Shown one piece after another: positions 1 through 64,000 of a stretch of 64,000 nucleotides of DNA (positions are counted from its first letter, which is position 1; each line of letters starts with the position of its first letter). Made by a program: the position numbers and the translations under genes. The stretch is from Anoxynatronum buryatiense (GTDB lineage Bacteria; Bacillota; Clostridia; Peptostreptococcales; Tindalliaceae), in assembly GCF_900182905.1 (NCBI RefSeq), contig NZ_FXUF01000006.1:1-64000 (forward strand). Direction: 5' to 3'. The notes below the pieces were generated by a model. The model was given only the letters and a program-made list of their open reading frames with translations, did no database searches and was not told where the DNA came from.

Positions 1-83
1 TCATCAGCACAAGGAATCTGGTGATTTTGAGGAGTGGCTCACTTTTTCATCAGCACAAAGTATGTTTTTGGCTCACTATCAGA
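1..83 (-). mobile_element. Terminal repeats of an IS21-like insertion sequence (end only)
   Basis: Read on the minus strand inward from about position 75, the sequence starts TGAGCCA and repeats a pattern of TGAGCCA, then 20-30 bases, then TTGTGCTGATGA, twice before leaving the window. Multiple short repeats at the terminus are characteristic of IS21-family ends, and a related GAGCCAC-repeat end occurs again at 11569-11999. No transposase is inside the window, so the family call rests on the repeat pattern and on that second copy. The end abuts the premature stop of the MATE gene, which suggests insertion or deletion at this point. Confidence 0.5.
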
Positions 84-1190
84 TTAGCATAGGCACACGC
101 CAATGACCCACATCACATAAACCGCATTTTGCTGCACCTCAGTGGGCACATTGAAGAAACGAACCACCCGCGGTGCTGTAACGATTAAAATGACAGCCAG
201 GGCCAAGCCGGTGATGGCGGTGAGCACGTTAAAGTAGCGGGAATAACGGATGGCGTCATCCCGACGGTTTTCTCCCAGAAGGTTACCGATCATGACAGCC
301 GCTGCACTGCCGATGCCCATGGCGGCCACAAAAAACAACCTTTCAATCGTCTGTGCAATTTGGTAAGCAGCATAGGCTTCAGTGCCTAAATGGGAATATG
401 CTGCAACGTAAAGGGTCATGCCCAGCGCCCAGAAAAATTCGTTGGCCACCACCGGCAGCGATTTTACCACCACTCGGCGAGTAAAGGCCTTGGTAAAACT
501 CAAGTATTCTCTGGCAGTGGCTTTCAGGGGATGTTCTGTGGATTGAATGGCGATAAGGATGATCACCATTTCCAGTAGTCGGGCAATCACGGTGGCGATG
601 GCTGCTCCCTGCACACCAAGGGCAGGAAAGCCAAAGAGACCGAAGATAAGCACCGCATTTAAGCCGGTATTGAGACCCAACGAAATAGCACTGGCCCGCA
701 TGGGCATTTTAGCGTCTCCCACCGAGCGGGCAGCTGTGGCCAGGCAAATACTGACAGCTGTAAAGAGGTAGCTGAAACCCACAATGCGCAGGTATGAAGC
801 CCCCAGCCTTACCACCTGGGGATCCTTCGAAAAAAGGGTGATGATGAATTCGGGCATAACCCAGGCCAACAGGTTGAACAGTGCACCCCCGCCCAGGCTG
901 AATACCAGGCAGACGCCTGTCGCACGGTGAACGCTCACCCTGTCCTTCCGGCCCCAAAACTGGGCAGTGAAAATGGCACCGCCGCTGTTGATGCCGAAAA
1001 GCAGTAATATGAGGACAAAAAACAACTGGTTGGCCAACCCGACAGCTGTGATGCTGACTTCGTTAATCTGGCCAATCATCACCACGTCCACCATGTTAAG
1101 TGAGGAGGAAATCATATGCTGAATCGCCACAGGGATGCCCAGGACGAAAAGGGATTTGAAAAACACTTTGTCTTGAAACATTTCTTTCAT
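84..1190 (-). pseudogene. MATE family efflux transporter, 3'-truncated
   Basis: The 368-residue product matches MATE (NorM/DinF-type) Na+- or H+-coupled drug exporters: the N-terminus has the typical GIPVAIQHMISSSLNMVDVVMIGQ-like signature (first helix and the MVDVVMIGQ motif), followed by about ten hydrophobic helices and the mid-protein GVQGAAIATVIAR motif. Family members are usually 440-460 residues with twelve helices, so roughly the last two helices are missing. The stop lies immediately beside the IS21-like terminal repeats at 1-83. I infer the gene was cut by that element and is probably non-functional. The start at 1190 has an AGGAGGACCTGCAAATG-type ribosome binding site just upstream on the minus strand. 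Confidence 0.8.
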
Positions 1191-1268
1191 TTGCAGGTCC
1201 TCCTCGGTGTCAGTCAGTAAGCCTTTCCATTACCCTTGGAGAGGCTTTTATTGCATATTTTTTGAGGA

Positions 1269-1700
1269 TCAGGCGTCTTCACGGGTAAACACCATTCTAA
1301 CTGCCCGACCTTCTTCACCCCAGGCAGTAATGTTCGTCATCTGAAGAACAAGAGAGCCGTCTGGTCGCTGGGAAAGCTTATTTCGCCAACCCCAGTCAGG
1401 ATTGTCAGGCACCTCATAGGCATGATTAACCGTGAAGATACCCCATGCCTCTGGTACATTAGTGCATTGCACTGCTACTGTCTGATGCCAGCTGTCGTAC
1501 CAGATCGCTCCATTTTCATTGAAGGTAAAATGCCCTTCTTTACGTTCGTTCTCATAAAACCAGGAATAATAAATGGCATGATTCTCTATGGTTAGTTCAC
1601 ATTGATATTTCGTGCTATCATTGCCTTCCGGGTCCAGCCATAACTCACCATTGCCAGACCACTTCGTACCTGCAAATTTAGACAGCCATTGTGGTTTCAT
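1269..1700 (-). CDS. Hypothetical protein, small beta-rich (DUF1579/lipocalin-like)
   Basis: A 143-residue protein with no signal peptide or membrane segment. It is rich in Trp, Tyr and Asn, with alternating hydrophobic residues and turns that suggest an antiparallel beta-barrel, similar in character to DUF1579 or lipocalin-like proteins; this is an impression from composition and spacing, not a firm family match. A GGAATGAGTATATG-type start precedes it on the minus strand. It is transcribed in the same direction as the MATE gene but 79 bases away from it. Function unknown. Confidence 0.6.
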   Translation of the reverse strand: MKPQWLSKFAGTKWSGNGELWLDPEGNDSTKYQCELTIENHAIYYSWFYENERKEGHFTFNENGAIWYDSWHQTVAVQCTNVPEAWGIFTVNHAYEVPDNPDWGWRNKLSQRPDGSLVLQMTNITAWGEEGRAVRMVFTREDA

Positions 1701-1911
1701 ATACTCATTCCTCCATTCAGTTTGATGTACATTGGTGAATCCCTTGTTATCTCACGAAGAATGATGGTTCTCACTTGTACATTTTAACATATACCCATCG
1801 ATAGAGGGAGCGCTCAGTTTTAACTGAAGCCTTCATGTTGTCAATGAAGGATATAGTCATTTTGCCTGCCATAAGGAATTCTTAAGATTTTGATAAGTAT
1901 AATTTAAAACT

Positions 1912-1950
1912 CAACTCCTTCTTTTGTGGTTAACTCATGATAGGGAGTTG
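1912..1950 (+). promoter_or_regulatory. Hairpin that can pair the ribosome binding site of the S11 peptidase gene
   Basis: CAACTCC at 1912-1918 is complementary to GGGAGTTG at 1943-1950, and the latter contains the GGGAG ribosome binding site of the gene starting at 1956. A TATAAT at 1898-1903 lies just upstream and could be its -10 element, with no good -35 box. The pairing would hide the ribosome binding site; a regulatory role is inferred only. Confidence 0.4.
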
Positions 1951-1955
1951 ATTTT

Positions 1956-2966
1956 ATGTGTAGAAAAAGAAGAAAAAAGAGAAAGATTAATTACTTTAGG
2001 ATTTGTATTTCAATTATTATTATTATTATTATACTGTTTTTGATGACTGGGGCTTATAAAAGCATCAGTCGCCTTATACCATTTGGTATGGGTATGGAAA
2101 GGTCATATGAGAAAATAAGCGCTCAATTATCAGATTCTGATGAGCAAAATATTCTGCCGCTCGTTGAACAGGAAGAGATTAACCTGAGTTTATTAAAGGG
2201 AGAACTGCATAGTCCCTATTCAATACTGGTGCGTCTGGCGGATCAAAGAATCGTTTCTGAAAATAGAAGTGAGGAAAGAATCTATCCAGCTTCACTTACG
2301 AAAATCATGACTGCAATAACAGCAATTGAGAACATTTCTGATCTTAAAGAACCGATAATCCTTCCAAAGAAAATTTTTTCTGACTTATATGCGGCTAATG
2401 CATCAATGGTTGGATTTTTACCGGGAGAGGAAGTCTCAGCGATTGATCTGTTATATGGAACAATGCTGCCTTCAGGTGCAGATGCGTCTATCGGACTGGC
2501 TATTGGAATTGCTGGTTCAGAAAAAGAACTTGCAATACTGATGAACAAGAAAGCAAAAGAAATTGGGATGAATGGAACACACTTTACAAATGTAACTGGT
2601 CTTCATGACGATCATCAATATACAACAGTAAAAGATGTTGCTATGTTACTGGAGTATGCTCTGAAGAATGGTACTTTTCGTCAGATTTTCACCTCTGAGC
2701 GTCATACTACTGCCAGCACCAATCTACATTCAGGGGGAATCACTTTTTACAGTACTTTATCAAAAAGAATTGATACTTATGAATTTGATGGTGGGAGAAT
2801 TATCGGAGGTAAAACAGGTTATACTGATAAAGCCGGACTTTGTTTGGCTAGTTTGGCTGAGAAGAATGGTACTGAATATATCTTGATTACTGTAGGTGCA
2901 GGAGGCAATCCGTATACCGAACAGTATCATATCGTGGATGCATTCATGGTGTATGATAGTATCTAA
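1956..2966 (+). CDS. D-alanyl-D-alanine carboxypeptidase, peptidase S11 family, membrane-anchored
   Basis: Removes the terminal D-Ala of peptidoglycan stem pentapeptides at the outer face of the membrane. The 336-residue protein has a very basic start, one hydrophobic anchor (about residues 14-32, a long isoleucine run), then the penicillin-binding fold with the SxxK motif PASLTKIMT (Ser113, Lys116), an SGA triad where SGN is more usual (residues 173-175), and the KTG box GGKTGYT near residue 280. It lies directly upstream of vanR-vanS and shares their AT-rich composition, so it probably belongs to the resistance cluster, where a D,D-carboxypeptidase (VanY role) would remove leftover D-Ala-D-Ala-ended precursors. 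It is S11, not the metallo-VanY family, so it may itself be beta-lactam sensitive. Confidence 0.85.
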   Translation: MCRKRRKKRKINYFRICISIIIIIIILFLMTGAYKSISRLIPFGMGMERSYEKISAQLSDSDEQNILPLVEQEEINLSLLKGELHSPYSILVRLADQRIVSENRSEERIYPASLTKIMTAITAIENISDLKEPIILPKKIFSDLYAANASMVGFLPGEEVSAIDLLYGTMLPSGADASIGLAIGIAGSEKELAILMNKKAKEIGMNGTHFTNVTGLHDDHQYTTVKDVAMLLEYALKNGTFRQIFTSERHTTASTNLHSGGITFYSTLSKRIDTYEFDGGRIIGGKTGYTDKAGLCLASLAEKNGTEYILITVGAGGNPYTEQYHIVDAFMVYDSI

Positions 2967-3020
2967 AATTCGGTATAATAGAGATGTGCTTTTATAATGA
3001 TGAAGAGGATGATAAGACAT

Positions 3021-3719
3021 ATGGGTATCAACGTTTTAGTCGTAGACGATGAACAGACAATCGCGGACTTGATTGAAGTATATCTAAAAAATGAAGGTTT
3101 CAATGTGCATAAGTTTTACAATGGGAAGGATGCTTTGGAGTGTGTTAGGTCAGAGCAACTGGATATCGCAATATTGGATGTTATGTTACCGGATATTGAT
3201 GGGTTTACTCTGTGTCAAAAAATAAGGGGAAACTACAATTTTCCTGTCATCATGCTGACGGCGAAGGGAGAAGAAATCGATAAAATTACCGGACTGACGT
3301 TGGGTGCAGACGACTACATGACAAAACCCTTTCAACCGCTAGAACTTGTAGCACGCGTCAAGGCACAGTTGCGAAGGTTTACCAAATATAATTCTGGAAA
3401 ATCATTACATGAAGATAAGATAATTGAGTTCTCGGGTTTGGTATTAAACAAGGATACCCATGAATGTATACTAAATGAAAAGCGCCTGGCTTTAACACCT
3501 ACAGAATTTTCTATCTTGTGGGTATTAGCTTCCAAACGAGGGCGGGTCGTAAGTTCAGAAGAGTTATTCCAAGAGGTATGGGGTGACAAATATTTCAGCA
3601 ACAACAATAATACGGTAATGGTACACATTCGACATCTAAGGGAAAAGATGCATGATTCTGCGGAGCATCCCAAATATATCAAAACCGTGTGGGGGGTAGG
3701 TTATAAAATTGAAAAATAA
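3021..3719 (+). CDS. vanR: VanR-type response regulator (OmpR family)
   Basis: Phosphorylation-dependent activator. Residues 1-120 form a receiver domain with the acidic pair DDE near residues 9-11, phospho-acceptor Asp53 in LDVMLPD, and the conserved Lys in the TKPF motif; residues 135-232 form an OmpR/PhoB winged helix ending in the canonical VWGVGYKIEK strand. The sequence is close to VanR proteins of VanG-type clusters (GINVLVVDDEQTIADLIEVY pattern). An upstream ATG at 2997 is possible, but ATG 3021 gives family length and has GAAGAGG upstream. It overlaps the sensor kinase gene by 11 bases, so the two are translationally coupled. Expected target: the promoter at 4891-4919 upstream of vanW. 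Confidence 0.88.
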   Translation: MGINVLVVDDEQTIADLIEVYLKNEGFNVHKFYNGKDALECVRSEQLDIAILDVMLPDIDGFTLCQKIRGNYNFPVIMLTAKGEEIDKITGLTLGADDYMTKPFQPLELVARVKAQLRRFTKYNSGKSLHEDKIIEFSGLVLNKDTHECILNEKRLALTPTEFSILWVLASKRGRVVSSEELFQEVWGDKYFSNNNNTVMVHIRHLREKMHDSAEHPKYIKTVWGVGYKIEK

Positions 3720-4833
3720 TGGGAAAAAGATGTTAGAATTTGGACTTATCATCATTACAAGTGTTTTATTTTTTTTAGGTGTTATATGGCTGGTTGACCA
3801 AGTATTTAATGGAGTAGTTAAAGAATGGTTTCTAAATATATTTGTACTTGAACCTGAATACCCAAGTCGTGGAATGGTAGGAATATTGTTTAGGAGCTGG
3901 TTTGAGGTTAAGCAATTTTTCATAAATACTTTTTTGGTAGTGCTTATTATTTTAACCACGTGTATGTGTGCATCGGCATATTTTTATGAACGTTACAGAA
4001 GCAAAAAAGAGATTACCTTTATTAAAAACACAATGGTGTCCATCATGAATTCAAACAGCGATAGTATAACACTACCAGCAAAATATTCTGAAATAGAAAC
4101 ACAGCTTATCAAGCTTAAATCAATTACTCAAAGGCAACAGCAGCTTGTACAAACAGAAATGCAGAGAAAGAATGATTTAATTACTTATTTAGCACATGAT
4201 TTAAAAACACCACTTGCTTCAGTCATCGGGTATTTGAGTCTTTTAGATGAAGTGCCAGAGATGCCGGTAGAGCAAAAATCGAAGTATGTTTCGATATCTT
4301 TGGAGAAAGCCTATCGATTGGAAGAATTGATTAACGAGTTTTTTGAAATAACAAGGTTCAATCTGCAATCCATTGTTTTAAATAAAGGCAAAATAAAACT
4401 TGCTTTTATGCTGCAGCAGTTAGCGGACGAGTTTTATCCGATGCTTGAACCTCAAGGCAAACAGGTAGCCATTGATGTCCCTGATGAGCTTAATCTGGTG
4501 GGAGATGCAGACAAACTTGCTCGTGTTTTCAACAATATTTTAAAAAACGCAATTGTTTACAGTTATGAAAGCAGTGTCATTGATATTTCTGCGACAAACG
4601 ATGGAGAAAATATCACTGTTGCTTTTATCAATCAGGGTGAGCCGATTCCTGCCCCAAATTTAGATACTATCTTTGATAAGTTTTATCGTCTGGATTCTGC
4701 CCGCTCAACAAACACTGGCGGGGCTGGATTGGGGCTGGCGATTGCTAAAGAGATCATTACGGCCCATAATGGAACGATAACAGCGGAAAGCAATCTGGAT
4801 CATACTATCTTTACTGTAAAGATCCCAGTATAA
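3709..4833 (+). CDS. vanS: VanS-type sensor histidine kinase
   Basis: A 374-residue membrane kinase. Two membrane segments (about residues 10-30 and 70-92) enclose a short extracytoplasmic loop, followed by a HAMP-like linker, a HisKA domain with His163 in LAHDLKTPLAS, and a HATPase domain with the N box NNILKNAIVYS and G2 box GGAGLGLAIAKE. The TTG start at 3709 follows GGGGGTAGG and overlaps vanR; an ATG at 3730 is the alternative. VanS proteins sense glycopeptide-induced wall stress and phosphorylate VanR. All catalytic boxes are intact, so it should be active as a kinase and phosphatase. Confidence 0.88.
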   Translation: MKNNGKKMLEFGLIIITSVLFFLGVIWLVDQVFNGVVKEWFLNIFVLEPEYPSRGMVGILFRSWFEVKQFFINTFLVVLIILTTCMCASAYFYERYRSKKEITFIKNTMVSIMNSNSDSITLPAKYSEIETQLIKLKSITQRQQQLVQTEMQRKNDLITYLAHDLKTPLASVIGYLSLLDEVPEMPVEQKSKYVSISLEKAYRLEELINEFFEITRFNLQSIVLNKGKIKLAFMLQQLADEFYPMLEPQGKQVAIDVPDELNLVGDADKLARVFNNILKNAIVYSYESSVIDISATNDGENITVAFINQGEPIPAPNLDTIFDKFYRLDSARSTNTGGAGLGLAIAKEIITAHNGTITAESNLDHTIFTVKIPV

Positions 4834-4890
4834 GTCCAATAGTACACATTATAGTAAAGATCCCTTAAAACATTTTCTTTAAATAATTTC

Positions 4891-4919
4891 TTGACAAAAG
4901 TGCGGGGATTAAATATACT
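4891..4919 (+). promoter_or_regulatory. Sigma-A promoter of the vanW-ligase-vanXY operon
   Basis: TTGACA at 4891-4896, a 17-base spacer and TATACT at 4914-4919 form a near-consensus promoter in the 200-base gap between vanS and vanW. It is flanked by inverted copies of AGTACAC (4841-4847) and GTGTACT (4924-4930), and by two direct copies of GTAAAGATCCC, one at the vanS 3' end (4816-4826) and one at 4854-4864. In known van clusters VanR activates the promoter at this position; the flanking repeats are candidate binding sites. Confidence 0.75.
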
Positions 4920-4975
4920 CATAGTGTACTACATGAATTAACACACATAATGCACACAATGCACTCAACTGTCTG

Positions 4976-5018
4976 GCAAATTGGACGGCTGAAATCCATT
5001 GTAAAGAAGCCAATTTGC
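4976..5018 (+). promoter_or_regulatory. Leader stem-loop upstream of vanW
   Basis: GCAAATTGG (4976-4984) and CCAATTTGC (5010-5018) form a perfect 9-bp stem with a 25-base loop in the 5' leader of vanW, ending 4 bases before the AAGGAG ribosome binding site at 5023-5028. A second pairing, GGCT (4987-4990) with AGCC (5008-5011), would compete with it. This may affect translation or mRNA stability; no U-tract follows, so it is not an ordinary terminator. Confidence 0.45.
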
Positions 5019-5034
5019 GAATAAGGAGCCCGCC

Positions 5035-5853
5035 ATGCATAAGAAAAGAATAACAGAGAGGTTTCCGTTTCTTTTACCGATAAGAAAGGTTCAAAGAAAA
5101 ATGTTCTTTTATACTCAAATGAAAATGGATTTTAACAAATACGCAAGAAAAATTTCGGCAGATCTTCTGGAACACACTGTTTTTTCGGCAAAATCAAAAC
5201 TGATTAATTCAGACAGCGGGTATGACATTCGGTATCAAATCAACAAAATTGATAATCTCAAGCTGGTTGCAAACACCATGAATAAAATAATCATAGCGCC
5301 CAATGAAACCTTTTCCTTTTGGATGCTGGCAAAAAACGCTGAAAGCGCTGAGAAATATAAGGAAGGGCTGGTGATGGTGAATAACCAAATAGTGCCTCTG
5401 AAAGGTGGGGGGCTTTGTCAAATGAGTAATTTGCTGTTCTGGCTATTCATTCATACACCACTTACAATAGTGGAACGACATCCCCATTCAGCCGAAACAA
5501 TACCTCAACCAAAGGGAGATATTCCTGAAGGCGTTGATGCAACAATAGCAGAAGGGTGGAAGGATTTAAAGGTGAAAAATGAAACGCAGGAAACCTTTCA
5601 GCTGGCCATCGAGTTTGATGATGAGTTTATCTATGGAACGGTGTTCAGCAATCAGCTTCAAGAGGTGATCTATACTGTCAAAAGTGAAAACTTGAAATAT
5701 ACCAGAGAAAATCAAAAAATATACCGATACAATCAAATATATAAAGAAGGGTATCACTTTTCAAAGAAAAATATGGTTTCAAGAGAGCTGGTTTTAGATA
5801 ATAAATATGAAATTAAATACGACATAGAATCTGAGATAGAAATGATTGAATAG
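5035..5853 (+). CDS. vanW: VanW family accessory protein
   Basis: A 272-residue VanW-family protein. The hallmark region is seen around residues 95-165: the FSFW segment, the GGGLCQMSNLLFWL segment and the ERHPHS motif. VanW occurs in VanB- and VanG-type glycopeptide resistance clusters; its biochemical role is not established. There is no signal peptide, but a basic, hydrophobic N-terminus. It is the first gene after the promoter at 4891-4919 and has the ribosome binding site AAGGAG seven bases before its ATG. Its position between vanS and the ligase matches the VanG-type order vanR-vanS-vanY-vanW-vanG-vanXY. Confidence 0.88.
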   Translation: MHKKRITERFPFLLPIRKVQRKMFFYTQMKMDFNKYARKISADLLEHTVFSAKSKLINSDSGYDIRYQINKIDNLKLVANTMNKIIIAPNETFSFWMLAKNAESAEKYKEGLVMVNNQIVPLKGGGLCQMSNLLFWLFIHTPLTIVERHPHSAETIPQPKGDIPEGVDATIAEGWKDLKVKNETQETFQLAIEFDDEFIYGTVFSNQLQEVIYTVKSENLKYTRENQKIYRYNQIYKEGYHFSKKNMVSRELVLDNKYEIKYDIESEIEMIE

Positions 5854-5866
5854 GGAGGGAGCGTCA

Positions 5867-6916
5867 ATGGACAAAAAGACGGTGGCAGTCATCTTTGGAG
5901 GAGAATCTTCAGAGTATGAGGTATCATTAAAATCGGCAAGTGCCGTTATTGAGAACTTGGATAAAGAGAAATATGATGTGATAAAAATAGGAATCACGCG
6001 TGAAGGCCGATGGCTCAGATATGAGGGGAACATAGATAACATCAGGAACAATACATGGTTTTTGGATGACCATTGTAAAGAGGTCATGATTTCACCAGGT
6101 AAAGGGAATGAAAACCTCATTGAGGTGGAAAATGGAATGCTAACGCATACAAAAATAGATGTGGCTTTTCCTGTTCTTCATGGTAAAAACGGAGAAGATG
6201 GCACCTTGCAGGGGCTGTTTGAGATAGCAGGAATTCCGTATGTGGGCTGCAATGTAACGACGAGTTCGATTTGCATAGACAAGGACTACACACATAAAAT
6301 TGTTGAATACGAAGGCTTTAACGTTCCAAAGAGTTTGGCGATTAACCACCAAACTCCCGAAGAAGAAATAGATGGTTTTGCGAAAGCGGTGAACTATCCT
6401 GTTTATGTCAAACCCGCACAGGAAGGTTCTTCCATAGGAATGACAAAAGCAGAAAACAGACTTCAACTGTTTCAGGGAATAAAAGAAGCGTTGAAATTTG
6501 ATGAAAAAGTTGTGTTGGAAGAAATGATTCATGGTTTTGAGGTTGGATGTGCAATTTTAGGCAACGATGATCTAATTGTCGGGACGGTGGATGAGATTGA
6601 GATTCCTGGCGGATTTTTTGACTTCACTGAAAAATACACGCTAAAAAACTCGAAAATTCACCTGCCTGCAAGAATCGATCATGAACTCTGTGAGAGAATT
6701 AAGACAGCGGCAAAAGGCATCTATCAGGCATTAGGATGCAGGGGTCTGGCAAGGGTGGATTTGTTTATAGCCGAAAAAAACAGAATCGTATTTAATGAAG
6801 TGAATACGCTTCCCGGCTTTACGACAGGGAGCCGATTTCCAAACATGTTGCTTCATGCAGGAATGGAGTATAAGTGCATTTTGGATAAGTTAATTGAGCT
6901 GGGAATGCAGAGATAA
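5867..6916 (+). CDS. vanG: D-alanine--D-serine ligase, VanG type
   Basis: ATP-grasp ligase of 349 residues that would make D-Ala-D-Ser in place of D-Ala-D-Ala, lowering vancomycin affinity. Seen: N-terminal VAVIFGGESSEYEVSLKSA, the FPVLHGKNGEDGTLQG motif, the omega-loop EKYTLKNSKIHLPARI that closely resembles EKYTLK-type loops of VanG, and the C-terminal metal-binding FNEVNTLPGFT. Ordinary Ddl enzymes carry a YDYxxKY loop here, and D-lactate ligases differ as well, so serine specificity is the best inference. Start chosen at ATG 5867 because AGGGAGGGAG precedes it; it begins 13 bases after vanW. No serine racemase gene accompanies it. Confidence 0.87.
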   Translation: MDKKTVAVIFGGESSEYEVSLKSASAVIENLDKEKYDVIKIGITREGRWLRYEGNIDNIRNNTWFLDDHCKEVMISPGKGNENLIEVENGMLTHTKIDVAFPVLHGKNGEDGTLQGLFEIAGIPYVGCNVTTSSICIDKDYTHKIVEYEGFNVPKSLAINHQTPEEEIDGFAKAVNYPVYVKPAQEGSSIGMTKAENRLQLFQGIKEALKFDEKVVLEEMIHGFEVGCAILGNDDLIVGTVDEIEIPGGFFDFTEKYTLKNSKIHLPARIDHELCERIKTAAKGIYQALGCRGLARVDLFIAEKNRIVFNEVNTLPGFTTGSRFPNMLLHAGMEYKCILDKLIELGMQR

Positions 6917-6920
6917 GAAA

Positions 6921-7688
6921 ATGAAGACAATAATTCTAAAAAAAGAAGATGTTTACAGAGGGAATTTAGTATTAATCAATAAAGAGCATTTGGTTAAAAT
7001 GAATGAGGGAGAAACAGTCGCGAAGCTGGTGGCTGTCAGTGATAAAGATAGAAATCACTTAATCAATAGAGACGCAGCCAAAGCCCTTCAACATACTTTG
7101 GACGAAATAAATGCTCAGGAAAAAATCGTTCCGGTTAGTGCTTTTCGGTCAAAACAGCAGCAAACACACTTATATAGAAACGCCGTCAATGATCATGGGA
7201 TTGACTTCACGCGAAAGTTTGTAGCTAAACCAGATGCAAGTGAACATCAGAGCGGGCTGGCAATTGACTTGGGAGAAAACAAGAAGAAGATAGATTTTAT
7301 ATGTCCTGATTTCCCATACCATGGTGTTTTTAATAGATTCAGAGCAGTTGCAAAAAAGATGGGATTCATCGAAAGGTATCAAGAGGGAAAAGAATCCATC
7401 ACAGGAATTTCAAAAGAACCATGGCATTTCCGCTACGTTGGATACCCGCATAGCGTTATAATGGTGCAAAAGGATTTTGCGCTTGAAGAATATCATGATT
7501 TTATAAAAAACTATACATCAGCGGATAATAGCTACCGGTATGAGTGTGAAAACAAGGAGATCAAACTGTTTTTTATTAAAGCAACTGCTGCTGTACAGAC
7601 GCTGTGTATCGGAGATGATGATCAATGTGAAGTATCTGGAAACAACCATGACGGCTTTATTGTCACGTTACACAGCTGTTCCGCCTAA
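6921..7688 (+). CDS. vanXY: VanXY-type D,D-peptidase (M15B)
   Basis: Zinc D,D-dipeptidase/D,D-carboxypeptidase of 255 residues that would hydrolyse D-Ala-D-Ala and D-Ala-ended pentapeptides, leaving D-Ser-ended precursors. The metal-binding motif SEHQSGLAIDLG (HxxGxAxD) and the downstream EPWHFRYVG motif (catalytic Glu and third zinc His) are both present. No N-terminal membrane anchor is present, which fits the cytosolic VanXY rather than VanY class. The ATG at 6921 lies 4 bases after the ligase stop; an in-frame TTG at 6894 is less likely. The last few codons sit at the AT-rich/GC-rich junction, so the natural C-terminus may have been altered. Confidence 0.85.
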   Translation: MKTIILKKEDVYRGNLVLINKEHLVKMNEGETVAKLVAVSDKDRNHLINRDAAKALQHTLDEINAQEKIVPVSAFRSKQQQTHLYRNAVNDHGIDFTRKFVAKPDASEHQSGLAIDLGENKKKIDFICPDFPYHGVFNRFRAVAKKMGFIERYQEGKESITGISKEPWHFRYVGYPHSVIMVQKDFALEEYHDFIKNYTSADNSYRYECENKEIKLFFIKATAAVQTLCIGDDDQCEVSGNNHDGFIVTLHSCSA

Positions 7689-7740
7689 GGGAAAGAAAAA
7701 AATTCCTGCCGAACTCATCGGCATCCAAAGAGGTGAAGCC

Positions 7741-8130
7741 ATGTTACAACTGGATTTACGCAGTCGCCAGCCTATTTACGAGCAGCTCATCGAAAAAATC
7801 AAAGAACTCATCATCACTGAAGTCTGGCGCACCGACGACCAGCTGCCTTCTGTGAGGGCGTTGGCCCAGCAGTTGACCATTAACCCCAACACCATTCAGA
7901 AAGCCTACCGGGAACTGGAGCGGGAGGGGTTCATTTACACCGTGAAAGGCAGGGGAAATTTTGTGGCACCCATTGACATCACCATGCACCGGGAAAAGCT
8001 GGCCAAAATTCAGGAAGAAATTGCACGGCTTCTGGCAGAGGCCATGTACCTGGGCATGACAAAGGAAAAGCTGATGCACCTGGTGCATCAGGCGGCTGAA
8101 CAGACAGGAGGGGAGCAGCAAAATGACTGA
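7741..8130 (+). CDS. GntR family transcriptional regulator, YtrA subfamily
   Basis: A 129-residue regulator. Residues 1-75 are the winged helix-turn-helix (RQPIYEQLIEKIKE, then LPSVRALAQQLTINPNTIQKAYRELE), followed by a short helical YtrA-type C-terminus without a ligand domain. Start chosen at ATG 7741 because of the AGAGGTGA ribosome binding site. It overlaps the downstream ATPase gene by 8 bases. YtrA-type regulators usually repress their own ABC-transporter operon and respond to cell-envelope-active compounds, so it probably controls 7741-11171. Confidence 0.87.
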   Translation: MLQLDLRSRQPIYEQLIEKIKELIITEVWRTDDQLPSVRALAQQLTINPNTIQKAYRELEREGFIYTVKGRGNFVAPIDITMHREKLAKIQEEIARLLAEAMYLGMTKEKLMHLVHQAAEQTGGEQQND

Positions 8131-9100
8131 ACAACACATAAAGACAGCAACAGCAGTTAGCACCACCCATCAGGAAGAGGAGACCACTCCACCGGTGATG
8201 ATTCAGGTAGCGGCCCTCGACAAATACTTTGATAACTATCAGGCACTGAAATCCCTGGATCTTCAGGTAAAAAGAGGATCGGTTTACGGCCTGCTGGGTT
8301 CCAACGGTGCCGGCAAAACCACCTTGCTGAAAACCCTGGCAGGCATCTACCGGGAAGACGGCGGAAAAGTCACCGTCGATGGCGCACCGATTTTTGACAA
8401 CATTTCCCTGAAGCAGCGGATGATCTTTGTTCCCGATGCCCTCTACTTTTTTCCCGGAGCCAGTATCGACGACATGGCCCGGTATTACCGAGAGCTGTAT
8501 CCCCACTGGAACCAGCAGCGGTACGAAGCATTGGCACCGTTTTTTCACATGGAAACCCACCAGAAAGTGCATCAGCTGTCAAAGGGCATGCAGCGCCAGG
8601 TGGCCTGCTGGCTGGCCCTTTCCACCATGCCTGAGGTGATGATTCTGGATGAACCCCTGGACGGCCTGGATACAGTGATGCGCCAAAAGGTGAAAAACCT
8701 GTTGGTACAAGACGTGGCTGACCGGCAGATGACCATTCTCATCTCGTCACACAATCTGAGGGAACTGGAAGATTTTTGCGATCACGTGGGCATTCTCCAT
8801 GAGGGGACCATTCTTCTGGAGAAAGAGGTGGACGAGCTGAAGCAGGATATCCACAAAATACAGGTGGCTTTTCGAAACCCACCGCCAGCCCAGGTGTTTG
8901 AGAACTTAAACCTGCTGCATCATGAAAACCGGGGAAGCGTGAACCTGATCATCGCCCGGGGAAGCCGGCAGACACTGCTGGAAGCTTTTCAGCCTCATCA
9001 TCCGGTGATTCTGGATATGCTGCCCCTCACCCTGGAAGAAATCTTTATCTATGAAATGGGGGATCATGGCTATGCTGTCGACAACATTATCTTCGCCTAA
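8123..9100 (+). CDS. ABC transporter ATP-binding protein, YtrB-like
   Basis: A 325-residue ABC ATPase. Walker A GSNGAGKTT sits near residues 59-67, the signature is the variant LSKGMQRQ, and Walker B with the catalytic Glu is VMILDEPLDGLD; the H-loop is ISSHNLRE. The first 25 residues form a Ser/Thr/Glu-rich extension not needed for the fold, and the last 80 residues form a regulatory tail as in drug or bacitracin exporters. It sits between the GntR regulator and the permease in one operon. Substrate unknown. Confidence 0.88.
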   Translation: MTEQHIKTATAVSTTHQEEETTPPVMIQVAALDKYFDNYQALKSLDLQVKRGSVYGLLGSNGAGKTTLLKTLAGIYREDGGKVTVDGAPIFDNISLKQRMIFVPDALYFFPGASIDDMARYYRELYPHWNQQRYEALAPFFHMETHQKVHQLSKGMQRQVACWLALSTMPEVMILDEPLDGLDTVMRQKVKNLLVQDVADRQMTILISSHNLRELEDFCDHVGILHEGTILLEKEVDELKQDIHKIQVAFRNPPPAQVFENLNLLHHENRGSVNLIIARGSRQTLLEAFQPHHPVILDMLPLTLEEIFIYEMGDHGYAVDNIIFA

Positions 9101-11171
9101 AGCGACACAATCAACCCCGGTGCAAACCGGTACAGTATCATCCGGTCCCGTTCATGCCGGCATCTTTCGCCACACCCTGAAGCGCTTCGCCTGGATCGGC
9201 GGCGCCTATTTTATGGCTCTGTTTTTACTGGTGCCCCTACGGGTCATGATGACCCTGCCGGATATCAATGAAGTTGATTATTACGTACGCACTTTTGAAC
9301 GGATGTTCAATTTCGACAGTGAACCCTTTCAAATTTTTTTGATCATGATGCTACCATTTTTTACTGCACTGCTGGTATTTCAGTACCTTCAGAACGCCAC
9401 GGCATCTGATTTTCACCACAGTCTGCCGGTGAGCCGCAATACCTATTACTGGACCTATTTGACTGCCGGCTGGACCATGATTACCCTGCCGGTGTTGATC
9501 AACGGGTTATTCAGCCTGGTGCTGCAACAAACAACGGTCATGGGAAACTATATTACCCTTCAAGAGATCGGTACCTGGCTGGTCTCCACGTTGATGATGA
9601 ACACTGCCTTTTACCTGAGTACTGTAGTGGTGGGCATGTTCACCGGCGTGGTGCTGGCACAGGGAATCTTCACCTATATCCTGCTGTTTCTTCCCGCCGG
9701 ACTCATGCTGCTGGTGGCCTATAATCTGGAAGCGCTGGTATGGGGCTTTAATGCCACCAACTTCGGTCTGGAACGCATTTCTCAGTTTTCACCGCTGGTG
9801 CGTCTGGTGGCGATGGTTTATGAACCCCTGACATGGAATGAAGTGGCCGGCTATGGCGTGTTCATTCTGTTGATGACCCTGGCAGCTCACTGGCTGTACC
9901 AACACCGGCGCATGGAACGAAACCGGCAAACCATTGTGTTTCAGGGACTGAATCATCTGTTTCTTTTTGGCATCACTTTCTGCACCATGCTGGTGGGAGG
10001 GCTGTACGCCTACATGATTAACAGTGAAATGCCCTGGCTGTTGGTGGTTTATGGTGTCTTCTCCCTCATTGGCTACACCATTGCCCGGGCGGTACTCACC
10101 AAAAGCCTGCGGATTTTCAGCCGGCACCATTACCGGCAATATGGCCTTTACCTGGGGCTGGTGGCCCTGATGCTGGCGGGGATTCACTTCGACATCACCG
10201 GTTTTGAAAAGCGCATTCCTGAACTTGACCAGATTCAGGGAGCCTACGCCGGCAACTTCCCTTACTTTTTCTACTATGGCAGTGGTCAGACAGAAGGACT
10301 CTATCAAAGCCCTGAAAATCAGGAGCAGGTGCGGCGCATTCATGCCGACATCCTGGCCAATGAACCTCGCCAAGGCACCCGCAGCAACGACTATCGCAAC
10401 ATGACCCTGTTTTATCAGCTGCACAATGGCAAAGTACTGGCCCGCCAGTTTGCAGTGAATGAAGAGAACTATCAAGTTTACCTGACAGCCCTGAAAGAAT
10501 CAGAAGAAGACAAACGCTTCAACTACCCGGTGCTGGCCCTTTCTCCCGGTGATCTGAACCAAATTATGCTGGAATCCCATGAGTTGCAGAAAGTGGCCTA
10601 TATCCAGGACCCGGATGAAATGGCAGAGCTGCTGCACCTGGTACAGGAAGAAATCATGGCAGCCAGCTATGAAGAGCTGGAAGCCTGGCCTCCCAAAGGT
10701 GATATCCGATTTCATGTGAAGGCAAATGCCGCTCAAACCGTTGAAACCGTCACCACCCAGCCAATACCTGCTTACGCCACCACCGAGTATGGCTATGGCA
10801 ACGCTGAAATGAACGTGCACCGTCTGCCTGCCTTTCAAAAAGTGGAAGCCTGGCTGAAAGAAAAAGGCTATTACCAGAAAGCCACCGTCACAGCAGATGA
10901 CATTCACCAGGTGGCGGTGCAGCGGGTGATGAATGAGACGGAAATGGAACCCATCGACCGCACCTGGAACCTGAACCTGCAGCAAAGCCTGATCGTCGAA
11001 GATGCAGAATCCATTGAAGAAAGCCTGGCGCTTTATTCCACTTCATGGATGAATCGCCACGCCTACCCCGTCTACATGGTAGCCTTTTTCGACCACTCAG
11101 GCCGCCAGGTGTTCATGGGCACCTTTGATGAAACCTTCCTGCCGGAGTTTGTTCGGAATGCTGCTCTTTAA
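9066..11171 (+). CDS. ABC transporter permease with a large C-terminal soluble domain
   Basis: About 701 residues. The first 400 residues carry around eight hydrophobic segments of an ABC-2-like permease; the last 300 residues are hydrophilic, rich in Gln, Glu and Tyr, and probably lie outside the membrane, resembling DUF6449-type permeases found next to YtrA-like regulators. Start chosen at ATG 9066 with GGGGGATC upstream; it overlaps the ATPase gene by 35 bases. With the ATPase it should form an exporter. Substrate unknown; a role in envelope stress or antimicrobial defence is inferred from the regulator type. Confidence 0.8.
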   Translation: MAMLSTTLSSPKATQSTPVQTGTVSSGPVHAGIFRHTLKRFAWIGGAYFMALFLLVPLRVMMTLPDINEVDYYVRTFERMFNFDSEPFQIFLIMMLPFFTALLVFQYLQNATASDFHHSLPVSRNTYYWTYLTAGWTMITLPVLINGLFSLVLQQTTVMGNYITLQEIGTWLVSTLMMNTAFYLSTVVVGMFTGVVLAQGIFTYILLFLPAGLMLLVAYNLEALVWGFNATNFGLERISQFSPLVRLVAMVYEPLTWNEVAGYGVFILLMTLAAHWLYQHRRMERNRQTIVFQGLNHLFLFGITFCTMLVGGLYAYMINSEMPWLLVVYGVFSLIGYTIARAVLTKSLRIFSRHHYRQYGLYLGLVALMLAGIHFDITGFEKRIPELDQIQGAYAGNFPYFFYYGSGQTEGLYQSPENQEQVRRIHADILANEPRQGTRSNDYRNMTLFYQLHNGKVLARQFAVNEENYQVYLTALKESEEDKRFNYPVLALSPGDLNQIMLESHELQKVAYIQDPDEMAELLHLVQEEIMAASYEELEAWPPKGDIRFHVKANAAQTVETVTTQPIPAYATTEYGYGNAEMNVHRLPAFQKVEAWLKEKGYYQKATVTADDIHQVAVQRVMNETEMEPIDRTWNLNLQQSLIVEDAESIEESLALYSTSWMNRHAYPVYMVAFFDHSGRQVFMGTFDETFLPEFVRNAAL

Positions 11172-11568
11172 AGGACATCATACTAAGTGAGTGAATTGCA
11201 TATTTCGCTTTTTGATGAAGCTTAGACATGACATCACTCAGGTCAATCTGTGAAAGAATCAGTTCCAGTTTTGTCGGCGGAGAAAATGTTTCCATTTCTT
11301 CGAATGAGAATAGGGTTTCTTGTCGAATATATACAATGAGGGTTCATTCCTTTCTCTGTGAAGTGTGTTGGTTCGCACTTATATACTTCGACAGAGTGGG
11401 GTGAACCCCTTTTGCTTATGAAAAAAGGGGCTCATTTTTCAAGGTTTTTGGTAATGTGAAATTGACGCATGTCAGAATATCGGTTGATTCTTAAAGAATT
11501 ATTAAGAATGTCGTTCGTTTTTTTAAATGCTTACAGCGATTAAAAAGAGCCATCAATCCGATGTTTTT
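11172..11568. other. Intergenic region with possible transposase remnant and long hairpins
   Basis: No intact gene. On the minus strand, 11172-11295 could encode the start of a protein (METFSPPTKLELILSQIDLS) with the character of a transposase N-terminus, but it runs into the permease 3' end and is at best a fragment. At 11340-11408 there is a nested inverted repeat (GGGTTCA/TGAACCC outer, CTCTGT/ACAGAG middle, AAGTGTG/CGCACTT inner). At 11405-11430 CCCCTTTT pairs with AAAAGGGG and is followed by CTCATTTTTC, a plausible terminator for the ABC operon. Confidence 0.45.
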
Positions 11569-11999
11569 GAGCCACCTTGCGCATGAATAAGAGCCACCCT
11601 GGTGATGCTTGGAGCCACTTTCAAATGGCCAAATGCGAGAGGGTGCCGGCAAAGCGCACTTTGCTTTGCCTTTACAAGGCACCCGGCTCGCATAGAGGCC
11701 CCGCCCTTTGGGCCGTTGCCCGCCTTTTGCAGCCATTCGATTTAGCTGAAAGTCCTTTCGCGGACACAGTAACCTGATCAACCACTTCACCTACATCGCG
11801 CCCTTAAAAGCCCATGGTTTTAGACCTTTTTCTTGTCGATCCCCATCCATTCCAGCATGGAAACCTGACCATCAATGAAAATGGTATGGGAGTCATATAC
11901 AATACTGTCCAGAATGGCATCTGCCAAGGTCATCTCGCCAATATACCCTGATGCTCTGGTCATGAACAGACTGGCTCTGTTTCATGCTCAATGTGGCTC
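11569..11999. mobile_element. Internally deleted IS21-family relic with matching terminal inverted repeats
   Basis: The left end 11569-11597 (GAGCCACCTTGCGCATGAAT then AAGAGCCAC) and the right end 11972-11999, read on the minus strand (GAGCCACATTGAGCATGAAA then CAGAGCCA), agree at about 24 of 29 positions in inverted orientation. Extra GAGCCA copies at 11547 and 11611 give the multiple-repeat ends typical of IS21. Between them is only the 3' end of istB. A complete IS21 element is about 2-2.5 kb, so istA and most of istB have been lost. Confidence 0.65.
11820..11990 (-). pseudogene. istB: istB fragment (IS21 helper ATPase, C-terminal end)
   Basis: The minus-strand frame ending at TAA 11820-11822 reads GYIGEMTLADAILDSIVYDS followed by HTIFIDGQVSMLEWMGIDKKKV. 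The first part matches the IstB C-terminal pattern IGxxTxADAILDRLVH, which is well conserved among IstB ATPases. Only about 55 codons remain and they run into the right terminal repeat, so the AAA+ core is absent. Confidence 0.65.
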
Positions 12000-12105
12000 T
12001 AATTCATCACACTGGTGGATCTTTTGCGAAAGAATACCCATTAAAGAATTGCAATGTATAATGAAGTTTCAATTAATGAACCGGTCATTTATAAGGGGGA
12101 TTAAC

Positions 12106-13434
12106 ATGAAATTTTCCAGAAAAAAAAAGATTATCATAGGAATGGTAGCTGTTGCTCTTGTGTTAGGGGGAGGAAGTGTAAATGCTAAGCTTAACTCCGC
12201 TGCTAACAGTGGGGTAGCTATAAGTGTTTCCGATGTTGTCAGAAAAGACATAAAGTCTACTTTAACGCTTAGGGCACCGCTTGAAGGAACCGAGAGTGTC
12301 GAAGTGGTGTCAAGGCTTCACTATGAAATACTTTCCATTGATGTTAAGGAAGGAGACAAAGTGGAAAAAGATCGGGTGCTTGCTGTACTTGATGCAAGCC
12401 ATCTTGAAGAGGAAATAGAAAAACTTAAGGACAATGTTGAATTGTTGCAGATTCGGAATACGGAAGGAAAAAGCAGCAAGGACACTTCGGCGACCTTGGC
12501 AGAGCAAAGGCTTAAGGAAGAGCTGGAAGGTAGCCAAAGGAGCTACGAGTCTGCATTGGAAATGTATGGCATAGCTAAAAACAGATACGAAAGCACAGCG
12601 GTATTATACGATTCAGGAGGGGCAACCAAGTGGGATCTTACGGACAGGGAAAATGCGCTTAATGAGGCTAAAAGAAAGGTCGACGCCTTTCATGTGATCG
12701 ACGGCAAGGTCCAGGCCACTGACGCACAGTTAGCAGAGATAAGGAATGCAACAGAATATTTGAACAATGCTTCAGAGGCAAAAAGTATAGAAATAGCCAA
12801 GAAAGAACTTGAAAGAAAACAAAAAGAGCTGGAGGACTGCAAGGTTAAAAGTTCTATACAAGGAACCATCACCAGGGTTAATGCAAAGGTGGGTCGTTTT
12901 GCTGACGAGATAGACGATAAAAATCCGATGTTTGTCATTGAAAATATCGACACCCTTAAAATGGTGGCAAATGTAAGTGAATATGATATAGGGAAGATGG
13001 AAATAGGCCAACAGGTTAAAATAAGCGCAGATATTTTAAATGGTGATGAAGTTGACGGCATTGTTTCACGGATCAGTCCTACAGGAGAGCAAAAACAGGG
13101 GTCAAACGAGAGAATAATTCCTGTTCAAATTGATGTGACTGGCGACACAAAGGGACTTATTGCCGGAATTAACGCTTCTGCCAAGGTTGAAACGGCTGTT
13201 GCTCAAAATGTATTGGTTATTCCCTTTGAGGCACTGATAGATAATGGGGACGATACATACAGCATTTTTGTTCTTCAAGAAGACAGAACCATTCAAAAAT
13301 TAAATGTGTCGCTGGGAGTGGAGGATGTGTTGGAGGTTCAGGTCATATGCGACGAACTTAAAGAGGGAGATAAGGTTGTGATGAACCCTCATGTCTCTAT
13401 GACAGATGGAATGAGCGTGATTGTGAATGAGTAG
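12106..13434 (+). CDS. MacA-like membrane fusion protein (HlyD family)
   Basis: A 442-residue periplasmic-adaptor-type protein. An N-terminal hydrophobic segment (about residues 9-27) anchors or exports it; then come half of a biotinyl-lipoyl hinge, a long charged coiled coil (about residues 105-245), the second hinge half, and a beta-barrel ending near residue 435. Start chosen at ATG 12106 with AAGGGGG upstream; longer in-frame reading starts inside the istB relic. It overlaps macB by 8 bases. In Gram-positives such adaptors link MacB-type ABC pumps to export of peptides, bacteriocins or macrolides. The gene and its two partners are AT-rich compared with the flanks, suggesting import, perhaps assisted by the IS21 element upstream. 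Confidence 0.87.
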   Translation: MKFSRKKKIIIGMVAVALVLGGGSVNAKLNSAANSGVAISVSDVVRKDIKSTLTLRAPLEGTESVEVVSRLHYEILSIDVKEGDKVEKDRVLAVLDASHLEEEIEKLKDNVELLQIRNTEGKSSKDTSATLAEQRLKEELEGSQRSYESALEMYGIAKNRYESTAVLYDSGGATKWDLTDRENALNEAKRKVDAFHVIDGKVQATDAQLAEIRNATEYLNNASEAKSIEIAKKELERKQKELEDCKVKSSIQGTITRVNAKVGRFADEIDDKNPMFVIENIDTLKMVANVSEYDIGKMEIGQQVKISADILNGDEVDGIVSRISPTGEQKQGSNERIIPVQIDVTGDTKGLIAGINASAKVETAVAQNVLVIPFEALIDNGDDTYSIFVLQEDRTIQKLNVSLGVEDVLEVQVICDELKEGDKVVMNPHVSMTDGMSVIVNE

Positions 13435-14119
13435 CATGATAAGAATTGAAGATCTCAGCAAAGTATATGATACAGGCGCTGTTCAGGTTCATGCATTACG
13501 AAATGTGAGCCTTTCAATAGAAAAAGGAGATTTTGTTGCCATCATGGGTCAATCAGGCTCTGGAAAATCAACACTTATGAATATTATCGGCTGTCTTGAC
13601 AGGCCCACAAAGGGACTTTACCAGCTGGATGGCATGACGATTTCTGAAATGGAAAGCAGTGAGCTTTCTTCCATAAGAAACAAAAAAATAGGCTTTGTTT
13701 TCCAATCATTTAACCTGATTCCCCGAACATCTTCCCTTAAAAACGTTGAGCTGCCAATGATATATGCAAAGATAGGGAAGAAGGAAAGGCGGGAAAGAGC
13801 CATAGAACTGCTGGAAAAGGTAGGCTTGGGAGAAAGACTTCATCATATGCCCAACGAAATTTCAGGAGGTCAGAAGCAAAGGATAGCCATTGCAAGGGCG
13901 CTTGCCAATAAGCCGGCAATCATTTTAGCTGACGAACCCACGGGCAATTTGGATACTTCTTCTTCTGAGGAAATTATGAATATTTTTACAGAGCTTAACA
14001 AGGAGGGAGCAACTGTCATCGTTGTTACCCACGAGGATAGCATAGCCGAATACACCAAAAGAATTATAAGGTTTCGTGACGGGCAAATGATTGAGGACAG
14101 AAGGAGGGAGGCTGAATAA
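13427..14119 (+). CDS. MacB-type ABC transporter ATP-binding protein
   Basis: A 230-residue ATPase of the LolD/MacB family. Walker A GQSGSGKST near residue 40, Q-loop FVFQSFNLIPRTS, signature ISGGQKQRIAIARAL, Walker [12 protein letters not shown] and switch VVTHED are all present and canonical. It starts within the last codons of the adaptor gene and its stop overlaps the permease start by one base (TAATG), a tight three-gene operon. Confidence 0.93.
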   Translation: MSSMIRIEDLSKVYDTGAVQVHALRNVSLSIEKGDFVAIMGQSGSGKSTLMNIIGCLDRPTKGLYQLDGMTISEMESSELSSIRNKKIGFVFQSFNLIPRTSSLKNVELPMIYAKIGKKERRERAIELLEKVGLGERLHHMPNEISGGQKQRIAIARALANKPAIILADEPTGNLDTSSSEEIMNIFTELNKEGATVIVVTHEDSIAEYTKRIIRFRDGQMIEDRRREAE

Positions 14120-15330
14120 TGCTTATTTTAGAAAATATAAGCCTGGCCTTTTCTTCTATCAGAGTCAATAAAATGCGCTCCTTTCTGACAATGCTTGGAA
14201 TGATTATAGGAATAAGCTCTGTTATTTCAATCGTTTCACTAGGGGATACAATGAGAAGCGTTATTGCTGATGAATTTGAAAATATCGGTACAACGCTGGC
14301 CTATAGCTATATTATGTCTGAAAGCGACTATTATAGTTCCAACGAGACCTACACTTATGAGGATATAGAGAATATAAAAGAGGCTTTTGGAGATCAGGTG
14401 GCATATATAAGTACGGGAGCCCGAGCTTCTGGAAAAATTCAAAACGGGAAAGTGATTAAGGATGCAACCCTTGAAGGATTGGCAGAAAACCCCGAGGTGT
14501 ACAAGCAGTTGAACATGATGCACGGGAAGATGTTCTCCAATAACGATATTAAAAATTCAAGGCCCTATATCATTATCGAAGATACAACAGCCGAGGAAAT
14601 CTTCGGAACAAAAAATGCTTTAGGTAAAATGTTGAGAATTCAGGTTAACGAGAATCTGTTGGAGTTTACTGTTACGGGAATTTATCAAAACAATGATTCG
14701 GCTCTTAAAAAGCTCTTGGGTGGCAGTCAAACAAGAGCCGTAACCTATGTTCCTGAAACAGTGATAACAGAAAAAGATGGCTGGTTTTGGAGCATTGAGA
14801 TAAGTTCTTCAAAAGAGATAAGTGTTGAGGAATTTAAAGCAAAGTTTATCAACTATGTGAGCAGGTCAAAAGGAATAAAGCCTGAAAATATAAGATACTA
14901 TACTGCCGAGGAAGAAATGAAATCCATTGATGGTATGATGAGCACACTTTCCCTTGTCGTAGGAGCCATTGCAGCGATTTCCCTTGTGGTTGGAGGCATC
15001 GGAATTATGAATATTATGCTTGTTTCCGTTACCGAAAGAACGAGGGAAATTGGTATTAGAAAAGCACTTGGAGCAAGAATGGAGGATATTCTTCTTCAGT
15101 TTCTGGTGGAATCTGCCATCATTTCAGCGGCAGGAGGAATGGTAGGTACGATACTTGGAACAAGTGTTGTCGCAATAGGCAGCATGGCCTTTGGAATAAC
15201 TGCCATTGTTAAGCCCCAGGTGGTTTTAACCGCTGTTGTTTTTTCTGCCATGGTAGGCATTTTTTTCGGACTTTACCCTGCAAGGAAAGCAGCAAAGGCT
15301 GACCCTATCGATGCACTTAGATACGAGTAA
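14119..15330 (+). CDS. MacB-type ABC transporter permease (FtsX domain)
   Basis: A 403-residue permease with one N-terminal helix (RVNKMRSFLTMLGMIIGISS, the conserved MacB start), a roughly 240-residue extracytoplasmic MacB-PCD domain, and three C-terminal helices of the FtsX domain with the conserved TERTREIGIRKALGA motif. It acts by mechanotransmission with the ATPase and the adaptor. Its product ends with the usual PARKAAKADPIDALRYE tail. A terminator at 15360-15394 follows. Confidence 0.92.
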   Translation: MLILENISLAFSSIRVNKMRSFLTMLGMIIGISSVISIVSLGDTMRSVIADEFENIGTTLAYSYIMSESDYYSSNETYTYEDIENIKEAFGDQVAYISTGARASGKIQNGKVIKDATLEGLAENPEVYKQLNMMHGKMFSNNDIKNSRPYIIIEDTTAEEIFGTKNALGKMLRIQVNENLLEFTVTGIYQNNDSALKKLLGGSQTRAVTYVPETVITEKDGWFWSIEISSSKEISVEEFKAKFINYVSRSKGIKPENIRYYTAEEEMKSIDGMMSTLSLVVGAIAAISLVVGGIGIMNIMLVSVTERTREIGIRKALGARMEDILLQFLVESAIISAAGGMVGTILGTSVVAIGSMAFGITAIVKPQVVLTAVVFSAMVGIFFGLYPARKAAKADPIDALRYE

Positions 15331-15359
15331 GACAGGTGCAAAAAAGGCTTTGTGTATCT

Positions 15360-15394
15360 AGAAGATAGTAAAAAATGCTATCTTCTTTTTTTTT
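15360..15394 (+). terminator. Rho-independent terminator after the macAB operon
   Basis: AGAAGATAG (15360-15368) pairs with CTATCTTCT (15378-15386) and is followed by a run of eight T. It marks the right end of the AT-rich block. Confidence 0.85.
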
Positions 15395-15637
15395 CATCTG
15401 CGATCCGACCCGGATCCATCCGTTACCAGGTACTTCGATCCATTTACCGCATGTTGCTGCTGTCAGAATGCTCCTTTGCCAGGTTCTCAAAGATTTAACG
15501 TCATATTTACACTTCAATTGGGTAAATAGCCTATAATAAAAGGTAAACGTCCTGCCAGACAGAAAAAGCAGGTGAAGTTCAAAAGGAAACAGTGGGGCGA
15601 CAACCGATGAGGGTTGCAGAGATTGGAGGCGGCTGAT
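15395..15637. other. Intergenic region upstream of the polyphosphate module
   Basis: No gene recognised. A TATAAT at 15532-15537 is a plausible -10 element with only a poorly spaced TTTACA (15506-15511) upstream. The ribosome binding site TTGGAGG at 15624-15630 serves the gene at 15638. Confidence 0.4.
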
Positions 15638-17212
15638 ATGCCGGAAACCCGTAAAAAAGCAGTGATGAGTGCCATCGACATTGGTTCTTACTCACTGAAA
15701 ATGAAAATCGTGGAAGTGGACGAAGACGGCCAGGTACACACCATCGAAAAACTGTCGAAGCCTGCGTCTCTTGGGCGGGATACTTTTTCAATGGGTAAGG
15801 TGAGTTACGAAACCGTTGAAGAAGCCTGCGACATTGTCACCGGTTTCCAGCGCCTCATGCAGGAATATCAGTCGAAGCACTATCGGGCGGTGGCCACCAG
15901 CGCCATTCGGGAGGCCCAAAACAGAGATTACCTGGTGGATCAGATTAAGCTGAAAACCGGCCTGAAGGTGGAAGTGCTCACCAATGCCCAGGAGCGCTTT
16001 CTCACCTATAAAGCCATTCGGGAGAATCTGCCTGATCATAAAACCATTCGAAAAGATGGGGTCATGGTGGTGGAAATCGGCTCCGGCAGCATTGAAATGT
16101 CCCTTTACCACCAGGGGGCCCTCCAGCGTACCCATAATTTAAAACTGGGGCATTTACGTCTCAGGGAGGTGCTCTCCACCCTGGAGCAGCGCACGCAAGA
16201 TTTTCCCAATTTACTGGAAGAATATGTGGAAAGTCACCTGGATATTCTCCGGTTCATCCGTGAACGTTACCAGTTGAACCACTTCATAGCGCTGGGAAGT
16301 GAAATGAGAACCATCAGCAAACTGTGCAATCAGACTGATCAGGCAGACCGGCTCAGAACCATATCCATGGAGGCATTCACCCGGTTTTACCGGGAAATGG
16401 TGAAAAAACCCACTCCTCTGCTGGCCCGGGACTACGGGCTGCCTTCTGATATGGCCGCCACGCTGCTGCCTTCCATGATGGTACTGAAAAAATGTGTGGA
16501 AATGACCGACGCCCAGTGCCTCTACACCCCGCTGGTGTCGCTTGCCGACGGCATTGTTGCTGATTTCATCGATCAGCGCTTCAAGACCAACCGTCAGCAG
16601 GAATTTTTGGAAGATGTGCAGGAGCTGGCGTTGGGGCTGGCTCGCAAATACCATGCCGATATGAACCATGCCGCTGATGTGGAAACAAAATCCATTGCCA
16701 TTTTCGATGCCCTGAAAAAAACCCATGGAATGAAAGAACGGGAAAAATACCTGCTTCGTCTGGCGGCAAAACTCCACGATATCGGCAAGTTCGTCAATCT
16801 TAACAAACACTACATTCATTCCTACAATCTGATCAAAGCTTCTGAAATGCTGGGAGTGACAGAGGAAGAGCAGGACATCGTGGCCAATGTGGCCCGGTAT
16901 CATTCCAGCCAGATTCCGCAACAGTCCCATGAAAATTATTGGCACATGCGGGCTCGCAACCGGGTGATCACTGCCAAACTGGTGGCCATCATTCGCATGG
17001 CCGATGCCCTTGACCGCAGTCACCGGCAGAAAATCAGCGGCTTGAGCATCGCCATGAAAGGCGAGACCATGATGATTAAAGGAGAATCGGTGGAAGAAGC
17101 TTTGCTGGAAGAATGGACCTTCGAAGTGAAATCTGAGTTTTTTCAGGAAGTGTTTGGCATTCGCCCCCAACTTAAAGTGAAAAGGAAGATGGCCCATGCA
17201 GAAAATGCCTGA
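15638..17212 (+). CDS. Ppx/GppA family phosphatase with C-terminal HD domain (first copy)
   Basis: Predicted exopolyphosphatase or guanosine pentaphosphate phosphohydrolase, 524 residues. The N-terminal actin-like domain carries the phosphate-binding SAIDIGSYSLKMKIVEV and VVEIGSGSIEMS motifs; the C-terminal half has an HD hydrolase motif (LAAKLHDIGKFV, then YHSSQIP). This two-domain layout fits long Ppx proteins. The first motif has YSLKMKI in place of the usual NSxRLxI, so it may favour a different substrate. Start ATG 15638 follows TTGGAGG. It overlaps ppk by 17 bases. Confidence 0.85.
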   Translation: MPETRKKAVMSAIDIGSYSLKMKIVEVDEDGQVHTIEKLSKPASLGRDTFSMGKVSYETVEEACDIVTGFQRLMQEYQSKHYRAVATSAIREAQNRDYLVDQIKLKTGLKVEVLTNAQERFLTYKAIRENLPDHKTIRKDGVMVVEIGSGSIEMSLYHQGALQRTHNLKLGHLRLREVLSTLEQRTQDFPNLLEEYVESHLDILRFIRERYQLNHFIALGSEMRTISKLCNQTDQADRLRTISMEAFTRFYREMVKKPTPLLARDYGLPSDMAATLLPSMMVLKKCVEMTDAQCLYTPLVSLADGIVADFIDQRFKTNRQQEFLEDVQELALGLARKYHADMNHAADVETKSIAIFDALKKTHGMKEREKYLLRLAAKLHDIGKFVNLNKHYIHSYNLIKASEMLGVTEEEQDIVANVARYHSSQIPQQSHENYWHMRARNRVITAKLVAIIRMADALDRSHRQKISGLSIAMKGETMMIKGESVEEALLEEWTFEVKSEFFQEVFGIRPQLKVKRKMAHAENA

Positions 17213-19349
17213 TGAAATCACTTACCACAGCGACCATTTCATCAACCGGGAGCTGAGCTGGCTGGAGTTCAACCACCGGGTGCTGGAAGAAGCCCGGGAC
17301 AAAAGGAACCCCATTTTTGAGCAGATGAAATTTTTGGCCATTGCCAGTTCAAACCTGGATGAATTCTTCATGGTGCGGGTGGCTTCACTGAAAGAACAGG
17401 TGAATGCCGGCTATGATAAGGCAGACCCTTCGGGACTTACTCCCAAACGCCAGTTGAAGCAGATTTCCATCCGGGTACATGAAATGATCAACCACCAGTA
17501 CAACACCTATAACAAAAGCCTGCTGCCCCGGCTGAAAAAGAGGGGGTTTCGCATTCTGAAAGAAAAACAGCTCAGCCGGCAACAACGAAAATATGTGGAA
17601 GATTACTTTCGCCAGCAGATCTACCCTGTTCTCACCCCCATGGCAGTGGATTTTTCCCGCCCCTTCCCCCTCATCCTCAACCGCAGTCTTAATATTGCCC
17701 TGCTGGTGAAGGAGAAAGGGGAAGAAACCCCCACTTTTGCGACGGTACAGGTGCCGGCCATGCTGCCCCGTCTGGTGCCCCTGCCATCAGAAGCGCCGGA
17801 GGGCGTGGAATACATGTTGCTGGAAGAAGTGATGATGCTCTTCCTCCAGGAACTGTTCACCAGCCACCGGATTCTCTGTGCCCACCCCTACCGGATCACC
17901 CGCAACGCCGACCTTTCCATTGAAGAGGAGGAAGCCAAAGACCTGCTCATGGAGATTGAAAAATCCGTGAAGCGGCGGCGCTGGGGAGCGGCCATTCGTC
18001 TGGAGGCTGACGCCCGCATGGATCCGCAGCTGTTGGATATTCTTCAGGAATCTCTGGAGATTCATCGGGGCGAAATATACCTGGTGAACGGCCCCCTCGA
18101 CCTGACATTTCTCATGAAAGCCTGTGGAACCCCGGGCTTTGATCACTTGAAATATCCGAATTTTGAACCGGTGATGCCTCCGATTTTCAGGGAAGAAGCA
18201 TCCATTTTTCAGATCATCGCTGAAAAAGACCGGTTTCTTCATGTGCCCTACGACAGTTTTGAGCCGGTGATTCGCTTTGTGCAACAGGCCGCCGAAGATC
18301 CACAGGTACTGGCCATCAAGCAGACCCTTTACCGGGTGAGCGGCGACTCACCCATCATTAAGGCCCTGGCAGAAGCCGCCGACCGGGGTAAGCAGGTAAC
18401 GGTGCTGGTGGAAGTCATGGCCCGGTTTGATGAAGAAAACAACATCCAATGGGCAAAGCAACTGGAAAAGGCCGGCTGTCATGTGATTTATGGCCTGGTG
18501 GGGCTGAAAACCCATTCCAAAATCACGCTGGTGGTTCGACGGGAAGAAGACCGCATCAAGCGTTACCTTCATCTGGGCACGGGCAACTACAACGATTCCA
18601 CCGCCCGCCTCTACACCGACATGGGCATTTTCACCTGCAGAGAGCAATATGCGGCAGAAGCTTCCTCTTTTTTCAACATGCTCACCGGCTATTCCGAGCC
18701 GCCGGATCTTTTCAAACTCACCGTGGCACCCCTGAACATGCGAGAGACGTTTAACCGTCTTATCCATCAGGAGGCTGAAAATGCCCGTCAGGGCAAAAAA
18801 GCGATGATTCGGGCGCAGATGAACTCCCTGGTGGATCAGCAGATTATTGAAGCCCTGTATGATGCCTCCCGGGCTGGGGTGACCATTCAACTGCTGGTGC
18901 GGGGCATTTGCAGTTTGCGCCCCGGTCTTCCCGGCATCAGCGAAAATATTACTGTGCACAGTATTGTGGGCCGATTTTTGGAGCATCCCCGCATCTTCTA
19001 TTTTGAGCAGGATGGCCGGCGTCCCGTCTATCTTTCCAGTGCCGACTGGATGAGCCGAAATCTTGACCGGCGCATTGAGCTGCTGTTTGAGGTGGAAGAA
19101 CCGGACATTAAGGCACAAATTTTGGAAGTGATGCGGATACTGTTCAATGATACTCTGAAAACCCGGCTGCTGCAGCCGGATGGCAGCTACCTCCGGGTTG
19201 ACAAACGGGGCAAGGAGCGGCTGGAAGCCCAGCTGTACTTTTGTGAGCGGGCCCGGGTGCTGGAAAAGGAACACCGGCGGCAACAGGAGGCAGCGATCAC
19301 CTTCGAACCCATTTTGTCCAGTGAGGCACTGAAGAAGGAAACACCCTGA
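17196..19349 (+). CDS. ppk: Polyphosphate kinase 1
   Basis: Reversibly makes inorganic polyphosphate from ATP. The 717-residue protein has the N-terminal helical domain (FINRELSWLEFNHRVLEEA, SSNLDEFFMVRV), the middle domain, and two phospholipase-D-like catalytic lobes. The autophosphorylated His lies in THSKITLVVRRE and the second catalytic His in GRFLEHPRIFYFE; HLGTGNYND is the conserved nucleotide-site motif. Length and motifs match PPK1. It is sandwiched between two Ppx/GppA-type genes, so synthesis and breakdown of polyphosphate are encoded together. Confidence 0.95.
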   Translation: MQKMPDEITYHSDHFINRELSWLEFNHRVLEEARDKRNPIFEQMKFLAIASSNLDEFFMVRVASLKEQVNAGYDKADPSGLTPKRQLKQISIRVHEMINHQYNTYNKSLLPRLKKRGFRILKEKQLSRQQRKYVEDYFRQQIYPVLTPMAVDFSRPFPLILNRSLNIALLVKEKGEETPTFATVQVPAMLPRLVPLPSEAPEGVEYMLLEEVMMLFLQELFTSHRILCAHPYRITRNADLSIEEEEAKDLLMEIEKSVKRRRWGAAIRLEADARMDPQLLDILQESLEIHRGEIYLVNGPLDLTFLMKACGTPGFDHLKYPNFEPVMPPIFREEASIFQIIAEKDRFLHVPYDSFEPVIRFVQQAAEDPQVLAIKQTLYRVSGDSPIIKALAEAADRGKQVTVLVEVMARFDEENNIQWAKQLEKAGCHVIYGLVGLKTHSKITLVVRREEDRIKRYLHLGTGNYNDSTARLYTDMGIFTCREQYAAEASSFFNMLTGYSEPPDLFKLTVAPLNMRETFNRLIHQEAENARQGKKAMIRAQMNSLVDQQIIEALYDASRAGVTIQLLVRGICSLRPGLPGISENITVHSIVGRFLEHPRIFYFEQDGRRPVYLSSADWMSRNLDRRIELLFEVEEPDIKAQILEVMRILFNDTLKTRLLQPDGSYLRVDKRGKERLEAQLYFCERARVLEKEHRRQQEAAITFEPILSSEALKKETP

Positions 19350-19381
19350 TGGTAGTGCAGTGTATTTGTCAGACCTCATGA

Positions 19382-19409
19382 TTGGCAAAACGGAGAACAG
19401 TGGTATAAT
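19382..19409 (+). promoter_or_regulatory. Promoter upstream of the second ppx-like gene
   Basis: TTGGCA (19382-19387), 16-base spacer, TATAAT (19404-19409). The gene begins 113 bases downstream; the leader contains two copies of AGAACCACCAA about 20 bases apart. This gives the second phosphatase expression independent of ppk. Confidence 0.6.
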
Positions 19410-19521
19410 AGGTGTCATCAATCCTTGTGACAAAAAAACGGCGAGAACCACCAAGCGCTGCTAAGAACCACCAAAAGCCGGTAAAAACATCGGTGAGAGG
19501 ATACAGAGAAGAGGAAAAGTC

Positions 19522-21039
19522 ATGAACCAGAAAGTCGCCATCATTGACCTGGGGTCCAACTCAGTGCGTATGTTGATGATGAAAATGAACGAAGACGGCT
19601 CCTACAAAATGCTGGATCAGGTGAAAGACATGGTGCGTCTCAGTGAAGGCATGGGAGAGGAAAACACCCTGAAACCCCTTCCCATGAAACGCACCATGCA
19701 TACCCTGAACCTGTTTAAAAAGCTCATTCGTGTACACCAGGCAGACCGGGTGATTCCCATTGCCACCGCCGCCGTGCGCAACGCTTCCAACCAGGCTCTG
19801 TTCCTGGAAAAAGTCAGTGCGGAGACGGGCTTTGATTTTCGGGTGGCCACCGGGGAAGAAGAGGCCTGGTACGGCTACATGGGCGTCATCAACACCATGA
19901 AAGTGGACTCCTGCGTGATGATTGACATCGGCGGTGCCTCCACCGAGGTGGTTTGGATCGAAAAGCGTCAGCTGAAAAAAGCCGTGTCCTTTCCCTTTGG
20001 GGCAGTGACCCTGACAGAGAAGTTCCTGGGAAAAGAAGCCATTACCCCTGAAAAAGTGAAAAAAGTGGAACACTATGTGAAAAAGCACATAGAATCCCTT
20101 GACTGGCTGAAACCGCTGAAGGGATACCCGGTGGTGGGATTGGGGGGCACCATCCGAACCCTGGCAAAAATGAACAAGTATAAAATCGGCTATCCCCTGG
20201 AAAGCCTCCACAATTACCAGATGCGGGATGACGAAGTGGAAGCCCACTATCAGCAGGTGACCCGGGGCACCCTGGCAGAAATTCGGCAGATTCCCGGCGT
20301 GAACAAAGACCGTTCCGACATCATTGCCGCCGGCGTCACACCCCTTTGGGCGTTAATGAAAACCATTGGAGCCAAAAAACTCATGGTGAGCGGCAACGGC
20401 CTGCGGGAAGGCGTTTTCTACGAGCACTATCTGAATGAAACCCAACATCAGGGGGGCTTGATCGAAGATGTCACCTTCCATTCGGTGGACAATACCCTGA
20501 AAAACTTTGAAATGAACCTGAGCCACTGTCATCACGTGAAAAAGCTGGCCCTGGCCCTGTTCGACCAGACCCGGGAGCTCCACGGGCTGGGCGAAGCTGA
20601 GCGCCGCCTGCTGGCAGTGGGATCCCTTCTCCATGATGTGGGCATGTACATCGACTATTACAACCACCACAAGCACGGGTTTTACCTGAGCCTCAATGCC
20701 CGCCTCAATGGGCTGCGAAACCGGGAGCGGGTTATTTGTGCCTTTGTGGTGGGCATGCACCGGGAAGCCAATTTAAAGGAAGACTGGCAGGCCTATGGGA
20801 TGCTCATTGACGACAAAGACCTTGATATCATCCGAAAACTCAGCCTTTTTGTGCGCATTGCTGAAAAACTGGACCGGAGCGAAACCGCCAGTGTGCAAGA
20901 CCTGGTCTGCTATGTCAGCGACAGCGATGTGCAGGTGCTGGTGAAAACCACCAACAGCCCAGAGTTGGAAATCACCACAGCCATGGCTTTTCAGAAAGAC
21001 TTCAAAAAACTCTTTGGCCGAAAACTGTATATTGTATAA
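19522..21039 (+). CDS. ppx: Ppx/GppA family phosphatase with C-terminal HD domain (second copy)
   Basis: A 505-residue exopolyphosphatase-like protein with canonical motifs: AIIDLGSNSVRMLMM at the N-terminus, IATAAVRNA, CVMIDIGGASTEVVW and VVGLGGTIRT in the actin-like domains. The C-terminal region holds an HD motif (GSLLHDVGMYIDYYNHHKHG) as in long Ppx enzymes. Its motifs are closer to the Ppx consensus than those of the gene at 15638, so this is the better candidate for the true exopolyphosphatase. AGAGGAAAAGTCATG provides the start. Confidence 0.88.
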   Translation: MNQKVAIIDLGSNSVRMLMMKMNEDGSYKMLDQVKDMVRLSEGMGEENTLKPLPMKRTMHTLNLFKKLIRVHQADRVIPIATAAVRNASNQALFLEKVSAETGFDFRVATGEEEAWYGYMGVINTMKVDSCVMIDIGGASTEVVWIEKRQLKKAVSFPFGAVTLTEKFLGKEAITPEKVKKVEHYVKKHIESLDWLKPLKGYPVVGLGGTIRTLAKMNKYKIGYPLESLHNYQMRDDEVEAHYQQVTRGTLAEIRQIPGVNKDRSDIIAAGVTPLWALMKTIGAKKLMVSGNGLREGVFYEHYLNETQHQGGLIEDVTFHSVDNTLKNFEMNLSHCHHVKKLALALFDQTRELHGLGEAERRLLAVGSLLHDVGMYIDYYNHHKHGFYLSLNARLNGLRNRERVICAFVVGMHREANLKEDWQAYGMLIDDKDLDIIRKLSLFVRIAEKLDRSETASVQDLVCYVSDSDVQVLVKTTNSPELEITTAMAFQKDFKKLFGRKLYIV

Positions 21040-21412
21040 TCCGATCACCCATGAGGCAAAAGGCCTGATTCCGTGGGTTGATTCTGAGATTTGAGAAAAA
21101 TATTTTAAATAACGCAGACATTTGCCCCGATAATCCGTTATAATTGTGAAGGGTAGTGAAAACACTTTTTTTGTTGTGGGCATTTTACCAAAAGGGGAAT
21201 GTCCTGCACATGAAACAAAGAGCACGGAAGAGAAAAACAAGCGGCAGCAGGCATCGTGCACCATGCAACAGGAAATGGCAATCAGGCAACAAACGTGACT
21301 GTTGTGACATCGGCTTGAACCGAAACAAAAAATGGAATGTTCTTATGTGACATGGGATGTTGCCATAAGTGGTGTCATGAAACAGGTAAAAAACAGAAGG
21401 AGTGTTGTGACA
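21040..21412. other. Intergenic region upstream of the secreted protein
   Basis: TATAAT at 21139-21144 is a plausible -10 element without a clear -35. A 46-codon frame starting at ATG 21210 (basic, Arg/Lys-rich) is open but has no convincing ribosome binding site or similarity, so it is not called. Nothing else recognised. Confidence 0.35.
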
Positions 21413-22624
21413 ATGAAGAAGCGCGTATTGGCAATGGTATTGGCAGTTCTGTTACTGTCTGTGGGATTTGTTTCCGCAGAGCCCACACCGGCGGGAGCTT
21501 ACTGGCTGGAGATGAAAACCATCTATGAAGAATGGCAGATCATGGAAAGTGAGTCAGATCTCACACTGACCATCAGCATGCCCGGCGAAGAGCCCATCAC
21601 GGCGAATGTGAAAATGACAGGGGTTTCAGATCTTGACACCTTTGTGACACAAAGCCGCATCGAAATTGAAGTGGTGGGAATGGACCTGGAGATTCCTGTG
21701 ATTGAAATGTACACCCAGGGAACAGACCTGTACTTCAACGCAGAGCCCATCCTCTATTTTGCTGCCCTGGCAGGAGAAACCTTTGAGCTGGAAGAAGATT
21801 TTGTAATGCTGCAAAGCGGCGACACCGGTATGAAGCTGGACCGTGGTTTTCTGCTGCAAATTCTGGAATTTGTGGAAGGCATGGAACTGGATTTCGAGTT
21901 CAACATGACCCTGGAAGACGGCGTGTACCATCTCGCCATGACGGCCGACGAAATGGTCGACCTGTTTAATGCCTACATGCTTTATGTCATGAGCAATATG
22001 GATGAAATGATGGGCATCATGGGAATGCAAGATGAAATGGAACTGACAGAGGCTGAAAAGGCCGAAGTCCTTGAAATGTACCAGCAGATGGTGGTTCCCA
22101 TGCTGGACATGGCAAAAGAAGCCATAGCCGGCAGCACCTATCACCAGGCCACCACTTTTGAAGAAGATGTCTATGCAGAAGCTGGCAGCCTGTTCCTCAC
22201 CACCCCCTTTGGCAACTTCAGCCTGGAAATGGTGAGCACCGCCAGCAAACTGGCAGAAGCCAACATCCAATTGCCCACCTCAGTAAAAGTCATCACTGAA
22301 GATGATTTGACCAACATGATGATGGCCGGCATGATGGGTGGCGCAGGCATGGAGACCGCAGATTACCAGGTGGCCGCCATCATTGACCCCAGCGAAGGCT
22401 ACTACTTCCGAATGGAAGATTTTGAAGAGGGAGAAGTCGTTATCGAATTTTCGCCGGATGGCCGTTCCTACATGAGTGTGGCCGCTGCTGTGGAGATTTT
22501 CGGACTTGACCTGGAGCCCTCTGATGAAATGATGCTGGTGAAGGATCTTGAAAACTTTGGGTATGAAGTGATCTGGAATGCCGACATCCGCATCATCGAA
22601 GTGCATTACCAGCAAGTGCAGTAG
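21413..22624 (+). CDS. Secreted protein with copper-amine-oxidase N-terminal-like domain
   Basis: A 403-residue exported protein: signal peptide of about 22 residues (MKKRVLAMVLAVLLLSVGFV then SAE). The middle is very acidic and Met-rich, with several Met-Met and Gly-Met runs around residues 195-225 and 300-315; the last 75 residues resemble the copper amine oxidase N-terminal domain repeated in many clostridial surface proteins (GRSYMSVAAAVEIFGLD). Start ATG 21413 has AGAAGGAG upstream. Function unknown; the Met-rich stretches might bind metal or hydrophobic ligands, but that is speculation. A strong terminator follows. Confidence 0.75.
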   Translation: MKKRVLAMVLAVLLLSVGFVSAEPTPAGAYWLEMKTIYEEWQIMESESDLTLTISMPGEEPITANVKMTGVSDLDTFVTQSRIEIEVVGMDLEIPVIEMYTQGTDLYFNAEPILYFAALAGETFELEEDFVMLQSGDTGMKLDRGFLLQILEFVEGMELDFEFNMTLEDGVYHLAMTADEMVDLFNAYMLYVMSNMDEMMGIMGMQDEMELTEAEKAEVLEMYQQMVVPMLDMAKEAIAGSTYHQATTFEEDVYAEAGSLFLTTPFGNFSLEMVSTASKLAEANIQLPTSVKVITEDDLTNMMMAGMMGGAGMETADYQVAAIIDPSEGYYFRMEDFEEGEVVIEFSPDGRSYMSVAAAVEIFGLDLEPSDEMMLVKDLENFGYEVIWNADIRIIEVHYQQVQ

Positions 22625-22641
22625 TCACACCCGCTACAATT

Positions 22642-22704
22642 AAAACCGCTCGGAAAAGCGTCTGGCTAAACAGCCATTCATCGCTTTTCCGGGCGGTTTT
22701 TTTT
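22642..22704 (+). terminator. Rho-independent terminator
   Basis: AAAACCGCTCGGAAAAGCG (22642-22660) pairs with CGCTTTTCCGGGCGGTTTT (22682-22700) and runs into T residues. It also faces the convergent repressor gene at 22769. Confidence 0.88.
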
Positions 22705-22768
22705 GTTTGGTGGCGCGAGAATTATGACGTGATTTGAGATGCAACTTCTCAAATTGGATGGACGGACG

Positions 22769-23575
22769 TTAAAATGCATGTGCAAGATGAAAAGTCAGAG
22801 ATACATGCTCTTGCTTGATAATGTGCAGGACTTTTCCCACAAGGGAAGAGTCCTGTGATGAAATGGGCGGTGATTCCGGTGCATGGAGTAACTTGTATTC
22901 CAAGGAATGTTTTGACTGCTGGCAATAGGCAAAGACGATTTGATGATGAAGCCGAAGGGCTGCCAGGTCGCCCGGCTGCGGGCGGGCGTGCAGCTGAATC
23001 AGTGCCAGATCGTTGCGGCGCATGCCGGTGTGGAGCAGCTGGTCTTCATCAATCAGCAGCAGCATACAAGCTCCTTGAAGAAGCGATTTGTTGATGGGAG
23101 CAAAACCCTTTAGCAATTGCTCAAAGGGCACTGGCTCATTCGACTTTGGGTTTGAAATCACCGGGAGCATCATGGTGACAGTACTCTCCTCATGAGATGG
23201 TGTACCAGCCCCTGTTGTTTCAGCAGAGATGCTCGACGGGGCATCAGACCCATGGGGGGCAGGTCTTTTGGCAACAAGCCAATGGGCAAATTGAGTGATT
23301 TCTTTTTTTTCGTCATCGTTTAATGGGTAGGGCATTGAAAGGAGGGTTTCAGAAGAGGATGAAGAACCGTTCATCAACCAGGCAGGATCCACGCTAAACG
23401 TATTTACGATTTTTCGAATGGCGGCAGCGCTGGGAACTGAACGACCCCTTTCCCAGTCGGCAACATTTCCCTGGGAAGAGCCGAGGGCTTCCGCAAACTT
23501 TTGCTGGGTAAGTTTGTTGGAGAGACGAACCCGCTTAATGCGCTCAATGAAGTCATCCAATACAGCCACATCCAT
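22769..23575 (-). CDS. XRE-family repressor with degenerate S24-like C-terminal domain
   Basis: About 268 residues from the ATG at 23575. Residues 5-60 form a helix-turn-helix (LTQQKFAEALGSSQGNVADW), then a Ser/Pro-rich linker, then a LexA/cI-like domain (SLLQGACMLLLIDED, PGDLAALRLHHQIVFAYC). The catalytic Ser-Met pair of S24 peptidases (GDSM) and the catalytic Lys are not seen at the expected places, so self-cleavage is unlikely. An in-frame ATG at 23608 exists, but it overlaps a palindrome and sits only 3 bases from a TATAAT read on this strand, so the inner start is preferred. It is divergent from the small gene at 23687, a repressor/Cro-like arrangement. Confidence 0.75.
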   Translation of the reverse strand: MDVAVLDDFIERIKRVRLSNKLTQQKFAEALGSSQGNVADWERGRSVPSAAAIRKIVNTFSVDPAWLMNGSSSSSETLLSMPYPLNDDEKKEITQFAHWLVAKRPAPHGSDAPSSISAETTGAGTPSHEESTVTMMLPVISNPKSNEPVPFEQLLKGFAPINKSLLQGACMLLLIDEDQLLHTGMRRNDLALIQLHARPQPGDLAALRLHHQIVFAYCQQSKHSLEYKLLHAPESPPISSQDSSLVGKVLHIIKQEHVSLTFHLAHAF

Positions 23576-23590
23576 TCGGGTTAATTTTGT

Positions 23591-23619
23591 TTGACAGTTA
23601 TCGTACATACGATTATACT
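23591..23619 (+). promoter_or_regulatory. Promoter with embedded palindromic operator, shared by two divergent regulators
   Basis: On the plus strand TTGACA (23591-23596), 17-base spacer, TATACT (23614-23619). The spacer contains the dyad ATCGTA-CA-TACGAT (23600-23613). On the minus strand TATAAT (23617-23612) overlaps the same region and points to the repressor gene. A second dyad GTAAT-TT-ATTAC lies at 23631-23642. A protein bound at the first dyad would block the plus-strand promoter directly. Confidence 0.75.
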
Positions 23620-23686
23620 GGTGTCAGAGTGTAATTTATTACTATAACAATTTTATCACAACCTTTCAAATCCTTCTACGTCAAGC

Positions 23687-23890
23687 ATGATAGCGGAGGT
23701 GAAAATTCTGGGTAAACGAAAATTGACTCCCTATGGCATTGAAATCAAGAAGCGTCTGCTGGAAAAAAATTTGACGCAAAAAGAATTTTGTGAAAAATTT
23801 GGTATCGGGCAAACCAGACTGAGTGAAATGCTGTATGGCGCCGCGCCAGGGTATAAATATAGAAAAATCATCGAAAAGGCACTGAAATGA
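23687..23890 (+). CDS. Small helix-turn-helix protein, Cro-like
   Basis: Up to 67 residues with a helix-turn-helix core (LTQKEFCEKFGIGQTRLSEM) resembling small phage-type regulators of the GKRKLTPYGIEIKKRL type. The ribosome binding site GGAGGTG lies at 23695-23701, inside the frame; the best-spaced in-frame start is therefore a CTG at 23708 (product about 60 residues), while the ATG at 23687 has no ribosome binding site. It is driven by the promoter at 23591-23619, whose operator is probably bound by the divergent repressor and perhaps by this protein. It may be a remnant of a prophage switch or a host regulator. Confidence 0.65.
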   Translation: MIAEVKILGKRKLTPYGIEIKKRLLEKNLTQKEFCEKFGIGQTRLSEMLYGAAPGYKYRKIIEKALK

Positions 23891-24051
23891 AGACCCTAAT
23901 GAAGACGGTACATATGATAAGGATCCAAAGAAAGGCGGTGAAACCAGCCCTTTTTCAGAGAATGAAATGGTGGAGGGAATGATGAGAAACATCTTTCACT
24001 AGGCTGACTCACAACCAGGACCCGCGAAGCGTACATAAGGAGGCAAGCACA

Positions 24052-24612
24052 TTGTATAAAGAAAGAACGCCATTAACGGAAGAACAGTCATCTGAATCAT
24101 CAGGAACAAACGTGTGCCAGAGTTCGCCGCCCTTCGAAAAGAAAATAGAAATGTCTAAGAGCAAAGCAAGCATAAAACATTGGTTTCAGCAAGAATCAGT
24201 TCTCTTTCGCCACTTGCCCTTTTGTGACAATAAACCATATCGCATATTGGTGGTGGATGACCAGGCAATCAACCGGGAACTGATTGTCCGGTTTCTTCAC
24301 CGACAGGAATATGTCATCGAGGTGGCTGAAAATGGGCAGGAAGCAGTGGAAGCCTGCCAGAAGAAAAATTACAAACTGGTGCTCATGGACCTGCAAATGC
24401 CGGTGATGGACGGGTACGAGGCTGCCAGACAGATCAGAGAGTTGAAAAAGGGTCATCAGCCATTCATTGTGGCGGTATCAGCCCATGATTCACAGGAAAA
24501 CGTGCAGCAATGCCAGTCTGTGGGAATGAACGGGTTTATCAGCAAGCCCATCGATTTCAGGAAGCTGAATCAAGTACTTCAGGAAATCAGCGGCGATACT
24601 GAAGAAACGTAA
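24052..24612 (+). CDS. Stand-alone response regulator receiver protein
   Basis: 186 residues. Residues 1-60 are a polar, low-complexity extension; residues 63-183 form a CheY-like receiver with the acidic pair in ILVVDDQAINRELI, phospho-Asp in LVLMDLQMPVMDGYEA, the conserved Thr/Ser region VAVSAHD and Lys in FISKPIDF. Such receivers commonly form the C-terminal part of hybrid histidine kinases; here no kinase or output domain is attached. The TTG start at 24052 follows AAGGAGG at 24038-24044 with good spacing. No kinase gene adjoins it, so its partner is unknown. Confidence 0.85.
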   Translation: MYKERTPLTEEQSSESSGTNVCQSSPPFEKKIEMSKSKASIKHWFQQESVLFRHLPFCDNKPYRILVVDDQAINRELIVRFLHRQEYVIEVAENGQEAVEACQKKNYKLVLMDLQMPVMDGYEAARQIRELKKGHQPFIVAVSAHDSQENVQQCQSVGMNGFISKPIDFRKLNQVLQEISGDTEET

Positions 24613-24663
24613 AAAGCGTTTACAGGCCAATGATGGCGGTGGCGCCAGTATCATATTTTATTG

Positions 24664-24724
24664 AAAAGAAAAAGCGGCTGCCAGAAAACCTTGTGGAGAA
24701 GGTTGTTTCCGGAAAGTCGCTTTT
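24664..24724. terminator. Long hairpin terminator between convergent genes
   Basis: AAAAGCGGCTGCCAGAAAACCTT pairs imperfectly with AAGGTTGTTTCCGGAAAGTCGCTTTT. On the minus strand it is followed by TTTTTCTTTTC, so it fits best as the terminator of the HD hydrolase gene, and it may also stop the receiver gene. Confidence 0.6.
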
Positions 24725-24800
24725 AGTATGTCCGAGATGAATGCTATTGCAGGGAACACTGAAAAAGAGATTTCTCAATGATGATTTTAAAAAGATCTTT

Positions 24801-25382
24801 CTAAATGGATGATTCAGCGGATTGCCCTGCCAGCCCCAGAGATTCGGCAGCTTCCTTCATACCTTCAATGGACCATCGAATCACTTCATCCAGCTCCATG
24901 TCCACCATACCGCAACCGGTCAGAATCACTTCCCGGTTCACACCGGCGGCAAATCCTTTTGATTTGAATTTCTTCTTCACCGATTTCACTTCAAGATCCA
25001 TAATACTCTTGTCAGGACGCATCAACACCGTGGCATTAATAAGGCCCGTCAGTTCGTCGGTGGCATAGAGCACCTTTTCCATTTTGCGGGTGGGTTCCAC
25101 ATCAATGCAGATATTCCAGCCATGGGAAATCACCGCATGAACGATATCTGCATCTACCCCTTCGGCTTCCAAAATTTCCTTGCTCTTATGGCAATGTTCC
25201 TCCGGGTATTTTTCGTAATCGATGTCGTGAATCAGGCCCACCACACCCCAGTAATTTTCATCTTCTCCCAGTTGCCGGGCAAAGTACCGCATCACCGCCT
25301 CCACTGCCATGGCATGGGTGACCAGCGCTTCACTTTCATTGTATTTTGTCAGTAATGCATAAGCCGCTTCCCGTGTTAACAT
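24801..25382 (-). CDS. HD domain hydrolase
   Basis: 193 residues of the HD/HDIG superfamily. Metal-ligand residues are visible in order: His in VTHAMAVEAVM, the HD pair in GLIHDIDYEKYPEEH, His in AVISHGWN and Asp in YATDELTGL. This matches small clostridial HDIG proteins with phosphohydrolase potential. Minus strand ATG at 25382 follows an AAGGAGG-type site. The substrate cannot be read from the sequence. Confidence 0.82.
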   Translation of the reverse strand: MLTREAAYALLTKYNESEALVTHAMAVEAVMRYFARQLGEDENYWGVVGLIHDIDYEKYPEEHCHKSKEILEAEGVDADIVHAVISHGWNICIDVEPTRKMEKVLYATDELTGLINATVLMRPDKSIMDLEVKSVKKKFKSKGFAAGVNREVILTGCGMVDMELDEVIRWSIEGMKEAAESLGLAGQSAESSI

Positions 25383-25514
25383 GAGGTGCCTCCTTATGGT
25401 TTATGATCAGTTACCAAGTATAATACCCCAAATGATCCTCTGAAATCTGTCATTGGTGTGATGGGATGCCAGAGACTGTTCGCCGGTGAGATTTGATGCC
25501 TGGCCATCCATCTC

Positions 25515-26942
25515 TTACTCTTTATGGGCCAGCATCATCTGGTGCTTCAGATCCCAGAGTTTCTTCGATAAATCCACCTTGTAAATCTGCGGTCGCTGCA
25601 AACGCTTATATTCCGGCCACAAACCGTCCAGTTCCCGGCGCACATTGGCCCGTACTTCCTGAACAGTGCGCCGCTCATACACCAGCTTGCCATTTAGGTA
25701 CAGCGGCTCCAGCAGTTCCCGCAAGGAATACCGGCGGAAGGTTTTGGTTTTCCAGGTGTAAATGGGGTGAAAAATAGTGAGTGGTTCGCTGGTGTCAATG
25801 GTTTCATCTGCCAGCATGATGAGATCTGCCAGGGCGAAGAGGCCGCTTTCGTCATAAATGCGGGTCACTTTTTTCAGCCCCGGGTTGGTGATTTTCTCCG
25901 GGTTATCGGAAATCTTGATTTTCGGCACCAGCGCACCGCTTTCGGCGGCGGCGGCCAGTTTATAGACGCCTCCCAGGGCAGGCCAGTTGCTGGAGGTGAT
26001 CAGGTTGGTACCCACCCCCCAGTGGGTGATCATGGCACCCTGCACCTTCAGCGAATCGATGGTGTCTTCATCCAGGTCACTGGAAGCGACGATGGCCGTA
26101 TTGGGGAAGCCAGCGTCGTCCAGCATGCGGCGGGCCACCTTGGAAAGATAGGCGATATCGCCGGAATCAATGCGGATGCCTTTGGGTTTGAAACCCTTTT
26201 CCTGAAGCTCCCGAAATACCGTGATGGCGTTGGGAATGCCGCTCTCAATGGTGTTAAAGGTATCCACCAACAGCAGGCAGTTTTCCGGGTAGCTGCTGGC
26301 GTAAGCCCGAAAAGCGTCCAGCTCTGTTTCGAATTTCTGTACCCAGCTGTGGGCGTGGGTGCCCACCACGGGAATGCCGTAAAGTTTCCCCGCCAGCACA
26401 TTGGAAGTGGAAACACAGCCGCCGATGTAAGCGGCCCGGGCGCCGTAAATGCCTGCATCCGGCCCCTGGGCCCGCCGCAGACCAAACTCAAACACCGGAT
26501 CACCCTGGGCGGCCTCGCAGATGCGGGCGGCTTTGGTGGCAATGAGAGACTGGAAATTGATAATATTTAAGAGGGCAGTTTCAATGAGCTGGGCCTGAAA
26601 GATGGAAGCTTTCACGCGAATCACCGGTTCGTGGGGAAACATGATGGTGCCTTCCGCCACCCCCCAGATATCACCGGTGAAGCGAAAAGCCCTTAGATGT
26701 TCCAGAAACACCTTGTCAAACCCCACCGACGCCAGATATTTCAGATCATCCTCTGTGAAAGAAAGGCCGTTGATATAGTCAATGAGGGACTCCATACCAG
26801 CCACAATGGTGAAACTGTTATGAAAAGGGTTTTTTCGGAAAAACAGGTCAAAAACCACCTCATCCTCATGAACGCCGCTTTCCAGATACCCTTTCATCAT
26901 GCTCAGCTGATAGTAATCCGTCATCATCGACAGGTTTCGCAT
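25515..26942 (-). CDS. pncB: Nicotinate phosphoribosyltransferase
   Basis: Makes nicotinate mononucleotide from nicotinate and PRPP in NAD salvage. The 475-residue protein begins with MMTDYYQLSMMKGYLESG, the standard PncB start, has FEFGLRRAQGPDAGI with the phosphorylated His-site region GTHAHSW, the phosphate-binding RIDSGDIAYLSK and GVGTNLITS. Length fits the long bacterial form. It faces metG divergently across about 200 bases. Confidence 0.95.
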   Translation of the reverse strand: MRNLSMMTDYYQLSMMKGYLESGVHEDEVVFDLFFRKNPFHNSFTIVAGMESLIDYINGLSFTEDDLKYLASVGFDKVFLEHLRAFRFTGDIWGVAEGTIMFPHEPVIRVKASIFQAQLIETALLNIINFQSLIATKAARICEAAQGDPVFEFGLRRAQGPDAGIYGARAAYIGGCVSTSNVLAGKLYGIPVVGTHAHSWVQKFETELDAFRAYASSYPENCLLLVDTFNTIESGIPNAITVFRELQEKGFKPKGIRIDSGDIAYLSKVARRMLDDAGFPNTAIVASSDLDEDTIDSLKVQGAMITHWGVGTNLITSSNWPALGGVYKLAAAAESGALVPKIKISDNPEKITNPGLKKVTRIYDESGLFALADLIMLADETIDTSEPLTIFHPIYTWKTKTFRRYSLRELLEPLYLNGKLVYERRTVQEVRANVRRELDGLWPEYKRLQRPQIYKVDLSKKLWDLKHQMMLAHKE

Positions 26943-27050
26943 GTCATCCGCTCTTTTCTGTGAATTTTACCCCATTGTATCATAAGTGGATGCCTGCCGC
27001 CAATGCAAGGCTCAAAAGCTGCTAAAAACCTTGCCCTGTGCGGCTTCCAC

Positions 27051-27079
27051 TTGACGATCACCCCGGGTTCAGATATAGT
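27051..27079 (+). promoter_or_regulatory. Promoter of metG
   Basis: TTGACG (27051-27056), 17-base spacer, TATAGT (27074-27079), 60 bases upstream of the metG ATG. No T-box leader elements were seen in this short leader. Confidence 0.75.
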
Positions 27080-27139
27080 ATAGTCTAAAGTGAACGAGCA
27101 ATGAAAGCGTTGTGAACGAGTAGCGAAGGAGGCAACAAG

Positions 27140-29149
27140 ATGACCAGCCAGCAAAAGGGCACATATTACGTGACCACCCCCATCTATTATCCCAGCGGCA
27201 AGCTGCATATCGGACATACCTACACCACCGTGGCGGCAGATGCCCTGGCCCGCTTTAAACGGGAAACCGGCCATGAGGTGATTTTTCTCACCGGCACCGA
27301 CGAGCACGGTCAAAAGATTCAGGCCAGTGCCAAAGCCAAGGGCATGGCTCCCAAGGAGTATCTGGACGGCATGGCGGCAGACATCAAAAAGATCTGGAAA
27401 AACATGGAAATCTCCTACGATATTTTCATTCGCACCACCGATGAACATCACAAAACAGCCGTGCAAAAGATTTTTCAAACCCTCTACGACAAAGGGGATA
27501 TTTACAAAGGCACCTACGAAGGCTGGTACTGCACCCCCTGCGAGTCTTTCTGGACAGAAACCCAGCTGGAAGAAGGCCACAAGTGCCCCGACTGCCACCG
27601 GGAAGCCCAGCTCACCCAGGAGGAAGCCTACTTCTTCAAGCTGTCCAAGTACCAGGACCGGCTGATTCAGTATTACGAAGATTTTCCTGAAATCTGTCTG
27701 CCTGCATCCCGCAAGAATGAAATGCTGAACAACTTCCTGAAGCCGGGGCTGGAAGACCTGTGCGTTTCCCGCACCAGCTTCGACTGGGGAATTCCCGTTC
27801 CCTTTGACGAAAAGCACGTGATCTACGTATGGCTGGACGCCCTTTCCAACTATATCACCGCCTTGGGCTGGGGTTCCCAGGAAAATCCGGAGCTGTACCA
27901 TAAGTTCTGGCCCGCCAACGTACATCTCATGGCCAAAGAAATCGTCCGGTTCCATACCATCATCTGGCCCATTATGCTCATGGCCCTTGAGCTGCCCCTG
28001 CCTAAAATGGTCTTTGGCCACGGATGGATCCTCTTTGGCGAAGATAAAATGTCCAAATCCAAGGGCAACATCATTTATCCCGAGCCCTTCATCGAGCGCT
28101 ACGGCATTGACGCCCTGAAATATTTCCTGCTGCGGGAGTTCACCTTCGGGCAGGATGGCAACTTCACCAACACCCTGTTCATCCAGCGATACAACGCCGA
28201 TCTGGCCAACGACCTGGGCAACCTGGTGAGCCGCACCGTGGCCATGATTCAGCAATATAATGAAGGCATTGTGCCGGCGGCTGATGAAAAAGCCCCTGTG
28301 GATGATGAACTGCGCACCATCGCACTGGGAGCCGCCGCCAAGGTGGAAACTGCCATCGATCATATGCAGTTTCACGAGGCCCTGGAAGAAATCTGGAAAA
28401 TTGTGCGCCGCTCCAACAAATACATCGACGAAACCACTCCCTGGGTACTGTCCAAAGACCCGGCCCAAAAGCCCCGGCTGGACACGGTGCTCAATCACCT
28501 GGCAGAATGCCTGCGCATCGTCAGTCTGCTGATTCGCCCCTTCATGGGCCACACCGCAGCCGAAATTCAGAAGCAGCTGGGCCTTGCCGATTCCGACACC
28601 ATCCTCACCTGGGAAGCCACCGGCACTTTCACCGGCATTCCCCAGGGAACCAAAGTGGATAAGGGCGCACCTCTTTTCAAGCGCCTTGACCTGGAGAAAG
28701 AAGCGGTGGACCTGGCTGCCGCCAATGACGCCTACGCCGTCAAACTGGCAGGAGGCACCAAGGCCGCAGACCAGAAAGCAGATCAAACAGCCCAAGAAGC
28801 TGCTCATGAAGAAGAGCCTGCTAAAGCAGAAATCACCATCGATGAGTTTGCCAAAATCGATCTGAAGGTGGCCAAAGTGCTGTCGGCAGAAAAGCATCCC
28901 AAGGCAGACCGCCTGCTGGTGCTGCAGCTGCAGGTGGGAGACGAAACCCGCCAGGTGGTTTCCGGCATTGCCCAGGCCTACACCCCCGAAAGTCTGGTGG
29001 GTAAAACCGTGATTTATCTGAAAAACCTGAAGCCCATCAAGCTCCGGGGTATTGAATCCCAGGGTATGATCATGGCGGCAGAAGATGAAAACGGTCTGGG
29101 ACTGCTCACTGTTGATAAAGCCATGACAGACGGTGCCAGCGTCAGCTGA
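27140..29149 (+). CDS. metG: Methionyl-tRNA synthetase
   Basis: Charges tRNA-Met. The 669-residue class I synthetase has the HIGH motif in KLHIGHTYTT, the zinc knuckle CTPCESF...CPDCHR, the KMSKS motif in DKMSKSKGN, an anticodon-binding helical domain and a C-terminal EMAP/Trbp111-like tRNA-binding domain (IDLKVAKVLSAEKHPKADRL). A Lys/Ala/Glu-rich linker precedes that last domain (residues 535-565). RBS AAGGAGG lies 9 bases upstream. A hairpin terminator follows, but tatD starts only 71 bases downstream. Confidence 0.96.
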   Translation: MTSQQKGTYYVTTPIYYPSGKLHIGHTYTTVAADALARFKRETGHEVIFLTGTDEHGQKIQASAKAKGMAPKEYLDGMAADIKKIWKNMEISYDIFIRTTDEHHKTAVQKIFQTLYDKGDIYKGTYEGWYCTPCESFWTETQLEEGHKCPDCHREAQLTQEEAYFFKLSKYQDRLIQYYEDFPEICLPASRKNEMLNNFLKPGLEDLCVSRTSFDWGIPVPFDEKHVIYVWLDALSNYITALGWGSQENPELYHKFWPANVHLMAKEIVRFHTIIWPIMLMALELPLPKMVFGHGWILFGEDKMSKSKGNIIYPEPFIERYGIDALKYFLLREFTFGQDGNFTNTLFIQRYNADLANDLGNLVSRTVAMIQQYNEGIVPAADEKAPVDDELRTIALGAAAKVETAIDHMQFHEALEEIWKIVRRSNKYIDETTPWVLSKDPAQKPRLDTVLNHLAECLRIVSLLIRPFMGHTAAEIQKQLGLADSDTILTWEATGTFTGIPQGTKVDKGAPLFKRLDLEKEAVDLAAANDAYAVKLAGGTKAADQKADQTAQEAAHEEEPAKAEITIDEFAKIDLKVAKVLSAEKHPKADRLLVLQLQVGDETRQVVSGIAQAYTPESLVGKTVIYLKNLKPIKLRGIESQGMIMAAEDENGLGLLTVDKAMTDGASVS

Positions 29150-29192
29150 GCCGTTAAAAGGGGAACCCTTCGTGGTTCCCCTTTTTAACGGC
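29150..29192 (+). terminator. Rho-independent terminator between metG and tatD
   Basis: GCCGTTAAAAGGGGAACC (29150-29167) pairs with GGTTCCCCTTTTTAACGGC (29174-29192) around a CTTCGT loop. The T-run lies within the descending arm. Confidence 0.75.
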
Positions 29193-29220
29193 ATGCGAAA
29201 TAACGAAGGAGGCAACACTC

Positions 29221-29991
29221 ATGTATTTTGACAGTCACGCCCATCTGGACGATAACAAATTCAGTGAAGACCTGACCGCCGTGCTTCAGCGGGCGAAAGA
29301 AGCCGGTGTCACCCACATTATCAACCCCGGTGCCGACATGGCCAGTTCCCAAAAGGCGGTGGCTTTGGCCGCCGGCCATGAGGGTCTCTATGCTGCTGTG
29401 GGCATTCACCCCCACGATGTGAAAAACATGCTTCCCCAGCACCTGGACCAGCTGGAAGCCCTCACCCGGGAACCGAAAGTGGTGGCCATCGGTGAAATCG
29501 GGTTGGATTATCATTACAATTTTTCGCCGCAGGAAGACCAGCAGCGCTGGTTCAAAGAACAGCTCCTGCTGGCCAGGCGTCTCCACCTGCCGGTGATCAT
29601 CCACGACCGGGAAGCCCACGGCGACGTGTTTGACCTCATTGAAGAAACGGGTGTGGCCGAAACCGGGTGCGTCATGCACTGTTTTTCCGGCAGTGTGGAA
29701 ATGGCCCGGGAATACGTGAAACGGGGGATTTACATCTCCCTGGCCGGTCCCATTACCTTTCACAACGCCCGTAAAACCAGAGAGGTGGCCGCAGAAATTC
29801 CCCTGGAATGGCTTCTCATCGAAACCGACTGCCCCTACCTGGCGCCGGTACCCCACCGGGGCCGCCGCAACGAACCCGCCTATGTACCCCGGGTGGCCGA
29901 TGCCATTGCAGCTGCCCAAAAAATCCCTGTGGAAGAGGTGGCCGCTCAAACCATGGCCAACACCAAAAAACTGTTTCGAATCGCAGAATAA
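29221..29991 (+). CDS. tatD: TatD family deoxyribonuclease
   Basis: Metal-dependent hydrolase of 256 residues with 3'-5' DNase activity known for the family. Metal ligands: HAHLDD at residues 6-11, Glu in GEIGLDYHYN, His in IIHDREAH, His in MHCFSG and Asp in ETDCPYLAP. Full length. In Firmicutes metG and tatD are commonly neighbours, as here. RBS AAGGAGG precedes it. Confidence 0.94.
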   Translation: MYFDSHAHLDDNKFSEDLTAVLQRAKEAGVTHIINPGADMASSQKAVALAAGHEGLYAAVGIHPHDVKNMLPQHLDQLEALTREPKVVAIGEIGLDYHYNFSPQEDQQRWFKEQLLLARRLHLPVIIHDREAHGDVFDLIEETGVAETGCVMHCFSGSVEMAREYVKRGIYISLAGPITFHNARKTREVAAEIPLEWLLIETDCPYLAPVPHRGRRNEPAYVPRVADAIAAAQKIPVEEVAAQTMANTKKLFRIAE

Positions 29992-29998
29992 GCAGGTA

Positions 29999-30023
29999 GA
30001 GCCGCCAAAAGCGGCTTTTTTTG
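29999..30023 (+). terminator. Rho-independent terminator after tatD
   Basis: AGCCGC, loop CAAAA, GCGGCT followed by seven T residues, beginning 8 bases after the tatD stop. Confidence 0.85.
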
Positions 30024-30127
30024 CGGTGCGTCGGCCATATGTCCTGTTCATGACTGCCGGGGTGAGGTATAATGCAATCAATCCCGGAAACAGAACCATC
30101 GGATGAAGGCGAGAGGAGCCGGCTGTC

Positions 30128-30826
30128 ATGAACAAACTGTGCCAACCCCAGGCCATTGAGCACTGGAATCGCCAATATCAACTGAACACCATCTTCCCCC
30201 CGGAAATCATGAAGGCTTTTGAACTCTTTGAAGCAGATGCCGGCGATTTGCTCTGTTGCCCCGGTGAAACCCTCAACCAGTTGATTTTGCTGGTGCAGGG
30301 AAAACTGAAAATTTACCGCACCCTGGAGAATGGCAAGCAGTTTCTCCTCCGCTTCAATAATCCCCTGGGAGTCATTGGAGACATGGAGGCCTTCTCCGAT
30401 TACGAAGTGCAGACATTTGTGGAAGTGGTGCAGCCCTCTCAGCTGCTCATGGTGCCCCAGAGCGCCGTGGCCGCCCATGGTTCGAATAACCCGCAGGTAC
30501 TGCGTTTTATCATTCGGCATCTAAGCCACAAGCTGTACACCATTTCCAATGCATCCAGTCTGAATCTCCTGTACCCCCTTGAAAACCGGTTGGCCAGTTA
30601 TCTGGTGTCCACCATTTCCACTGACGGCGGCTCCCGGTTTGCGGCTGAGATTAAAACCAGCAGCGTCACAGAAATCGCCCACCTGCTGGGTGCCAGTTAC
30701 CGCCACATGAACCGGGTGATTCGCCAGTTCGAAATGGAAGGGCTGGTGGAGCGTCAGGAGGGCAGTCTCATGGTGAAAAACCTGGAGCAGCTGCTGTTAT
30801 TGGCAAACGGCAACTTATACGAATGA
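30128..30826 (+). CDS. Crp/Fnr family transcriptional regulator
   Basis: 232 residues. Residues 15-130 form a cyclic-nucleotide-binding-like beta-roll (LLVQGKLKIYRTLENGKQFLLRF, LGVIGDMEAFSD), joined by a long dimer helix to a winged helix (TSSVTEIAHLLGASYRHMNRVIRQFEMEGLV). The pattern is like YeiL-type regulators. Two adjacent Cys (Cys-Cys near residue 44) and Cys5 are present, but the Fnr four-Cys cluster is not. TATAAT at 30068-30073 is the likely -10. Its target is not evident; the next gene codes for a small transporter. Confidence 0.85.
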   Translation: MNKLCQPQAIEHWNRQYQLNTIFPPEIMKAFELFEADAGDLLCCPGETLNQLILLVQGKLKIYRTLENGKQFLLRFNNPLGVIGDMEAFSDYEVQTFVEVVQPSQLLMVPQSAVAAHGSNNPQVLRFIIRHLSHKLYTISNASSLNLLYPLENRLASYLVSTISTDGGSRFAAEIKTSSVTEIAHLLGASYRHMNRVIRQFEMEGLVERQEGSLMVKNLEQLLLLANGNLYE

Positions 30827-30830
30827 ACAA

Positions 30831-30898
30831 TACAAATGAAGAATGAAGCAATACAAATCAAGAAGAAATCAATACGATTGAAGAACGAAGAAATGCGA
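30831..30898 (+). repeat. Three degenerate tandem units of about 22 bp
   Basis: Units of the form CAATACAAATGAAGAATGAAG, CAATACAAATCAAGAAGAAAT and CAATACGATTGAAGAACGAAG follow one another between the Crp/Fnr gene and the next gene. Similar decayed micro-repeats fill other spacers in this window. Confidence 0.6.
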
Positions 30899-30932
30899 GT
30901 ATATAAATATGGATTGAGTGAGGCGATTTTCA

Positions 30933-31358
30933 ATGGGAATTCTGTACGCCATTCTTGCAGGGCTTTTCATCAGCCTGCAAAGCGTGTTTAACACGCGTCT
31001 GGGTGAGAAAGTGGGGCTGTGGGAAACCACTGCCATCGTTCATGCCACAGGACTGCTGGTGGCCATGGCGATTCTGACCCGGGTTGGGTGGGGCGGGCTT
31101 TCCAATGCTTTTGAAGTCAACCGGGCCTATTTGCTGGGTGGTGCCTTTGGCGTGGTCATCGTGTATAGTGTGATGAACGGCATTGGCCGGCTGGGAGCAG
31201 CCCAGGCCACCACCATTATTCTCATGACGCAGTTATTGTCGGCACTGGCAATGGACACCTTCGGCCTGTTTGGCCTGGAGCAGGTGCCCCTCACCTGGAC
31301 AAAACCCGCCGGATTACTGGTGATACTTGCCGGTATTCTGATTTTTAAAATCGTATAA
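30933..31358 (+). CDS. DMT superfamily transporter, DUF606/YdcZ type
   Basis: 141 residues with four or five transmembrane helices, starting with ILYAILAGLFISLQSVFNTRLG, the typical DUF606 opening, and ending with LLVILAGILIFKIV. Members are small drug/metabolite-type transporters that often work as pairs; only one copy is present here. Start ATG 30933 follows GAGTGAGG. Substrate unknown. A strong terminator lies 38 bases downstream. Confidence 0.82.
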   Translation: MGILYAILAGLFISLQSVFNTRLGEKVGLWETTAIVHATGLLVAMAILTRVGWGGLSNAFEVNRAYLLGGAFGVVIVYSVMNGIGRLGAAQATTIILMTQLLSALAMDTFGLFGLEQVPLTWTKPAGLLVILAGILIFKIV

Positions 31359-31395
31359 AACGATGCAGCAACCTGACTATGCCAACTCCCCCCTC

Positions 31396-31451
31396 GCCAT
31401 TTTCCGGCGTGATCCCAATGCCAAGGGACGACACGGAAAATGGCTTTTTTT
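31396..31451 (+). terminator. Rho-independent terminator
   Basis: GCCATTTTCCG (31396-31406) pairs with CGGAAAATGGC (31434-31444), with an inner TCCC/GGGA pairing, followed by seven T. Confidence 0.85.
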
Positions 31452-31801
31452 CGCTCATCTGAAAAACTGACGCAGGCGGGAACGCGACATAGGGGAACAT
31501 TCTACGGCGGATTCCCCGGCCAGGGAATCCTTTTCTCCTATTCGGGCCATGAATCCTACTTATTAATGAGGCCAAAAAGCCGATAAATATACAAACATTG
31601 CAAACGAACCTTGCAAACAGGATCAAAAGCATCTATTTAGCCCAAATTCCGAAAATTTTCCAGGCATTGGACGATGTTGGGGGACCAAAAGTCCCATATT
31701 CATCGATTTTTCCCAGAAAATCTTCTGAAAGACAATGGCAATGGCAAATTAAAGGTATAATAAGAGCAGCAAAAGAGGATCAACGGACAGGAGGAAACCT
31801 C
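31452..31801. other. Long leader or intergenic region before the HD-GYP gene
   Basis: No gene. A second hairpin GGATTCCC-CGGCCA-GGGAATCC (31509-31530) followed by TTTTCT looks like another terminator or a leader structure. TATAAT at 31756-31761 is a plausible -10 for the next gene. I compared the region by eye with c-di-GMP riboswitch patterns and found no convincing match. Confidence 0.4.
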
Positions 31802-33118
31802 ATGGCGAACCCCATTTCTCAACCCCCCGAAAAGTATCAATCCATTACTGACCTCAACGAGCTGAAACCAGGGATGGTGATTGCGGAAGATATCGTGAAC
31901 CAGCGGGGAAATGTGCTGATTGCCTCAGGGTTTGTGGTGGAAGACACACGTAAGCTCATTCAGTTTCTAACCCTCCACAAGGTGGAAGGGCTGAAAGTAC
32001 GCCTGAAACCCACCCATACAGCCACATATCCGGCGGGCACCAATGGCAGCGCGCTGGCGGACCCAACCATAAAAACGGATGAACCTTCAGTTAAACAAGC
32101 GTCGCCGGCGAAGCCAGATCTTTCCGCCCCCAAAACCGCACCCGTCACCGCCCCCGATACGGCAACTGATACGGCAGAAGCCCCTCTCCCCCCAGTGACG
32201 TATGCCGACCCAGCAATCATTCAGGCAGAAGAAGAACGAAAAGTGCGCCAACGGCGCATCAAGGAAACAAAGGCTTTTCAGGACCGTTACTATGAACAGC
32301 GGGAGGCCATCAAAAGCGACTTTGAGAAGATCGTTCACGGCGATCCTGTCACCCGGGAAGAAATGGAAGACCGGGTGGTGGGCATTCTTAAAAGCTTTGA
32401 CAGCATTATCAATGTATTTCAGCTCATCGAGAGCATCAAAAAAGATGCCAGAGACCTTTTTGCCCACTATTACCACGTCACCCTTATCAGCCACTACATT
32501 GGCACCTGGCTCAACTTTACCCCCACACAAATGAAAGACCTGACACTCAGCGCCCTGCTCCACGATATTGGCAAGGAGCAAATTTCTCCCGAACTGATTC
32601 TAAAGCGCCACGATCTGAGCCATGATGAACAGCTGGAGTACCAGAAACATGTGGTGCTGGGCTATGAGTTGGTGAAAAAGTATGATTTCATCACCCATGA
32701 CATGATGCAGGCCATTCTGCTTCATCATGAACGCAGTGACGGCAGCGGGTATCCCCTTGGCTTAAAGCAGGATAAAATTCCGATTTTAGCCAGAGTTATT
32801 GCGGTGGCCGATGTATACAACTCATTGACCATGGCCAATGGGGTTGAAAAGCGCCGAACCCCCTTTGAGGCTGTTAAAATTCTTGAAAGTGAATATATGG
32901 ATAAACTGGACACCCGTATTCTCTATATTTTCCTGAACCGCATCGGCAATTGTTTTCTCGGTCAGGAAGTGAAGCTCAGTGACCAGCGAGTGGGTGAAAT
33001 CATTTTTGTGCCCCGCATTTATATATACCGTCCGATTGTTAAATTAAAGAATAACAATCAGTTGATTGATTTAAGTCGGCCAGAGAACAATAAGCTCTAC
33101 ATCCATTCATTTAGCTAG
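31802..33118 (+). CDS. HD-GYP domain protein, predicted c-di-GMP phosphodiesterase
   Basis: 438 residues. The N-terminal 70 residues are a DUF3391-like region (LKPGMVIAEDIVNQRGNVLIA), then a Pro/Ala/Thr-rich linker (about residues 75-140), then an HD-GYP domain with HYYHVTLISHYIG, LLHDIGKEQIS and HHERSDGSGYPLGL. All HD and GYP-motif residues are intact, so hydrolysis of c-di-GMP is expected. No receiver domain is attached. ATG 31802 follows ACAGGAGG. With the GGDEF-EAL protein at 48764 it gives two c-di-GMP enzymes in the window. Confidence 0.88.
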   Translation: MANPISQPPEKYQSITDLNELKPGMVIAEDIVNQRGNVLIASGFVVEDTRKLIQFLTLHKVEGLKVRLKPTHTATYPAGTNGSALADPTIKTDEPSVKQASPAKPDLSAPKTAPVTAPDTATDTAEAPLPPVTYADPAIIQAEEERKVRQRRIKETKAFQDRYYEQREAIKSDFEKIVHGDPVTREEMEDRVVGILKSFDSIINVFQLIESIKKDARDLFAHYYHVTLISHYIGTWLNFTPTQMKDLTLSALLHDIGKEQISPELILKRHDLSHDEQLEYQKHVVLGYELVKKYDFITHDMMQAILLHHERSDGSGYPLGLKQDKIPILARVIAVADVYNSLTMANGVEKRRTPFEAVKILESEYMDKLDTRILYIFLNRIGNCFLGQEVKLSDQRVGEIIFVPRIYIYRPIVKLKNNNQLIDLSRPENNKLYIHSFS

Positions 33119-33146
33119 ATCATAAAAAAGCCTTTGATTTTTTTGC

Positions 33147-33175
33147 TTGACAAAAACTGCGGACCGTACTAAAAT
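33147..33175 (+). promoter_or_regulatory. Promoter upstream of the YabE-like gene
   Basis: TTGACA (33147-33152), 17-base spacer, TAAAAT (33170-33175). The transcription start would fall at about 33182, inside the hairpin at 33180-33207. Confidence 0.7.
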
Positions 33176-33179
33176 TGAG

Positions 33180-33207
33180 GACGCTTTCAGAAAAGCGTCT
33201 TTTTTTC
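33180..33207 (+). terminator. Terminator hairpin overlapping the start of the next transcript
   Basis: GACGCTTT (33180-33187) pairs with AAAGCGTC (33192-33199), then eight T. It ends the HD-GYP transcript; because the downstream promoter starts inside it, the new transcript would not carry the full hairpin. Confidence 0.75.
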
Positions 33208-33401
33208 TGTTGTCCTGGCAAATTACTCAAACGACGATTCGATAAATACTTTCCGGAAGATGCGCGATTTAACAGATGAATTTCTGCCAAAATCCCGCAG
33301 AATCCCCTTGCCAGGAAAGACAGAATGCAAGCGGAAGTGTGCTGCCGTTCCGGGCAGACGCTCACCCCGGCTGCAGATTGTGAAGAATGAAGGAGGCACC
33401 A

Positions 33402-34415
33402 ATGAAGAAACAAATCGGGCTGTTGATTCCCATGATCATCGGGATGATGCTCATCACCGCCTTTGGGATTCCCCAGGATAAGACCGTGGTGATTGAAGCA
33501 GGCAGCGAACAGTTTACCTTAAAAACCCGCGTGGAAACCGTCCGGGAATTATTGGACGAAACCGACCTGATTTTGGCAGAATACGATTACGTAACGCCAG
33601 GCCCCGAGGACATGATCGAAAACGGCATGACCATCACCATCCGGTCGGCCACTCCGGTGTGGCTTCAGGCAGACGGCGCAGAAGAACGACTGATGACCAC
33701 CGAAAATACCGTTCAGGGGCTGCTGCAGTCAGCAGGCATTCAACTGGGAGAGTATGACCAGGTGGAACCCGCCATGATGACGCTGCTGAAACCCGAAACC
33801 CGGGTAGTTGTCACCCGGGTTCAAAAAGAGTATTATTATGAGACGGTGGAAATTCCGCCCCAGCAGATCACCCGGTTTACAGACGCACTACCGGTGGACG
33901 AAACCCGTCTGGTACAGGAAGGCGAAGCCGGGCTCACCCTTGCCCGCCGGGCCCGCATCACCAAAGACGGCCAGCCGGCGGGAGAAGAGCTGGTGAGCAC
34001 CGAGGTGCTCCGGCCGGCGATGGATCATGTGGAAGAGCAGGGCAGAGAACGCTTGTTAATCACAGGTGACGGTGACCTGATTCGCTATAAGGAAGTATAC
34101 ACCATGACCGCCACCGCCTACGACGCCGGCTATTACAGCACCGGCAAAAATCCGGGTGACCCAGGCTATGGCATTACCCGCAGCGGAACCCGGGTGCGCC
34201 CGGGCGTGGTGGCTGTTGACCCCCGGGTGATTCCCCTTGGCAGTACCCTGTATGTGGAATCCCTTGGCCGCAGTTCCAGTTATGGCGTCTCTTATGCAGA
34301 AGACACCGGTGGCGCCATTCGGGGCAACCGCATCGATTTATACTATGAAAGCCGCAGCGAAGCCCTGCGATTCGGCCGCCAGTCGGTACGGGTCTACGTG
34401 CTGGAAGATGAATAA
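33402..34415 (+). CDS. YabE-like cell-wall protein (DUF348-G5-3D)
   Basis: 337 residues. One N-terminal hydrophobic segment (residues 5-23) serves as signal or anchor. Two DUF348 ubiquitin-like repeats follow (each with VRELLDETDL- or VQGLLQSAGI-like helices), then a G5 domain, then a C-terminal 3D domain (MTATAYDAGYYSTGKNPGDP, VVAVDPRVIPLGSTLYVE, ending with GNRIDLYY) with three Asp residues of the double-psi barrel lytic domain. This architecture matches B. subtilis YabE and Rpf/Sps-like murein hydrolases. As in Firmicutes generally it precedes rsmA, but the rnmV gene normally between them is absent. ATG 33402 follows AAGGAGG. Confidence 0.9.
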   Translation: MKKQIGLLIPMIIGMMLITAFGIPQDKTVVIEAGSEQFTLKTRVETVRELLDETDLILAEYDYVTPGPEDMIENGMTITIRSATPVWLQADGAEERLMTTENTVQGLLQSAGIQLGEYDQVEPAMMTLLKPETRVVVTRVQKEYYYETVEIPPQQITRFTDALPVDETRLVQEGEAGLTLARRARITKDGQPAGEELVSTEVLRPAMDHVEEQGRERLLITGDGDLIRYKEVYTMTATAYDAGYYSTGKNPGDPGYGITRSGTRVRPGVVAVDPRVIPLGSTLYVESLGRSSSYGVSYAEDTGGAIRGNRIDLYYESRSEALRFGRQSVRVYVLEDE

Positions 34416-34465
34416 GGCTGAATAAGCAATAAGACTGGACGAGGAACAAGAAAGCAGGTGGCCAC

Positions 34466-35353
34466 ATGACTCCCATGGAAAAAATCCGGCTGCTGCAGCA
34501 ATCCGGGAGCTTCCAGTTCACCAAAAGCCTGGGGCAGAACTTTCTCACCGATGAAAACATTCTGCGTAAAATGGCGGTGACAGCAAAACTGACAAAGGCC
34601 GATGCCGTGATCGAAATTGGTCCCGGGGCCGGCATTGTCACAGAAATGCTCCTGCAGGAAGCCGGCAGTGTGCTGGCAGTGGAAATTGATAAATCGCTGA
34701 TCCCCTTTCTACAGGAGACCCTGGGGCATTACCCTCATTTCACCCTGTGGCATCAGGATGTACTGAAAGCCAACCTGGCCGAATGGATCACAGCCCAGCG
34801 GGCAGCGGGCTTTCAAAGCATCAAGGTGGTGGGAAACCTTCCTTATTATGTGACCACCCCCATCATTATGAAACTGCTGGAAGACGGCCTGGATATCGAC
34901 CTGATGCTTTTCATGATTCAAAAGGAAGTGGCTCAGCGATTGGCCGCCAAACCAGGCACCAAAGACTACGGAGCACTCACCGTGGGTGCCCGGTTTTACT
35001 GCGAAGCTGAAAAGGTGTTTGACGTTTCTCCCCAGGTGTTCATTCCCCGGCCTAAAGTGGCTTCGGCAGTGGTGCGTCTCACCCGCCATGAGACACCACC
35101 GGCGGATATTCCGGACCCGGCCCTGTTTTTTCAACTGGTGCGGGCTGCCTTTGGCCAGCGGCGCAAAACCCTGCTGAATGCCCTGGGCACCATGCCCGAT
35201 GCTGTCGACAAGGCAGATGTGGCCCGACGTCTTAACGACGCCGGTATTGATGCCAACCGCCGGGGGGAAACCCTCAGCATCGAAGAGTTTGCCCGGCTGG
35301 CATCCGTGTGGCCTGACAGTTCAGATGATAAGGAACAGGGAACAGGTAAGTGA
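34466..35353 (+). CDS. rsmA: 16S rRNA dimethyladenosine methyltransferase
   Basis: RsmA/KsgA dimethylates two adjacent adenines near the 3' end of 16S rRNA. The 295-residue protein shows KSLGQNFLTDENI, the SAM-binding VIEIGPGAGIVTEMLL, LAVEIDKSL, and the catalytic NLPYYVTTPI motif (NLPY), plus the conserved FIPRPKVASAVVRL. Full length. The last 10 residues form a charged tail overlapping a stretch of short repeats that continues downstream. Confidence 0.95.
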   Translation: MTPMEKIRLLQQSGSFQFTKSLGQNFLTDENILRKMAVTAKLTKADAVIEIGPGAGIVTEMLLQEAGSVLAVEIDKSLIPFLQETLGHYPHFTLWHQDVLKANLAEWITAQRAAGFQSIKVVGNLPYYVTTPIIMKLLEDGLDIDLMLFMIQKEVAQRLAAKPGTKDYGALTVGARFYCEAEKVFDVSPQVFIPRPKVASAVVRLTRHETPPADIPDPALFFQLVRAAFGQRRKTLLNALGTMPDAVDKADVARRLNDAGIDANRRGETLSIEEFARLASVWPDSSDDKEQGTGK

Positions 35354-35434
35354 ATAAGTGAATAAGTTAAAGAAGCAGTGAACAGGCAGCAGGCAGTGGG
35401 CGGCATTGAATCAGCAAGCTTCACTTAAGGTACT

Positions 35435-35486
35435 CCCCTGAAGGACATTCCTCCACATCAAGAGGCTGTCCCTCAGGGGTTTTCTT
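35435..35486 (+). terminator. Rho-independent terminator
   Basis: CCCCTGAAGGACA pairs with TGTCCCTCAGGGG, followed by TTTTCTT. It separates rsmA from the peptidase gene. Confidence 0.75.
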
Positions 35487-35533
35487 ATGGTATGATGATC
35501 GTGACACTTAACAATCGGAAAGGAAGATGCCCC

Positions 35534-36649
35534 ATGATCAACCGGCAACGCATGATCGACCAGCTGTTGGAGCTGGTGCGCATTGACAGTCCCTCCAGCA
35601 AGGAAGGTGCAGTGGCCCGACGCCTGGAGGAAATTCTCACAGATTTGGGTATGACCGTGGTGTTTGATGACGCTGGCAAAAAACTGGGAACAGATACCGG
35701 AAACCTCATTGCCACCCTGAAGGGAACAGTTCCCGGCACTCCCATTCTTTTCAGTGCCCATATGGACACGGTGCAGCAGCCTGGTGAGTCTGTGAACCCG
35801 GTGGTGGACGGCGACGTGATTCGCAGTGACGGCACCACCATTCTGGGAAGCGACGACAAAGCAGGCATCACCGCTTTCATCGAGGCAGTCAGAGTACTTC
35901 AGGAAAATAAGATTCCCCATGGCGATGTGCAGGCTGTCTTCACCATTTGGGAAGAAGGCGGCCTTTTTGGGTCACTCAACCTGGATTACAGTTTGGTGAA
36001 CGCGGAGCGGGCCTTTATTCTGGACAGCGGCGGTGCCGTGGGTACCATCATCAATCAGGGGCCGGCCCAAGACCGCATCGAAGCCGTTTTCCACGGCAAG
36101 GCGGCTCATGCCGGCGTTGAACCCGAAGCTGGCATCAGCGCCATTCAAATGGCGGCCCGGGCCATTGACACCATGAACTTGCTGCGTATTGACGCTGAAA
36201 CCACCGCCAACCTGGGAAGCATTGAAGGCGGCCGGGCCACCAACATCGTCACTCCCGAAGTACGCCTGGTGGGCGAAGCCCGCAGCCAGAAAAACGAAAA
36301 GCTGGACGCCCAGACGGCTCACATGAAAGCCGCCATGGAACAAGCGGCCAGTGATTTTGGCGGAGCTGTGGATGTCACCGTTGAACGGGTGTATTCTGCC
36401 TTCCATGTATCGGCAGAGGCCCCCATGATTCAAACCCTGAAAGAGGTGTTTGTCACCATGGGACTGGAACCGGTGATTCAAAGTTCCGGCGGCGGCAGTG
36501 ACACCAATCACTTCAACAACAACGGCATTTCAGCCGTGAACCTGAGTGTGGGTATGGATAAGGCGCACACCAATGATGAGTATATTCCTATTGATGACTT
36601 GGTGGAGGCCGGCCAAATGGTGGTGGAGATCATCAAGGCCCACGCGTAG
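35534..36649 (+). CDS. Tripeptide aminopeptidase-like M20 peptidase (PepT-like)
   Basis: 371 residues of the M20 zinc peptidase family. Metal and catalytic residues: FSAHMDTVQQP (His, Asp), ILGSDDKAGI (bridging Asp), TIWEEGGLFGS (catalytic Glu-Glu), FILDSGG, and SSGGGSDTNHFNNNGI with the last His. The lid domain (about residues 175-285) contains the GKAAHAGVEPEAGISA motif typical of the PepT-like clade common in Bacillus and Clostridium. Start ATG 35534 follows AAAGGAAG; an upstream ATG at 35492 lies in the terminator leader. Confidence 0.9.
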   Translation: MINRQRMIDQLLELVRIDSPSSKEGAVARRLEEILTDLGMTVVFDDAGKKLGTDTGNLIATLKGTVPGTPILFSAHMDTVQQPGESVNPVVDGDVIRSDGTTILGSDDKAGITAFIEAVRVLQENKIPHGDVQAVFTIWEEGGLFGSLNLDYSLVNAERAFILDSGGAVGTIINQGPAQDRIEAVFHGKAAHAGVEPEAGISAIQMAARAIDTMNLLRIDAETTANLGSIEGGRATNIVTPEVRLVGEARSQKNEKLDAQTAHMKAAMEQAASDFGGAVDVTVERVYSAFHVSAEAPMIQTLKEVFVTMGLEPVIQSSGGGSDTNHFNNNGISAVNLSVGMDKAHTNDEYIPIDDLVEAGQMVVEIIKAHA

Positions 36650-36666
36650 CTTTCATGAAATCAAAT

Positions 36667-36702
36667 AACAACAGCCGGCAGGTTTGCCGGCTGTTGTTTT
36701 GA
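36667..36702. terminator. Bidirectional terminator
   Basis: AACAACAGCCGGC (36667-36679) pairs with GCCGGCTGTTGTT (36686-36698). T-rich sequence follows on the plus strand and A-rich sequence precedes it, so it can serve both converging operons. Confidence 0.8.
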
Positions 36703-36724
36703 TTCGGCTGCGAACACATAAAAT

Positions 36725-37516
36725 CTACAGCAACTGATTGTTCACTTCATCCGAATCTTTATAGCAGTGGCGGCAGTAACCGGGGGCCACGGTTTGCCAC
36801 ACTTCCTCAGAAGGTCGCCCACTGGTGGTTTCATCCTGAATCACCAAGCCATCCTTCATGGTGATGATCCGGTCCGACTTGGCGGCGATATGGTCGTTGT
36901 GGGTCACCACCAAAAAAGCGGTGCCCAGCCGGTCGTTGATATCCCGCATGAGTGAATAGACCTGCTCCGTGGTCTCGCTGTCCAGATTGCCGGTGGGTTC
37001 GTCGGCCAGAATCAGGGCCGGTTCATTGATGAGGGCCCGGGCAATGGCCACCCGCTGCTGCTGACCGCCGGAAAGATCAGTGGACTTGTTATTGATCTGT
37101 TCTTTTAACCCCACCAGTTCCAGCAGCTCTTTTGCCCGATCCGCCTTGCGACGGGTGCCGTTTCCCGCCTGAATCCAGGTGGGAATCAGCACGTTTTCAA
37201 GGGCGGTGAACTCTGGCAGCAGGTGGTGAAACTGAAAAACAAAACCGATGTTTCGGTTGCGAAAAGCTGCCAGTCTTTTTTCGCCCATACGACTTACTTC
37301 CTCTCCCTGAAACCAGAGAGACCCTTCAGTGGGCTTATCCAGAGCCCCCAATATATTCAGCAGGGTGGTTTTGCCGGAGCCGGAGTATCCAATAATACTG
37401 GCAAACTCACCGGAACGAAAACCCAAATCAATTCCTTTCAGCGCCCGGGTTTTCACCACCGTGCCATATACCTTTGTAATGCCTTTGGCTTCCATCAGCC
37501 ACTCACTCATCATCAT
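36725..37516 (-). CDS. ABC transporter ATP-binding protein, LolD/MacB type (second exporter)
   Basis: 263 residues with Walker [11 protein letters not shown]-loop [15 protein letters not shown], signature [15 protein letters not shown], Walker [13 protein letters not shown] and switch VVTHND, all intact. An unusual C-terminal tail of about 35 residues ends with [19 protein letters not shown], holding a CxxC pair that could bind metal. It is the last gene of a minus-strand operon with the permease and adaptor at 37670-40161, but is separated from the permease by about 150 bases. Confidence 0.9.
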
Positions 37517-37669
37517 CCCTCACTTCTTTAACATTGAATTTCGCTACATTGCATTCCGCTTTGGCAGTTCAACCTGCTTTACATTGAACTTCACTTTTGC
37601 ATTAAACGCCATTTTGCTTCGAACTCCGTCGGGGCATTGAATCCCTGGATCAGAGAAATCCAGTGACAG

Positions 37670-38938
37670 TTACCCCCGAATCACCTCAATGGGATTAAGG
37701 CGGGCAGACTTCCGGGCGGGGAGAAGTGCCGAGATCACACTGGCCAGCGTGGCAATGACCACAATGGCGGCGGCATAGCCGGGGTCAAATTCCAGAGGGA
37801 ACAGGGGTCTTCCGGTGGCCTGAGCCGTTCCCCAAAGGAAGAACTGGGTGATGACGAAACCCAGGCCGCTCCCCAGCAAGGCACCGCCAAAGCCCAGAAA
37901 AGCGCCCTGAAAGAGAAAAATGCGGCTGGCACTTCCTGAGGGGGTGCCCATGGCCTTCAGAATTCCAATCTGCCGGGATTTTTGCACCACCGATACGGCC
38001 AGCACACTGGCAATTCCCAGAGTGACGGCCAGCAGCACAAACACCTGAATGGTGACAGAAGAGCTGCTCTGGGCCTGAAGGCCGCTGAGAAGGTCTGCGT
38101 TTTGGTCTTTCCAATTATCCACAGTAATACCGGAAAGCTGCTGTTGATAAAAGGCTCCCAGCGTGTCGGCAGCAAAGATGTCTGTCATCTGTACTTCGAT
38201 GCGGCTGATATCATCTCCCAGTCCCAATAATCGCTGGGCGCGTCCTAAATCCAGGAAAAGCCAGGTTTCATTGAGGCTCTGACTGCCCAAATCAAAAATG
38301 CCTGTCACACTGAAAGATTGGCGGCCGCCTCCCGGCAGCTCCAGGGTAACTTGATCTCCGGTGGTAAGGCGGGCTTCCCGGGCCAACGCGCTGCCCATGA
38401 GCAACCCATTGCCCTCCAGGGCCATGGTGCCTGCCTGCAAAGCGGCTTGAAGCTGGTAAATGGCATTTGCCCGTTCCGGCTCGACTCCCCGAACGATCAC
38501 AGGCCAGCGCTGACCGCTTCGAAGCACAAAGCCATTACCCTGAGCAACAGGAGAAACTGCCGTCAGACTGGCATCTTCATCCAACAGGGCCATGAGGTCG
38601 GCCCAGTTTTTCAGAGTGTCATCTTCCCGGCGAAAGTTGCCCGCTGTCGTGACGGTGGCAGTTCCCGAATGACGGGGGGAACCAGGAGAATCAGAAGAAT
38701 CAGAGGCATCAGAAGAACTAAATGATTCAGGCATCAGAGATGAAGCGTCGCTGCCGGAAAAAATCAAGTGGGGGCTGCTGCCCACGGTGGTGTTAATCAG
38801 ATCCCGCTGCAGACCGGTGATGAGGGTACCCAGAAAAACCTGTACCGCCACGCCGATGGCAATGCCCAGCAGGATAAACAGTGTTTGACCCTTGCCTTCC
38901 CGAAGGAAGCGCAGGGCTACTTTCAGTTCAAATCTCAT
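37670..38938 (-). CDS. MacB-like ABC transporter permease (FtsX domain)
   Basis: 422 residues: an N-terminal helix (RFLREGKGQTLFILLGIAIG), a large extracytoplasmic domain and three C-terminal helices with the FtsX motif QKSRQIGILKAMGTP and the tail PARKSARLNPIEVIRG. Within the extracytoplasmic domain (residues about 65-95) lies a Ser/Asp-rich low-complexity insert (SSSDASDSSDSPGSPRHSG). The start ATG (38938) overlaps the adaptor stop by 4 bases; longer reading frames upstream overlap the adaptor gene. Confidence 0.88.
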   Translation of the reverse strand: MRFELKVALRFLREGKGQTLFILLGIAIGVAVQVFLGTLITGLQRDLINTTVGSSPHLIFSGSDASSLMPESFSSSDASDSSDSPGSPRHSGTATVTTAGNFRREDDTLKNWADLMALLDEDASLTAVSPVAQGNGFVLRSGQRWPVIVRGVEPERANAIYQLQAALQAGTMALEGNGLLMGSALAREARLTTGDQVTLELPGGGRQSFSVTGIFDLGSQSLNETWLFLDLGRAQRLLGLGDDISRIEVQMTDIFAADTLGAFYQQQLSGITVDNWKDQNADLLSGLQAQSSSSVTIQVFVLLAVTLGIASVLAVSVVQKSRQIGILKAMGTPSGSASRIFLFQGAFLGFGGALLGSGLGFVITQFFLWGTAQATGRPLFPLEFDPGYAAAIVVIATLASVISALLPARKSARLNPIEVIRG

Positions 38939-40161
38939 GAAGCATCCCCGCCTTCCGGTGCAGTTGCCTCCGGCAGTACCAGCGAGTCTCCCGGCTTCAA
39001 TCCGGAGGAGGGGTGAATGACTTGATCGCCGGCAGAAAGTCCGTCGAGAATCAGCCATTGATTAGAACTCACAGCCTCGGCGGTAATGGGGCGTTCGTTT
39101 ACCGTGCCATCTTCCAGTACCAGCACCCGCAGGGGGTTTTCCTCCCACCGGAAAGCCACAGGCAGCAACAACGCCTCTGCCAGTTCCCGTACCTGAATTT
39201 CGGCCTGAATGGTCAGGTCCTGAATCAGATAATCCGCCTGCTCTTCCAGGGCCAGCTGAATGCGTACGGTGCCGGTGGCTGCATTCACCCGGGGAGCAAT
39301 GAAGGCCACTCGGGCAGCCACTTCCCGGGAAGGATAAGCCTCCGGCCACAGACGGGCAGGCTGACCCACTGCCACCAGACCCATCACCCGTTCATCCAGC
39401 TCCACTTCCGCATAATAGCCTTCGTCGGCTGCCAGGATCAGCAAGGTGCTTCCTGGCTGTACCCATTCTCCCGGTTCCGCCAGACGCTCCAGCACCACGC
39501 CATTAAACGGTGCCTGGAGGCTGTACTTGGCCAGTTCCCGCTCCAGGGTTTCCAGACTGCTTCTGGCCTGAGCCACCGTTGCGGCTGTTTCAGCCGCTTC
39601 AGCACCGCCGGTTTCCTGGGCCGCCAGAGAAATTTCGGTGGATCGAATTCGGGAATTCAGAACTTCGAGTGCATTTCGAGTTTCTTCCAGAGGTTCCAGA
39701 GGCAGGGCGCCCTGGGAATAAAGTGCTTCCTGACGTTCAAGGGTGCGCACCAGCTGCTCCCGGTTCAGGTTCAACTGTTCCAGCTCTTCCCGGGTGACAG
39801 GCACGGCCAGTTCCGACAGCAAGCGGGTGCGGGACTGGGCCAGGGTCAGACTGGCTCGGCTTTCGGCCACGCGCTGGCGGGCATCGCCGTCATCAATCAC
39901 TGCCAGTACCTGCCCCTCACTCACCGTATCTCCCTCGGTCCCTTCCAGAGACAACAGCCGACCGGCCACCTGGGCCTGAAGCTGTACCTGACGTGCGGGG
40001 ACCATGCGGCCGGTGGCACTCAGCCTTTGTACAAAGGGCGTTGCCTCCATGCCCAGCAGTTCGGGAGGCGCAGGAGTGCGCTCAGGCAACAGAAAGTACA
40101 GGCTTAAGCCAACCATTATCACCAGCACAAGCGCGGTGGTCCATTTCATCCACAGTTTCAT
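38935..40161 (-). CDS. HlyD/MacA-like membrane fusion protein (second exporter)
   Basis: About 408 residues: one N-terminal membrane helix (residues 4-25), the first biotinyl-lipoyl half (GRMVPARQVQLQAQVAGRLL), a coiled coil of about 110 residues, the second half and a beta-barrel. Start ATG 40161 (or 40167) follows GGAGTG. First gene of the minus-strand exporter operon. Substrate unknown. The 5' region contains an imperfect dyad AATATTGTA/TACGATATT (about 40198-40232) that could be an operator. Confidence 0.85.
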   Translation of the reverse strand: MKLWMKWTTALVLVIMVGLSLYFLLPERTPAPPELLGMEATPFVQRLSATGRMVPARQVQLQAQVAGRLLSLEGTEGDTVSEGQVLAVIDDGDARQRVAESRASLTLAQSRTRLLSELAVPVTREELEQLNLNREQLVRTLERQEALYSQGALPLEPLEETRNALEVLNSRIRSTEISLAAQETGGAEAAETAATVAQARSSLETLERELAKYSLQAPFNGVVLERLAEPGEWVQPGSTLLILAADEGYYAEVELDERVMGLVAVGQPARLWPEAYPSREVAARVAFIAPRVNAATGTVRIQLALEEQADYLIQDLTIQAEIQVRELAEALLLPVAFRWEENPLRVLVLEDGTVNERPITAEAVSSNQWLILDGLSAGDQVIHPSSGLKPGDSLVLPEATAPEGGDAS

Positions 40162-40167
40162 CTCCAT

Positions 40168-40995
40168 CACTCCATTTTCAAAAAATGTCAAAATGTAATA
40201 TTGTATTTTATATATTACACAGTACGATATTATTTTTTAATACCCGATCATTTATCATTCAAACGCTGTTTCGATGCCGGTGCAGATCATCTGTACCCTT
40301 GTGACATCGCTTCTCTGAAACGGGCATTGGAAGATGGGTGAGAGGAGTGACTTCCAAAGGGGGATGGGCGAGATGATGAAGCGTTTGGCTTCAAATGGCT
40401 TTAAAATGATAATTGAATGACATTTTAAGCGGCTTTGTAGATTTTTTCACTTCATTCTGGTATAATCGATGGGACTCTGCCGATATTCAGTTATCACATG
40501 GCGGGCAATGGGTTGGATCAGCTTTCGCGAAACGTTGAAACCACCAGTTAAGCAGAGAGTCGAAACGAACTGAAACGAGTTGTCATGAAGCCCGATATGT
40601 CGAAGCAGGTTGGAATGCGCTGGGCTGATCTGAATCGAGTTGAATGGCATCGGGAAGATTAGTGATGGTCGTGGAACAGCCTCCCGCAAAACGGATAGAA
40701 TGAAATGTTGAAACTTTTTTGACTTCAAGACGTCATGAAGCATAAGAAGCATAAAAAGCATAAGAAGCAAGTGAACCTAAACAGCAGCAAACAGCCTTGA
40801 ATACATAAGTAGTAAGCAGCCTTGAAAACATAATGGCAGCAGACAGCATCTGAACAGAATGAAGCATCTACAATAGATGAAGCATTAATAGATGGAGCAT
40901 TTGGGCCAAAAGCGAACAACTTGATGTCAAACAGCATGTCAAACAGCATGTCAAACAGCCAATGTGGTGGAATTTTGAATAGGAAGTGAAGAACT
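40168..40995. other. 828-bp intergenic region rich in short tandem repeats
   Basis: No credible gene on either strand. It separates the minus-strand exporter operon from the LCP gene. TATAAT at 40461-40466 is the best -10 candidate, without a clear -35. The right half is built from short tandem repeats: AGCATAAGA-type 9-mers at 40738-40768, two copies of CAGCCTTGAANACATAA at 40791 and 40818, 15-16-bp units of AATAGATGAAGCATT type at 40858-40900, and three perfect 12-bp units at 40924-40959. Confidence 0.5.
40924..40959 (+). repeat. Three perfect tandem copies of a 12-bp unit
   Basis: ATGTCAAACAGC occurs three times without a mismatch, 37 bases upstream of the LCP start codon. Perfect identity suggests recent slippage and possible length variation between strains. 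Confidence 0.9.
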
Positions 40996-42147
40996 GTGAA
41001 AAAACTGTTTCTCAGAGTGTTCCTGGTGGCATTCATCTGTTTTACGATTCTGTTTACAGGTGTTTTTGCCGCGTTTAACACCTACATGAAAGAAGACCAT
41101 CCCCAGGCAGATGTGCCTGTTGTTCGCGACCGGGCAGATGATGAGTTTGACCGTCAGGCCGAAGAACCCGTCGAACAGGATGAACTGAAAAGGCTGGTCA
41201 ACGACAGCAGCCGGGTTAACTTTATTCTGCTGGGAATTGCCAGTGGTCTGACAGATACCATGATGTTTGTTTCCTTCGATCCTGACACCAAAAACATGGA
41301 TTTGATTTCCATTCCCAGAGATACCTATTATCCCCGGGTGGGGTATGATGGCCTCGGGCAGAAAAAGATCAATGCTGCTTACAGCGCCCATGGAGCCGAC
41401 GGCGTGAAAAATGTGATCAGCGATTTGTTATACGATGTGCCGGTACATTACTATGTGACGGTGACCTATCAGGGAGCCGCTTCTGTGGTGGACGCCATTG
41501 GTGGCGTGCCAATTCACATCTCCAAACGGATGTATTATGAGGATCCGTATGACACACCACCCCTGGTGATTGATTTTGCTGCCGGCAACCATGTGCTCAA
41601 CGGCCGTGACGCTGTGAAGTTTCTTCGATACCGCCAGGCAGCGCCGGGATCAGGAGCGCTGGAACGCAATGGTGACCTGGGGCGCATTGAAGCCCAGCAG
41701 CAGTTCATGAAAAATGCCCTTGAAAAAGCGTTGACACTGGGAAATCTGCCCACTCTGGCCACATCTGCTTTCCGTTTTGTGCGCACCGATGTGGAACTGC
41801 AGGAAGTGATTCGCCTGGCCAACGCGGCCCGATCCCTGAATCCCCAGGAAAATATGAATACCTACAGTCTGCCGGGTGATCCACGCACCCAGGGCGGCCT
41901 CAGCTATGTGTTTCATGACGCCATGGAGACCCGCCGATTGCTGATTTACATCTACTCCAATGGTGAAAGCGGGCTGGAGGCTGAACCGGAGGCAGAAGCG
42001 CCTGAAGCAGGCAGTGAAACCGGAGAAGCTTCAGAACCATCAGAAGGAACTGCCGTAAACGAAGCCACTGACATCACGTCACGGCGACGTTTGTGGAATG
42101 AAATTCAGATTCAACGGTTCTTTGATGTGGCCCGGGAGAGCAGTTGA
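40996..42147 (+). CDS. LytR-CpsA-Psr family cell-wall glycopolymer ligase
   Basis: Transfers wall teichoic acid or other anionic polymers from lipid carriers to peptidoglycan. The 383-residue protein has one N-terminal helix (residues 5-27), then the LCP domain with DTMMFVSFDPDTKNMDLISI, PRDTYY and DAVKFLRYRQ, where the conserved Arg and Asp residues bind the polyprenyl pyrophosphate. The C-terminal 60 residues are an acidic Glu/Ala/Ser-rich tail (EAEPEAEAPEAGSETGEASE). GTG start with AGGAAGTG upstream. Confidence 0.9.
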   Translation: MKKLFLRVFLVAFICFTILFTGVFAAFNTYMKEDHPQADVPVVRDRADDEFDRQAEEPVEQDELKRLVNDSSRVNFILLGIASGLTDTMMFVSFDPDTKNMDLISIPRDTYYPRVGYDGLGQKKINAAYSAHGADGVKNVISDLLYDVPVHYYVTVTYQGAASVVDAIGGVPIHISKRMYYEDPYDTPPLVIDFAAGNHVLNGRDAVKFLRYRQAAPGSGALERNGDLGRIEAQQQFMKNALEKALTLGNLPTLATSAFRFVRTDVELQEVIRLANAARSLNPQENMNTYSLPGDPRTQGGLSYVFHDAMETRRLLIYIYSNGESGLEAEPEAEAPEAGSETGEASEPSEGTAVNEATDITSRRRLWNEIQIQRFFDVARESS

Positions 42148-42210
42148 TAGAGAACAGGGAAAAAGGGATTGGATAACCGCTTTACGAAAACCTTCTGCCT
42201 GCATCAAAAA

Positions 42211-42232
42211 AGAGCACCCCGCGGGGTGCTCT
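42211..42232. terminator. Perfect 22-bp palindrome, left hairpin of the repeat element
   Basis: AGAGCACCCCGCGGGGTGCTCT is a perfect palindrome. On the minus strand it is followed by TTTTTTGATGC, so it can terminate minus-strand transcripts. A near-identical hairpin lies at 42442-42467. Confidence 0.75.
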
Positions 42233-42255
42233 CAGACTGTAAGCAAAATAAGATG

Positions 42256-42434
42256 AAGACAAGGGATTTGGAAAAGGACAGCCTTGAAAATCTTGTCAGT
42301 GTTTATTCGAAAAGGGGAGAAAACTGCCAGCGCCTGCTGTTTGAGCGCAGCGAGTTCAGGCGCTGTTTTCGAGACTTTCGACTATAAACACACAAGATTG
42401 GAATCAGCTGGCCTGGCTAAAGCCCTTTGTCTTC
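42256..42434. repeat. Large imperfect palindromic element of about 180 bp
   Basis: The left arm starting AAGACAAGGG (42256) pairs with the right arm ending CCCTTTGTCTT (42434). The arms share ATCTTGT, GTGTTTAT, TCGAAA, GAAAAC and CGCCTG in inverted order, and the loop region is CTGTTTGAGCGCAGCGAGTT. No reading frame. It may be a MITE or REP-like mobile palindrome or a structured RNA. Confidence 0.6.
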
Positions 42435-42441
42435 AACCTCT

Positions 42442-42476
42442 AAAGAGCACCCCACGGGGTGCTCTTTCATTTTTTG
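42442..42476. terminator. Right hairpin flanking the palindromic element
   Basis: AAAGAGCACCCC-A-CGGGGTGCTCTTT followed by CATTTTTTGC on the plus strand; it terminates plus-strand transcripts and lies between the LCP gene and the convergent acetyltransferase gene. Confidence 0.8.
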
Positions 42477-42511
42477 CTTTTTACGATTCGCGATTCCCTA
42501 ATCCCTGTTCC

Positions 42512-43165
42512 CTATCCCTTATCCACTGCCACTCCAGCGATATCCTTGAAGTAAATCAGATCGGTATACATCTCTCCCAGGTAAGGTTCGTAACGAACAC
42601 CCGCCAGGGTATACTGTTGTTTTTTGCGAAAAGCCAAAGAAGCAAAATTGGGGATGGGGCTGATGATGGTTTCGGCCATGATGGTGGTGATACCCTTGGG
42701 GCGAATATCGGCAATCAGGCGTTTATAGAGCTCGCTGCCGATTCCATGACCGGTGAGGTGGGCGCGAATGGCGGTTTTATCCACCACCACAAAACTGTTC
42801 AGCCGTTCCTGGTCAAAGAGGGGGTGCCATTTGACCTCATCAATCCAATCAGGGTTGTCCTCCAGCCATTGATCCCGGGTATAGGCCATTAAAAATCCCA
42901 CCACCAGGGGTTTTGTCGAACTGGAAACGTTTTCTGCCACATAGAAATGATCCAGGCGTTGTGCCAGAGCAGTGAACTTTTCCATGTAATAATCAGGTTG
43001 TGAGGCGTAATCATCCACCAGGAACCCCTGGGTGGAGTCTTTGTCACTTTTTCCCACAGAAGATGCAATCTGATAAACGGCGCCAATGTCGGCTTCCGTT
43101 ACCCTGCGCACCTTAATATAACTGCGAAACCTCAACTGTTCTTTCTCGATTCGGCCTGGTTGCAT
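42512..43165 (-). CDS. GNAT family N-acetyltransferase
   Basis: 217 residues. The GNAT acetyl-CoA-binding motif is visible as AHLTGHGIGSELYKRLIADI, preceded by the beta-strand FVVVDKTAIR. Start at 43165 follows AAGGAGGG with seven-base spacing; an in-frame ATG at 43189 is less likely. Acceptor substrate unknown; no resistance-type motif can be claimed. Confidence 0.82.
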   Translation of the reverse strand: MQPGRIEKEQLRFRSYIKVRRVTEADIGAVYQIASSVGKSDKDSTQGFLVDDYASQPDYYMEKFTALAQRLDHFYVAENVSSSTKPLVVGFLMAYTRDQWLEDNPDWIDEVKWHPLFDQERLNSFVVVDKTAIRAHLTGHGIGSELYKRLIADIRPKGITTIMAETIISPIPNFASLAFRKKQQYTLAGVRYEPYLGEMYTDLIYFKDIAGVAVDKG

Positions 43166-43332
43166 CGGGTTCCCTCCTTCTGGCGGCACCGGGGATGGCA
43201 GTCACTGCCTGACGAGCTGCAGCGGGTAAAAAAACCCTTTATAAGACAGTTATAAAGGGGGCCGCACGAATTATTGCTACCGACACCATTATAGTACATG
43301 GATCAAAGTGTGTCAAACAAGCGATTATCTCT

Positions 43333-43360
43333 TGCATACCATAGGGGGGTATGGTATAAT
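43333..43360 (+). promoter_or_regulatory. csoR promoter with overlapping CsoR operator
   Basis: TTGCAT (43333-43338), 16-base spacer, TATAAT (43355-43360). The dyad ATACCATA-GGGGGG-TATGGTAT (43336-43357) fills the spacer. GC-tract flanked by TAC/GTA inverted repeats is the known form of CsoR copper-responsive operators. Repressor binding here would block polymerase; Cu(I) would release it. Confidence 0.85.
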
Positions 43361-43397
43361 GAAGCCGAAATATGAAGAAAAGGAAGGGGGGAGTTTG

Positions 43398-43688
43398 TTG
43401 GCTGAAGAAAAAAAACCGTCCATGCATTCTGCAGAAGTACAAAAAGGACTGGTGCACCGTCTGAATCGGGTGGAAGGTCAAATCAGGGGCATCAAAAAAC
43501 TCATTGAACAGGAAACCTACTGCGATGATATTTTGCACCAGCTGGAGGCGGCCCGGTCGGCCCTCCGATCCATTGAAATGGTACTGCTGGAAAGCCACGT
43601 GAAGCACTGCGTGGTGCATCAGATTCAACACGGCGATACCGATGTGGTGGAAGAAATTCTCACCACCATCAAAAAAATCACCAAATAA
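43398..43688 (+). CDS. csoR: CsoR family copper-sensing repressor
   Basis: 96 residues from TTG 43398, which follows GGAAGGGGGGAG; reading frames further upstream cross the promoter. The all-helical DUF156 fold is evident (GLVHRLNRVEGQIRGIKKLIEQ). The Cu(I) ligands Cys, His, Cys are present in ETYCDDIL and ESHVKHCVV, the CsoR rather than the RcnR or FrmR pattern. It lies upstream of copA and copZ and overlaps its own operator region, so the three genes form a copper-efflux unit. Confidence 0.9.
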   Translation: MAEEKKPSMHSAEVQKGLVHRLNRVEGQIRGIKKLIEQETYCDDILHQLEAARSALRSIEMVLLESHVKHCVVHQIQHGDTDVVEEILTTIKKITK

Positions 43689-43816
43689 GGACAAGAAACG
43701 TGTTAAACACATTAAAACGGGCTGAAAACCGGTACTGTTCATTATCTGTAGCTGTTCATTATCTGGAATTGTCCATTAACAGGAGTTATCCACTATAAAG
43801 AAAGAAGTGAGCCGCC

Positions 43817-46327
43817 ATGAAAGAAACTGCTGTAAAAGTGGCTGGCATGAGCTGCACCTCCTGCTCTGCCGCCATTGAAAAGAAACTGGGCAAAACTCCC
43901 GGGGTTTCCAAAGCTGCCATTAACTTTGCCACTGAGAAGCTGCACCTGGCTTATGATGAAAATGCCATTTCTCTGGAAGAAATCAGCGGCATTGTGGAGA
44001 AGCTGGGGTACACCCCCCTGATGGATACCGCGGAGGAGCAGGGATCTCCCGTAACCTCGAAGGAACCTGCTGCTGCGTTACCCGCCTCCGAAACCAAGAC
44101 CCTGAAAGTGGCCGGTATGACCTGCACGGCCTGCTCCGCCGCCATCGAACGGGGGCTGAACAAAATGGCCGGGGTGGAACAGGCAGCAGTGAACTTTGCC
44201 GCCGAAAAACTCACCGTCACCTATGACCCTTCGCTGGTGCGCCTGGCCTCTCTGGAGAAAAAAGTGAAAGACCTGGGGTATGAGCTGCTGCCGGAACAAA
44301 CGGGCACCCAGGCCGTTGACCAGGAAGAAGTCATGATGGCCGCCGCCCGGAACCGCATGCTGAAATCTGCCATTCTTTCCGGCACCATCATGGTGCTCAT
44401 GATCATTAAAATGTTCGGCGTTCATCCCCCTTATTATCTTTGGATCATCAACCTGCTGGCACTGCCCAACATATTCCTTCTGGGCCGTCATGTTCACCGG
44501 GCCAGCTGGAACGCTGTCAAGAACAAGAGTCCCAATATGGACGTGCTGGTGACCCTGGGCTCTGTTCCCCCCTATCTCATCGGGCTTATGGCCTTTTTCC
44601 TGCCCCTGCAGGCCTTTACAGAAATGGCCAGCAGCATCATGACCCTCCATCTGGTGGGCAAGTATCTGGAAACCCGTGCCAAGGGCCGGGCTTCCCAAGC
44701 CATCAAGAAACTCATTGAAATGGGTGCCAAAACCGCCAATATTCTTCTGAATGGCGAAGAAGTGCAGGTGCCGGTGGAAGACCTGCGCCCCGGAGATGTG
44801 ATGATTGTCCGCCCCGGCGAAAAAATTCCCACCGACGGCCAGGTGGTGGAAGGCCAAAGCACCGTAGACGAATCCATGGCCACAGGAGAATCCATGCCGG
44901 TGAACCGTACTGTGGGCGACACTGTGATTGGCGCCACCATCAACAAGCAGGGCGTCATGAAGGTACAGGTTACCAAAACCGGTAAAGACACCTTCCTGTC
45001 ACAGGTAATTCAGCTGGTGGAATCCTGCCAGGGCTCCAAAGTGCCCATTCAGGAATATGCCGACCGCATCACCGGGTATTTTGTGCCGGCCATTCTGGTG
45101 ATCACCCTGCTGGTCTTTACCTCCAACCTGCTGTTCCCTGAGTTTCATCAGGGCATTCTTTTGTGGGGAGCCCAATACCTTCCCTGGGTACGTCCGGGAG
45201 CCGGCACCCTTTCCATCGCCTTTGTCACCGCCACCGCTGTACTGGTCATCGCCTGCCCCTGCGCCCTTGGGCTGGGAACCCCCACCGCCCTGATGGTGGG
45301 CAGCGGTATGGGTGCCGAAAACGGCATTCTCATTCGTAACGGCGAAGCGGTGCAAACCTTTAAAGAACTGAAAATGGTTATTTTTGACAAAACCGGCACC
45401 ATCACCTTGGGCCGCCCCGCCGTCACCGATGTACAGGTGACAGACGCCGGTGACGAATCCCGGCTGTGGCAGCTGGCCGCTGATCTGGAACAGTCTTCAG
45501 AGCATCCGCTGGCCTTTGCCATCATGGAAAAAGCCAACGAAAAAGGCATCACCCCCCAGTCTGTCACCAATTTTGAAGCCCTCCCCGGGTTTGGAATTCA
45601 GGGGGAGCTGGCTGACGGTACCCGGGCTTTCATGGGTAACCGAAAGCTGATGACCGCCCAGGGCATTGACTTCAGCCAGTGGGAAAGTACCATTGCCGCC
45701 CTGGAAGAAGAAGCGAAAACCGTGATGCTGGTGGCCGCCGGGTCAGCACTGGCGGGCGTCATTGCTGTGGCCGACCCCATGAAAGCCGATTCCGCTGCCG
45801 CCATCAAAGAGCTCCATGCCATGGGCATCAAAACTGCCATGGTCACCGGGGATAACCAGCGCACCGCCAACGCCATTGCCCGCCAGGCCGGTGTTGATAA
45901 CGTGATTGCAGAAGTGCTGCCGGAAGGCAAGGTGGATGAGGTTAAAAAACTGCAGGCCCAGTACGGCACCGTGGCCATGGTGGGAGACGGCATCAATGAT
46001 GCCCCCGCCCTGAAACAGGCCAATATTGGCATTGCCATCGGCACCGGTACCGACATTGCCATTGAGGCGGCAGACGTCACACTGGTGAAGGGAGAGCTGA
46101 GCGGTATTATATCTGCCATTCTGCTGTCAAAGGCCACCTTTCGAAAAATCAAGGAAAACTACTTCTGGGCCTGGTTCTACAATGCCATTGCCATTCCCGT
46201 GGCCATGCTGGGGCTTCTGCATCCCATGATTGGGGCTGCCGCCATGAGCATCAGCTCCCTCAACGTGGTGTACAATTCCCTGCGGCTGAAGCGGGTAAAC
46301 ATCAAACCGGGGTATGTGAAATCCTGA
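43817..46327 (+). CDS. copA: Copper-exporting P1B-type ATPase
   Basis: 836 residues. Two N-terminal heavy-metal-associated domains with the CxxC motifs [10 protein letters not shown] (residues 10-19) and [10 protein letters not shown] (residues 100-109), eight membrane helices, the TGES actuator motif, the [16 protein letters not shown] transmembrane metal site, the phosphorylation motif DKTGTIT, the HP dipeptide in SSEHPLAFA, and [10 protein letters not shown]. The NY...MSxSS signature of Cu(I) P1B-1 pumps is seen as [10 protein letters not shown] and MSISSLNVV. It exports Cu(I) from the cytosol and is regulated by CsoR. Confidence 0.96.
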
Positions 46328-46343
46328 TGGATAAACTTCTTCA

Positions 46344-46475
46344 AATGGGGTATTCCATGAAAGAGGTTTGAGGCATTCCGGGAAATGGGTTTGAGGTATT
46401 CCATAAGCAAATTGAAACAATTGAAGCGTGAAGTTGGAAGTATTTGGAAGTTGGAAGCATTTAATAAAAGCGATG
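46344..46475 (+). repeat. Short degenerate tandem repeats between copA and copZ
   Basis: GGTATTCCAT and GAGGTTTGAGGCATTCC-like units recur at 46349, 46363 and 46386, and GAAGTTGGAAGTATTT / GAAGTTGGAAGCATTT units lie at 46431-46462. No gene. Confidence 0.55.
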
Positions 46476-46500
46476 GATGATGAAAAAAGGAGATGAACCC

Positions 46501-46716
46501 ATGCGTAAACTGGTTAAAATTAAAGGAATGACCTGCGGTCACTGCAGTGCCCGCGTGGAAAAAATGCTGAAGGGTCTTGAAGGGGTCGCCGATGCTGTGG
46601 TGGATCTTGAAGGTGAAAATGCCATCATCAACCTGTCGGCCCCGGTGGATGATGCCCTGATCAGAGAGGCCATCGATGACGCCGGCTACGATGTGATTGA
46701 TATTCAGCAGCAGTAA
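46501..46716 (+). CDS. copZ: Copper chaperone CopZ
   Basis: 71-residue single heavy-metal-associated domain with the Cu(I) site GMTCGHCSARV (Cys12, Cys15) and the end AGYDVIDIQQQ. It carries Cu(I) in the cytosol and delivers it to CopA or CsoR. RBS AAAGGAG precedes ATG 46501. It follows copA by 173 bases and probably belongs to the CsoR-controlled operon. Confidence 0.93.
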   Translation: MRKLVKIKGMTCGHCSARVEKMLKGLEGVADAVVDLEGENAIINLSAPVDDALIREAIDDAGYDVIDIQQQ

Positions 46717-47033
46717 GCGAGCATCCATATGCAAAATCTGTCAGGTTGAACCCGCCATATCGAGACGGCCAGATGAGTACCACAAAGCAGACATACCCAG
46801 TTTGAAAATGAATAACCCTTTGTCTTGCGCCGGCACACCTGCTGTTTCTCAGCCCGTGCCGGTGCTTTTTGATGTGCCAATCCCGGGTAAATCCCGTTGG
46901 CAGGAAGGGGATGGTGAGAAAGCCCGACGGTTGACCTGAAAGGAAAAAATGAGATACAATGGTGTTAAACATTGGAAAAAGTCTGACAATAATTCCACTT
47001 CACCCTCTCAAATTTCCTCAGGCGGTGGTGACA

Positions 47034-48758
47034 ATGAAATTGGTGAACCCATCTTATCAGCGAAAACTCCGGTATCCATTGATCATCTCCCTTACCCTGG
47101 CGGTACTGGTTATCTTCGCCGCCTGTGACCTTGCCCCGGCCTCTTTGCCAGGCTCTGCCGATCGCCGAATCCCTCCCCTCACCCTTCTCACCAACACCGA
47201 AAGCTATGACCCGGTACGGTACCACGCGGCCCATCAAATTGCAGCCTGGTGGCGTGAGCTGGGTTTTGAAGTGGAAGTGATTCCCATGGAATTCAATGAA
47301 CTGACCTATGCCGTACGAAATTTTGATCCAGAGGAGAAAGACTGGGATGCCTTCACCATGAGCTGGACAGGCCGGGTGGAACGGGCCGACCCGGATATGT
47401 TCATCTATTCCATTGCCCACTCTTCCCAGGCGGGGATCATGGGCAATAATTACTGTGAATACCGAAATGAAGCCTATGATGCTTTGGCTGAAGCCCAGCG
47501 GCGGGTCATGAATCCAGATGTGCGCCGGGAGGTGGTGTATGCCGCCCAGGAGAAGCTGGCTAAGGATGTTCCCTATGTGACGCTGTTTTACCGCCGGGTG
47601 GTACAGGCCTACCGTCAGGACCGGTGGGAAAACATGACTGCCATGGCGGGAGAAGGGTTGTACCATGAATGGCTGCCCTTTCATGCCCGTCCCATAGACC
47701 GCCAACCCCTGGATGAAGAACCCATGAGACTGGTCATTGCCAGCAACCAGGAGCCTTCTTCCCTGAATCCCCTCACCGCATCCACTGTCTGGGAATGGAA
47801 GCTGCTGCGCCTGATGTACGATAAACTGGCCCGGGTGAACCAGTATTTTCAGCCGAAGCCCTGGGCCGCCCGGGATATTCGTCAGGTGAACGACATTACC
47901 ATCGACGTGATCTTACGGGAAGGGATGACTTTTCATGACGGCCAGCCTGTGCGACCTGAAGATGTGGTGTTTACCTACAACATGATGCGGGAGCGAGGAG
48001 TCACTTATTTTGCCGCCTTTTTAGACCCCATTAAAGAAGTGGTGCTGCTGCCGGACCGCACCATCCGTTTTCGGCTGAAAGAGCCCTACGCGGCCTTCAT
48101 CACCATGACCCTGGCCCAGATTCCCATTCTGCCGGAGCACCTGTGGTCAGAATTCCTGCACGAATATGAAATAGCAGCCCCTGCAACACCTGGAGCATCA
48201 GAGAATGTGCCTGTGCCCTTGGTGGGCAGCGGTCCCCTGTTTTTTGAAACCTGGGATCATGGAAAACAGATCACTTTTCGAAAAGATCCCCACTACTTTG
48301 CAGCCGACGATGTGGCCCTTGACGAGCTGGTTTACAGCCTCTATCCCGATACGGAAAGCCTGATGCAAGCTCTTTTATCCGGCGAGGCAGATATGACCGG
48401 GGTGAATCTGGAGCCGGATCAGCTTCCCGTGGCAGAGGCATTCGCCGAAATTCAGGTGATTCAAGTGCCTGATCTGGGCTTTCACTATCTGGGATTCAAC
48501 TGCTCCCGCCCTCCCTTCGACGACCCGGTGATGCGCCAGGCCGCCGCCATGGCCATGGATCTGGAACACCTGGTTTCTCAATACCTGAACGGAATGGGGG
48601 ATGTGGGCGGTGCCGGTCAGCCCATTTCCACAGGCAATGTGTTCTGGAAAAACCCGACCGTCACCCAATACCCCTTCGATATTACCAAAGCCAGAGAAAT
48701 GCTGCAGGAAGCCGGATACACCTGGGATGAACAGGACCGGATCTGCTGGAAGGAGTGA
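47034..48758 (+). CDS. Lipoprotein with circularly permuted oligopeptide-binding (SBP_5) fold
   Basis: 574 residues. A hydrophobic N-terminus ends in FAAC with lipid-modified Cys31. Residues about 46-225 carry patterns normally found in the last third of SBP_5 proteins: HQIAAWWRELGFEVEVIPME, AFTMSWTGR, YRNEAYDALAEAQRRVM, LAKDVPYVTLFYRR. Residues about 230-574 carry what is normally the first two thirds: LVIASNQEPSSLNPLTAST, LREGMTFHDGQPVRPEDVVF, VGSGPLFF, DDPVMRQAAAMAMDLEHLV, MLQEAGYTWDEQDRICWKE, where the protein stops. No permease genes adjoin it. The next gene, a GGDEF-EAL protein, starts 5 bases after its stop, suggesting a sensing partnership. Start ATG 47034 follows GGTGGTGA. Confidence 0.8.
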   Translation: MKLVNPSYQRKLRYPLIISLTLAVLVIFAACDLAPASLPGSADRRIPPLTLLTNTESYDPVRYHAAHQIAAWWRELGFEVEVIPMEFNELTYAVRNFDPEEKDWDAFTMSWTGRVERADPDMFIYSIAHSSQAGIMGNNYCEYRNEAYDALAEAQRRVMNPDVRREVVYAAQEKLAKDVPYVTLFYRRVVQAYRQDRWENMTAMAGEGLYHEWLPFHARPIDRQPLDEEPMRLVIASNQEPSSLNPLTASTVWEWKLLRLMYDKLARVNQYFQPKPWAARDIRQVNDITIDVILREGMTFHDGQPVRPEDVVFTYNMMRERGVTYFAAFLDPIKEVVLLPDRTIRFRLKEPYAAFITMTLAQIPILPEHLWSEFLHEYEIAAPATPGASENVPVPLVGSGPLFFETWDHGKQITFRKDPHYFAADDVALDELVYSLYPDTESLMQALLSGEADMTGVNLEPDQLPVAEAFAEIQVIQVPDLGFHYLGFNCSRPPFDDPVMRQAAAMAMDLEHLVSQYLNGMGDVGGAGQPISTGNVFWKNPTVTQYPFDITKAREMLQEAGYTWDEQDRICWKE

Positions 48759-48763
48759 CCCCC

Positions 48764-51289
48764 GTGGCACAACAGCCCCCACCCCGGTTGATTAAACGCA
48801 CCAAACTCATCGGATACCCCATGATTCTGGTAACCCTGGGCCTGATCATCATCAGCGTGGCCGGCACCTACACCAGCCGCCATTTGATTATTAATCAAAT
48901 CAAAGAAGATGGCGTCACCCTGGCCCGCCAGATTGTTCGCCAGATTCAGGGGAATGAGTCCTCCGTCAGACTGACCCGGCATATGCTGGAAACCCATATC
49001 AGCAGTGCCAACCAGCTGGCGGTGGACAATCGGGACCAAATAAGTGATGAGTACCTCACTTATCTGACGCAAATCACCCTGATGGATGAAATCACCTGGC
49101 ATGATGCTGACGGCCGGGTGTTGTTTGCCAGTGACAAGTCTCAGCGAAGGCCTGTTGCCGCCGGAGACTCGCTGTATGCTTTTTTGCGGGGCCCTGATCA
49201 GGAGCTGATGGAACCGTTGCGATTTATCAGCCTGACGGGCGAGAACTATCAATATGGCGCCCTGAAACATCCCAGCGGCGAATTTGTCCGGTCGGGTATT
49301 CTGGCAGATAATGTGCTGGAGCTGACCCGGCAGTTTAGCTATCAGACACTGGTGGCACAAGTGGCTGAGAGCGAAAACCTCACCTATGCCCTGGTGGTGG
49401 ACCGTCAGATGACGGCCATTGCCGACTCTGATCTGAAGGATATTGGTATTCGCTATGTCCCGGAGGAAGAAGTGGCTATGCAGGCAGCTTTTCGGGGAGC
49501 AACAAGGGTGGCAGAATGGTATGACGAGTCCAGAAATGAACGGGTCATGGAAGTGATCACGCCCATTATCACCGATGGAGAAATCAATCATGTTCTCATC
49601 GTGGGCATGTCCATGGCCTCGGTGTATGCCCATTTTCACCAAATGACGCTGATTTTTGTGGCAACGGCACTGGCTGTGCTGCTGGCCTTTTTGTGGCTCC
49701 AGCGGCGGCATGTGATGGCACCGGTGAAAGAGCTGGACGCAGGCATCAGCAGCATTGACATCAAAGAACAGATGGATTACCGCATTCAGCTCTCCCCGGG
49801 CAATCCTTTCCTGGGTCTGGCGGCCACCATCAACCAGATCCTGGACCGCACCCAGCAGTACTTCACCAGCCTTCAGAAAAACCAGCGGGACCTGGAAATA
49901 TCCAACCAGAACATCACCGAAGCCTACCAGCGCATTCAGGCTTCCGAAGAAGCTCTCAACGATCAGCTGGCTTACATCACAGAGCAGCAGGAATGGATTC
50001 AGCATCAGGCCTATCATGACGACCTGACACAGCTTCCCAACCGGCGCCATTTCATGGAGCGTCTGGCCAGCTGCCTGCAGCACGAGTTTCAGGGGGCGGT
50101 GATTCTGGTGGACACCGATAACTTCAAAAGTATCAATGATACCATGGGCCATATATTTGGAGACAAAGTGTTAAAACAGATGGGAAGAGAACTCGTTTCC
50201 CTGCTGGGAAAAAGTGTTTTTCTCTCCCGGTTTGGCGGCGATGAGTTTCTGATTTTGCTGGACAGACCCTCGGATTCACGACAGGTGGAATCTGTCGCGC
50301 TGGCCATTAAAAGTCATTTCAGCCGGCACTTTTCGGTGGAGGAGACCAGTGTTCATCTGACCCTGAGCATGGGCATTGCCACTTATCCGGAACATGGGCA
50401 AGATCCGGAGTCACTGATTATGAAAGCTGATATGGCCCTTCACCGGGTGAAAACCATGGGGAAGAACAATTATCTGTTCTTTGATGAATCCATGACCAAC
50501 AGCATGCGGGAAAAAGCCCGGGTGGAGAACATTCTTCGGGAAGCGTTGGAAACCGATGGCTTCACCCTGCATTATCAGCCCCAGGTGGCAGTTAAAACTG
50601 GAAAGCTGACAGGCTTCGAAGCGTTGTTGCGCCTAAAAGACTTTTCGGTGCCCCCCGGCATCTTCATTTCCGTGGCAGAAGAAATAGGGCTTATTCTTGA
50701 AATTGGACGCTGGGTAACCCGGGCGGTGATCCGGCAGGTGGCAGCCTGGCAGGAGCAGGAGCTGCCGGTGATGCCCGTATCCATCAATTTTTCCGCGTTG
50801 CAGCTTAATGATACCGATTATGTGGATTTCCTGAAGCGGGAACTTTACCAGATGAACGTGCCTCCCCGGCTGATTATGATCGAAATCACCGAAAGCATTT
50901 TTCTGGATAACCGGGAGGAGACCCTCCGGTTTCTTCACCAGCTGAAAAACCTGGGAGTCACCATCAGCATCGACGACTTCGGTACTGGCTATTCATCCCT
51001 CAGTTACCTCACCGAAGTGCCGGCAGATCTGGTGAAACTGGATAAAAGCCTCATTGACCGGTACCTGGAAAAAAACAGCCAGGCAGTTATCGACAGCATG
51101 ATTGCCCTGATCCACAGTTTGAATCTTGAGGTGCTGGCCGAGGGCGTTGAAGAAAAGGAACAGTTCCGGCGTCTGGCCTCCTGCGGCTGCGACTACATTC
51201 AGGGGTACCTGTTCAGTAAACCCCTGCCGCCGGAAGACGCCGTGAATCTCTTTCATCAGAATTTTACCAGCCTCTTCAAAGAAGCATAG
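48764..51289 (+). CDS. Membrane GGDEF-EAL protein, c-di-GMP turnover
   Basis: About 841 residues from GTG 48764, which has AAGGAG eight bases upstream. Two membrane helices (about residues 17-36 and 285-305) enclose a 250-residue extracytoplasmic sensor, probably a Cache/PAS-type double domain; then a HAMP-like linker and coiled coil, a GGDEF domain with intact DDLTQLPNR and RFGGDEF, and an EAL domain with EALLRL, the metal ligands in INFSALQL, IEITES and IDDFGTGYSS, VKLDKSLI and IQGYLFSKPL. Both catalytic sites look functional. It is co-transcribed with the permuted binding lipoprotein, which may present a ligand to its sensor. Confidence 0.9.
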   Translation: MAQQPPPRLIKRTKLIGYPMILVTLGLIIISVAGTYTSRHLIINQIKEDGVTLARQIVRQIQGNESSVRLTRHMLETHISSANQLAVDNRDQISDEYLTYLTQITLMDEITWHDADGRVLFASDKSQRRPVAAGDSLYAFLRGPDQELMEPLRFISLTGENYQYGALKHPSGEFVRSGILADNVLELTRQFSYQTLVAQVAESENLTYALVVDRQMTAIADSDLKDIGIRYVPEEEVAMQAAFRGATRVAEWYDESRNERVMEVITPIITDGEINHVLIVGMSMASVYAHFHQMTLIFVATALAVLLAFLWLQRRHVMAPVKELDAGISSIDIKEQMDYRIQLSPGNPFLGLAATINQILDRTQQYFTSLQKNQRDLEISNQNITEAYQRIQASEEALNDQLAYITEQQEWIQHQAYHDDLTQLPNRRHFMERLASCLQHEFQGAVILVDTDNFKSINDTMGHIFGDKVLKQMGRELVSLLGKSVFLSRFGGDEFLILLDRPSDSRQVESVALAIKSHFSRHFSVEETSVHLTLSMGIATYPEHGQDPESLIMKADMALHRVKTMGKNNYLFFDESMTNSMREKARVENILREALETDGFTLHYQPQVAVKTGKLTGFEALLRLKDFSVPPGIFISVAEEIGLILEIGRWVTRAVIRQVAAWQEQELPVMPVSINFSALQLNDTDYVDFLKRELYQMNVPPRLIMIEITESIFLDNREETLRFLHQLKNLGVTISIDDFGTGYSSLSYLTEVPADLVKLDKSLIDRYLEKNSQAVIDSMIALIHSLNLEVLAEGVEEKEQFRRLASCGCDYIQGYLFSKPLPPEDAVNLFHQNFTSLFKEA

Positions 51290-51328
51290 GCTTATGGTAA
51301 AATGGGGAAATGACAAGGAGGATTGCCC

Positions 51329-52369
51329 ATGAAAAAAGGATGCCTGATTACACTCACAGTGGCGGGCCTGTTGATCTTCATCAGTGCCGCCCTTGGAATA
51401 GGAGCCTTCTTGCTGGCTCCCACAGCACTGTCCGTCACCATTCATGAAGCCCCTGTTGAAATCACCGTGGCTTCCGGCGACAGCCTGCACCGGGTGTCGG
51501 AGCGGCTGAAAGAAGAAGGAGTCATTCGCAGTGCCCTCTGGTTTCGGCGCAAAGGCCAAGAAGAAGGGATCGACAGGCTCATCAAGCCGGGAGCCCTGGT
51601 GATTGAGCCCGGCAGCCACATCGACGATGTCTTCGAAGCCTTAATCATCGACCGCCAGCAGCGGGAACAGGTGCGGGTTACCTTCCCCGAAGGGTTCACC
51701 CTCTACCAGATGGCCCGGCGGCTGGAAGAACGGGAGATTGTCTCGGCCGAAGATTTTCTGGAAGCCACCCGGCGGTATTATGAAGCCGGTGACTACCCCT
51801 TTGAAGCCGGCCAGCTCTACTTTCCCCTGGAAGGCTATCTGTTTCCCGATACCTACCAGTTTGAAATGGATGCCACCGCGGATGAAATTGTAGCAGTGAT
51901 GGCCCGGCAGATGGAAAAAGTACTCACCCCTGAATGGCGTCAGCGGGCAGAAGAGTTGGGGTACAATACTCACCAGTTGCTGACATTGGCCTCCCTCATC
52001 GAAAAGGAAGCCTTCGGCGACCATGAACGGCCCACCATTGCCGGCGTGGTTTACAACCGGCTGGAAATCGACATGCTTCTCCAGTTCTGTTCCTCAGTGA
52101 TTTACGGGCTGGATGACGGGCAGGAACTGGCCACCCGCCTGCTCTACCGGGACCTGGAAGAATCGCATCCCTTCAATACCTACAAGTACAAGGGACTTCC
52201 CCCCGGCCCCATCGCTAACCCCGGCCGGGCTTCCATTGAAGCAGCCCTTTACCCTGAAGACAATGACTATCTCTACTTTGTGGTGGGCGACGGCGGGCAC
52301 AACTTCAGCCGGGAATACCGGGATCACCTTCAAAATGTGGAGGCCTACCGCAACCGAAGTGATGAGTAA
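51329..52369 (+). CDS. mltG: Endolytic murein transglycosylase MltG (YceG-like)
   Basis: 346 residues. One N-terminal helix (residues 5-28), a LysM-like subdomain (ITVASGDSLHRVSERLKEEG), and the YceG catalytic domain with FPLEGYLFPDTYQFE, the catalytic Glu in LLTLASLIEKEAFG, VVYNRLEIDMLLQ and GLPPGPIANPGRASIEA. MltG cleaves nascent glycan strands and sets chain length. Start ATG 51329 follows AAGGAGG. Between the EAL gene and the DedA-like gene. Confidence 0.93.
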   Translation: MKKGCLITLTVAGLLIFISAALGIGAFLLAPTALSVTIHEAPVEITVASGDSLHRVSERLKEEGVIRSALWFRRKGQEEGIDRLIKPGALVIEPGSHIDDVFEALIIDRQQREQVRVTFPEGFTLYQMARRLEEREIVSAEDFLEATRRYYEAGDYPFEAGQLYFPLEGYLFPDTYQFEMDATADEIVAVMARQMEKVLTPEWRQRAEELGYNTHQLLTLASLIEKEAFGDHERPTIAGVVYNRLEIDMLLQFCSSVIYGLDDGQELATRLLYRDLEESHPFNTYKYKGLPPGPIANPGRASIEAALYPEDNDYLYFVVGDGGHNFSREYRDHLQNVEAYRNRSDE

Positions 52370-52701
52370 GCGGGCAAAAATGAGGGTGGCCTGAACAGAA
52401 AGAGGCACCATGAAAAAAGCAGCAGCCAGCGGGTTGATGATGTCGGCAGACAACCCAGGCGTGCTGCTTTTCAACTGTTACCAGTTTAACCGCCATCCTT
52501 CCGGGTAAAAGCATACTTCCCAATAAACCGCCAAACTTTCAAGAGGGCATCTCTTCATGGCAGCCATCCCTTAAATCGTCGCATCATCCTGTAACCGCAT
52601 ATTCACAGCTTTTTAGCACATGCAATTTACGGCAGCTTAAAAAGTTACCCCTTTAAGGGTGCGGGGTACATATAAGATGAGCGTAGAGAGGGGTGACCGG
52701 C
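52370..52701. other. Intergenic region with a possible 32-codon peptide gene and a GC-rich dyad
   Basis: An ATG at 52410 preceded by AGAGG opens a 32-codon frame ending at 52508 (starting MKKAAASGLMMSADNPG); there is no other support, so it is not called as a gene. At 52646-52669 the interleaved dyad ACCCCTTTAAGGGTGCGGGGT lies just ahead of a TATAAG sequence upstream of the next gene. Confidence 0.35.
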
Positions 52702-53415
52702 ATGAAACAAAAACGAATGCTGATACTGCTGGTGGCAGCGGCAGCGCTGGTGATTTACCTCACTGCCTCCGACAGTCTTGTAGCGGGAATCACCCTTCTT
52801 CAGTCCGGTGACATTCAAGAGCTGGTGCGGGATTACGGCTTTCGGGGAAAGCTGCTGTTTTTTGCACTGGCTTCCATCCGTCCTTTTTTGTTCATCCCCG
52901 TCTCCGTGTTATTCATCACCGGGGGCATTGCCTTTGGCACCCTTCAGGGATCAGCCCTGGCCATCGGCGGTCTGGTAATCTCCTCCAGCCTCTGTTACTG
53001 GCTGGCCCATCGGTTCCAGTGTCTTTTTTATAAGATTGTTCATGAAAAGTACATTCGCAAGGTGCAGGAAGCCGCGGCCACCAATCTGGTGAGCAAGATC
53101 TTCTCCCTCCGTGTTTCCCCCGGCATGCCCTTCGACATTATCAGCTATGCCGCCGGCCTCACCAACATCTCTTATCGAAAATTCATCTGGGGCACCTTTT
53201 TGGGGGCCATTCCCAAAGGGCTGCTCTACACCTATCTGGCAGACAACCTGGACAACTATTTCTCTCCCCAAACCATCACCGCCTACTCCCTGCTGTTGGC
53301 CATGGCTCTGGGGCCCCACCTTTACCACTGGATTCAGAAAAAGCGCCGGCCAAAAGAAGCTGGTGCCAATGAGAGTGGCGTGCCGGTGCCGCCCTGGAAA
53401 CCGCCGAATTGTTGA
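52702..53415 (+). CDS. TVP38/TMEM64 (DedA-like) membrane protein
   Basis: 237 residues with five or six hydrophobic segments. The SNARE-associated/DedA core is recognisable: ASIRPFLFIPVSVLFITGG, the central re-entrant GTLQGSALAIGGLVISSSLC and SPGMPFDIISYAAGLTNI then GTFLGAIPKG. Family members have been linked to lipid scrambling or envelope homeostasis. Start ATG 52702 follows GAGGGGTGA. The C-terminal 25 residues are Pro-rich and cytosolic. Confidence 0.85.
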   Translation: MKQKRMLILLVAAAALVIYLTASDSLVAGITLLQSGDIQELVRDYGFRGKLLFFALASIRPFLFIPVSVLFITGGIAFGTLQGSALAIGGLVISSSLCYWLAHRFQCLFYKIVHEKYIRKVQEAAATNLVSKIFSLRVSPGMPFDIISYAAGLTNISYRKFIWGTFLGAIPKGLLYTYLADNLDNYFSPQTITAYSLLLAMALGPHLYHWIQKKRRPKEAGANESGVPVPPWKPPNC

Positions 53416-53536
53416 AGGATGGGTGTAGTTGGTTCTTCTGTAGGGGAAGGGGATAGATTGATTGTTCACGACTGCCCAGGCAGGGTGATTGCCTTTCGAC
53501 AGTGTTTCAACTGAACGGATGCAAGATGACAAAAAA

Positions 53537-53582
53537 TAAAGCACCCCTTAACATTCACAAAGAATGTTGAGGGGTGCTTTTG
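53537..53582. terminator. Bidirectional terminator
   Basis: AAAGCACCCCTTAACATTC pairs with GAATGTTGAGGGGTGCTTT around ACAAA, followed by TGTTATT; A-rich on the other side. Confidence 0.85.
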
Positions 53583-53665
53583 TTATTATGTGTATCAAAA
53601 TGAGACGAATCGTAGTTTGAGTCATCAGAAAGAATCAAATAGACAGAAAAAAATGACAAAAGTGC

Positions 53666-53694
53666 TTGCGTTATTAAGAAAGAGGGAATATAAT
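53666..53694 (+). promoter_or_regulatory. Promoter of the thiazoline/amino-acid cluster
   Basis: TTGCGT (53666-53671), 17-base spacer, TATAAT (53689-53694), 69 bases upstream of the first gene at 53763. Confidence 0.75.
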
Positions 53695-53762
53695 CATAAC
53701 GAGACAACTTAAAACAATGTCTCAATATGATGCAAACAACAAAAGGGATGGAGGAAAAATGA

Positions 53763-54260
53763 ATGACAACCATCAATAATCAAAAGAAAAAACAGGAAGA
53801 TGACGTAACGGCACTTCTGCGTGGTGCCATTGAACACCGGGCCACCTGGATGGGACTGACTTATCTGGCGGCGAAAGAGGCCGGATGTGATGCAGAAAAA
53901 ATAACCAGAGCGGCCATCAGAAAAACAGGCAATATTCATGGTGCCAACATTAAAAAAGCCATGGAAAACGGGGAAAGTCTGGTTGATTTCAGACACGCCT
54001 TTTTAACCACCCATGTCATTAACATTTTTGAAATGGACATCAAAGAGCTGGAGACTGAGAACTTTAAAATTGAGTTCAATTATTGCCCGCTGGTGAGTGC
54101 TTGGCAGAAGCTGGGAATGGACAACGAGACCATTGATCTTTTATGTGACATGGCAATGGACGGTGATCGCGGCATTGCAGAAGTCATCGGAGCAACCTTT
54201 GAACTGGGTGACACCATTGCGAAGGGATGTGCCACCTGCAAGCTTCATTTCTCCAAATAA
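53763..54260 (+). CDS. L-2-amino-thiazoline-4-carboxylate hydrolase-like protein
   Basis: 165 residues resembling the ATC hydrolase family, whose founder opens 2-aminothiazoline-4-carboxylate to N-carbamoyl-cysteine on the way to cysteine. Seen: the conserved YCPLVSAWQKLG centre, LCDMAMDGDRGIAEVIGATF, and the C-terminal Cys-containing GDTIAKGCATCKLHFSK. Genome annotations use this family name broadly, so the true substrate is uncertain. It is the first gene after the promoter at 53666, 105 bases ahead of the binding-protein gene of a Liv-type importer, and the cluster ends with cysteine-metabolism genes, which supports a thiol- or thiazoline-related role. Confidence 0.75.
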   Translation: MTTINNQKKKQEDDVTALLRGAIEHRATWMGLTYLAAKEAGCDAEKITRAAIRKTGNIHGANIKKAMENGESLVDFRHAFLTTHVINIFEMDIKELETENFKIEFNYCPLVSAWQKLGMDNETIDLLCDMAMDGDRGIAEVIGATFELGDTIAKGCATCKLHFSK

Positions 54261-54364
54261 TGCCGGCAATCAAAACCAGGACATGATGATGATATAAAAG
54301 CTGACACAGTGTTTCTGAAACAGTTGACCAGTTGATCATGAACAAGAATGAGAGGAGCTTAAAG

Positions 54365-55486
54365 ATGAAAAAAGTAATCAGTTTAGTGTTGATCCTTGCC
54401 TTGGTTCTCGTCAGTATGACTGGCTGTGGAAGCAGCTCAACAGATGCCGGATCGGTTAAAATTGCCATTGCAGCACCGATGACCGGAGATTTTGCAGAGT
54501 ACGGCACCGGTTTTCGAAATGCGGTTGAGTTGATGGTCAATGAATGGAATGAAAACGGCGGTGTGTTAGGTCAGCAGATTGAACTGGTGATCTACGATGA
54601 CAAAAATGATGGTGAAGAAGCAGCCACCATCGCAGAGCGAATTGCCTCAGATGATAACATCATGGGAGTGGTAGGACACTTTGCCAGCGGTGTCTGTATG
54701 GCGGCAACACCCACCTACCAGGAAACAGGCATCGTAAACATCTCTCCTTCTGCATCTCATCCTGACTTTACAAAAGAAGGAGATTACATTTTCAGAAATA
54801 ACACCGTGATCAATGTGGAAGCTGAAGCAGCCGTGGCCATTGCAACAGAGCTTTACGGAAAAAGCAAAGTGGGCATTCTGTCAGTTCGAAACGACTGGGG
54901 TACCAGCACCGCTGAAATTACAAAGGAACTGGTGGCAGCCGCCGGTGCAGAGGTGGTGGATCATCAGGAAATTTTGGATGGCACTGTTGATTTCAGTCCA
55001 AACATTTCACGTCTTCACAATGCGGGTGCAGAAGTGATTATTGTGGCAGCCATGTATAATGTGCTGGGACCCTTTGCGTCTCAATATCAAGATGTTAACC
55101 CGGACATTCAGTTTGTAGGATTCTCAAATGCGTATAGCCGCCAGCTAATTGAACTGGCCGGTGACAGTGCAGAAGGCATTCACTTCCCCACCCAGTTTTT
55201 TGACGGTTCCACAGATCAAAACGTTGTCGCCTTTGTTGAAGCTTACAAAGAAGCGTATGGATCAACACCCAGCAGCTTGACCGCCCAGGCCTATGACAGT
55301 GCAGGCATCATCCTGACTGCCATTCAAAACGCGGGCGAATTGGATCGTGCTGCCATTCGGGATCAGGTGGCAGGGGTTGAATACAATGGGGTAACAGGAT
55401 ATACAACCTTTAATGAATCCAGAGATTCGGTACGGCCCTTCACGGTGGTGAAAATTCACCAGGGAGAATTTGTGGAAGCAAGATAA
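54365..55486 (+). CDS. livK: Liv-type ABC transporter substrate-binding lipoprotein
   Basis: 373 residues. Signal peptide with lipobox VSMTGC, then a periplasmic-binding-protein type I fold: VKIAIAAPMTGDFAEYGTGF, GVVGHFASGVCMAATPTYQE, NISPSASHPDF, and FVEAYKEAYGSTPSSLTAQAYDS. Family members bind branched-chain amino acids, but also other amino acids, amides and aromatic acids. Start ATG 54365 follows GAGGAG. It is followed by a perfect 12-bp-stem hairpin, then the rest of the importer. Confidence 0.9.
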   Translation: MKKVISLVLILALVLVSMTGCGSSSTDAGSVKIAIAAPMTGDFAEYGTGFRNAVELMVNEWNENGGVLGQQIELVIYDDKNDGEEAATIAERIASDDNIMGVVGHFASGVCMAATPTYQETGIVNISPSASHPDFTKEGDYIFRNNTVINVEAEAAVAIATELYGKSKVGILSVRNDWGTSTAEITKELVAAAGAEVVDHQEILDGTVDFSPNISRLHNAGAEVIIVAAMYNVLGPFASQYQDVNPDIQFVGFSNAYSRQLIELAGDSAEGIHFPTQFFDGSTDQNVVAFVEAYKEAYGSTPSSLTAQAYDSAGIILTAIQNAGELDRAAIRDQVAGVEYNGVTGYTTFNESRDSVRPFTVVKIHQGEFVEAR

Positions 55487-55511
55487 ATTGACAGCATTAA
55501 GTGATATGTGA

Positions 55512-55554
55512 ACTGCAGGGATGACAGGGCGGAGATGCGCCGCATCCCTGCAGT
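55512..55554 (+). promoter_or_regulatory. Intercistronic hairpin after livK
   Basis: ACTGCAGGGATG (55512-55523) and CATCCCTGCAGT (55543-55554) form a perfect 12-bp stem with a 19-base loop and no T-run. Such hairpins after binding-protein genes are known to protect the upstream mRNA and give excess binding protein over membrane parts; that role is inferred here. Confidence 0.6.
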
Positions 55555-55637
55555 CAATGAAATTAATAAATGAAATCATTAATGGAAACCAACACCGAGG
55601 TAAGAATGTGGTGACAAAGAAGCGATGGGGTGAACGA

Positions 55638-56513
55638 ATGGTAATGGAACAGTTGATTAACGGACTGACCATTGGAATTATCTACGCATTAATTGCTGTG
55701 GGATACTCCCTTGTTTTTGGAATTTTAAGGCTGGTGAATTTTTCCCATGGTTCCGTTTATGCTTTTGGTGCACACATGTCATTGCTCTTTATTTCCATGG
55801 AATTCGGGATTGTACCGGCGATCATTGCCAGTATGATTTTCACGGGAATGCTGGGCATTGCCATCGACAAACTTTCTCTGGAGCCCCTGCGAATGAAAGG
55901 CTCCAAACCAATTGCCGCTCTTATTACAACCATCGGCATATCCTACATCATTCAAAACATGCTGATGATTGTTTTTGGCAGTGAAACAAAGAGTTTCCCC
56001 CGGCTGTTCAACTATGGGACAGTTCGCATTTTTGGAGTGAATGTGGGAAGCACACAGATCGCCATCTTCTTCATCTCATTAGTTCTTCTGGTGGCTTTGA
56101 CGGCGATTATCCATTACACAAAGGTAGGCCTGGCCATGAGAGGCGTGGAACAAAATGCCAAAGCATCATATCTAATGGGAATCAATGTCAATCGAGTGGT
56201 AACCTTCACCTTTTTTCTGGGAGGCGTTTCTGCTGCCATTGCAGGTACTTTGGTGAGCGGCTACTACCAAATGGTGTCACCGGGAATGGGATTTATGCCA
56301 GGGCTGAAAGCGTTTTCAGCAGCAGTGCTGGGCGGCATAGGAATCCTGTACGGATCCGTCATCGGCGGACTGGTGGTGGGCATTTCCGAGACATTTGCGG
56401 CAACCTATCTCGGCGGCAGTTACCGGGATGCAGTGGCTTTTATTATTCTGATACTTGTTCTTCTGGTTAGACCCAACGGTTTATTCGGAAAGAAAGGTAT
56501 AAAGAAGGTGTGA
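55638..56513 (+). CDS. livH: Liv-type ABC transporter permease LivH
   Basis: 291 residues with about eight helices. The family opening NGLTIGIIYALIAVGYSLVFGILRLVNFSHG and the cytosolic coupling loop GLAMRGVEQNAKASYLMGI are present; the end is LVRPNGLFGKKG. Start ATG 55638 follows GGGGTGA; earlier in-frame codons lie in the intercistronic leader. Confidence 0.93.
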   Translation: MVMEQLINGLTIGIIYALIAVGYSLVFGILRLVNFSHGSVYAFGAHMSLLFISMEFGIVPAIIASMIFTGMLGIAIDKLSLEPLRMKGSKPIAALITTIGISYIIQNMLMIVFGSETKSFPRLFNYGTVRIFGVNVGSTQIAIFFISLVLLVALTAIIHYTKVGLAMRGVEQNAKASYLMGINVNRVVTFTFFLGGVSAAIAGTLVSGYYQMVSPGMGFMPGLKAFSAAVLGGIGILYGSVIGGLVVGISETFAATYLGGSYRDAVAFIILILVLLVRPNGLFGKKGIKKV

Positions 56514-56517
56514 ATCC

Positions 56518-57534
56518 ATGGATGACTTGAGGAGATTAATAAAAGAAAATCGCATACCGCTTTATCGGAAAATGGATCAGTACCGGCACTACATCATTGC
56601 AGGGCTGTTGCTGTTGCTGCTGGCACTGCCCTACCTGCTGAACTCCCAGTACATCATGCGCATTATTATCATGATCTGCGTCTACAGCATTCTTGGTATG
56701 TCGCTGGGACTGATTACAGGCTATACCGGGCAGACCTCCCTGGGTCACGCAGCCTTTTATGCCATCGGAGCCTACACGTCGGCGATTATTAGTGTGACCT
56801 ACGGCGTCAGCTTTTTTATCACCGCTCCCATCGCGGCCTGTGTCGCTGCATTAATGGGGCTTCTACTTGGACTTCCGACGTTAAGACTCTCCGGAACGTA
56901 TCTGGCGATCACCACGCTGGGATTTGCAGAAGTGGTGCGGATGATATTTCTTAACTGGGAGAGGGTCACCAATGGACCCCTGGGCATTTCCAGAATCCCG
57001 CGGCCGGTCTTTTTTGGCATTGAGCTGACGATTGCAAACAACGGCATGTATTATCTGGTGCTGGCCTTCCTTCTGCTGACCACCCTGGTCATGCATTTCA
57101 TTGTCAGGTCCAAATTTGGAAGAGCGCTGACAGCCATACGGGATGATGAAGTGGCTGCGGTCATGATGGGCGTACGCACCACCTATTACAAAATCATTGC
57201 TTTTGTCGTAGGTGCTTTTTTCGCAGGTCTTGCCGGTGCTTTCTACGCACACATGATTCGATTTATCGATCCAAACACTTTCACCTTTGATACATCAATC
57301 CTGATTCTGAGCATTGTGATTTTGGGAGGAATGGGCACCATCAAGGGAATGTTTTTAGGAGCCATCCTGTTGATTAGTTTTCCTGAACTGCTGCGTTTTG
57401 TTCAGGAGTATCGTTTTGTGTTGTATGGGCTGATACTGGTGCTCATGATGCGATTCCGTCCACAGGGGCTGCTGGGTGGTCAGCAGAAAACGGATTATGC
57501 CTTTCCCAAAGGGATGAAGGTTGACAATCAATGA
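56518..57534 (+). CDS. livM: Liv-type ABC transporter permease LivM
   Basis: 338 residues with nine or ten helices, including the LivM motif GLITGYTGQTSLGHAAFYAIGAYT and the coupling loop GRALTAIRDDEVAAVMMGV. Starts 4 bases after livH. Forms the membrane channel with LivH. Confidence 0.93.
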   Translation: MDDLRRLIKENRIPLYRKMDQYRHYIIAGLLLLLLALPYLLNSQYIMRIIIMICVYSILGMSLGLITGYTGQTSLGHAAFYAIGAYTSAIISVTYGVSFFITAPIAACVAALMGLLLGLPTLRLSGTYLAITTLGFAEVVRMIFLNWERVTNGPLGISRIPRPVFFGIELTIANNGMYYLVLAFLLLTTLVMHFIVRSKFGRALTAIRDDEVAAVMMGVRTTYYKIIAFVVGAFFAGLAGAFYAHMIRFIDPNTFTFDTSILILSIVILGGMGTIKGMFLGAILLISFPELLRFVQEYRFVLYGLILVLMMRFRPQGLLGGQQKTDYAFPKGMKVDNQ

Positions 57535-57579
57535 GGAGAAGGGCAACCGATCAGAATCCGATAAAGGAAGGTACTGACT

Positions 57580-58350
57580 ATGGCATATCTATCCATCGAT
57601 AAAATTTCAATGCATTTTGGCGGCCTGGTGGCATTGGAAGATGTCTCCATTCAGGTTGAGCCCGGCGAAATCGTCAGCATCATCGGGCCAAACGGAGCGG
57701 GGAAAACCACCCTGTTCAATGTCATTACCGGTGTGTATAAACCCACCAGTGGAAGTATTCATTTTGAAAATCAGCCAATCCACAATAAAGAGCCACAGGA
57801 AATTGTCAAAGCAGGGATCGCACGCACCTTTCAAAACATTCGTTTATGCAAAGATATGCGCGTCATCGAAAATGTGCTGTTGGGAATGCACACCCACACA
57901 GACTATCATTTTTGGGATGCGGTCTTCAGAACTAAAAAATTTAAAACCATCGAGCTTGAAAAGCACGAAGAAGCCCTGCGGATTTTGACATCCATCGGTC
58001 TTCAGGATCAAATACACAACTATGCAACGAATCTGCCCTACGGTGCCCAAAGAAGACTTGAAATATCCAGGGCCATCGCCACAAAAGCCAAAATCATCCT
58101 GCTGGATGAACCTGCGGCCGGCATGAATGCGTTTGAGACCGACGCACTGCTTGATTTCATCATGGAACTGAAAATACAAGGGTTCACCATTATCCTCATC
58201 GAACATGATATGCGGTTGGTGATGAATATTTCCGACAGAATCTATGTCATTGATCATGGCAAAAAAATTGCAGAGGGGCTTCCGAAAGACATTGCCAAAA
58301 ACCCCCGAGTCATTGAAGCCTACCTTGGAAGGAAGGAAGAAAATGCTTAA
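57580..58350 (+). CDS. livG: Liv-type ABC transporter ATP-binding protein LivG
   Basis: 256 residues; Walker A GPNGAGKTT, Q-loop RTFQNIRL, signature variant LPYGAQRRLEISRAIA, Walker B IILLDEPAAGMN, switch LIEHDMRLVM. The AGMN sequence after Walker B is diagnostic for LivG. Its 3' end overlaps livF by 8 bases. Confidence 0.94.
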   Translation: MAYLSIDKISMHFGGLVALEDVSIQVEPGEIVSIIGPNGAGKTTLFNVITGVYKPTSGSIHFENQPIHNKEPQEIVKAGIARTFQNIRLCKDMRVIENVLLGMHTHTDYHFWDAVFRTKKFKTIELEKHEEALRILTSIGLQDQIHNYATNLPYGAQRRLEISRAIATKAKIILLDEPAAGMNAFETDALLDFIMELKIQGFTIILIEHDMRLVMNISDRIYVIDHGKKIAEGLPKDIAKNPRVIEAYLGRKEENA

Positions 58351-59056
58351 AGTCACGGATATCCATACGTACTACGGAAATATTCATGCACTCAAAGGGA
58401 TCACGATGGAAGTTCACCGGGGCGAGATTGTCACCCTCATTGGGAGCAATGGAGCTGGCAAGAGCACCACGCTGTCCACCATCACCGGCCTTGTGCGTTC
58501 AAAAATGGGATCCATTTTTTTCGAAGATAAAGACATTACTTCACTCAGCCCCGACCAAATTGTTAAAAAGGGAATCAGTCTCACCCCTGAAGGGCGAGAA
58601 GTGTTTCCCGCATTGACGGTGGAGGAAAACTTAAAGCTGGGCGCCTATATACGCAAAGACAAAGACGGCATACAGTCTTCTTTCGACCGGGTGTATGAGT
58701 TGTTTCCCCGTCTGCATGAGCGGAAGAAGCAGACGGCAGGAACGCTGTCCGGAGGGGAACAGCAGATGCTGGCCATCGGAAGATCCCTCATGACAGCTCC
58801 CCAGCTGCTGATGCTGGATGAACCCTCGCTGGGGCTTGCTCCGAAGCTGATTGAAACGATTTTTGAGCTCATCGTATCCATCAATCAACAGGGAACCACC
58901 ATTCTGCTGGTCGAGCAGAACGCAAATATGGCCCTTTCCATTGCAAATCGCGGATATGTTTTGGAAACAGGAAAGATCATTTTGTGCGATGATGCCCGGG
59001 CGCTGCAGGAAAATGACGAAGTACGAAAAGCATACTTGGGAGATATCCTTCACTAA
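58343..59056 (+). CDS. livF: Liv-type ABC transporter ATP-binding protein LivF
   Basis: 237 residues; Walker A GSNGAGKST, TPEGREVFPALTVEENL motif, signature LSGGEQQMLAIGRSLM, Walker B MLDEPSLGLAPKL, and LVEQNANMALS, all typical of LivF. Start ATG 58343 lies inside the end of livG. The dhaK gene follows after 21 bases, in the same operon. Confidence 0.94.
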   Translation: MLKVTDIHTYYGNIHALKGITMEVHRGEIVTLIGSNGAGKSTTLSTITGLVRSKMGSIFFEDKDITSLSPDQIVKKGISLTPEGREVFPALTVEENLKLGAYIRKDKDGIQSSFDRVYELFPRLHERKKQTAGTLSGGEQQMLAIGRSLMTAPQLLMLDEPSLGLAPKLIETIFELIVSINQQGTTILLVEQNANMALSIANRGYVLETGKIILCDDARALQENDEVRKAYLGDILH

Positions 59057-59077
59057 ATCAGGAAAGGAAGAGACGTG

Positions 59078-60061
59078 ATGAAAAAAATCATTAACCATCC
59101 CGATCATGTGGTGACGGAAATGCTGGAGGGAATTGCACTGGCACATCCGGAAGTGGTTTACTTTAAAGAGGCTGAGGTCATTGCCCGTAAAGAAAAGAGT
59201 ATCAAAGTGGGTTTGGTTTCAGGTGGCGGCAGTGGGCATGAACCATCCCATGCAGGGTATGTGGGAAAAGGCATGTTGGATGCGGCAGTTGCCGGCAATG
59301 TCTTTGCATCACCATCACCAGACAGGGTGTTAAAAGGCATTCAGGAGGCTAACGGTGGAAAAGGGGTCTTACTGATCATCAAAAACTATTCCGGCGATAT
59401 CATGAATTTCCAGATGGCGCAGGAACTGGCAGAAATGGAAGGCATTGAAGTGGATCATGTGGTTGTGAAAGATGATGTGGCAGTACCCGACAGCACCTAC
59501 TCAACAGGACGGCGAGGAATTGCCGGGACGGTTTTTGTTCACAAGGTGGCCGGCGCCAAGGCAGAAACGGGCGCCTCCCTTCAGGAAGTGAAGCAGGTGG
59601 CAGAAAAAACCATCGCCAACATTCGCAGCATGGGCATGGCCATGTCTTCCTGTGTGCTGCCAGGAGTGGGAACACCCAGTTTTACACTGGGTGCTGATGA
59701 AATTGAAATTGGAATGGGGATCCATGGAGAGCCTGGCATTGAAAAAAGCCCGGTGCTCCCCGCCAAAGAAATCGCCAAAAAATTGGTGGAGCCCATCCTG
59801 AATGATTTTGAAAAGATGAGTGGCGAAGTGGCGGTCATGGTAAACGGACTGGGAGCCACCCCCCTCATGGAACTGTACATTCTCTTCAAAGAGGTGACTG
59901 AACTCCTGAAGCAGCATGACATATCGATCTATCGAGCCTATGTGGGTAACTTCATGACAGCCCTGGAAATGTCGGGTGCTTCGCTGACGCTGTTAAACCT
60001 GGATGAGGAACTGAAGGCGCTACTCGATGCACCTTGCCAGACGCCGGCAATGAAAGGATAG
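59078..60061 (+). CDS. dhaK: Dihydroxyacetone kinase-like subunit DhaK
   Basis: 327 residues of the DhaK family, which binds dihydroxyacetone covalently through a His. Seen: GLVSGGGSGHEPSHAGYVG (nucleophile/general-base region with His), NYSGDIMNFQMA, VKDDVAVPDS, GRRGIAGT and GMGIHGEPGIEKS with the His that forms the hemiaminal. So the active site is complete. It lies directly behind livF, an unusual place for glycerol metabolism genes. ATG 59078 follows AGGAAAGGAAG. Confidence 0.9.
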   Translation: MKKIINHPDHVVTEMLEGIALAHPEVVYFKEAEVIARKEKSIKVGLVSGGGSGHEPSHAGYVGKGMLDAAVAGNVFASPSPDRVLKGIQEANGGKGVLLIIKNYSGDIMNFQMAQELAEMEGIEVDHVVVKDDVAVPDSTYSTGRRGIAGTVFVHKVAGAKAETGASLQEVKQVAEKTIANIRSMGMAMSSCVLPGVGTPSFTLGADEIEIGMGIHGEPGIEKSPVLPAKEIAKKLVEPILNDFEKMSGEVAVMVNGLGATPLMELYILFKEVTELLKQHDISIYRAYVGNFMTALEMSGASLTLLNLDEELKALLDAPCQTPAMKG

Positions 60062-60067
60062 GTGATA

Positions 60068-60724
60068 ATGATGTCATTTCAATTGAAATTGACAAATGAG
60101 CAATATCTCTTGTACCTGGAAGCATTTATGAAAAAGCTTGAAAAAGAAAAGGATTACATCACCCAACTGGATTCAGTTACCGGAGACGGTGATCACTGGG
60201 TGAATATGGACATGGGTTTTCGGAAGCTGATTGACCAAAAATCAGACCTGGAAGCAGTGACCTTTGGAGAAATGTTTAAAAAAATTGGCATGACCATCAT
60301 GTCGACAGTCGGGGGATCATCCGGCGTTCTCTATGGAAGCGGTTACATTCGGGCAGCCCAGACAGTTGGCGATTTGCAGGAACTGGATGCGGCAAAGCTT
60401 GCTGACATGCTGCAGGCGTTTTTAAACGCCATCATGGAACGTGGGAAAGCCAAACCAGGTGACAAAACGATGATTGACACCCTTCATGGCGGTGTGGAGA
60501 GCATGAGACAAAAGCTGGCAGAGAATGCCGGTGATGCCGAAGTGCTGCGAGCTCTGAAAAGCGGCGCGCTGGCAGGGATGGAGTCAACCAAAGAGATGGA
60601 AGCCGCCAAGGGAAGAGCCTATTATCAAACCAACAAGGGTGTCGGAAACCTTGATCCGGGAGCGGTTACCATGTATTATCAAATTGAAGCGCTGGTAGAC
60701 GTGCTGATGAGTGACCAACGCTAA
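60068..60724 (+). CDS. dhaL: Dihydroxyacetone kinase-like subunit DhaL
   Basis: 218 residues, all-helical nucleotide-binding subunit. The Mg-ADP site appears as LDSVTGDGDHWVNMDMGF (the Asp ligands) and GGSSGVLYGSG; the end region has GRAYYQTNKGVGNLDPGAV. The family residue after GDGDH is usually Gly, here Trp. In PTS-type systems DhaM rephosphorylates DhaL; no dhaM is in the window. Starts 7 bases after dhaK. Confidence 0.9.
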   Translation: MMSFQLKLTNEQYLLYLEAFMKKLEKEKDYITQLDSVTGDGDHWVNMDMGFRKLIDQKSDLEAVTFGEMFKKIGMTIMSTVGGSSGVLYGSGYIRAAQTVGDLQELDAAKLADMLQAFLNAIMERGKAKPGDKTMIDTLHGGVESMRQKLAENAGDAEVLRALKSGALAGMESTKEMEAAKGRAYYQTNKGVGNLDPGAVTMYYQIEALVDVLMSDQR

Positions 60725-60780
60725 ATACCTGTCAGCAACAGCCAATTGAAGCCTGTTGCCCAATGGGAAGGGTGATTTAA

Positions 60781-62565
60781 ATGAATTTAATGCTGATGCA
60801 AGATGTGATTGTGAAGTATTCGGAGGCAATTTCAACAGTTCTTGATGTTGATGTGGTGATTATTGACCGCTATTACACCAAAATAGCCTATACAACCAGA
60901 AACGTGAGTGATGCCCTTCCCATTACCAGCACCACCGTTGTCGGCGAATCCATGAACAAAGGTGAAGTCATCATTATCGAAAACAAAGAAAACTATCCCA
61001 TCTGTCAGAATTGCGAAGATGCTTCTGAATGCATGATCGCAGGCATGATCTCTGTGCCCATCTTTTCGAATCATAAAATAGTGGGAGCAGTGGCACTCCT
61101 GTTCCATAAAGCGAATCAGACTGACGTTTTCAAAAATGTGGGCCCGGCAGTTCATTTTGTTGAAATCATAGCGGATCTTATCAGTTCAAAACTGTTGAAT
61201 ATTGAAGATATGGAACGCCTGCGACTGACCAGTTATGACCGGGAGAGCATTATTAATGCAGTTGATGATGCCATTATCTCCTTCGATGTTGCAGGGAAAG
61301 TGTCGTATTACAACAAACGGTTCACCACGGAGTTTCCAGTGGCAGGGCCGCTTGAAGGCAAGCAGTTCAGTGATATTTTTCACCACTCCCGGCTGGATGA
61401 GATCTACCGAGCGGTCTATGATGAGTTAAACTGCCCCCTCTTTTATGAGTATCAGCAAAAGGCTTTTATTGGGAGTGTGACCAAGAAAAACCGAATTGTG
61501 AACGGTATCAAACAAGGCACCATCTTCATTTTTAAAAACCTGAATGCCAACTTCATTTCACTGCGAAACTTGCTGGATCATGGTGCCGAAATCGGATTTC
61601 AACATCTTGTGGATGCGGATGATGTGTTTCAGCTGGAAATTGAAAAGGCTAAAGAAATGGCAGTCACAGATGATGATATTCTCATCGAAAGCGAACCAGG
61701 GCTGGAAGTCAACGAACTGGCACGTGCCATCCACAATTACTCGGATCGATCTGAAAAAGTTTTTAAAAAAATTGATTTTGCTCAGCTGACAATGAAAGAG
61801 ATTGAAAGTACGATGCTGGAGTTTAGAGTTTACAGTGAGGGAAAAAACTTTCAGATTGGCGATTTAAATATTGCCAATGGTGGAACCGTTTTTCTCATAA
61901 ACGTTCAAAGAATGCCATTGTTCATGCAATCTTTTATCCTTGAAATTGTCAAAGGAAATTCTGTGTACAGTGAATCATTTGGATTACACCGTGTTGATCT
62001 GCGGTTCATTGTGCACTCAGAGGTGCCGCTGGAGCCGTTGGTGAAAGCGGGTCATTTTTCTGAAGCCCTCTACCATCGCATATCGGGGCGAAAACTGACA
62101 ATCCCTCCGTTAAGGAAAAGAAAAAAGTGCATTCGGCAAATCATACTGCACATATTTGAAGAGATGAAAAGAGTTTATGAGAATCGTGACATTCGACTGT
62201 CACCAGAAGCAGTGGAAGTGCTGGCAAATGGTCATTGGCCTCAAAATCGCATTTCAGTTGAAGCCGCCATGGAGAAGATCGTTCGCCTGGCAAATGCGAA
62301 GGTGGTAACAGAAGAACAAGTGGTGCAGCTGCTGCCAGATGAGTTTGAGCCAAAGAACGGCCGTTTCGAAACCTACCAGATGGAAGAAATTGAAAGAAAA
62401 ATCATCATCGAATTACTGCAAAAAGGATATGAAAAAGAACGTATTGCCCGTGAAATGGGCATTGGAAGAGCGACGCTTTATCGAAAAATGGATAAATACG
62501 GGATTTGTGCAGAAGACCACACAGCAGAAAAAATCGTTCACTTGAAAAGACAACTTAGAACATAG
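60781..62565 (+). CDS. DhaR-like transcriptional regulator with degenerate AAA+ domain
   Basis: 594 residues: an N-terminal GAF-like sensor (residues 10-135, with a Cys-rich CQNCEDASEC stretch near 76-85), a PAS domain (about 155-260), an NtrC-like central domain, and a Fis-type helix-turn-helix (ERIAREMGIGRATLYRKMDK, about 550-575). In the central domain the Walker A GESGTGKE is replaced by ESEPGLEV, the GAFTGA loop is missing, and Walker B FLDE is FLIN; yet the frame of the domain (RAIHNYSDRS, PPLRKRKK) is still there. It therefore cannot activate sigma-54 polymerase and probably acts as a sigma-A regulator, probably of this cluster. Confidence 0.85.
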   Translation: MNLMLMQDVIVKYSEAISTVLDVDVVIIDRYYTKIAYTTRNVSDALPITSTTVVGESMNKGEVIIIENKENYPICQNCEDASECMIAGMISVPIFSNHKIVGAVALLFHKANQTDVFKNVGPAVHFVEIIADLISSKLLNIEDMERLRLTSYDRESIINAVDDAIISFDVAGKVSYYNKRFTTEFPVAGPLEGKQFSDIFHHSRLDEIYRAVYDELNCPLFYEYQQKAFIGSVTKKNRIVNGIKQGTIFIFKNLNANFISLRNLLDHGAEIGFQHLVDADDVFQLEIEKAKEMAVTDDDILIESEPGLEVNELARAIHNYSDRSEKVFKKIDFAQLTMKEIESTMLEFRVYSEGKNFQIGDLNIANGGTVFLINVQRMPLFMQSFILEIVKGNSVYSESFGLHRVDLRFIVHSEVPLEPLVKAGHFSEALYHRISGRKLTIPPLRKRKKCIRQIILHIFEEMKRVYENRDIRLSPEAVEVLANGHWPQNRISVEAAMEKIVRLANAKVVTEEQVVQLLPDEFEPKNGRFETYQMEEIERKIIIELLQKGYEKERIAREMGIGRATLYRKMDKYGICAEDHTAEKIVHLKRQLRT

Positions 62566-62578
62566 GAGTTGAAAGAGA

Positions 62579-63886
62579 TTGAGCCAAAATAGTTCTCATA
62601 TGACTGACCAATCGTTAAAATTAGCTGATCGTATTGCAAATGTATTGAAACGCGAAGTTGTGCTGGCGGTTGGATGCACAGAGCCGGTGGCCATCGCATT
62701 GGCATCCTGCTATGCGACGAAACATCTGACAAGTGAACTGAAAAGGATTCATTTAAAAGTGAGCGGCAATGTTTACAAAAATGCAAAAGCAGTAGGGATA
62801 CCGGGCACGGAGCAAACAGGAATCGAAATGGCCATTGCGCTGGGGGCTTCAATGGTGGAGCCGGTGTTCGATTTGAAAATACTTTCCAAGGTCACCGAAA
62901 TTGAACAGAAACGAGCGCAGCTATTGATGGAGAAGGTTGACATCAAGGTTGACATATTCTATGACCAACCCAGCTTATGGATCGAAGTGGAGGCAGAAAC
63001 ATCCTCCGAATCTGGCCGGGCGATCATTAAAGACAGGCATGATAACCTGGTCTATCTCGAGATGAACGGAAAAACAGAAATCGATTTGCTGCAAGACCCA
63101 TTAAGCTCCCTTTCGTCATTGGATCATCTGCTGGATGTGACACTGAAAAACCTGATGAACACCATTCGGGAAATGCCATTGGCAGAATTGAGTTTTTTGC
63201 TGGAAGGCATTGACTACAACATGAAAATGGCCGATTTTGGAATGCAGATGGATCGGGGTCTGAAATTTGGAAAATCATGGCAGCGTGTTATGAAAAAAGG
63301 ATACGGATCAAACGATATTGGAAGTATCATTAACATGTATACAACGGCTGCATGTGATGCGCGGATGTCGGGCGTGCAGCTGCCGGTCATGACCAGCTCA
63401 GGAAGCGGTAATAATGGGCTGATTGCAGTGATTCCCATTGCAACACTGGCAGATAAAATGGGTGTGGATGATGAACAAAAAGCCAGGGCATTGGCCATCA
63501 GTCATGTGACAAACTCAAAAGTGAAGCATCATATCGGACGGCTTTCGCCTGTCTGTGGATGTGGTGTCTCGGCTGGTGCCGGAGCAGCGGCTGGAATGGC
63601 TTACCTGATGGGAGCATCCACCGAAGAAGTTGAGTACGCAGTCATCAACGTGATTTCCAGCCTGGCCGGCATGATTTGTGATGGTGGAAAAGTGGGGTGT
63701 GCGCTTAAACTATCCGCCAGCGCTTCCATGGCCTGGCAAAGTGCGCTGCTCGCTGTGGAGGGAGTCAGAATTCCGGCAGGTAACGGAATTGTCGGGGATG
63801 ACATGGAGTCCACACTTAGAAACCTGGAAAGTGTCAGCATTGAAGGAATGCGCCAGGTTGACCGGGCGATTATCGGGGTAATGTAA
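62579..63886 (+). CDS. cyuA: L-cysteine desulfidase family protein (CyuA/UPF0597)
   Basis: 435 residues. The family is known for L-cysteine breakdown to pyruvate, ammonia and sulfide with an oxygen-sensitive iron-sulfur cluster. Candidate cluster and conserved Cys residues: AVGCTEPVAIALA near the start, AACDAR, the SPVCGCGVSAGAGAAAG segment and MICDGGKVGCALK. Also MTSSGSGNNGL. TTG start at 62579 follows AGGAG; ATG at 62600 is the alternative. Some members act on serine (SdaA-like), so cysteine is the likely but not proven substrate. Confidence 0.88.
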   Translation: MSQNSSHMTDQSLKLADRIANVLKREVVLAVGCTEPVAIALASCYATKHLTSELKRIHLKVSGNVYKNAKAVGIPGTEQTGIEMAIALGASMVEPVFDLKILSKVTEIEQKRAQLLMEKVDIKVDIFYDQPSLWIEVEAETSSESGRAIIKDRHDNLVYLEMNGKTEIDLLQDPLSSLSSLDHLLDVTLKNLMNTIREMPLAELSFLLEGIDYNMKMADFGMQMDRGLKFGKSWQRVMKKGYGSNDIGSIINMYTTAACDARMSGVQLPVMTSSGSGNNGLIAVIPIATLADKMGVDDEQKARALAISHVTNSKVKHHIGRLSPVCGCGVSAGAGAAAGMAYLMGASTEEVEYAVINVISSLAGMICDGGKVGCALKLSASASMAWQSALLAVEGVRIPAGNGIVGDDMESTLRNLESVSIEGMRQVDRAIIGVM

Positions 63887-63929
63887 AGTCCGGCAGATGA
63901 AAGTAATCAGCTACTGGGAGGTCGGCGAC

Positions 63930-64000
63930 ATGCAAGGTGCTCAAGCAAGTAAACAAATTGATCAATTATCGGAAATGATAGGAAAAACCCCCCTGCTTAA
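63930..64000 (+). CDS. Start of a cysteine synthase-like PLP enzyme (cut by window end)
   Basis: The frame from ATG 63930 (RBS GGGAGG at 63916-63921) reads MQGAQASKQIDQLSEMIGKT then PLL. The MIGxTPLL motif is the N-terminal signature of O-acetylserine sulfhydrylase/cystathionine beta-synthase-type enzymes. Only 23 codons are visible. Confidence 0.6.
   Translation, partial: MQGAQASKQIDQLSEMIGKTPLL

Follow-up and report, generated by a model that had tools for sequence, protein, structure and literature searches.

To our knowledge, few records exist of transport receptors that became circularly permuted in nature and have stayed so over long evolutionary times. In a literature search natural permutation was known for a Cluster B solute-binding protein (SBP), TpMglB-2 (Tp0684) of Treponema pallidum, and no report of a natural permutation of a PF00496 protein was found. 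According to the available portions of the TpMglB-2 paper (PMC4990184), this naturally permuted protein, for which a 'Cluster Bc' was proposed, is tethered and retains closure around its ligand, and the authors of that work considered that it very likely serves an ABC transporter and that tethering is a possible reason for the permutation. For NspS-MbaA of Vibrio cholerae and Sinorhizobium (PMC8967002, PMC8079147, PMC9993111), the accessible text describes nspS directly upstream of mbaA and an interaction of the MbaA periplasmic domain with NspS (PMC8079147, PMC8967002). SBPs can activate diguanylate cyclases or phosphodiesterases, and receptor activation by SBPs also occurs in Gram-positive bacteria, according to the available part of a further paper (PMC9602780), the main text of which does not mention permutation (the word stem 'permut' is absent).

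The locus described here resembles each of these systems in part. Like TpMglB-2, it encodes a naturally permuted binding protein, whereas TpMglB-2, as described in the accessible text, has a Cluster B glucose-binding fold with a different cut and the protein examined here belongs to a Cluster C family. As with nspS and mbaA, the SBP gene is immediately followed by a gene for a membrane GGDEF-EAL protein, although NspS is described there as a polyamine-binding protein, while the present SBP is a permuted PF00496 protein that was found paired in this way in no other genome. Both of its segments match DppA/OppA/AppA-type SBPs (PF00496, Cluster C), for which a dpp context is also usual in the permuted family, but the segments are exchanged and the membrane anchor therefore precedes the old last third.

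The stretch analysed (the window) comprises 64,000 nucleotides, positions 1 to 64,000 of the forward strand of contig NZ_FXUF01000006.1 of Anoxynatronum buryatiense (GCF_900182905.1), and the features listed below with start and end nucleotides lie on its plus strand. The permuted SBP_bac_5 lipoprotein (574 aa, 47034..48758) was recognized from its ORF translation, a PF00496 match and a rotation scan. It carries a lipobox-like cysteine (FAAC, residue 31, 47124..47126) behind a hydrophobic signal stretch, then segment 1, the last third of canonical SBP_5 (model 401-542, 47178..47639), then segment 2, the first two thirds (model 67-396, 47712..48728), and the chain stops 9 residues past the end of segment 2. 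A promoter-like TTGACC-18-TACAAT is found upstream (46931..46960); sites of that type numbered 6 in the region against 4.6 expected from shuffles. The left flank is a gene for a 71-aa heavy-metal-associated, CopZ-like protein (PF00403, 46501..46716) and the right flank a YceG/MltG-like gene (PF02618, 51323..52369). Composition gave no sign of recent foreign origin, as the GC content of 0.52-0.55 at 47-51 kb is within the flank range. Short pairs of repeats occur in the region, and a single Rfam match fell below its gathering score.

Exchange of the two segments was evident from profile searches. PF00496 profile positions 277-365 matched nt 47142-47429 (E 7.9e-7, under the curated cut-off taken alone), followed in the same open frame by profile positions 2-285 at nt 47853-48740; the whole protein scored 225.8 bits and passed the curated cut-off of 32.4. 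A reference HMM built from 8 canonical paralogues of the same genome aligned residues 49-202 to model 401-542 (60.4 bits) and residues 227-565 to model 67-396 (185.3 bits), while rotation at residues 204-224 produced a single domain covering model 67-542 at 249-251 bits. The other permuted protein encoded by this genome behaved similarly (66.4 + 190.2 bits unrotated, 253.8 rotated). In leave-one-out controls rotated in 8-residue steps, none of the 8 canonical paralogues gained more than 3.2 bits; among the rotations listed, the best fell within ~32 residues of the chain ends. Taken alone, segment 1 matched residues 356-486 of 1dpp (E 1.9e-5) and segment 2 residues 62-340. Both the profile order and the rotation scan thus depart from the canonical linear order. 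No Pfam family other than PF00496 matched at E up to 0.001, the protein does not belong to Cluster B (MglB-like), and no NCBIfam model reached its cut-off. The window SBP gene encodes a DppA-like (PF00496) binding protein with a natural circular permutation. The first-pass annotation had read the SBP_5 last third as preceding the other two thirds, with a boundary near nucleotide 47710; the HMM domains and rotation bear out this order, the HMM boundary falls at 47712, and the linear PF00496-type alignment is worse than the rotated one.

Structure prediction yielded a full model with pLDDT 68.7 and pTM 0.63, in which residues ~222-574 align to the first two thirds of solved structures with Z 16.0-18.2 and rmsd 3.7-6.8 over 297-328 residues, among the 50 matches listed. 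Segment 1 modelled alone was weak (pTM 0.42); Foldseek found no match for it at E 0.001 (best E 0.15), and several of its best rows aligned to the SBP_5 last third at Z ~5-6, level with unrelated rows. The idea of segment 1 as an isolated fold was dropped on account of the weak model and the Foldseek result. The ends of the bound peptide are described as being held by R383 and D436 in E. coli DppA (PMC12136057). A proposed charge swap of this dipeptide clamp was likewise abandoned, since one alignment put R114 at the place of D436 and another put E116 there, a conflict that stems from two additional residues in the permuted family.

With searches of further genomes, the number of distinct permuted proteins came to 32, spread over Firmicutes-like, spirochaetal and Latescibacterota genomes and including named records from Alkaliphilus peptidifermentans DSM 18978 (L036) and Alkalispirochaeta alkalica DSM 8900 (L039). 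Left out of the 32 were L036 and L103, which judged by length and content are on the same contigs as L028 and L042, and L179, a truncated SBP fused to dppF. A genome-contig scan contributed 14 loci, comprising 12 permuted, one canonical (L043) and one partial match (L044). Surveys of ~300 or more genomes scored 3 to 7 candidates per genome over overlapping genome sets, and absences in those surveys are therefore soft.

Permuted proteins were monophyletic in a first tree (23/23; UFBoot 100 on the whole protein, 100 on segment 2, 98 on segment 1) and in a larger one (32/32, UFBoot 100), with a canonical sister group that includes L003 of the same genome. In 31/32 proteins the match of segment 2 stops at model position 395-398, the exception (L182) running off its contig. 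Given the shared cut point and the single clade, the permutation was apparently one ancient event, in which the old C-terminus would have been fused to the old N-terminus and new ends opened in the loop past the usual 'AG(F/Y)xWD' motif, ~residues 347-356 of E. coli DppA. In DppA both canonical ends presumably lie in one lobe, and the permutation would shift the membrane anchor to the other. Tethering is not universal in the permuted family, as a cysteine at a plausible place is absent in 4/23 proteins. Judged by its place in the larger tree, the window copy is a member of a side clade with L175, L176, L177 and L178 (UFBoot 100; sister to L175/L177 at only 55). In the first tree, from which these four were missing, its grouping with clade A had a support of 83 (76 on segment 1 alone) and was absent on segment 2 alone.

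The permuted family normally serves a transporter, and the window copy is an exception. Genes for dpp components lie within 250 nt on the same strand at 29/32 permuted SBPs, with dppB to dppF named from family matches at the C2 locus and elsewhere from BLAST to C2 proteins. C2, in the same genome, is a permuted dppABCDF operon with two permease and two ATPase genes, which match permease and peptide-transporter ATPase families in a Pfam/NCBIfam check of neighbours. Among 15 more distant DppB loci, one (L145) showed no SBP gene. Neighbour families beyond SBP and dpp recurred in at most 6/31 loci, and no shared ligand is proposed from gene context. Beside the window SBP, reading by eye of the listed ORFs of at least 100 aa at 40-58 kb revealed no peptide-transporter permease, in agreement with the earlier statement that none is nearby; branched-chain-type permease-like ORFs at 55.5-57.5 kb appear on reading to be a separate, complete-looking system with its own binding protein.

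What follows the window SBP instead is an 841-aa membrane GGDEF-EAL protein (48764..51289), matching PF00990, PF00563 and Cache. The SBP stop codon ends at 48758 and the GTG start is at 48764, a gap of 5 nt as first annotated, and a ribosome-binding-site-like AAGGAG lies within the SBP 3' end (48750..48755), 8 nt ahead of the GTG. Hydrophobic stretches at residues 15-33 and 294-312 enclose a putative extracytoplasmic Cache-type sensor (48863..49642) with an sCache_3_2 match at residues 193-294; across 15 aligned family members sCache_3_2 was found in 14 and dCache_1 in 9 (E up to 0.1). The GGDEF motif is intact (domain at 50009..50470), and the EALLR and DDFGTGYSS stretches of the EAL domain (50528..51223) match those of 14 aligned homologues. 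These features agree with the first-pass description of a two-helix membrane protein with an outside sensor. In the same-genus genome G002 the flanking genes are adjacent with neither gene between them, no permuted SBP was found at 1e-60 (all 12 candidates scored), and the best sensor match was 29%. The PF00403 gene is also present at the empty locus L159, directly followed there by the PF02618 gene. The SBP and Cache/GGDEF/EAL genes form a two-gene unit, missing from the matching same-genus locus.

A conserved pairing of such SBPs with GGDEF/EAL sensors did not emerge. Only one genome showed the pair; at 12 loci encoding homologous GGDEF-EAL proteins no SBP lay directly upstream (SBP_5 neighbours sought by BLAST, nearest upstream ORFs judged by eye), and none of 30 other permuted loci with a visible downstream gene had a same-strand GGDEF-EAL gene directly downstream. 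Opposite-strand GGDEF- or EAL-matching ORFs occur near L024, L175 and L178, and at L088 a canonical SBP-dpp operon lies ~3 kb off, divergently transcribed.

By analogy with NspS-MbaA, a co-receptor role appears to be the best explanation for the window SBP, with about an even chance of being correct. Within a two-gene system the SBP would be the anchored member that acts as receptor, capturing a small solute and then closing; the closed form would touch the Cache domain of the co-translated partner and tilt that enzyme between making and degrading c-di-GMP, in the way NspS acts on MbaA. Signalling is made plausible by the tight gene coupling with the AAGGAG inside the SBP end, the joint presence or absence of the genes, the kept family residues and the NspS-MbaA analogue. 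Of the original proposal, the permutation stands (rotation, 32 genes), and the receptor feeding c-di-GMP signalling is something we infer as plausible. Against signalling, the permutation itself is not tied to it, given the dpp neighbours of most permuted SBPs. The pair was also met with in a single genome, and the homologous GGDEF-EAL proteins at the 12 loci have no SBP directly upstream, so a sensor of this type works on its own. The C2 permease could also serve the window protein, and it is possible, though clearly less probable than the co-receptor role, that the SBP feeds a permease elsewhere, most simply C2 DppBCDF, with the GGDEF-EAL gene co-transcribed for regulation or convenience. 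Besides the family's transporter context and the two permease and two ATPase genes at C2, the retention of 65/78 positions invariant among 22 transporter-linked members is consistent with such transport, while the lack of an adjacent peptide-type permease and the tight coupling to the GGDEF-EAL gene, with which the SBP gene is present or absent jointly, argue against it. Moreover, the window and C2 SBPs are 41% identical and in different clades, so the window protein did not arise by a recent duplication and stay in use for the C2 permease; the larger tree likewise does not support recent duplication of the C2 gene.

Cache domains often bind small molecules directly. The two genes might have arrived or stayed together by chance, with the sensor binding its own ligand; homologous GGDEF-EAL genes, some of them in tandem copies, occur without an SBP directly upstream. 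We consider such a chance arrangement improbable, as the AAGGAG of the second gene sits within the first and the same-genus locus lacks both genes together. An assembly or sequencing rearrangement at ~47.7 kb, raised originally as an alternative, has a negligible probability, with nothing found in its favour, and is contradicted by the same segment order in 32 distinct genes, including the L036 and L039 records.

Relative to the co-receptor role itself, a wider scenario is tentative and rather doubtful: a one-time Cluster C permutation may have moved the anchor between lobes and founded a lasting family of permuted transport receptors, one branch of which would have become a ligand-gated Cache-GGDEF-EAL co-receptor through the changed anchoring, with lobe closure read as a c-di-GMP signal. 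The Pfam match of these proteins is the same as that of an ordinary SBP_5, and the permuted order is therefore easily overlooked by annotators. Because the permutation has a defined place in a tree, next to a canonical sister group, and a conserved transporter, it offers a way to ask which properties of a Venus-flytrap receptor hinge on the order of the chain and the site of the anchor. A signalling role of the window copy would mean that a permuted receptor had switched partner, from a permease to a second-messenger enzyme.

The lipoprotein gene at 47034-48758 (+) encodes 574 amino acids, in which PF00496 (SBP_bac_5) was the sole Pfam family at E-values up to 0.001, matching in two stretches. 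A profile search along the DNA placed profile positions 277-365 at 47142-47429 and positions 2-285 at 47853-48740, in a single open frame. Against an HMM built from this genome's eight canonical SBP_5 proteins, the protein yielded two domains whose order is exchanged, at 60.4 and 185.3 bits; when rotated at residues 204-224 it gave a single domain of 249-251 bits. A second permuted protein of this genome went from 66.4 and 190.2 bits unrotated to 253.8 bits rotated, and in leave-one-out tests all eight canonical controls gained at most 3.2 bits, the best rotations shown falling close to the chain ends. Segment 1, by itself, matched the last third of the solved dipeptide-binding protein 1dpp (356-486, E 1.9e-5), and segment 2 matched the first two thirds of 1xoc (23-350). 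The exchanged segment order proposed in the first-pass annotation is therefore borne out by the order of the PF00496 matches and by the rotated sequence outscoring the linear one. The predicted model (pLDDT 68.7, pTM 0.63) aligned over residues 222-574 to the first part of SBP_5 structures; segment 1 folded in isolation gave no trustworthy structural match.

The permuted protein is a member of a family and no accident. The second permuted gene (G000:C2:211917-213599) encodes a protein 41% identical to that of the window. Surveys of overlapping genome sets, with the own genome counted in each, gave matches in 8/98 relatives, 2/391 genomes at class level (few candidates scored), 12/393 at order level and 8/348 at phylum level (fragment L179 included). 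A scan of named genomes returned 14 loci, 12 in permuted order; permuted loci occurred in a Tissierellia MAG, Alkaliphilus peptidifermentans, a Clostridiaceae MAG, spirochaetal MAGs, Alkalispirochaeta alkalica and a Latescibacterota MAG. Removing two duplicates and L179 from 35 permuted ORFs left 32 distinct proteins. L179 (4898-6358) is a truncated permuted SBP that matches residues 78-275 of the C2 protein and continues in frame into the rear portion of dppF; an internal deletion of the remaining operon, or a misassembly, could account for it. Among the hits listed from the full-text literature searched, which holds few subscription papers, none was seen to report a permuted member of PF00496, and the one clear precedent for a natural permuted binding protein was TpMglB-2, described in excerpts of PMC4990184 as a Cluster B glucose-binding lipoprotein.

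As judged from sequence, the permutation arose once in this family. In 31/32 proteins the end of segment 2 falls at model position 395-398; the remaining one (L182) runs off its contig. The first 23 permuted proteins formed one clade against canonical relatives (UFBoot 100), and did so again with either segment taken singly (100 for segment 2, 98 for segment 1); because each segment recovers the clade, the two have a common history. Set against six canonical relatives, all 32 likewise fell into one clade (UFBoot 100). DppB tells the same history: of 27 matches in 22/297 genomes, 12 reach 46% identity or more, all of them in operons with permuted SBPs; of the 15 at 39-43% identity, 14 adjoin a canonical SBP and none was found beside the last (L145). 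The own canonical paralogue (L003) belongs to this canonical sister group. One contig (G540:C116) carries a canonical-SBP and a permuted-SBP dpp operon about 14.5 kb apart (107427-108380; 122895-123848).

In the C2 locus the permuted SBP is followed by genes matching permease, OppC, ABC and oligopeptide-transporter ATPase families, named here dppB, dppC, dppD and dppF from those matches. Same-strand dpp genes adjoin 29 of the 32 permuted SBPs; the contig stops before the operon is complete in L026, L033 and L041. In L175 (149-5913) and L177 (830-6538) the SBP gene closes the run, behind dppBCDF; elsewhere it comes first, including L176 and L178 from the same two genomes. Adjoining dpp genes were found neither for the window SBP nor for L181 and L182 (the latter at a contig end). 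Molybdopterin oxidoreductase genes lie near L181 (3779-5590), where the assignment is a Pfam match, and near L182 (4615-6291), where NCBIfam matches stay below cut-off; no dpp genes are in view at either. The C2 operon is preceded, about 5.7 kb away, by an adenine deaminase gene (TIGR01178 over cut-off) and the end of a gene resembling xanthine dehydrogenase (L013:53-2208).

Within the 32-protein tree, the window SBP groups with L175, L176, L177 and L178 (UFBoot 100; 42-48% identity), and the C2 gene falls outside this group. Of the 78 positions that do not vary among the 22 transporter-linked members first collected, the window SBP retains 65. By way of comparison, three clade-A members, each left out in turn, retain 96-100%, and four group-B members retain 54-57% of the positions that are invariant when clade A and the window protein are taken together. 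The frame of the window SBP is open, with no signs of decay seen. A lipobox-like pattern was present in 20 of the first 23 proteins, reduced to 19 with and 4 without because in L041 the pattern is placed well ahead of the signal stretch. Four spirochaetal proteins (L032, L033, L035 and L041) have a signal-like N-terminus with no cysteine at a plausible place, and may be soluble periplasmic proteins.

The partner gene (48764-51289, +) starts 5 nt after the SBP stop, as first annotated; its start codon is GTG, and the 3' end of the SBP gene contains AAGGAG (48750-48755, +). Its product contains two hydrophobic stretches, a Cache-type sensor and GGDEF and EAL domains, the GGDEF motif and EAL stretches being the same as in 14 aligned homologues, which fits the earlier description of a two-helix membrane protein with intact sites. 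Sensor-domain matches (1e-10) occurred in 37/98 genomes, the own one counted. Of six other genomes with permuted genes, one (G768) has weak sensor matches (27-30%). Three tandem GGDEF-EAL genes of the window type (L092:8662-16604) and two in L093 lie downstream of two topoisomerase-like genes (judged by eye). Opposite-strand GGDEF- or EAL-matching ORFs (L024:14755-15798, L175:6431-7786, L178:11537-11965) lie about 0.5-1 kb past the end of permuted SBP-dpp genes.

In the same-genus genome G002, the genes flanking the window pair adjoin one another, with neither SBP nor GGDEF-EAL gene between them. The order is GNAT-like (by eye), metal-sensitive repressor, copper-type P-ATPase, heavy-metal-associated protein and YceG/MltG-like, families being assigned on the window copies; 3' of the metal-binding gene there is a short intergenic stretch only, and the window pair sits at exactly that junction. 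G003 to G006 have different genes upstream of the MltG-like gene. Because the G002 flanks are contiguous, the two genes behave as a single unit that is either there or missing, through gain or through loss; the basis for this is one genome pair. Elsewhere in the window, 1956-7688 holds a glycopeptide-resistance-like run in which VanR family, VanW and VanG-type D-alanine-D-serine ligase models scored over cut-offs and the best VanS and VanXY matches below.

With dpp genes beside 29 of 32 members, the permutation can go together with transport, and its simplest origin is in a transport setting; on its own it is therefore no sign of signalling. The window SBP might accordingly be an orphan receptor serving the C2 DppBCDF transporter, a tentative reading. 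That the two genes are chance neighbours is improbable. The survey proposed for conserved pairing found an SBP directly upstream at 0/12 loci with the full GGDEF-EAL type; at one of these, L088, a divergently oriented dpp operon with a canonical SBP lies about 3 kb off. In excerpts of the literature, SBPs are described as able to activate transmembrane receptors, c-di-GMP enzymes among them (PMC9602780), and in the NspS-MbaA system the gene for the SBP immediately precedes the one for the GGDEF-EAL protein, ligand-bound NspS being thought to promote association and cyclase activity (PMC8079147, PMC8967002). Because the window pair has the same layout and SBPs can activate such receptors, a co-receptor role is ranked above both alternatives: by analogy, and at roughly even odds, the window SBP would act as co-receptor of the GGDEF-EAL protein.
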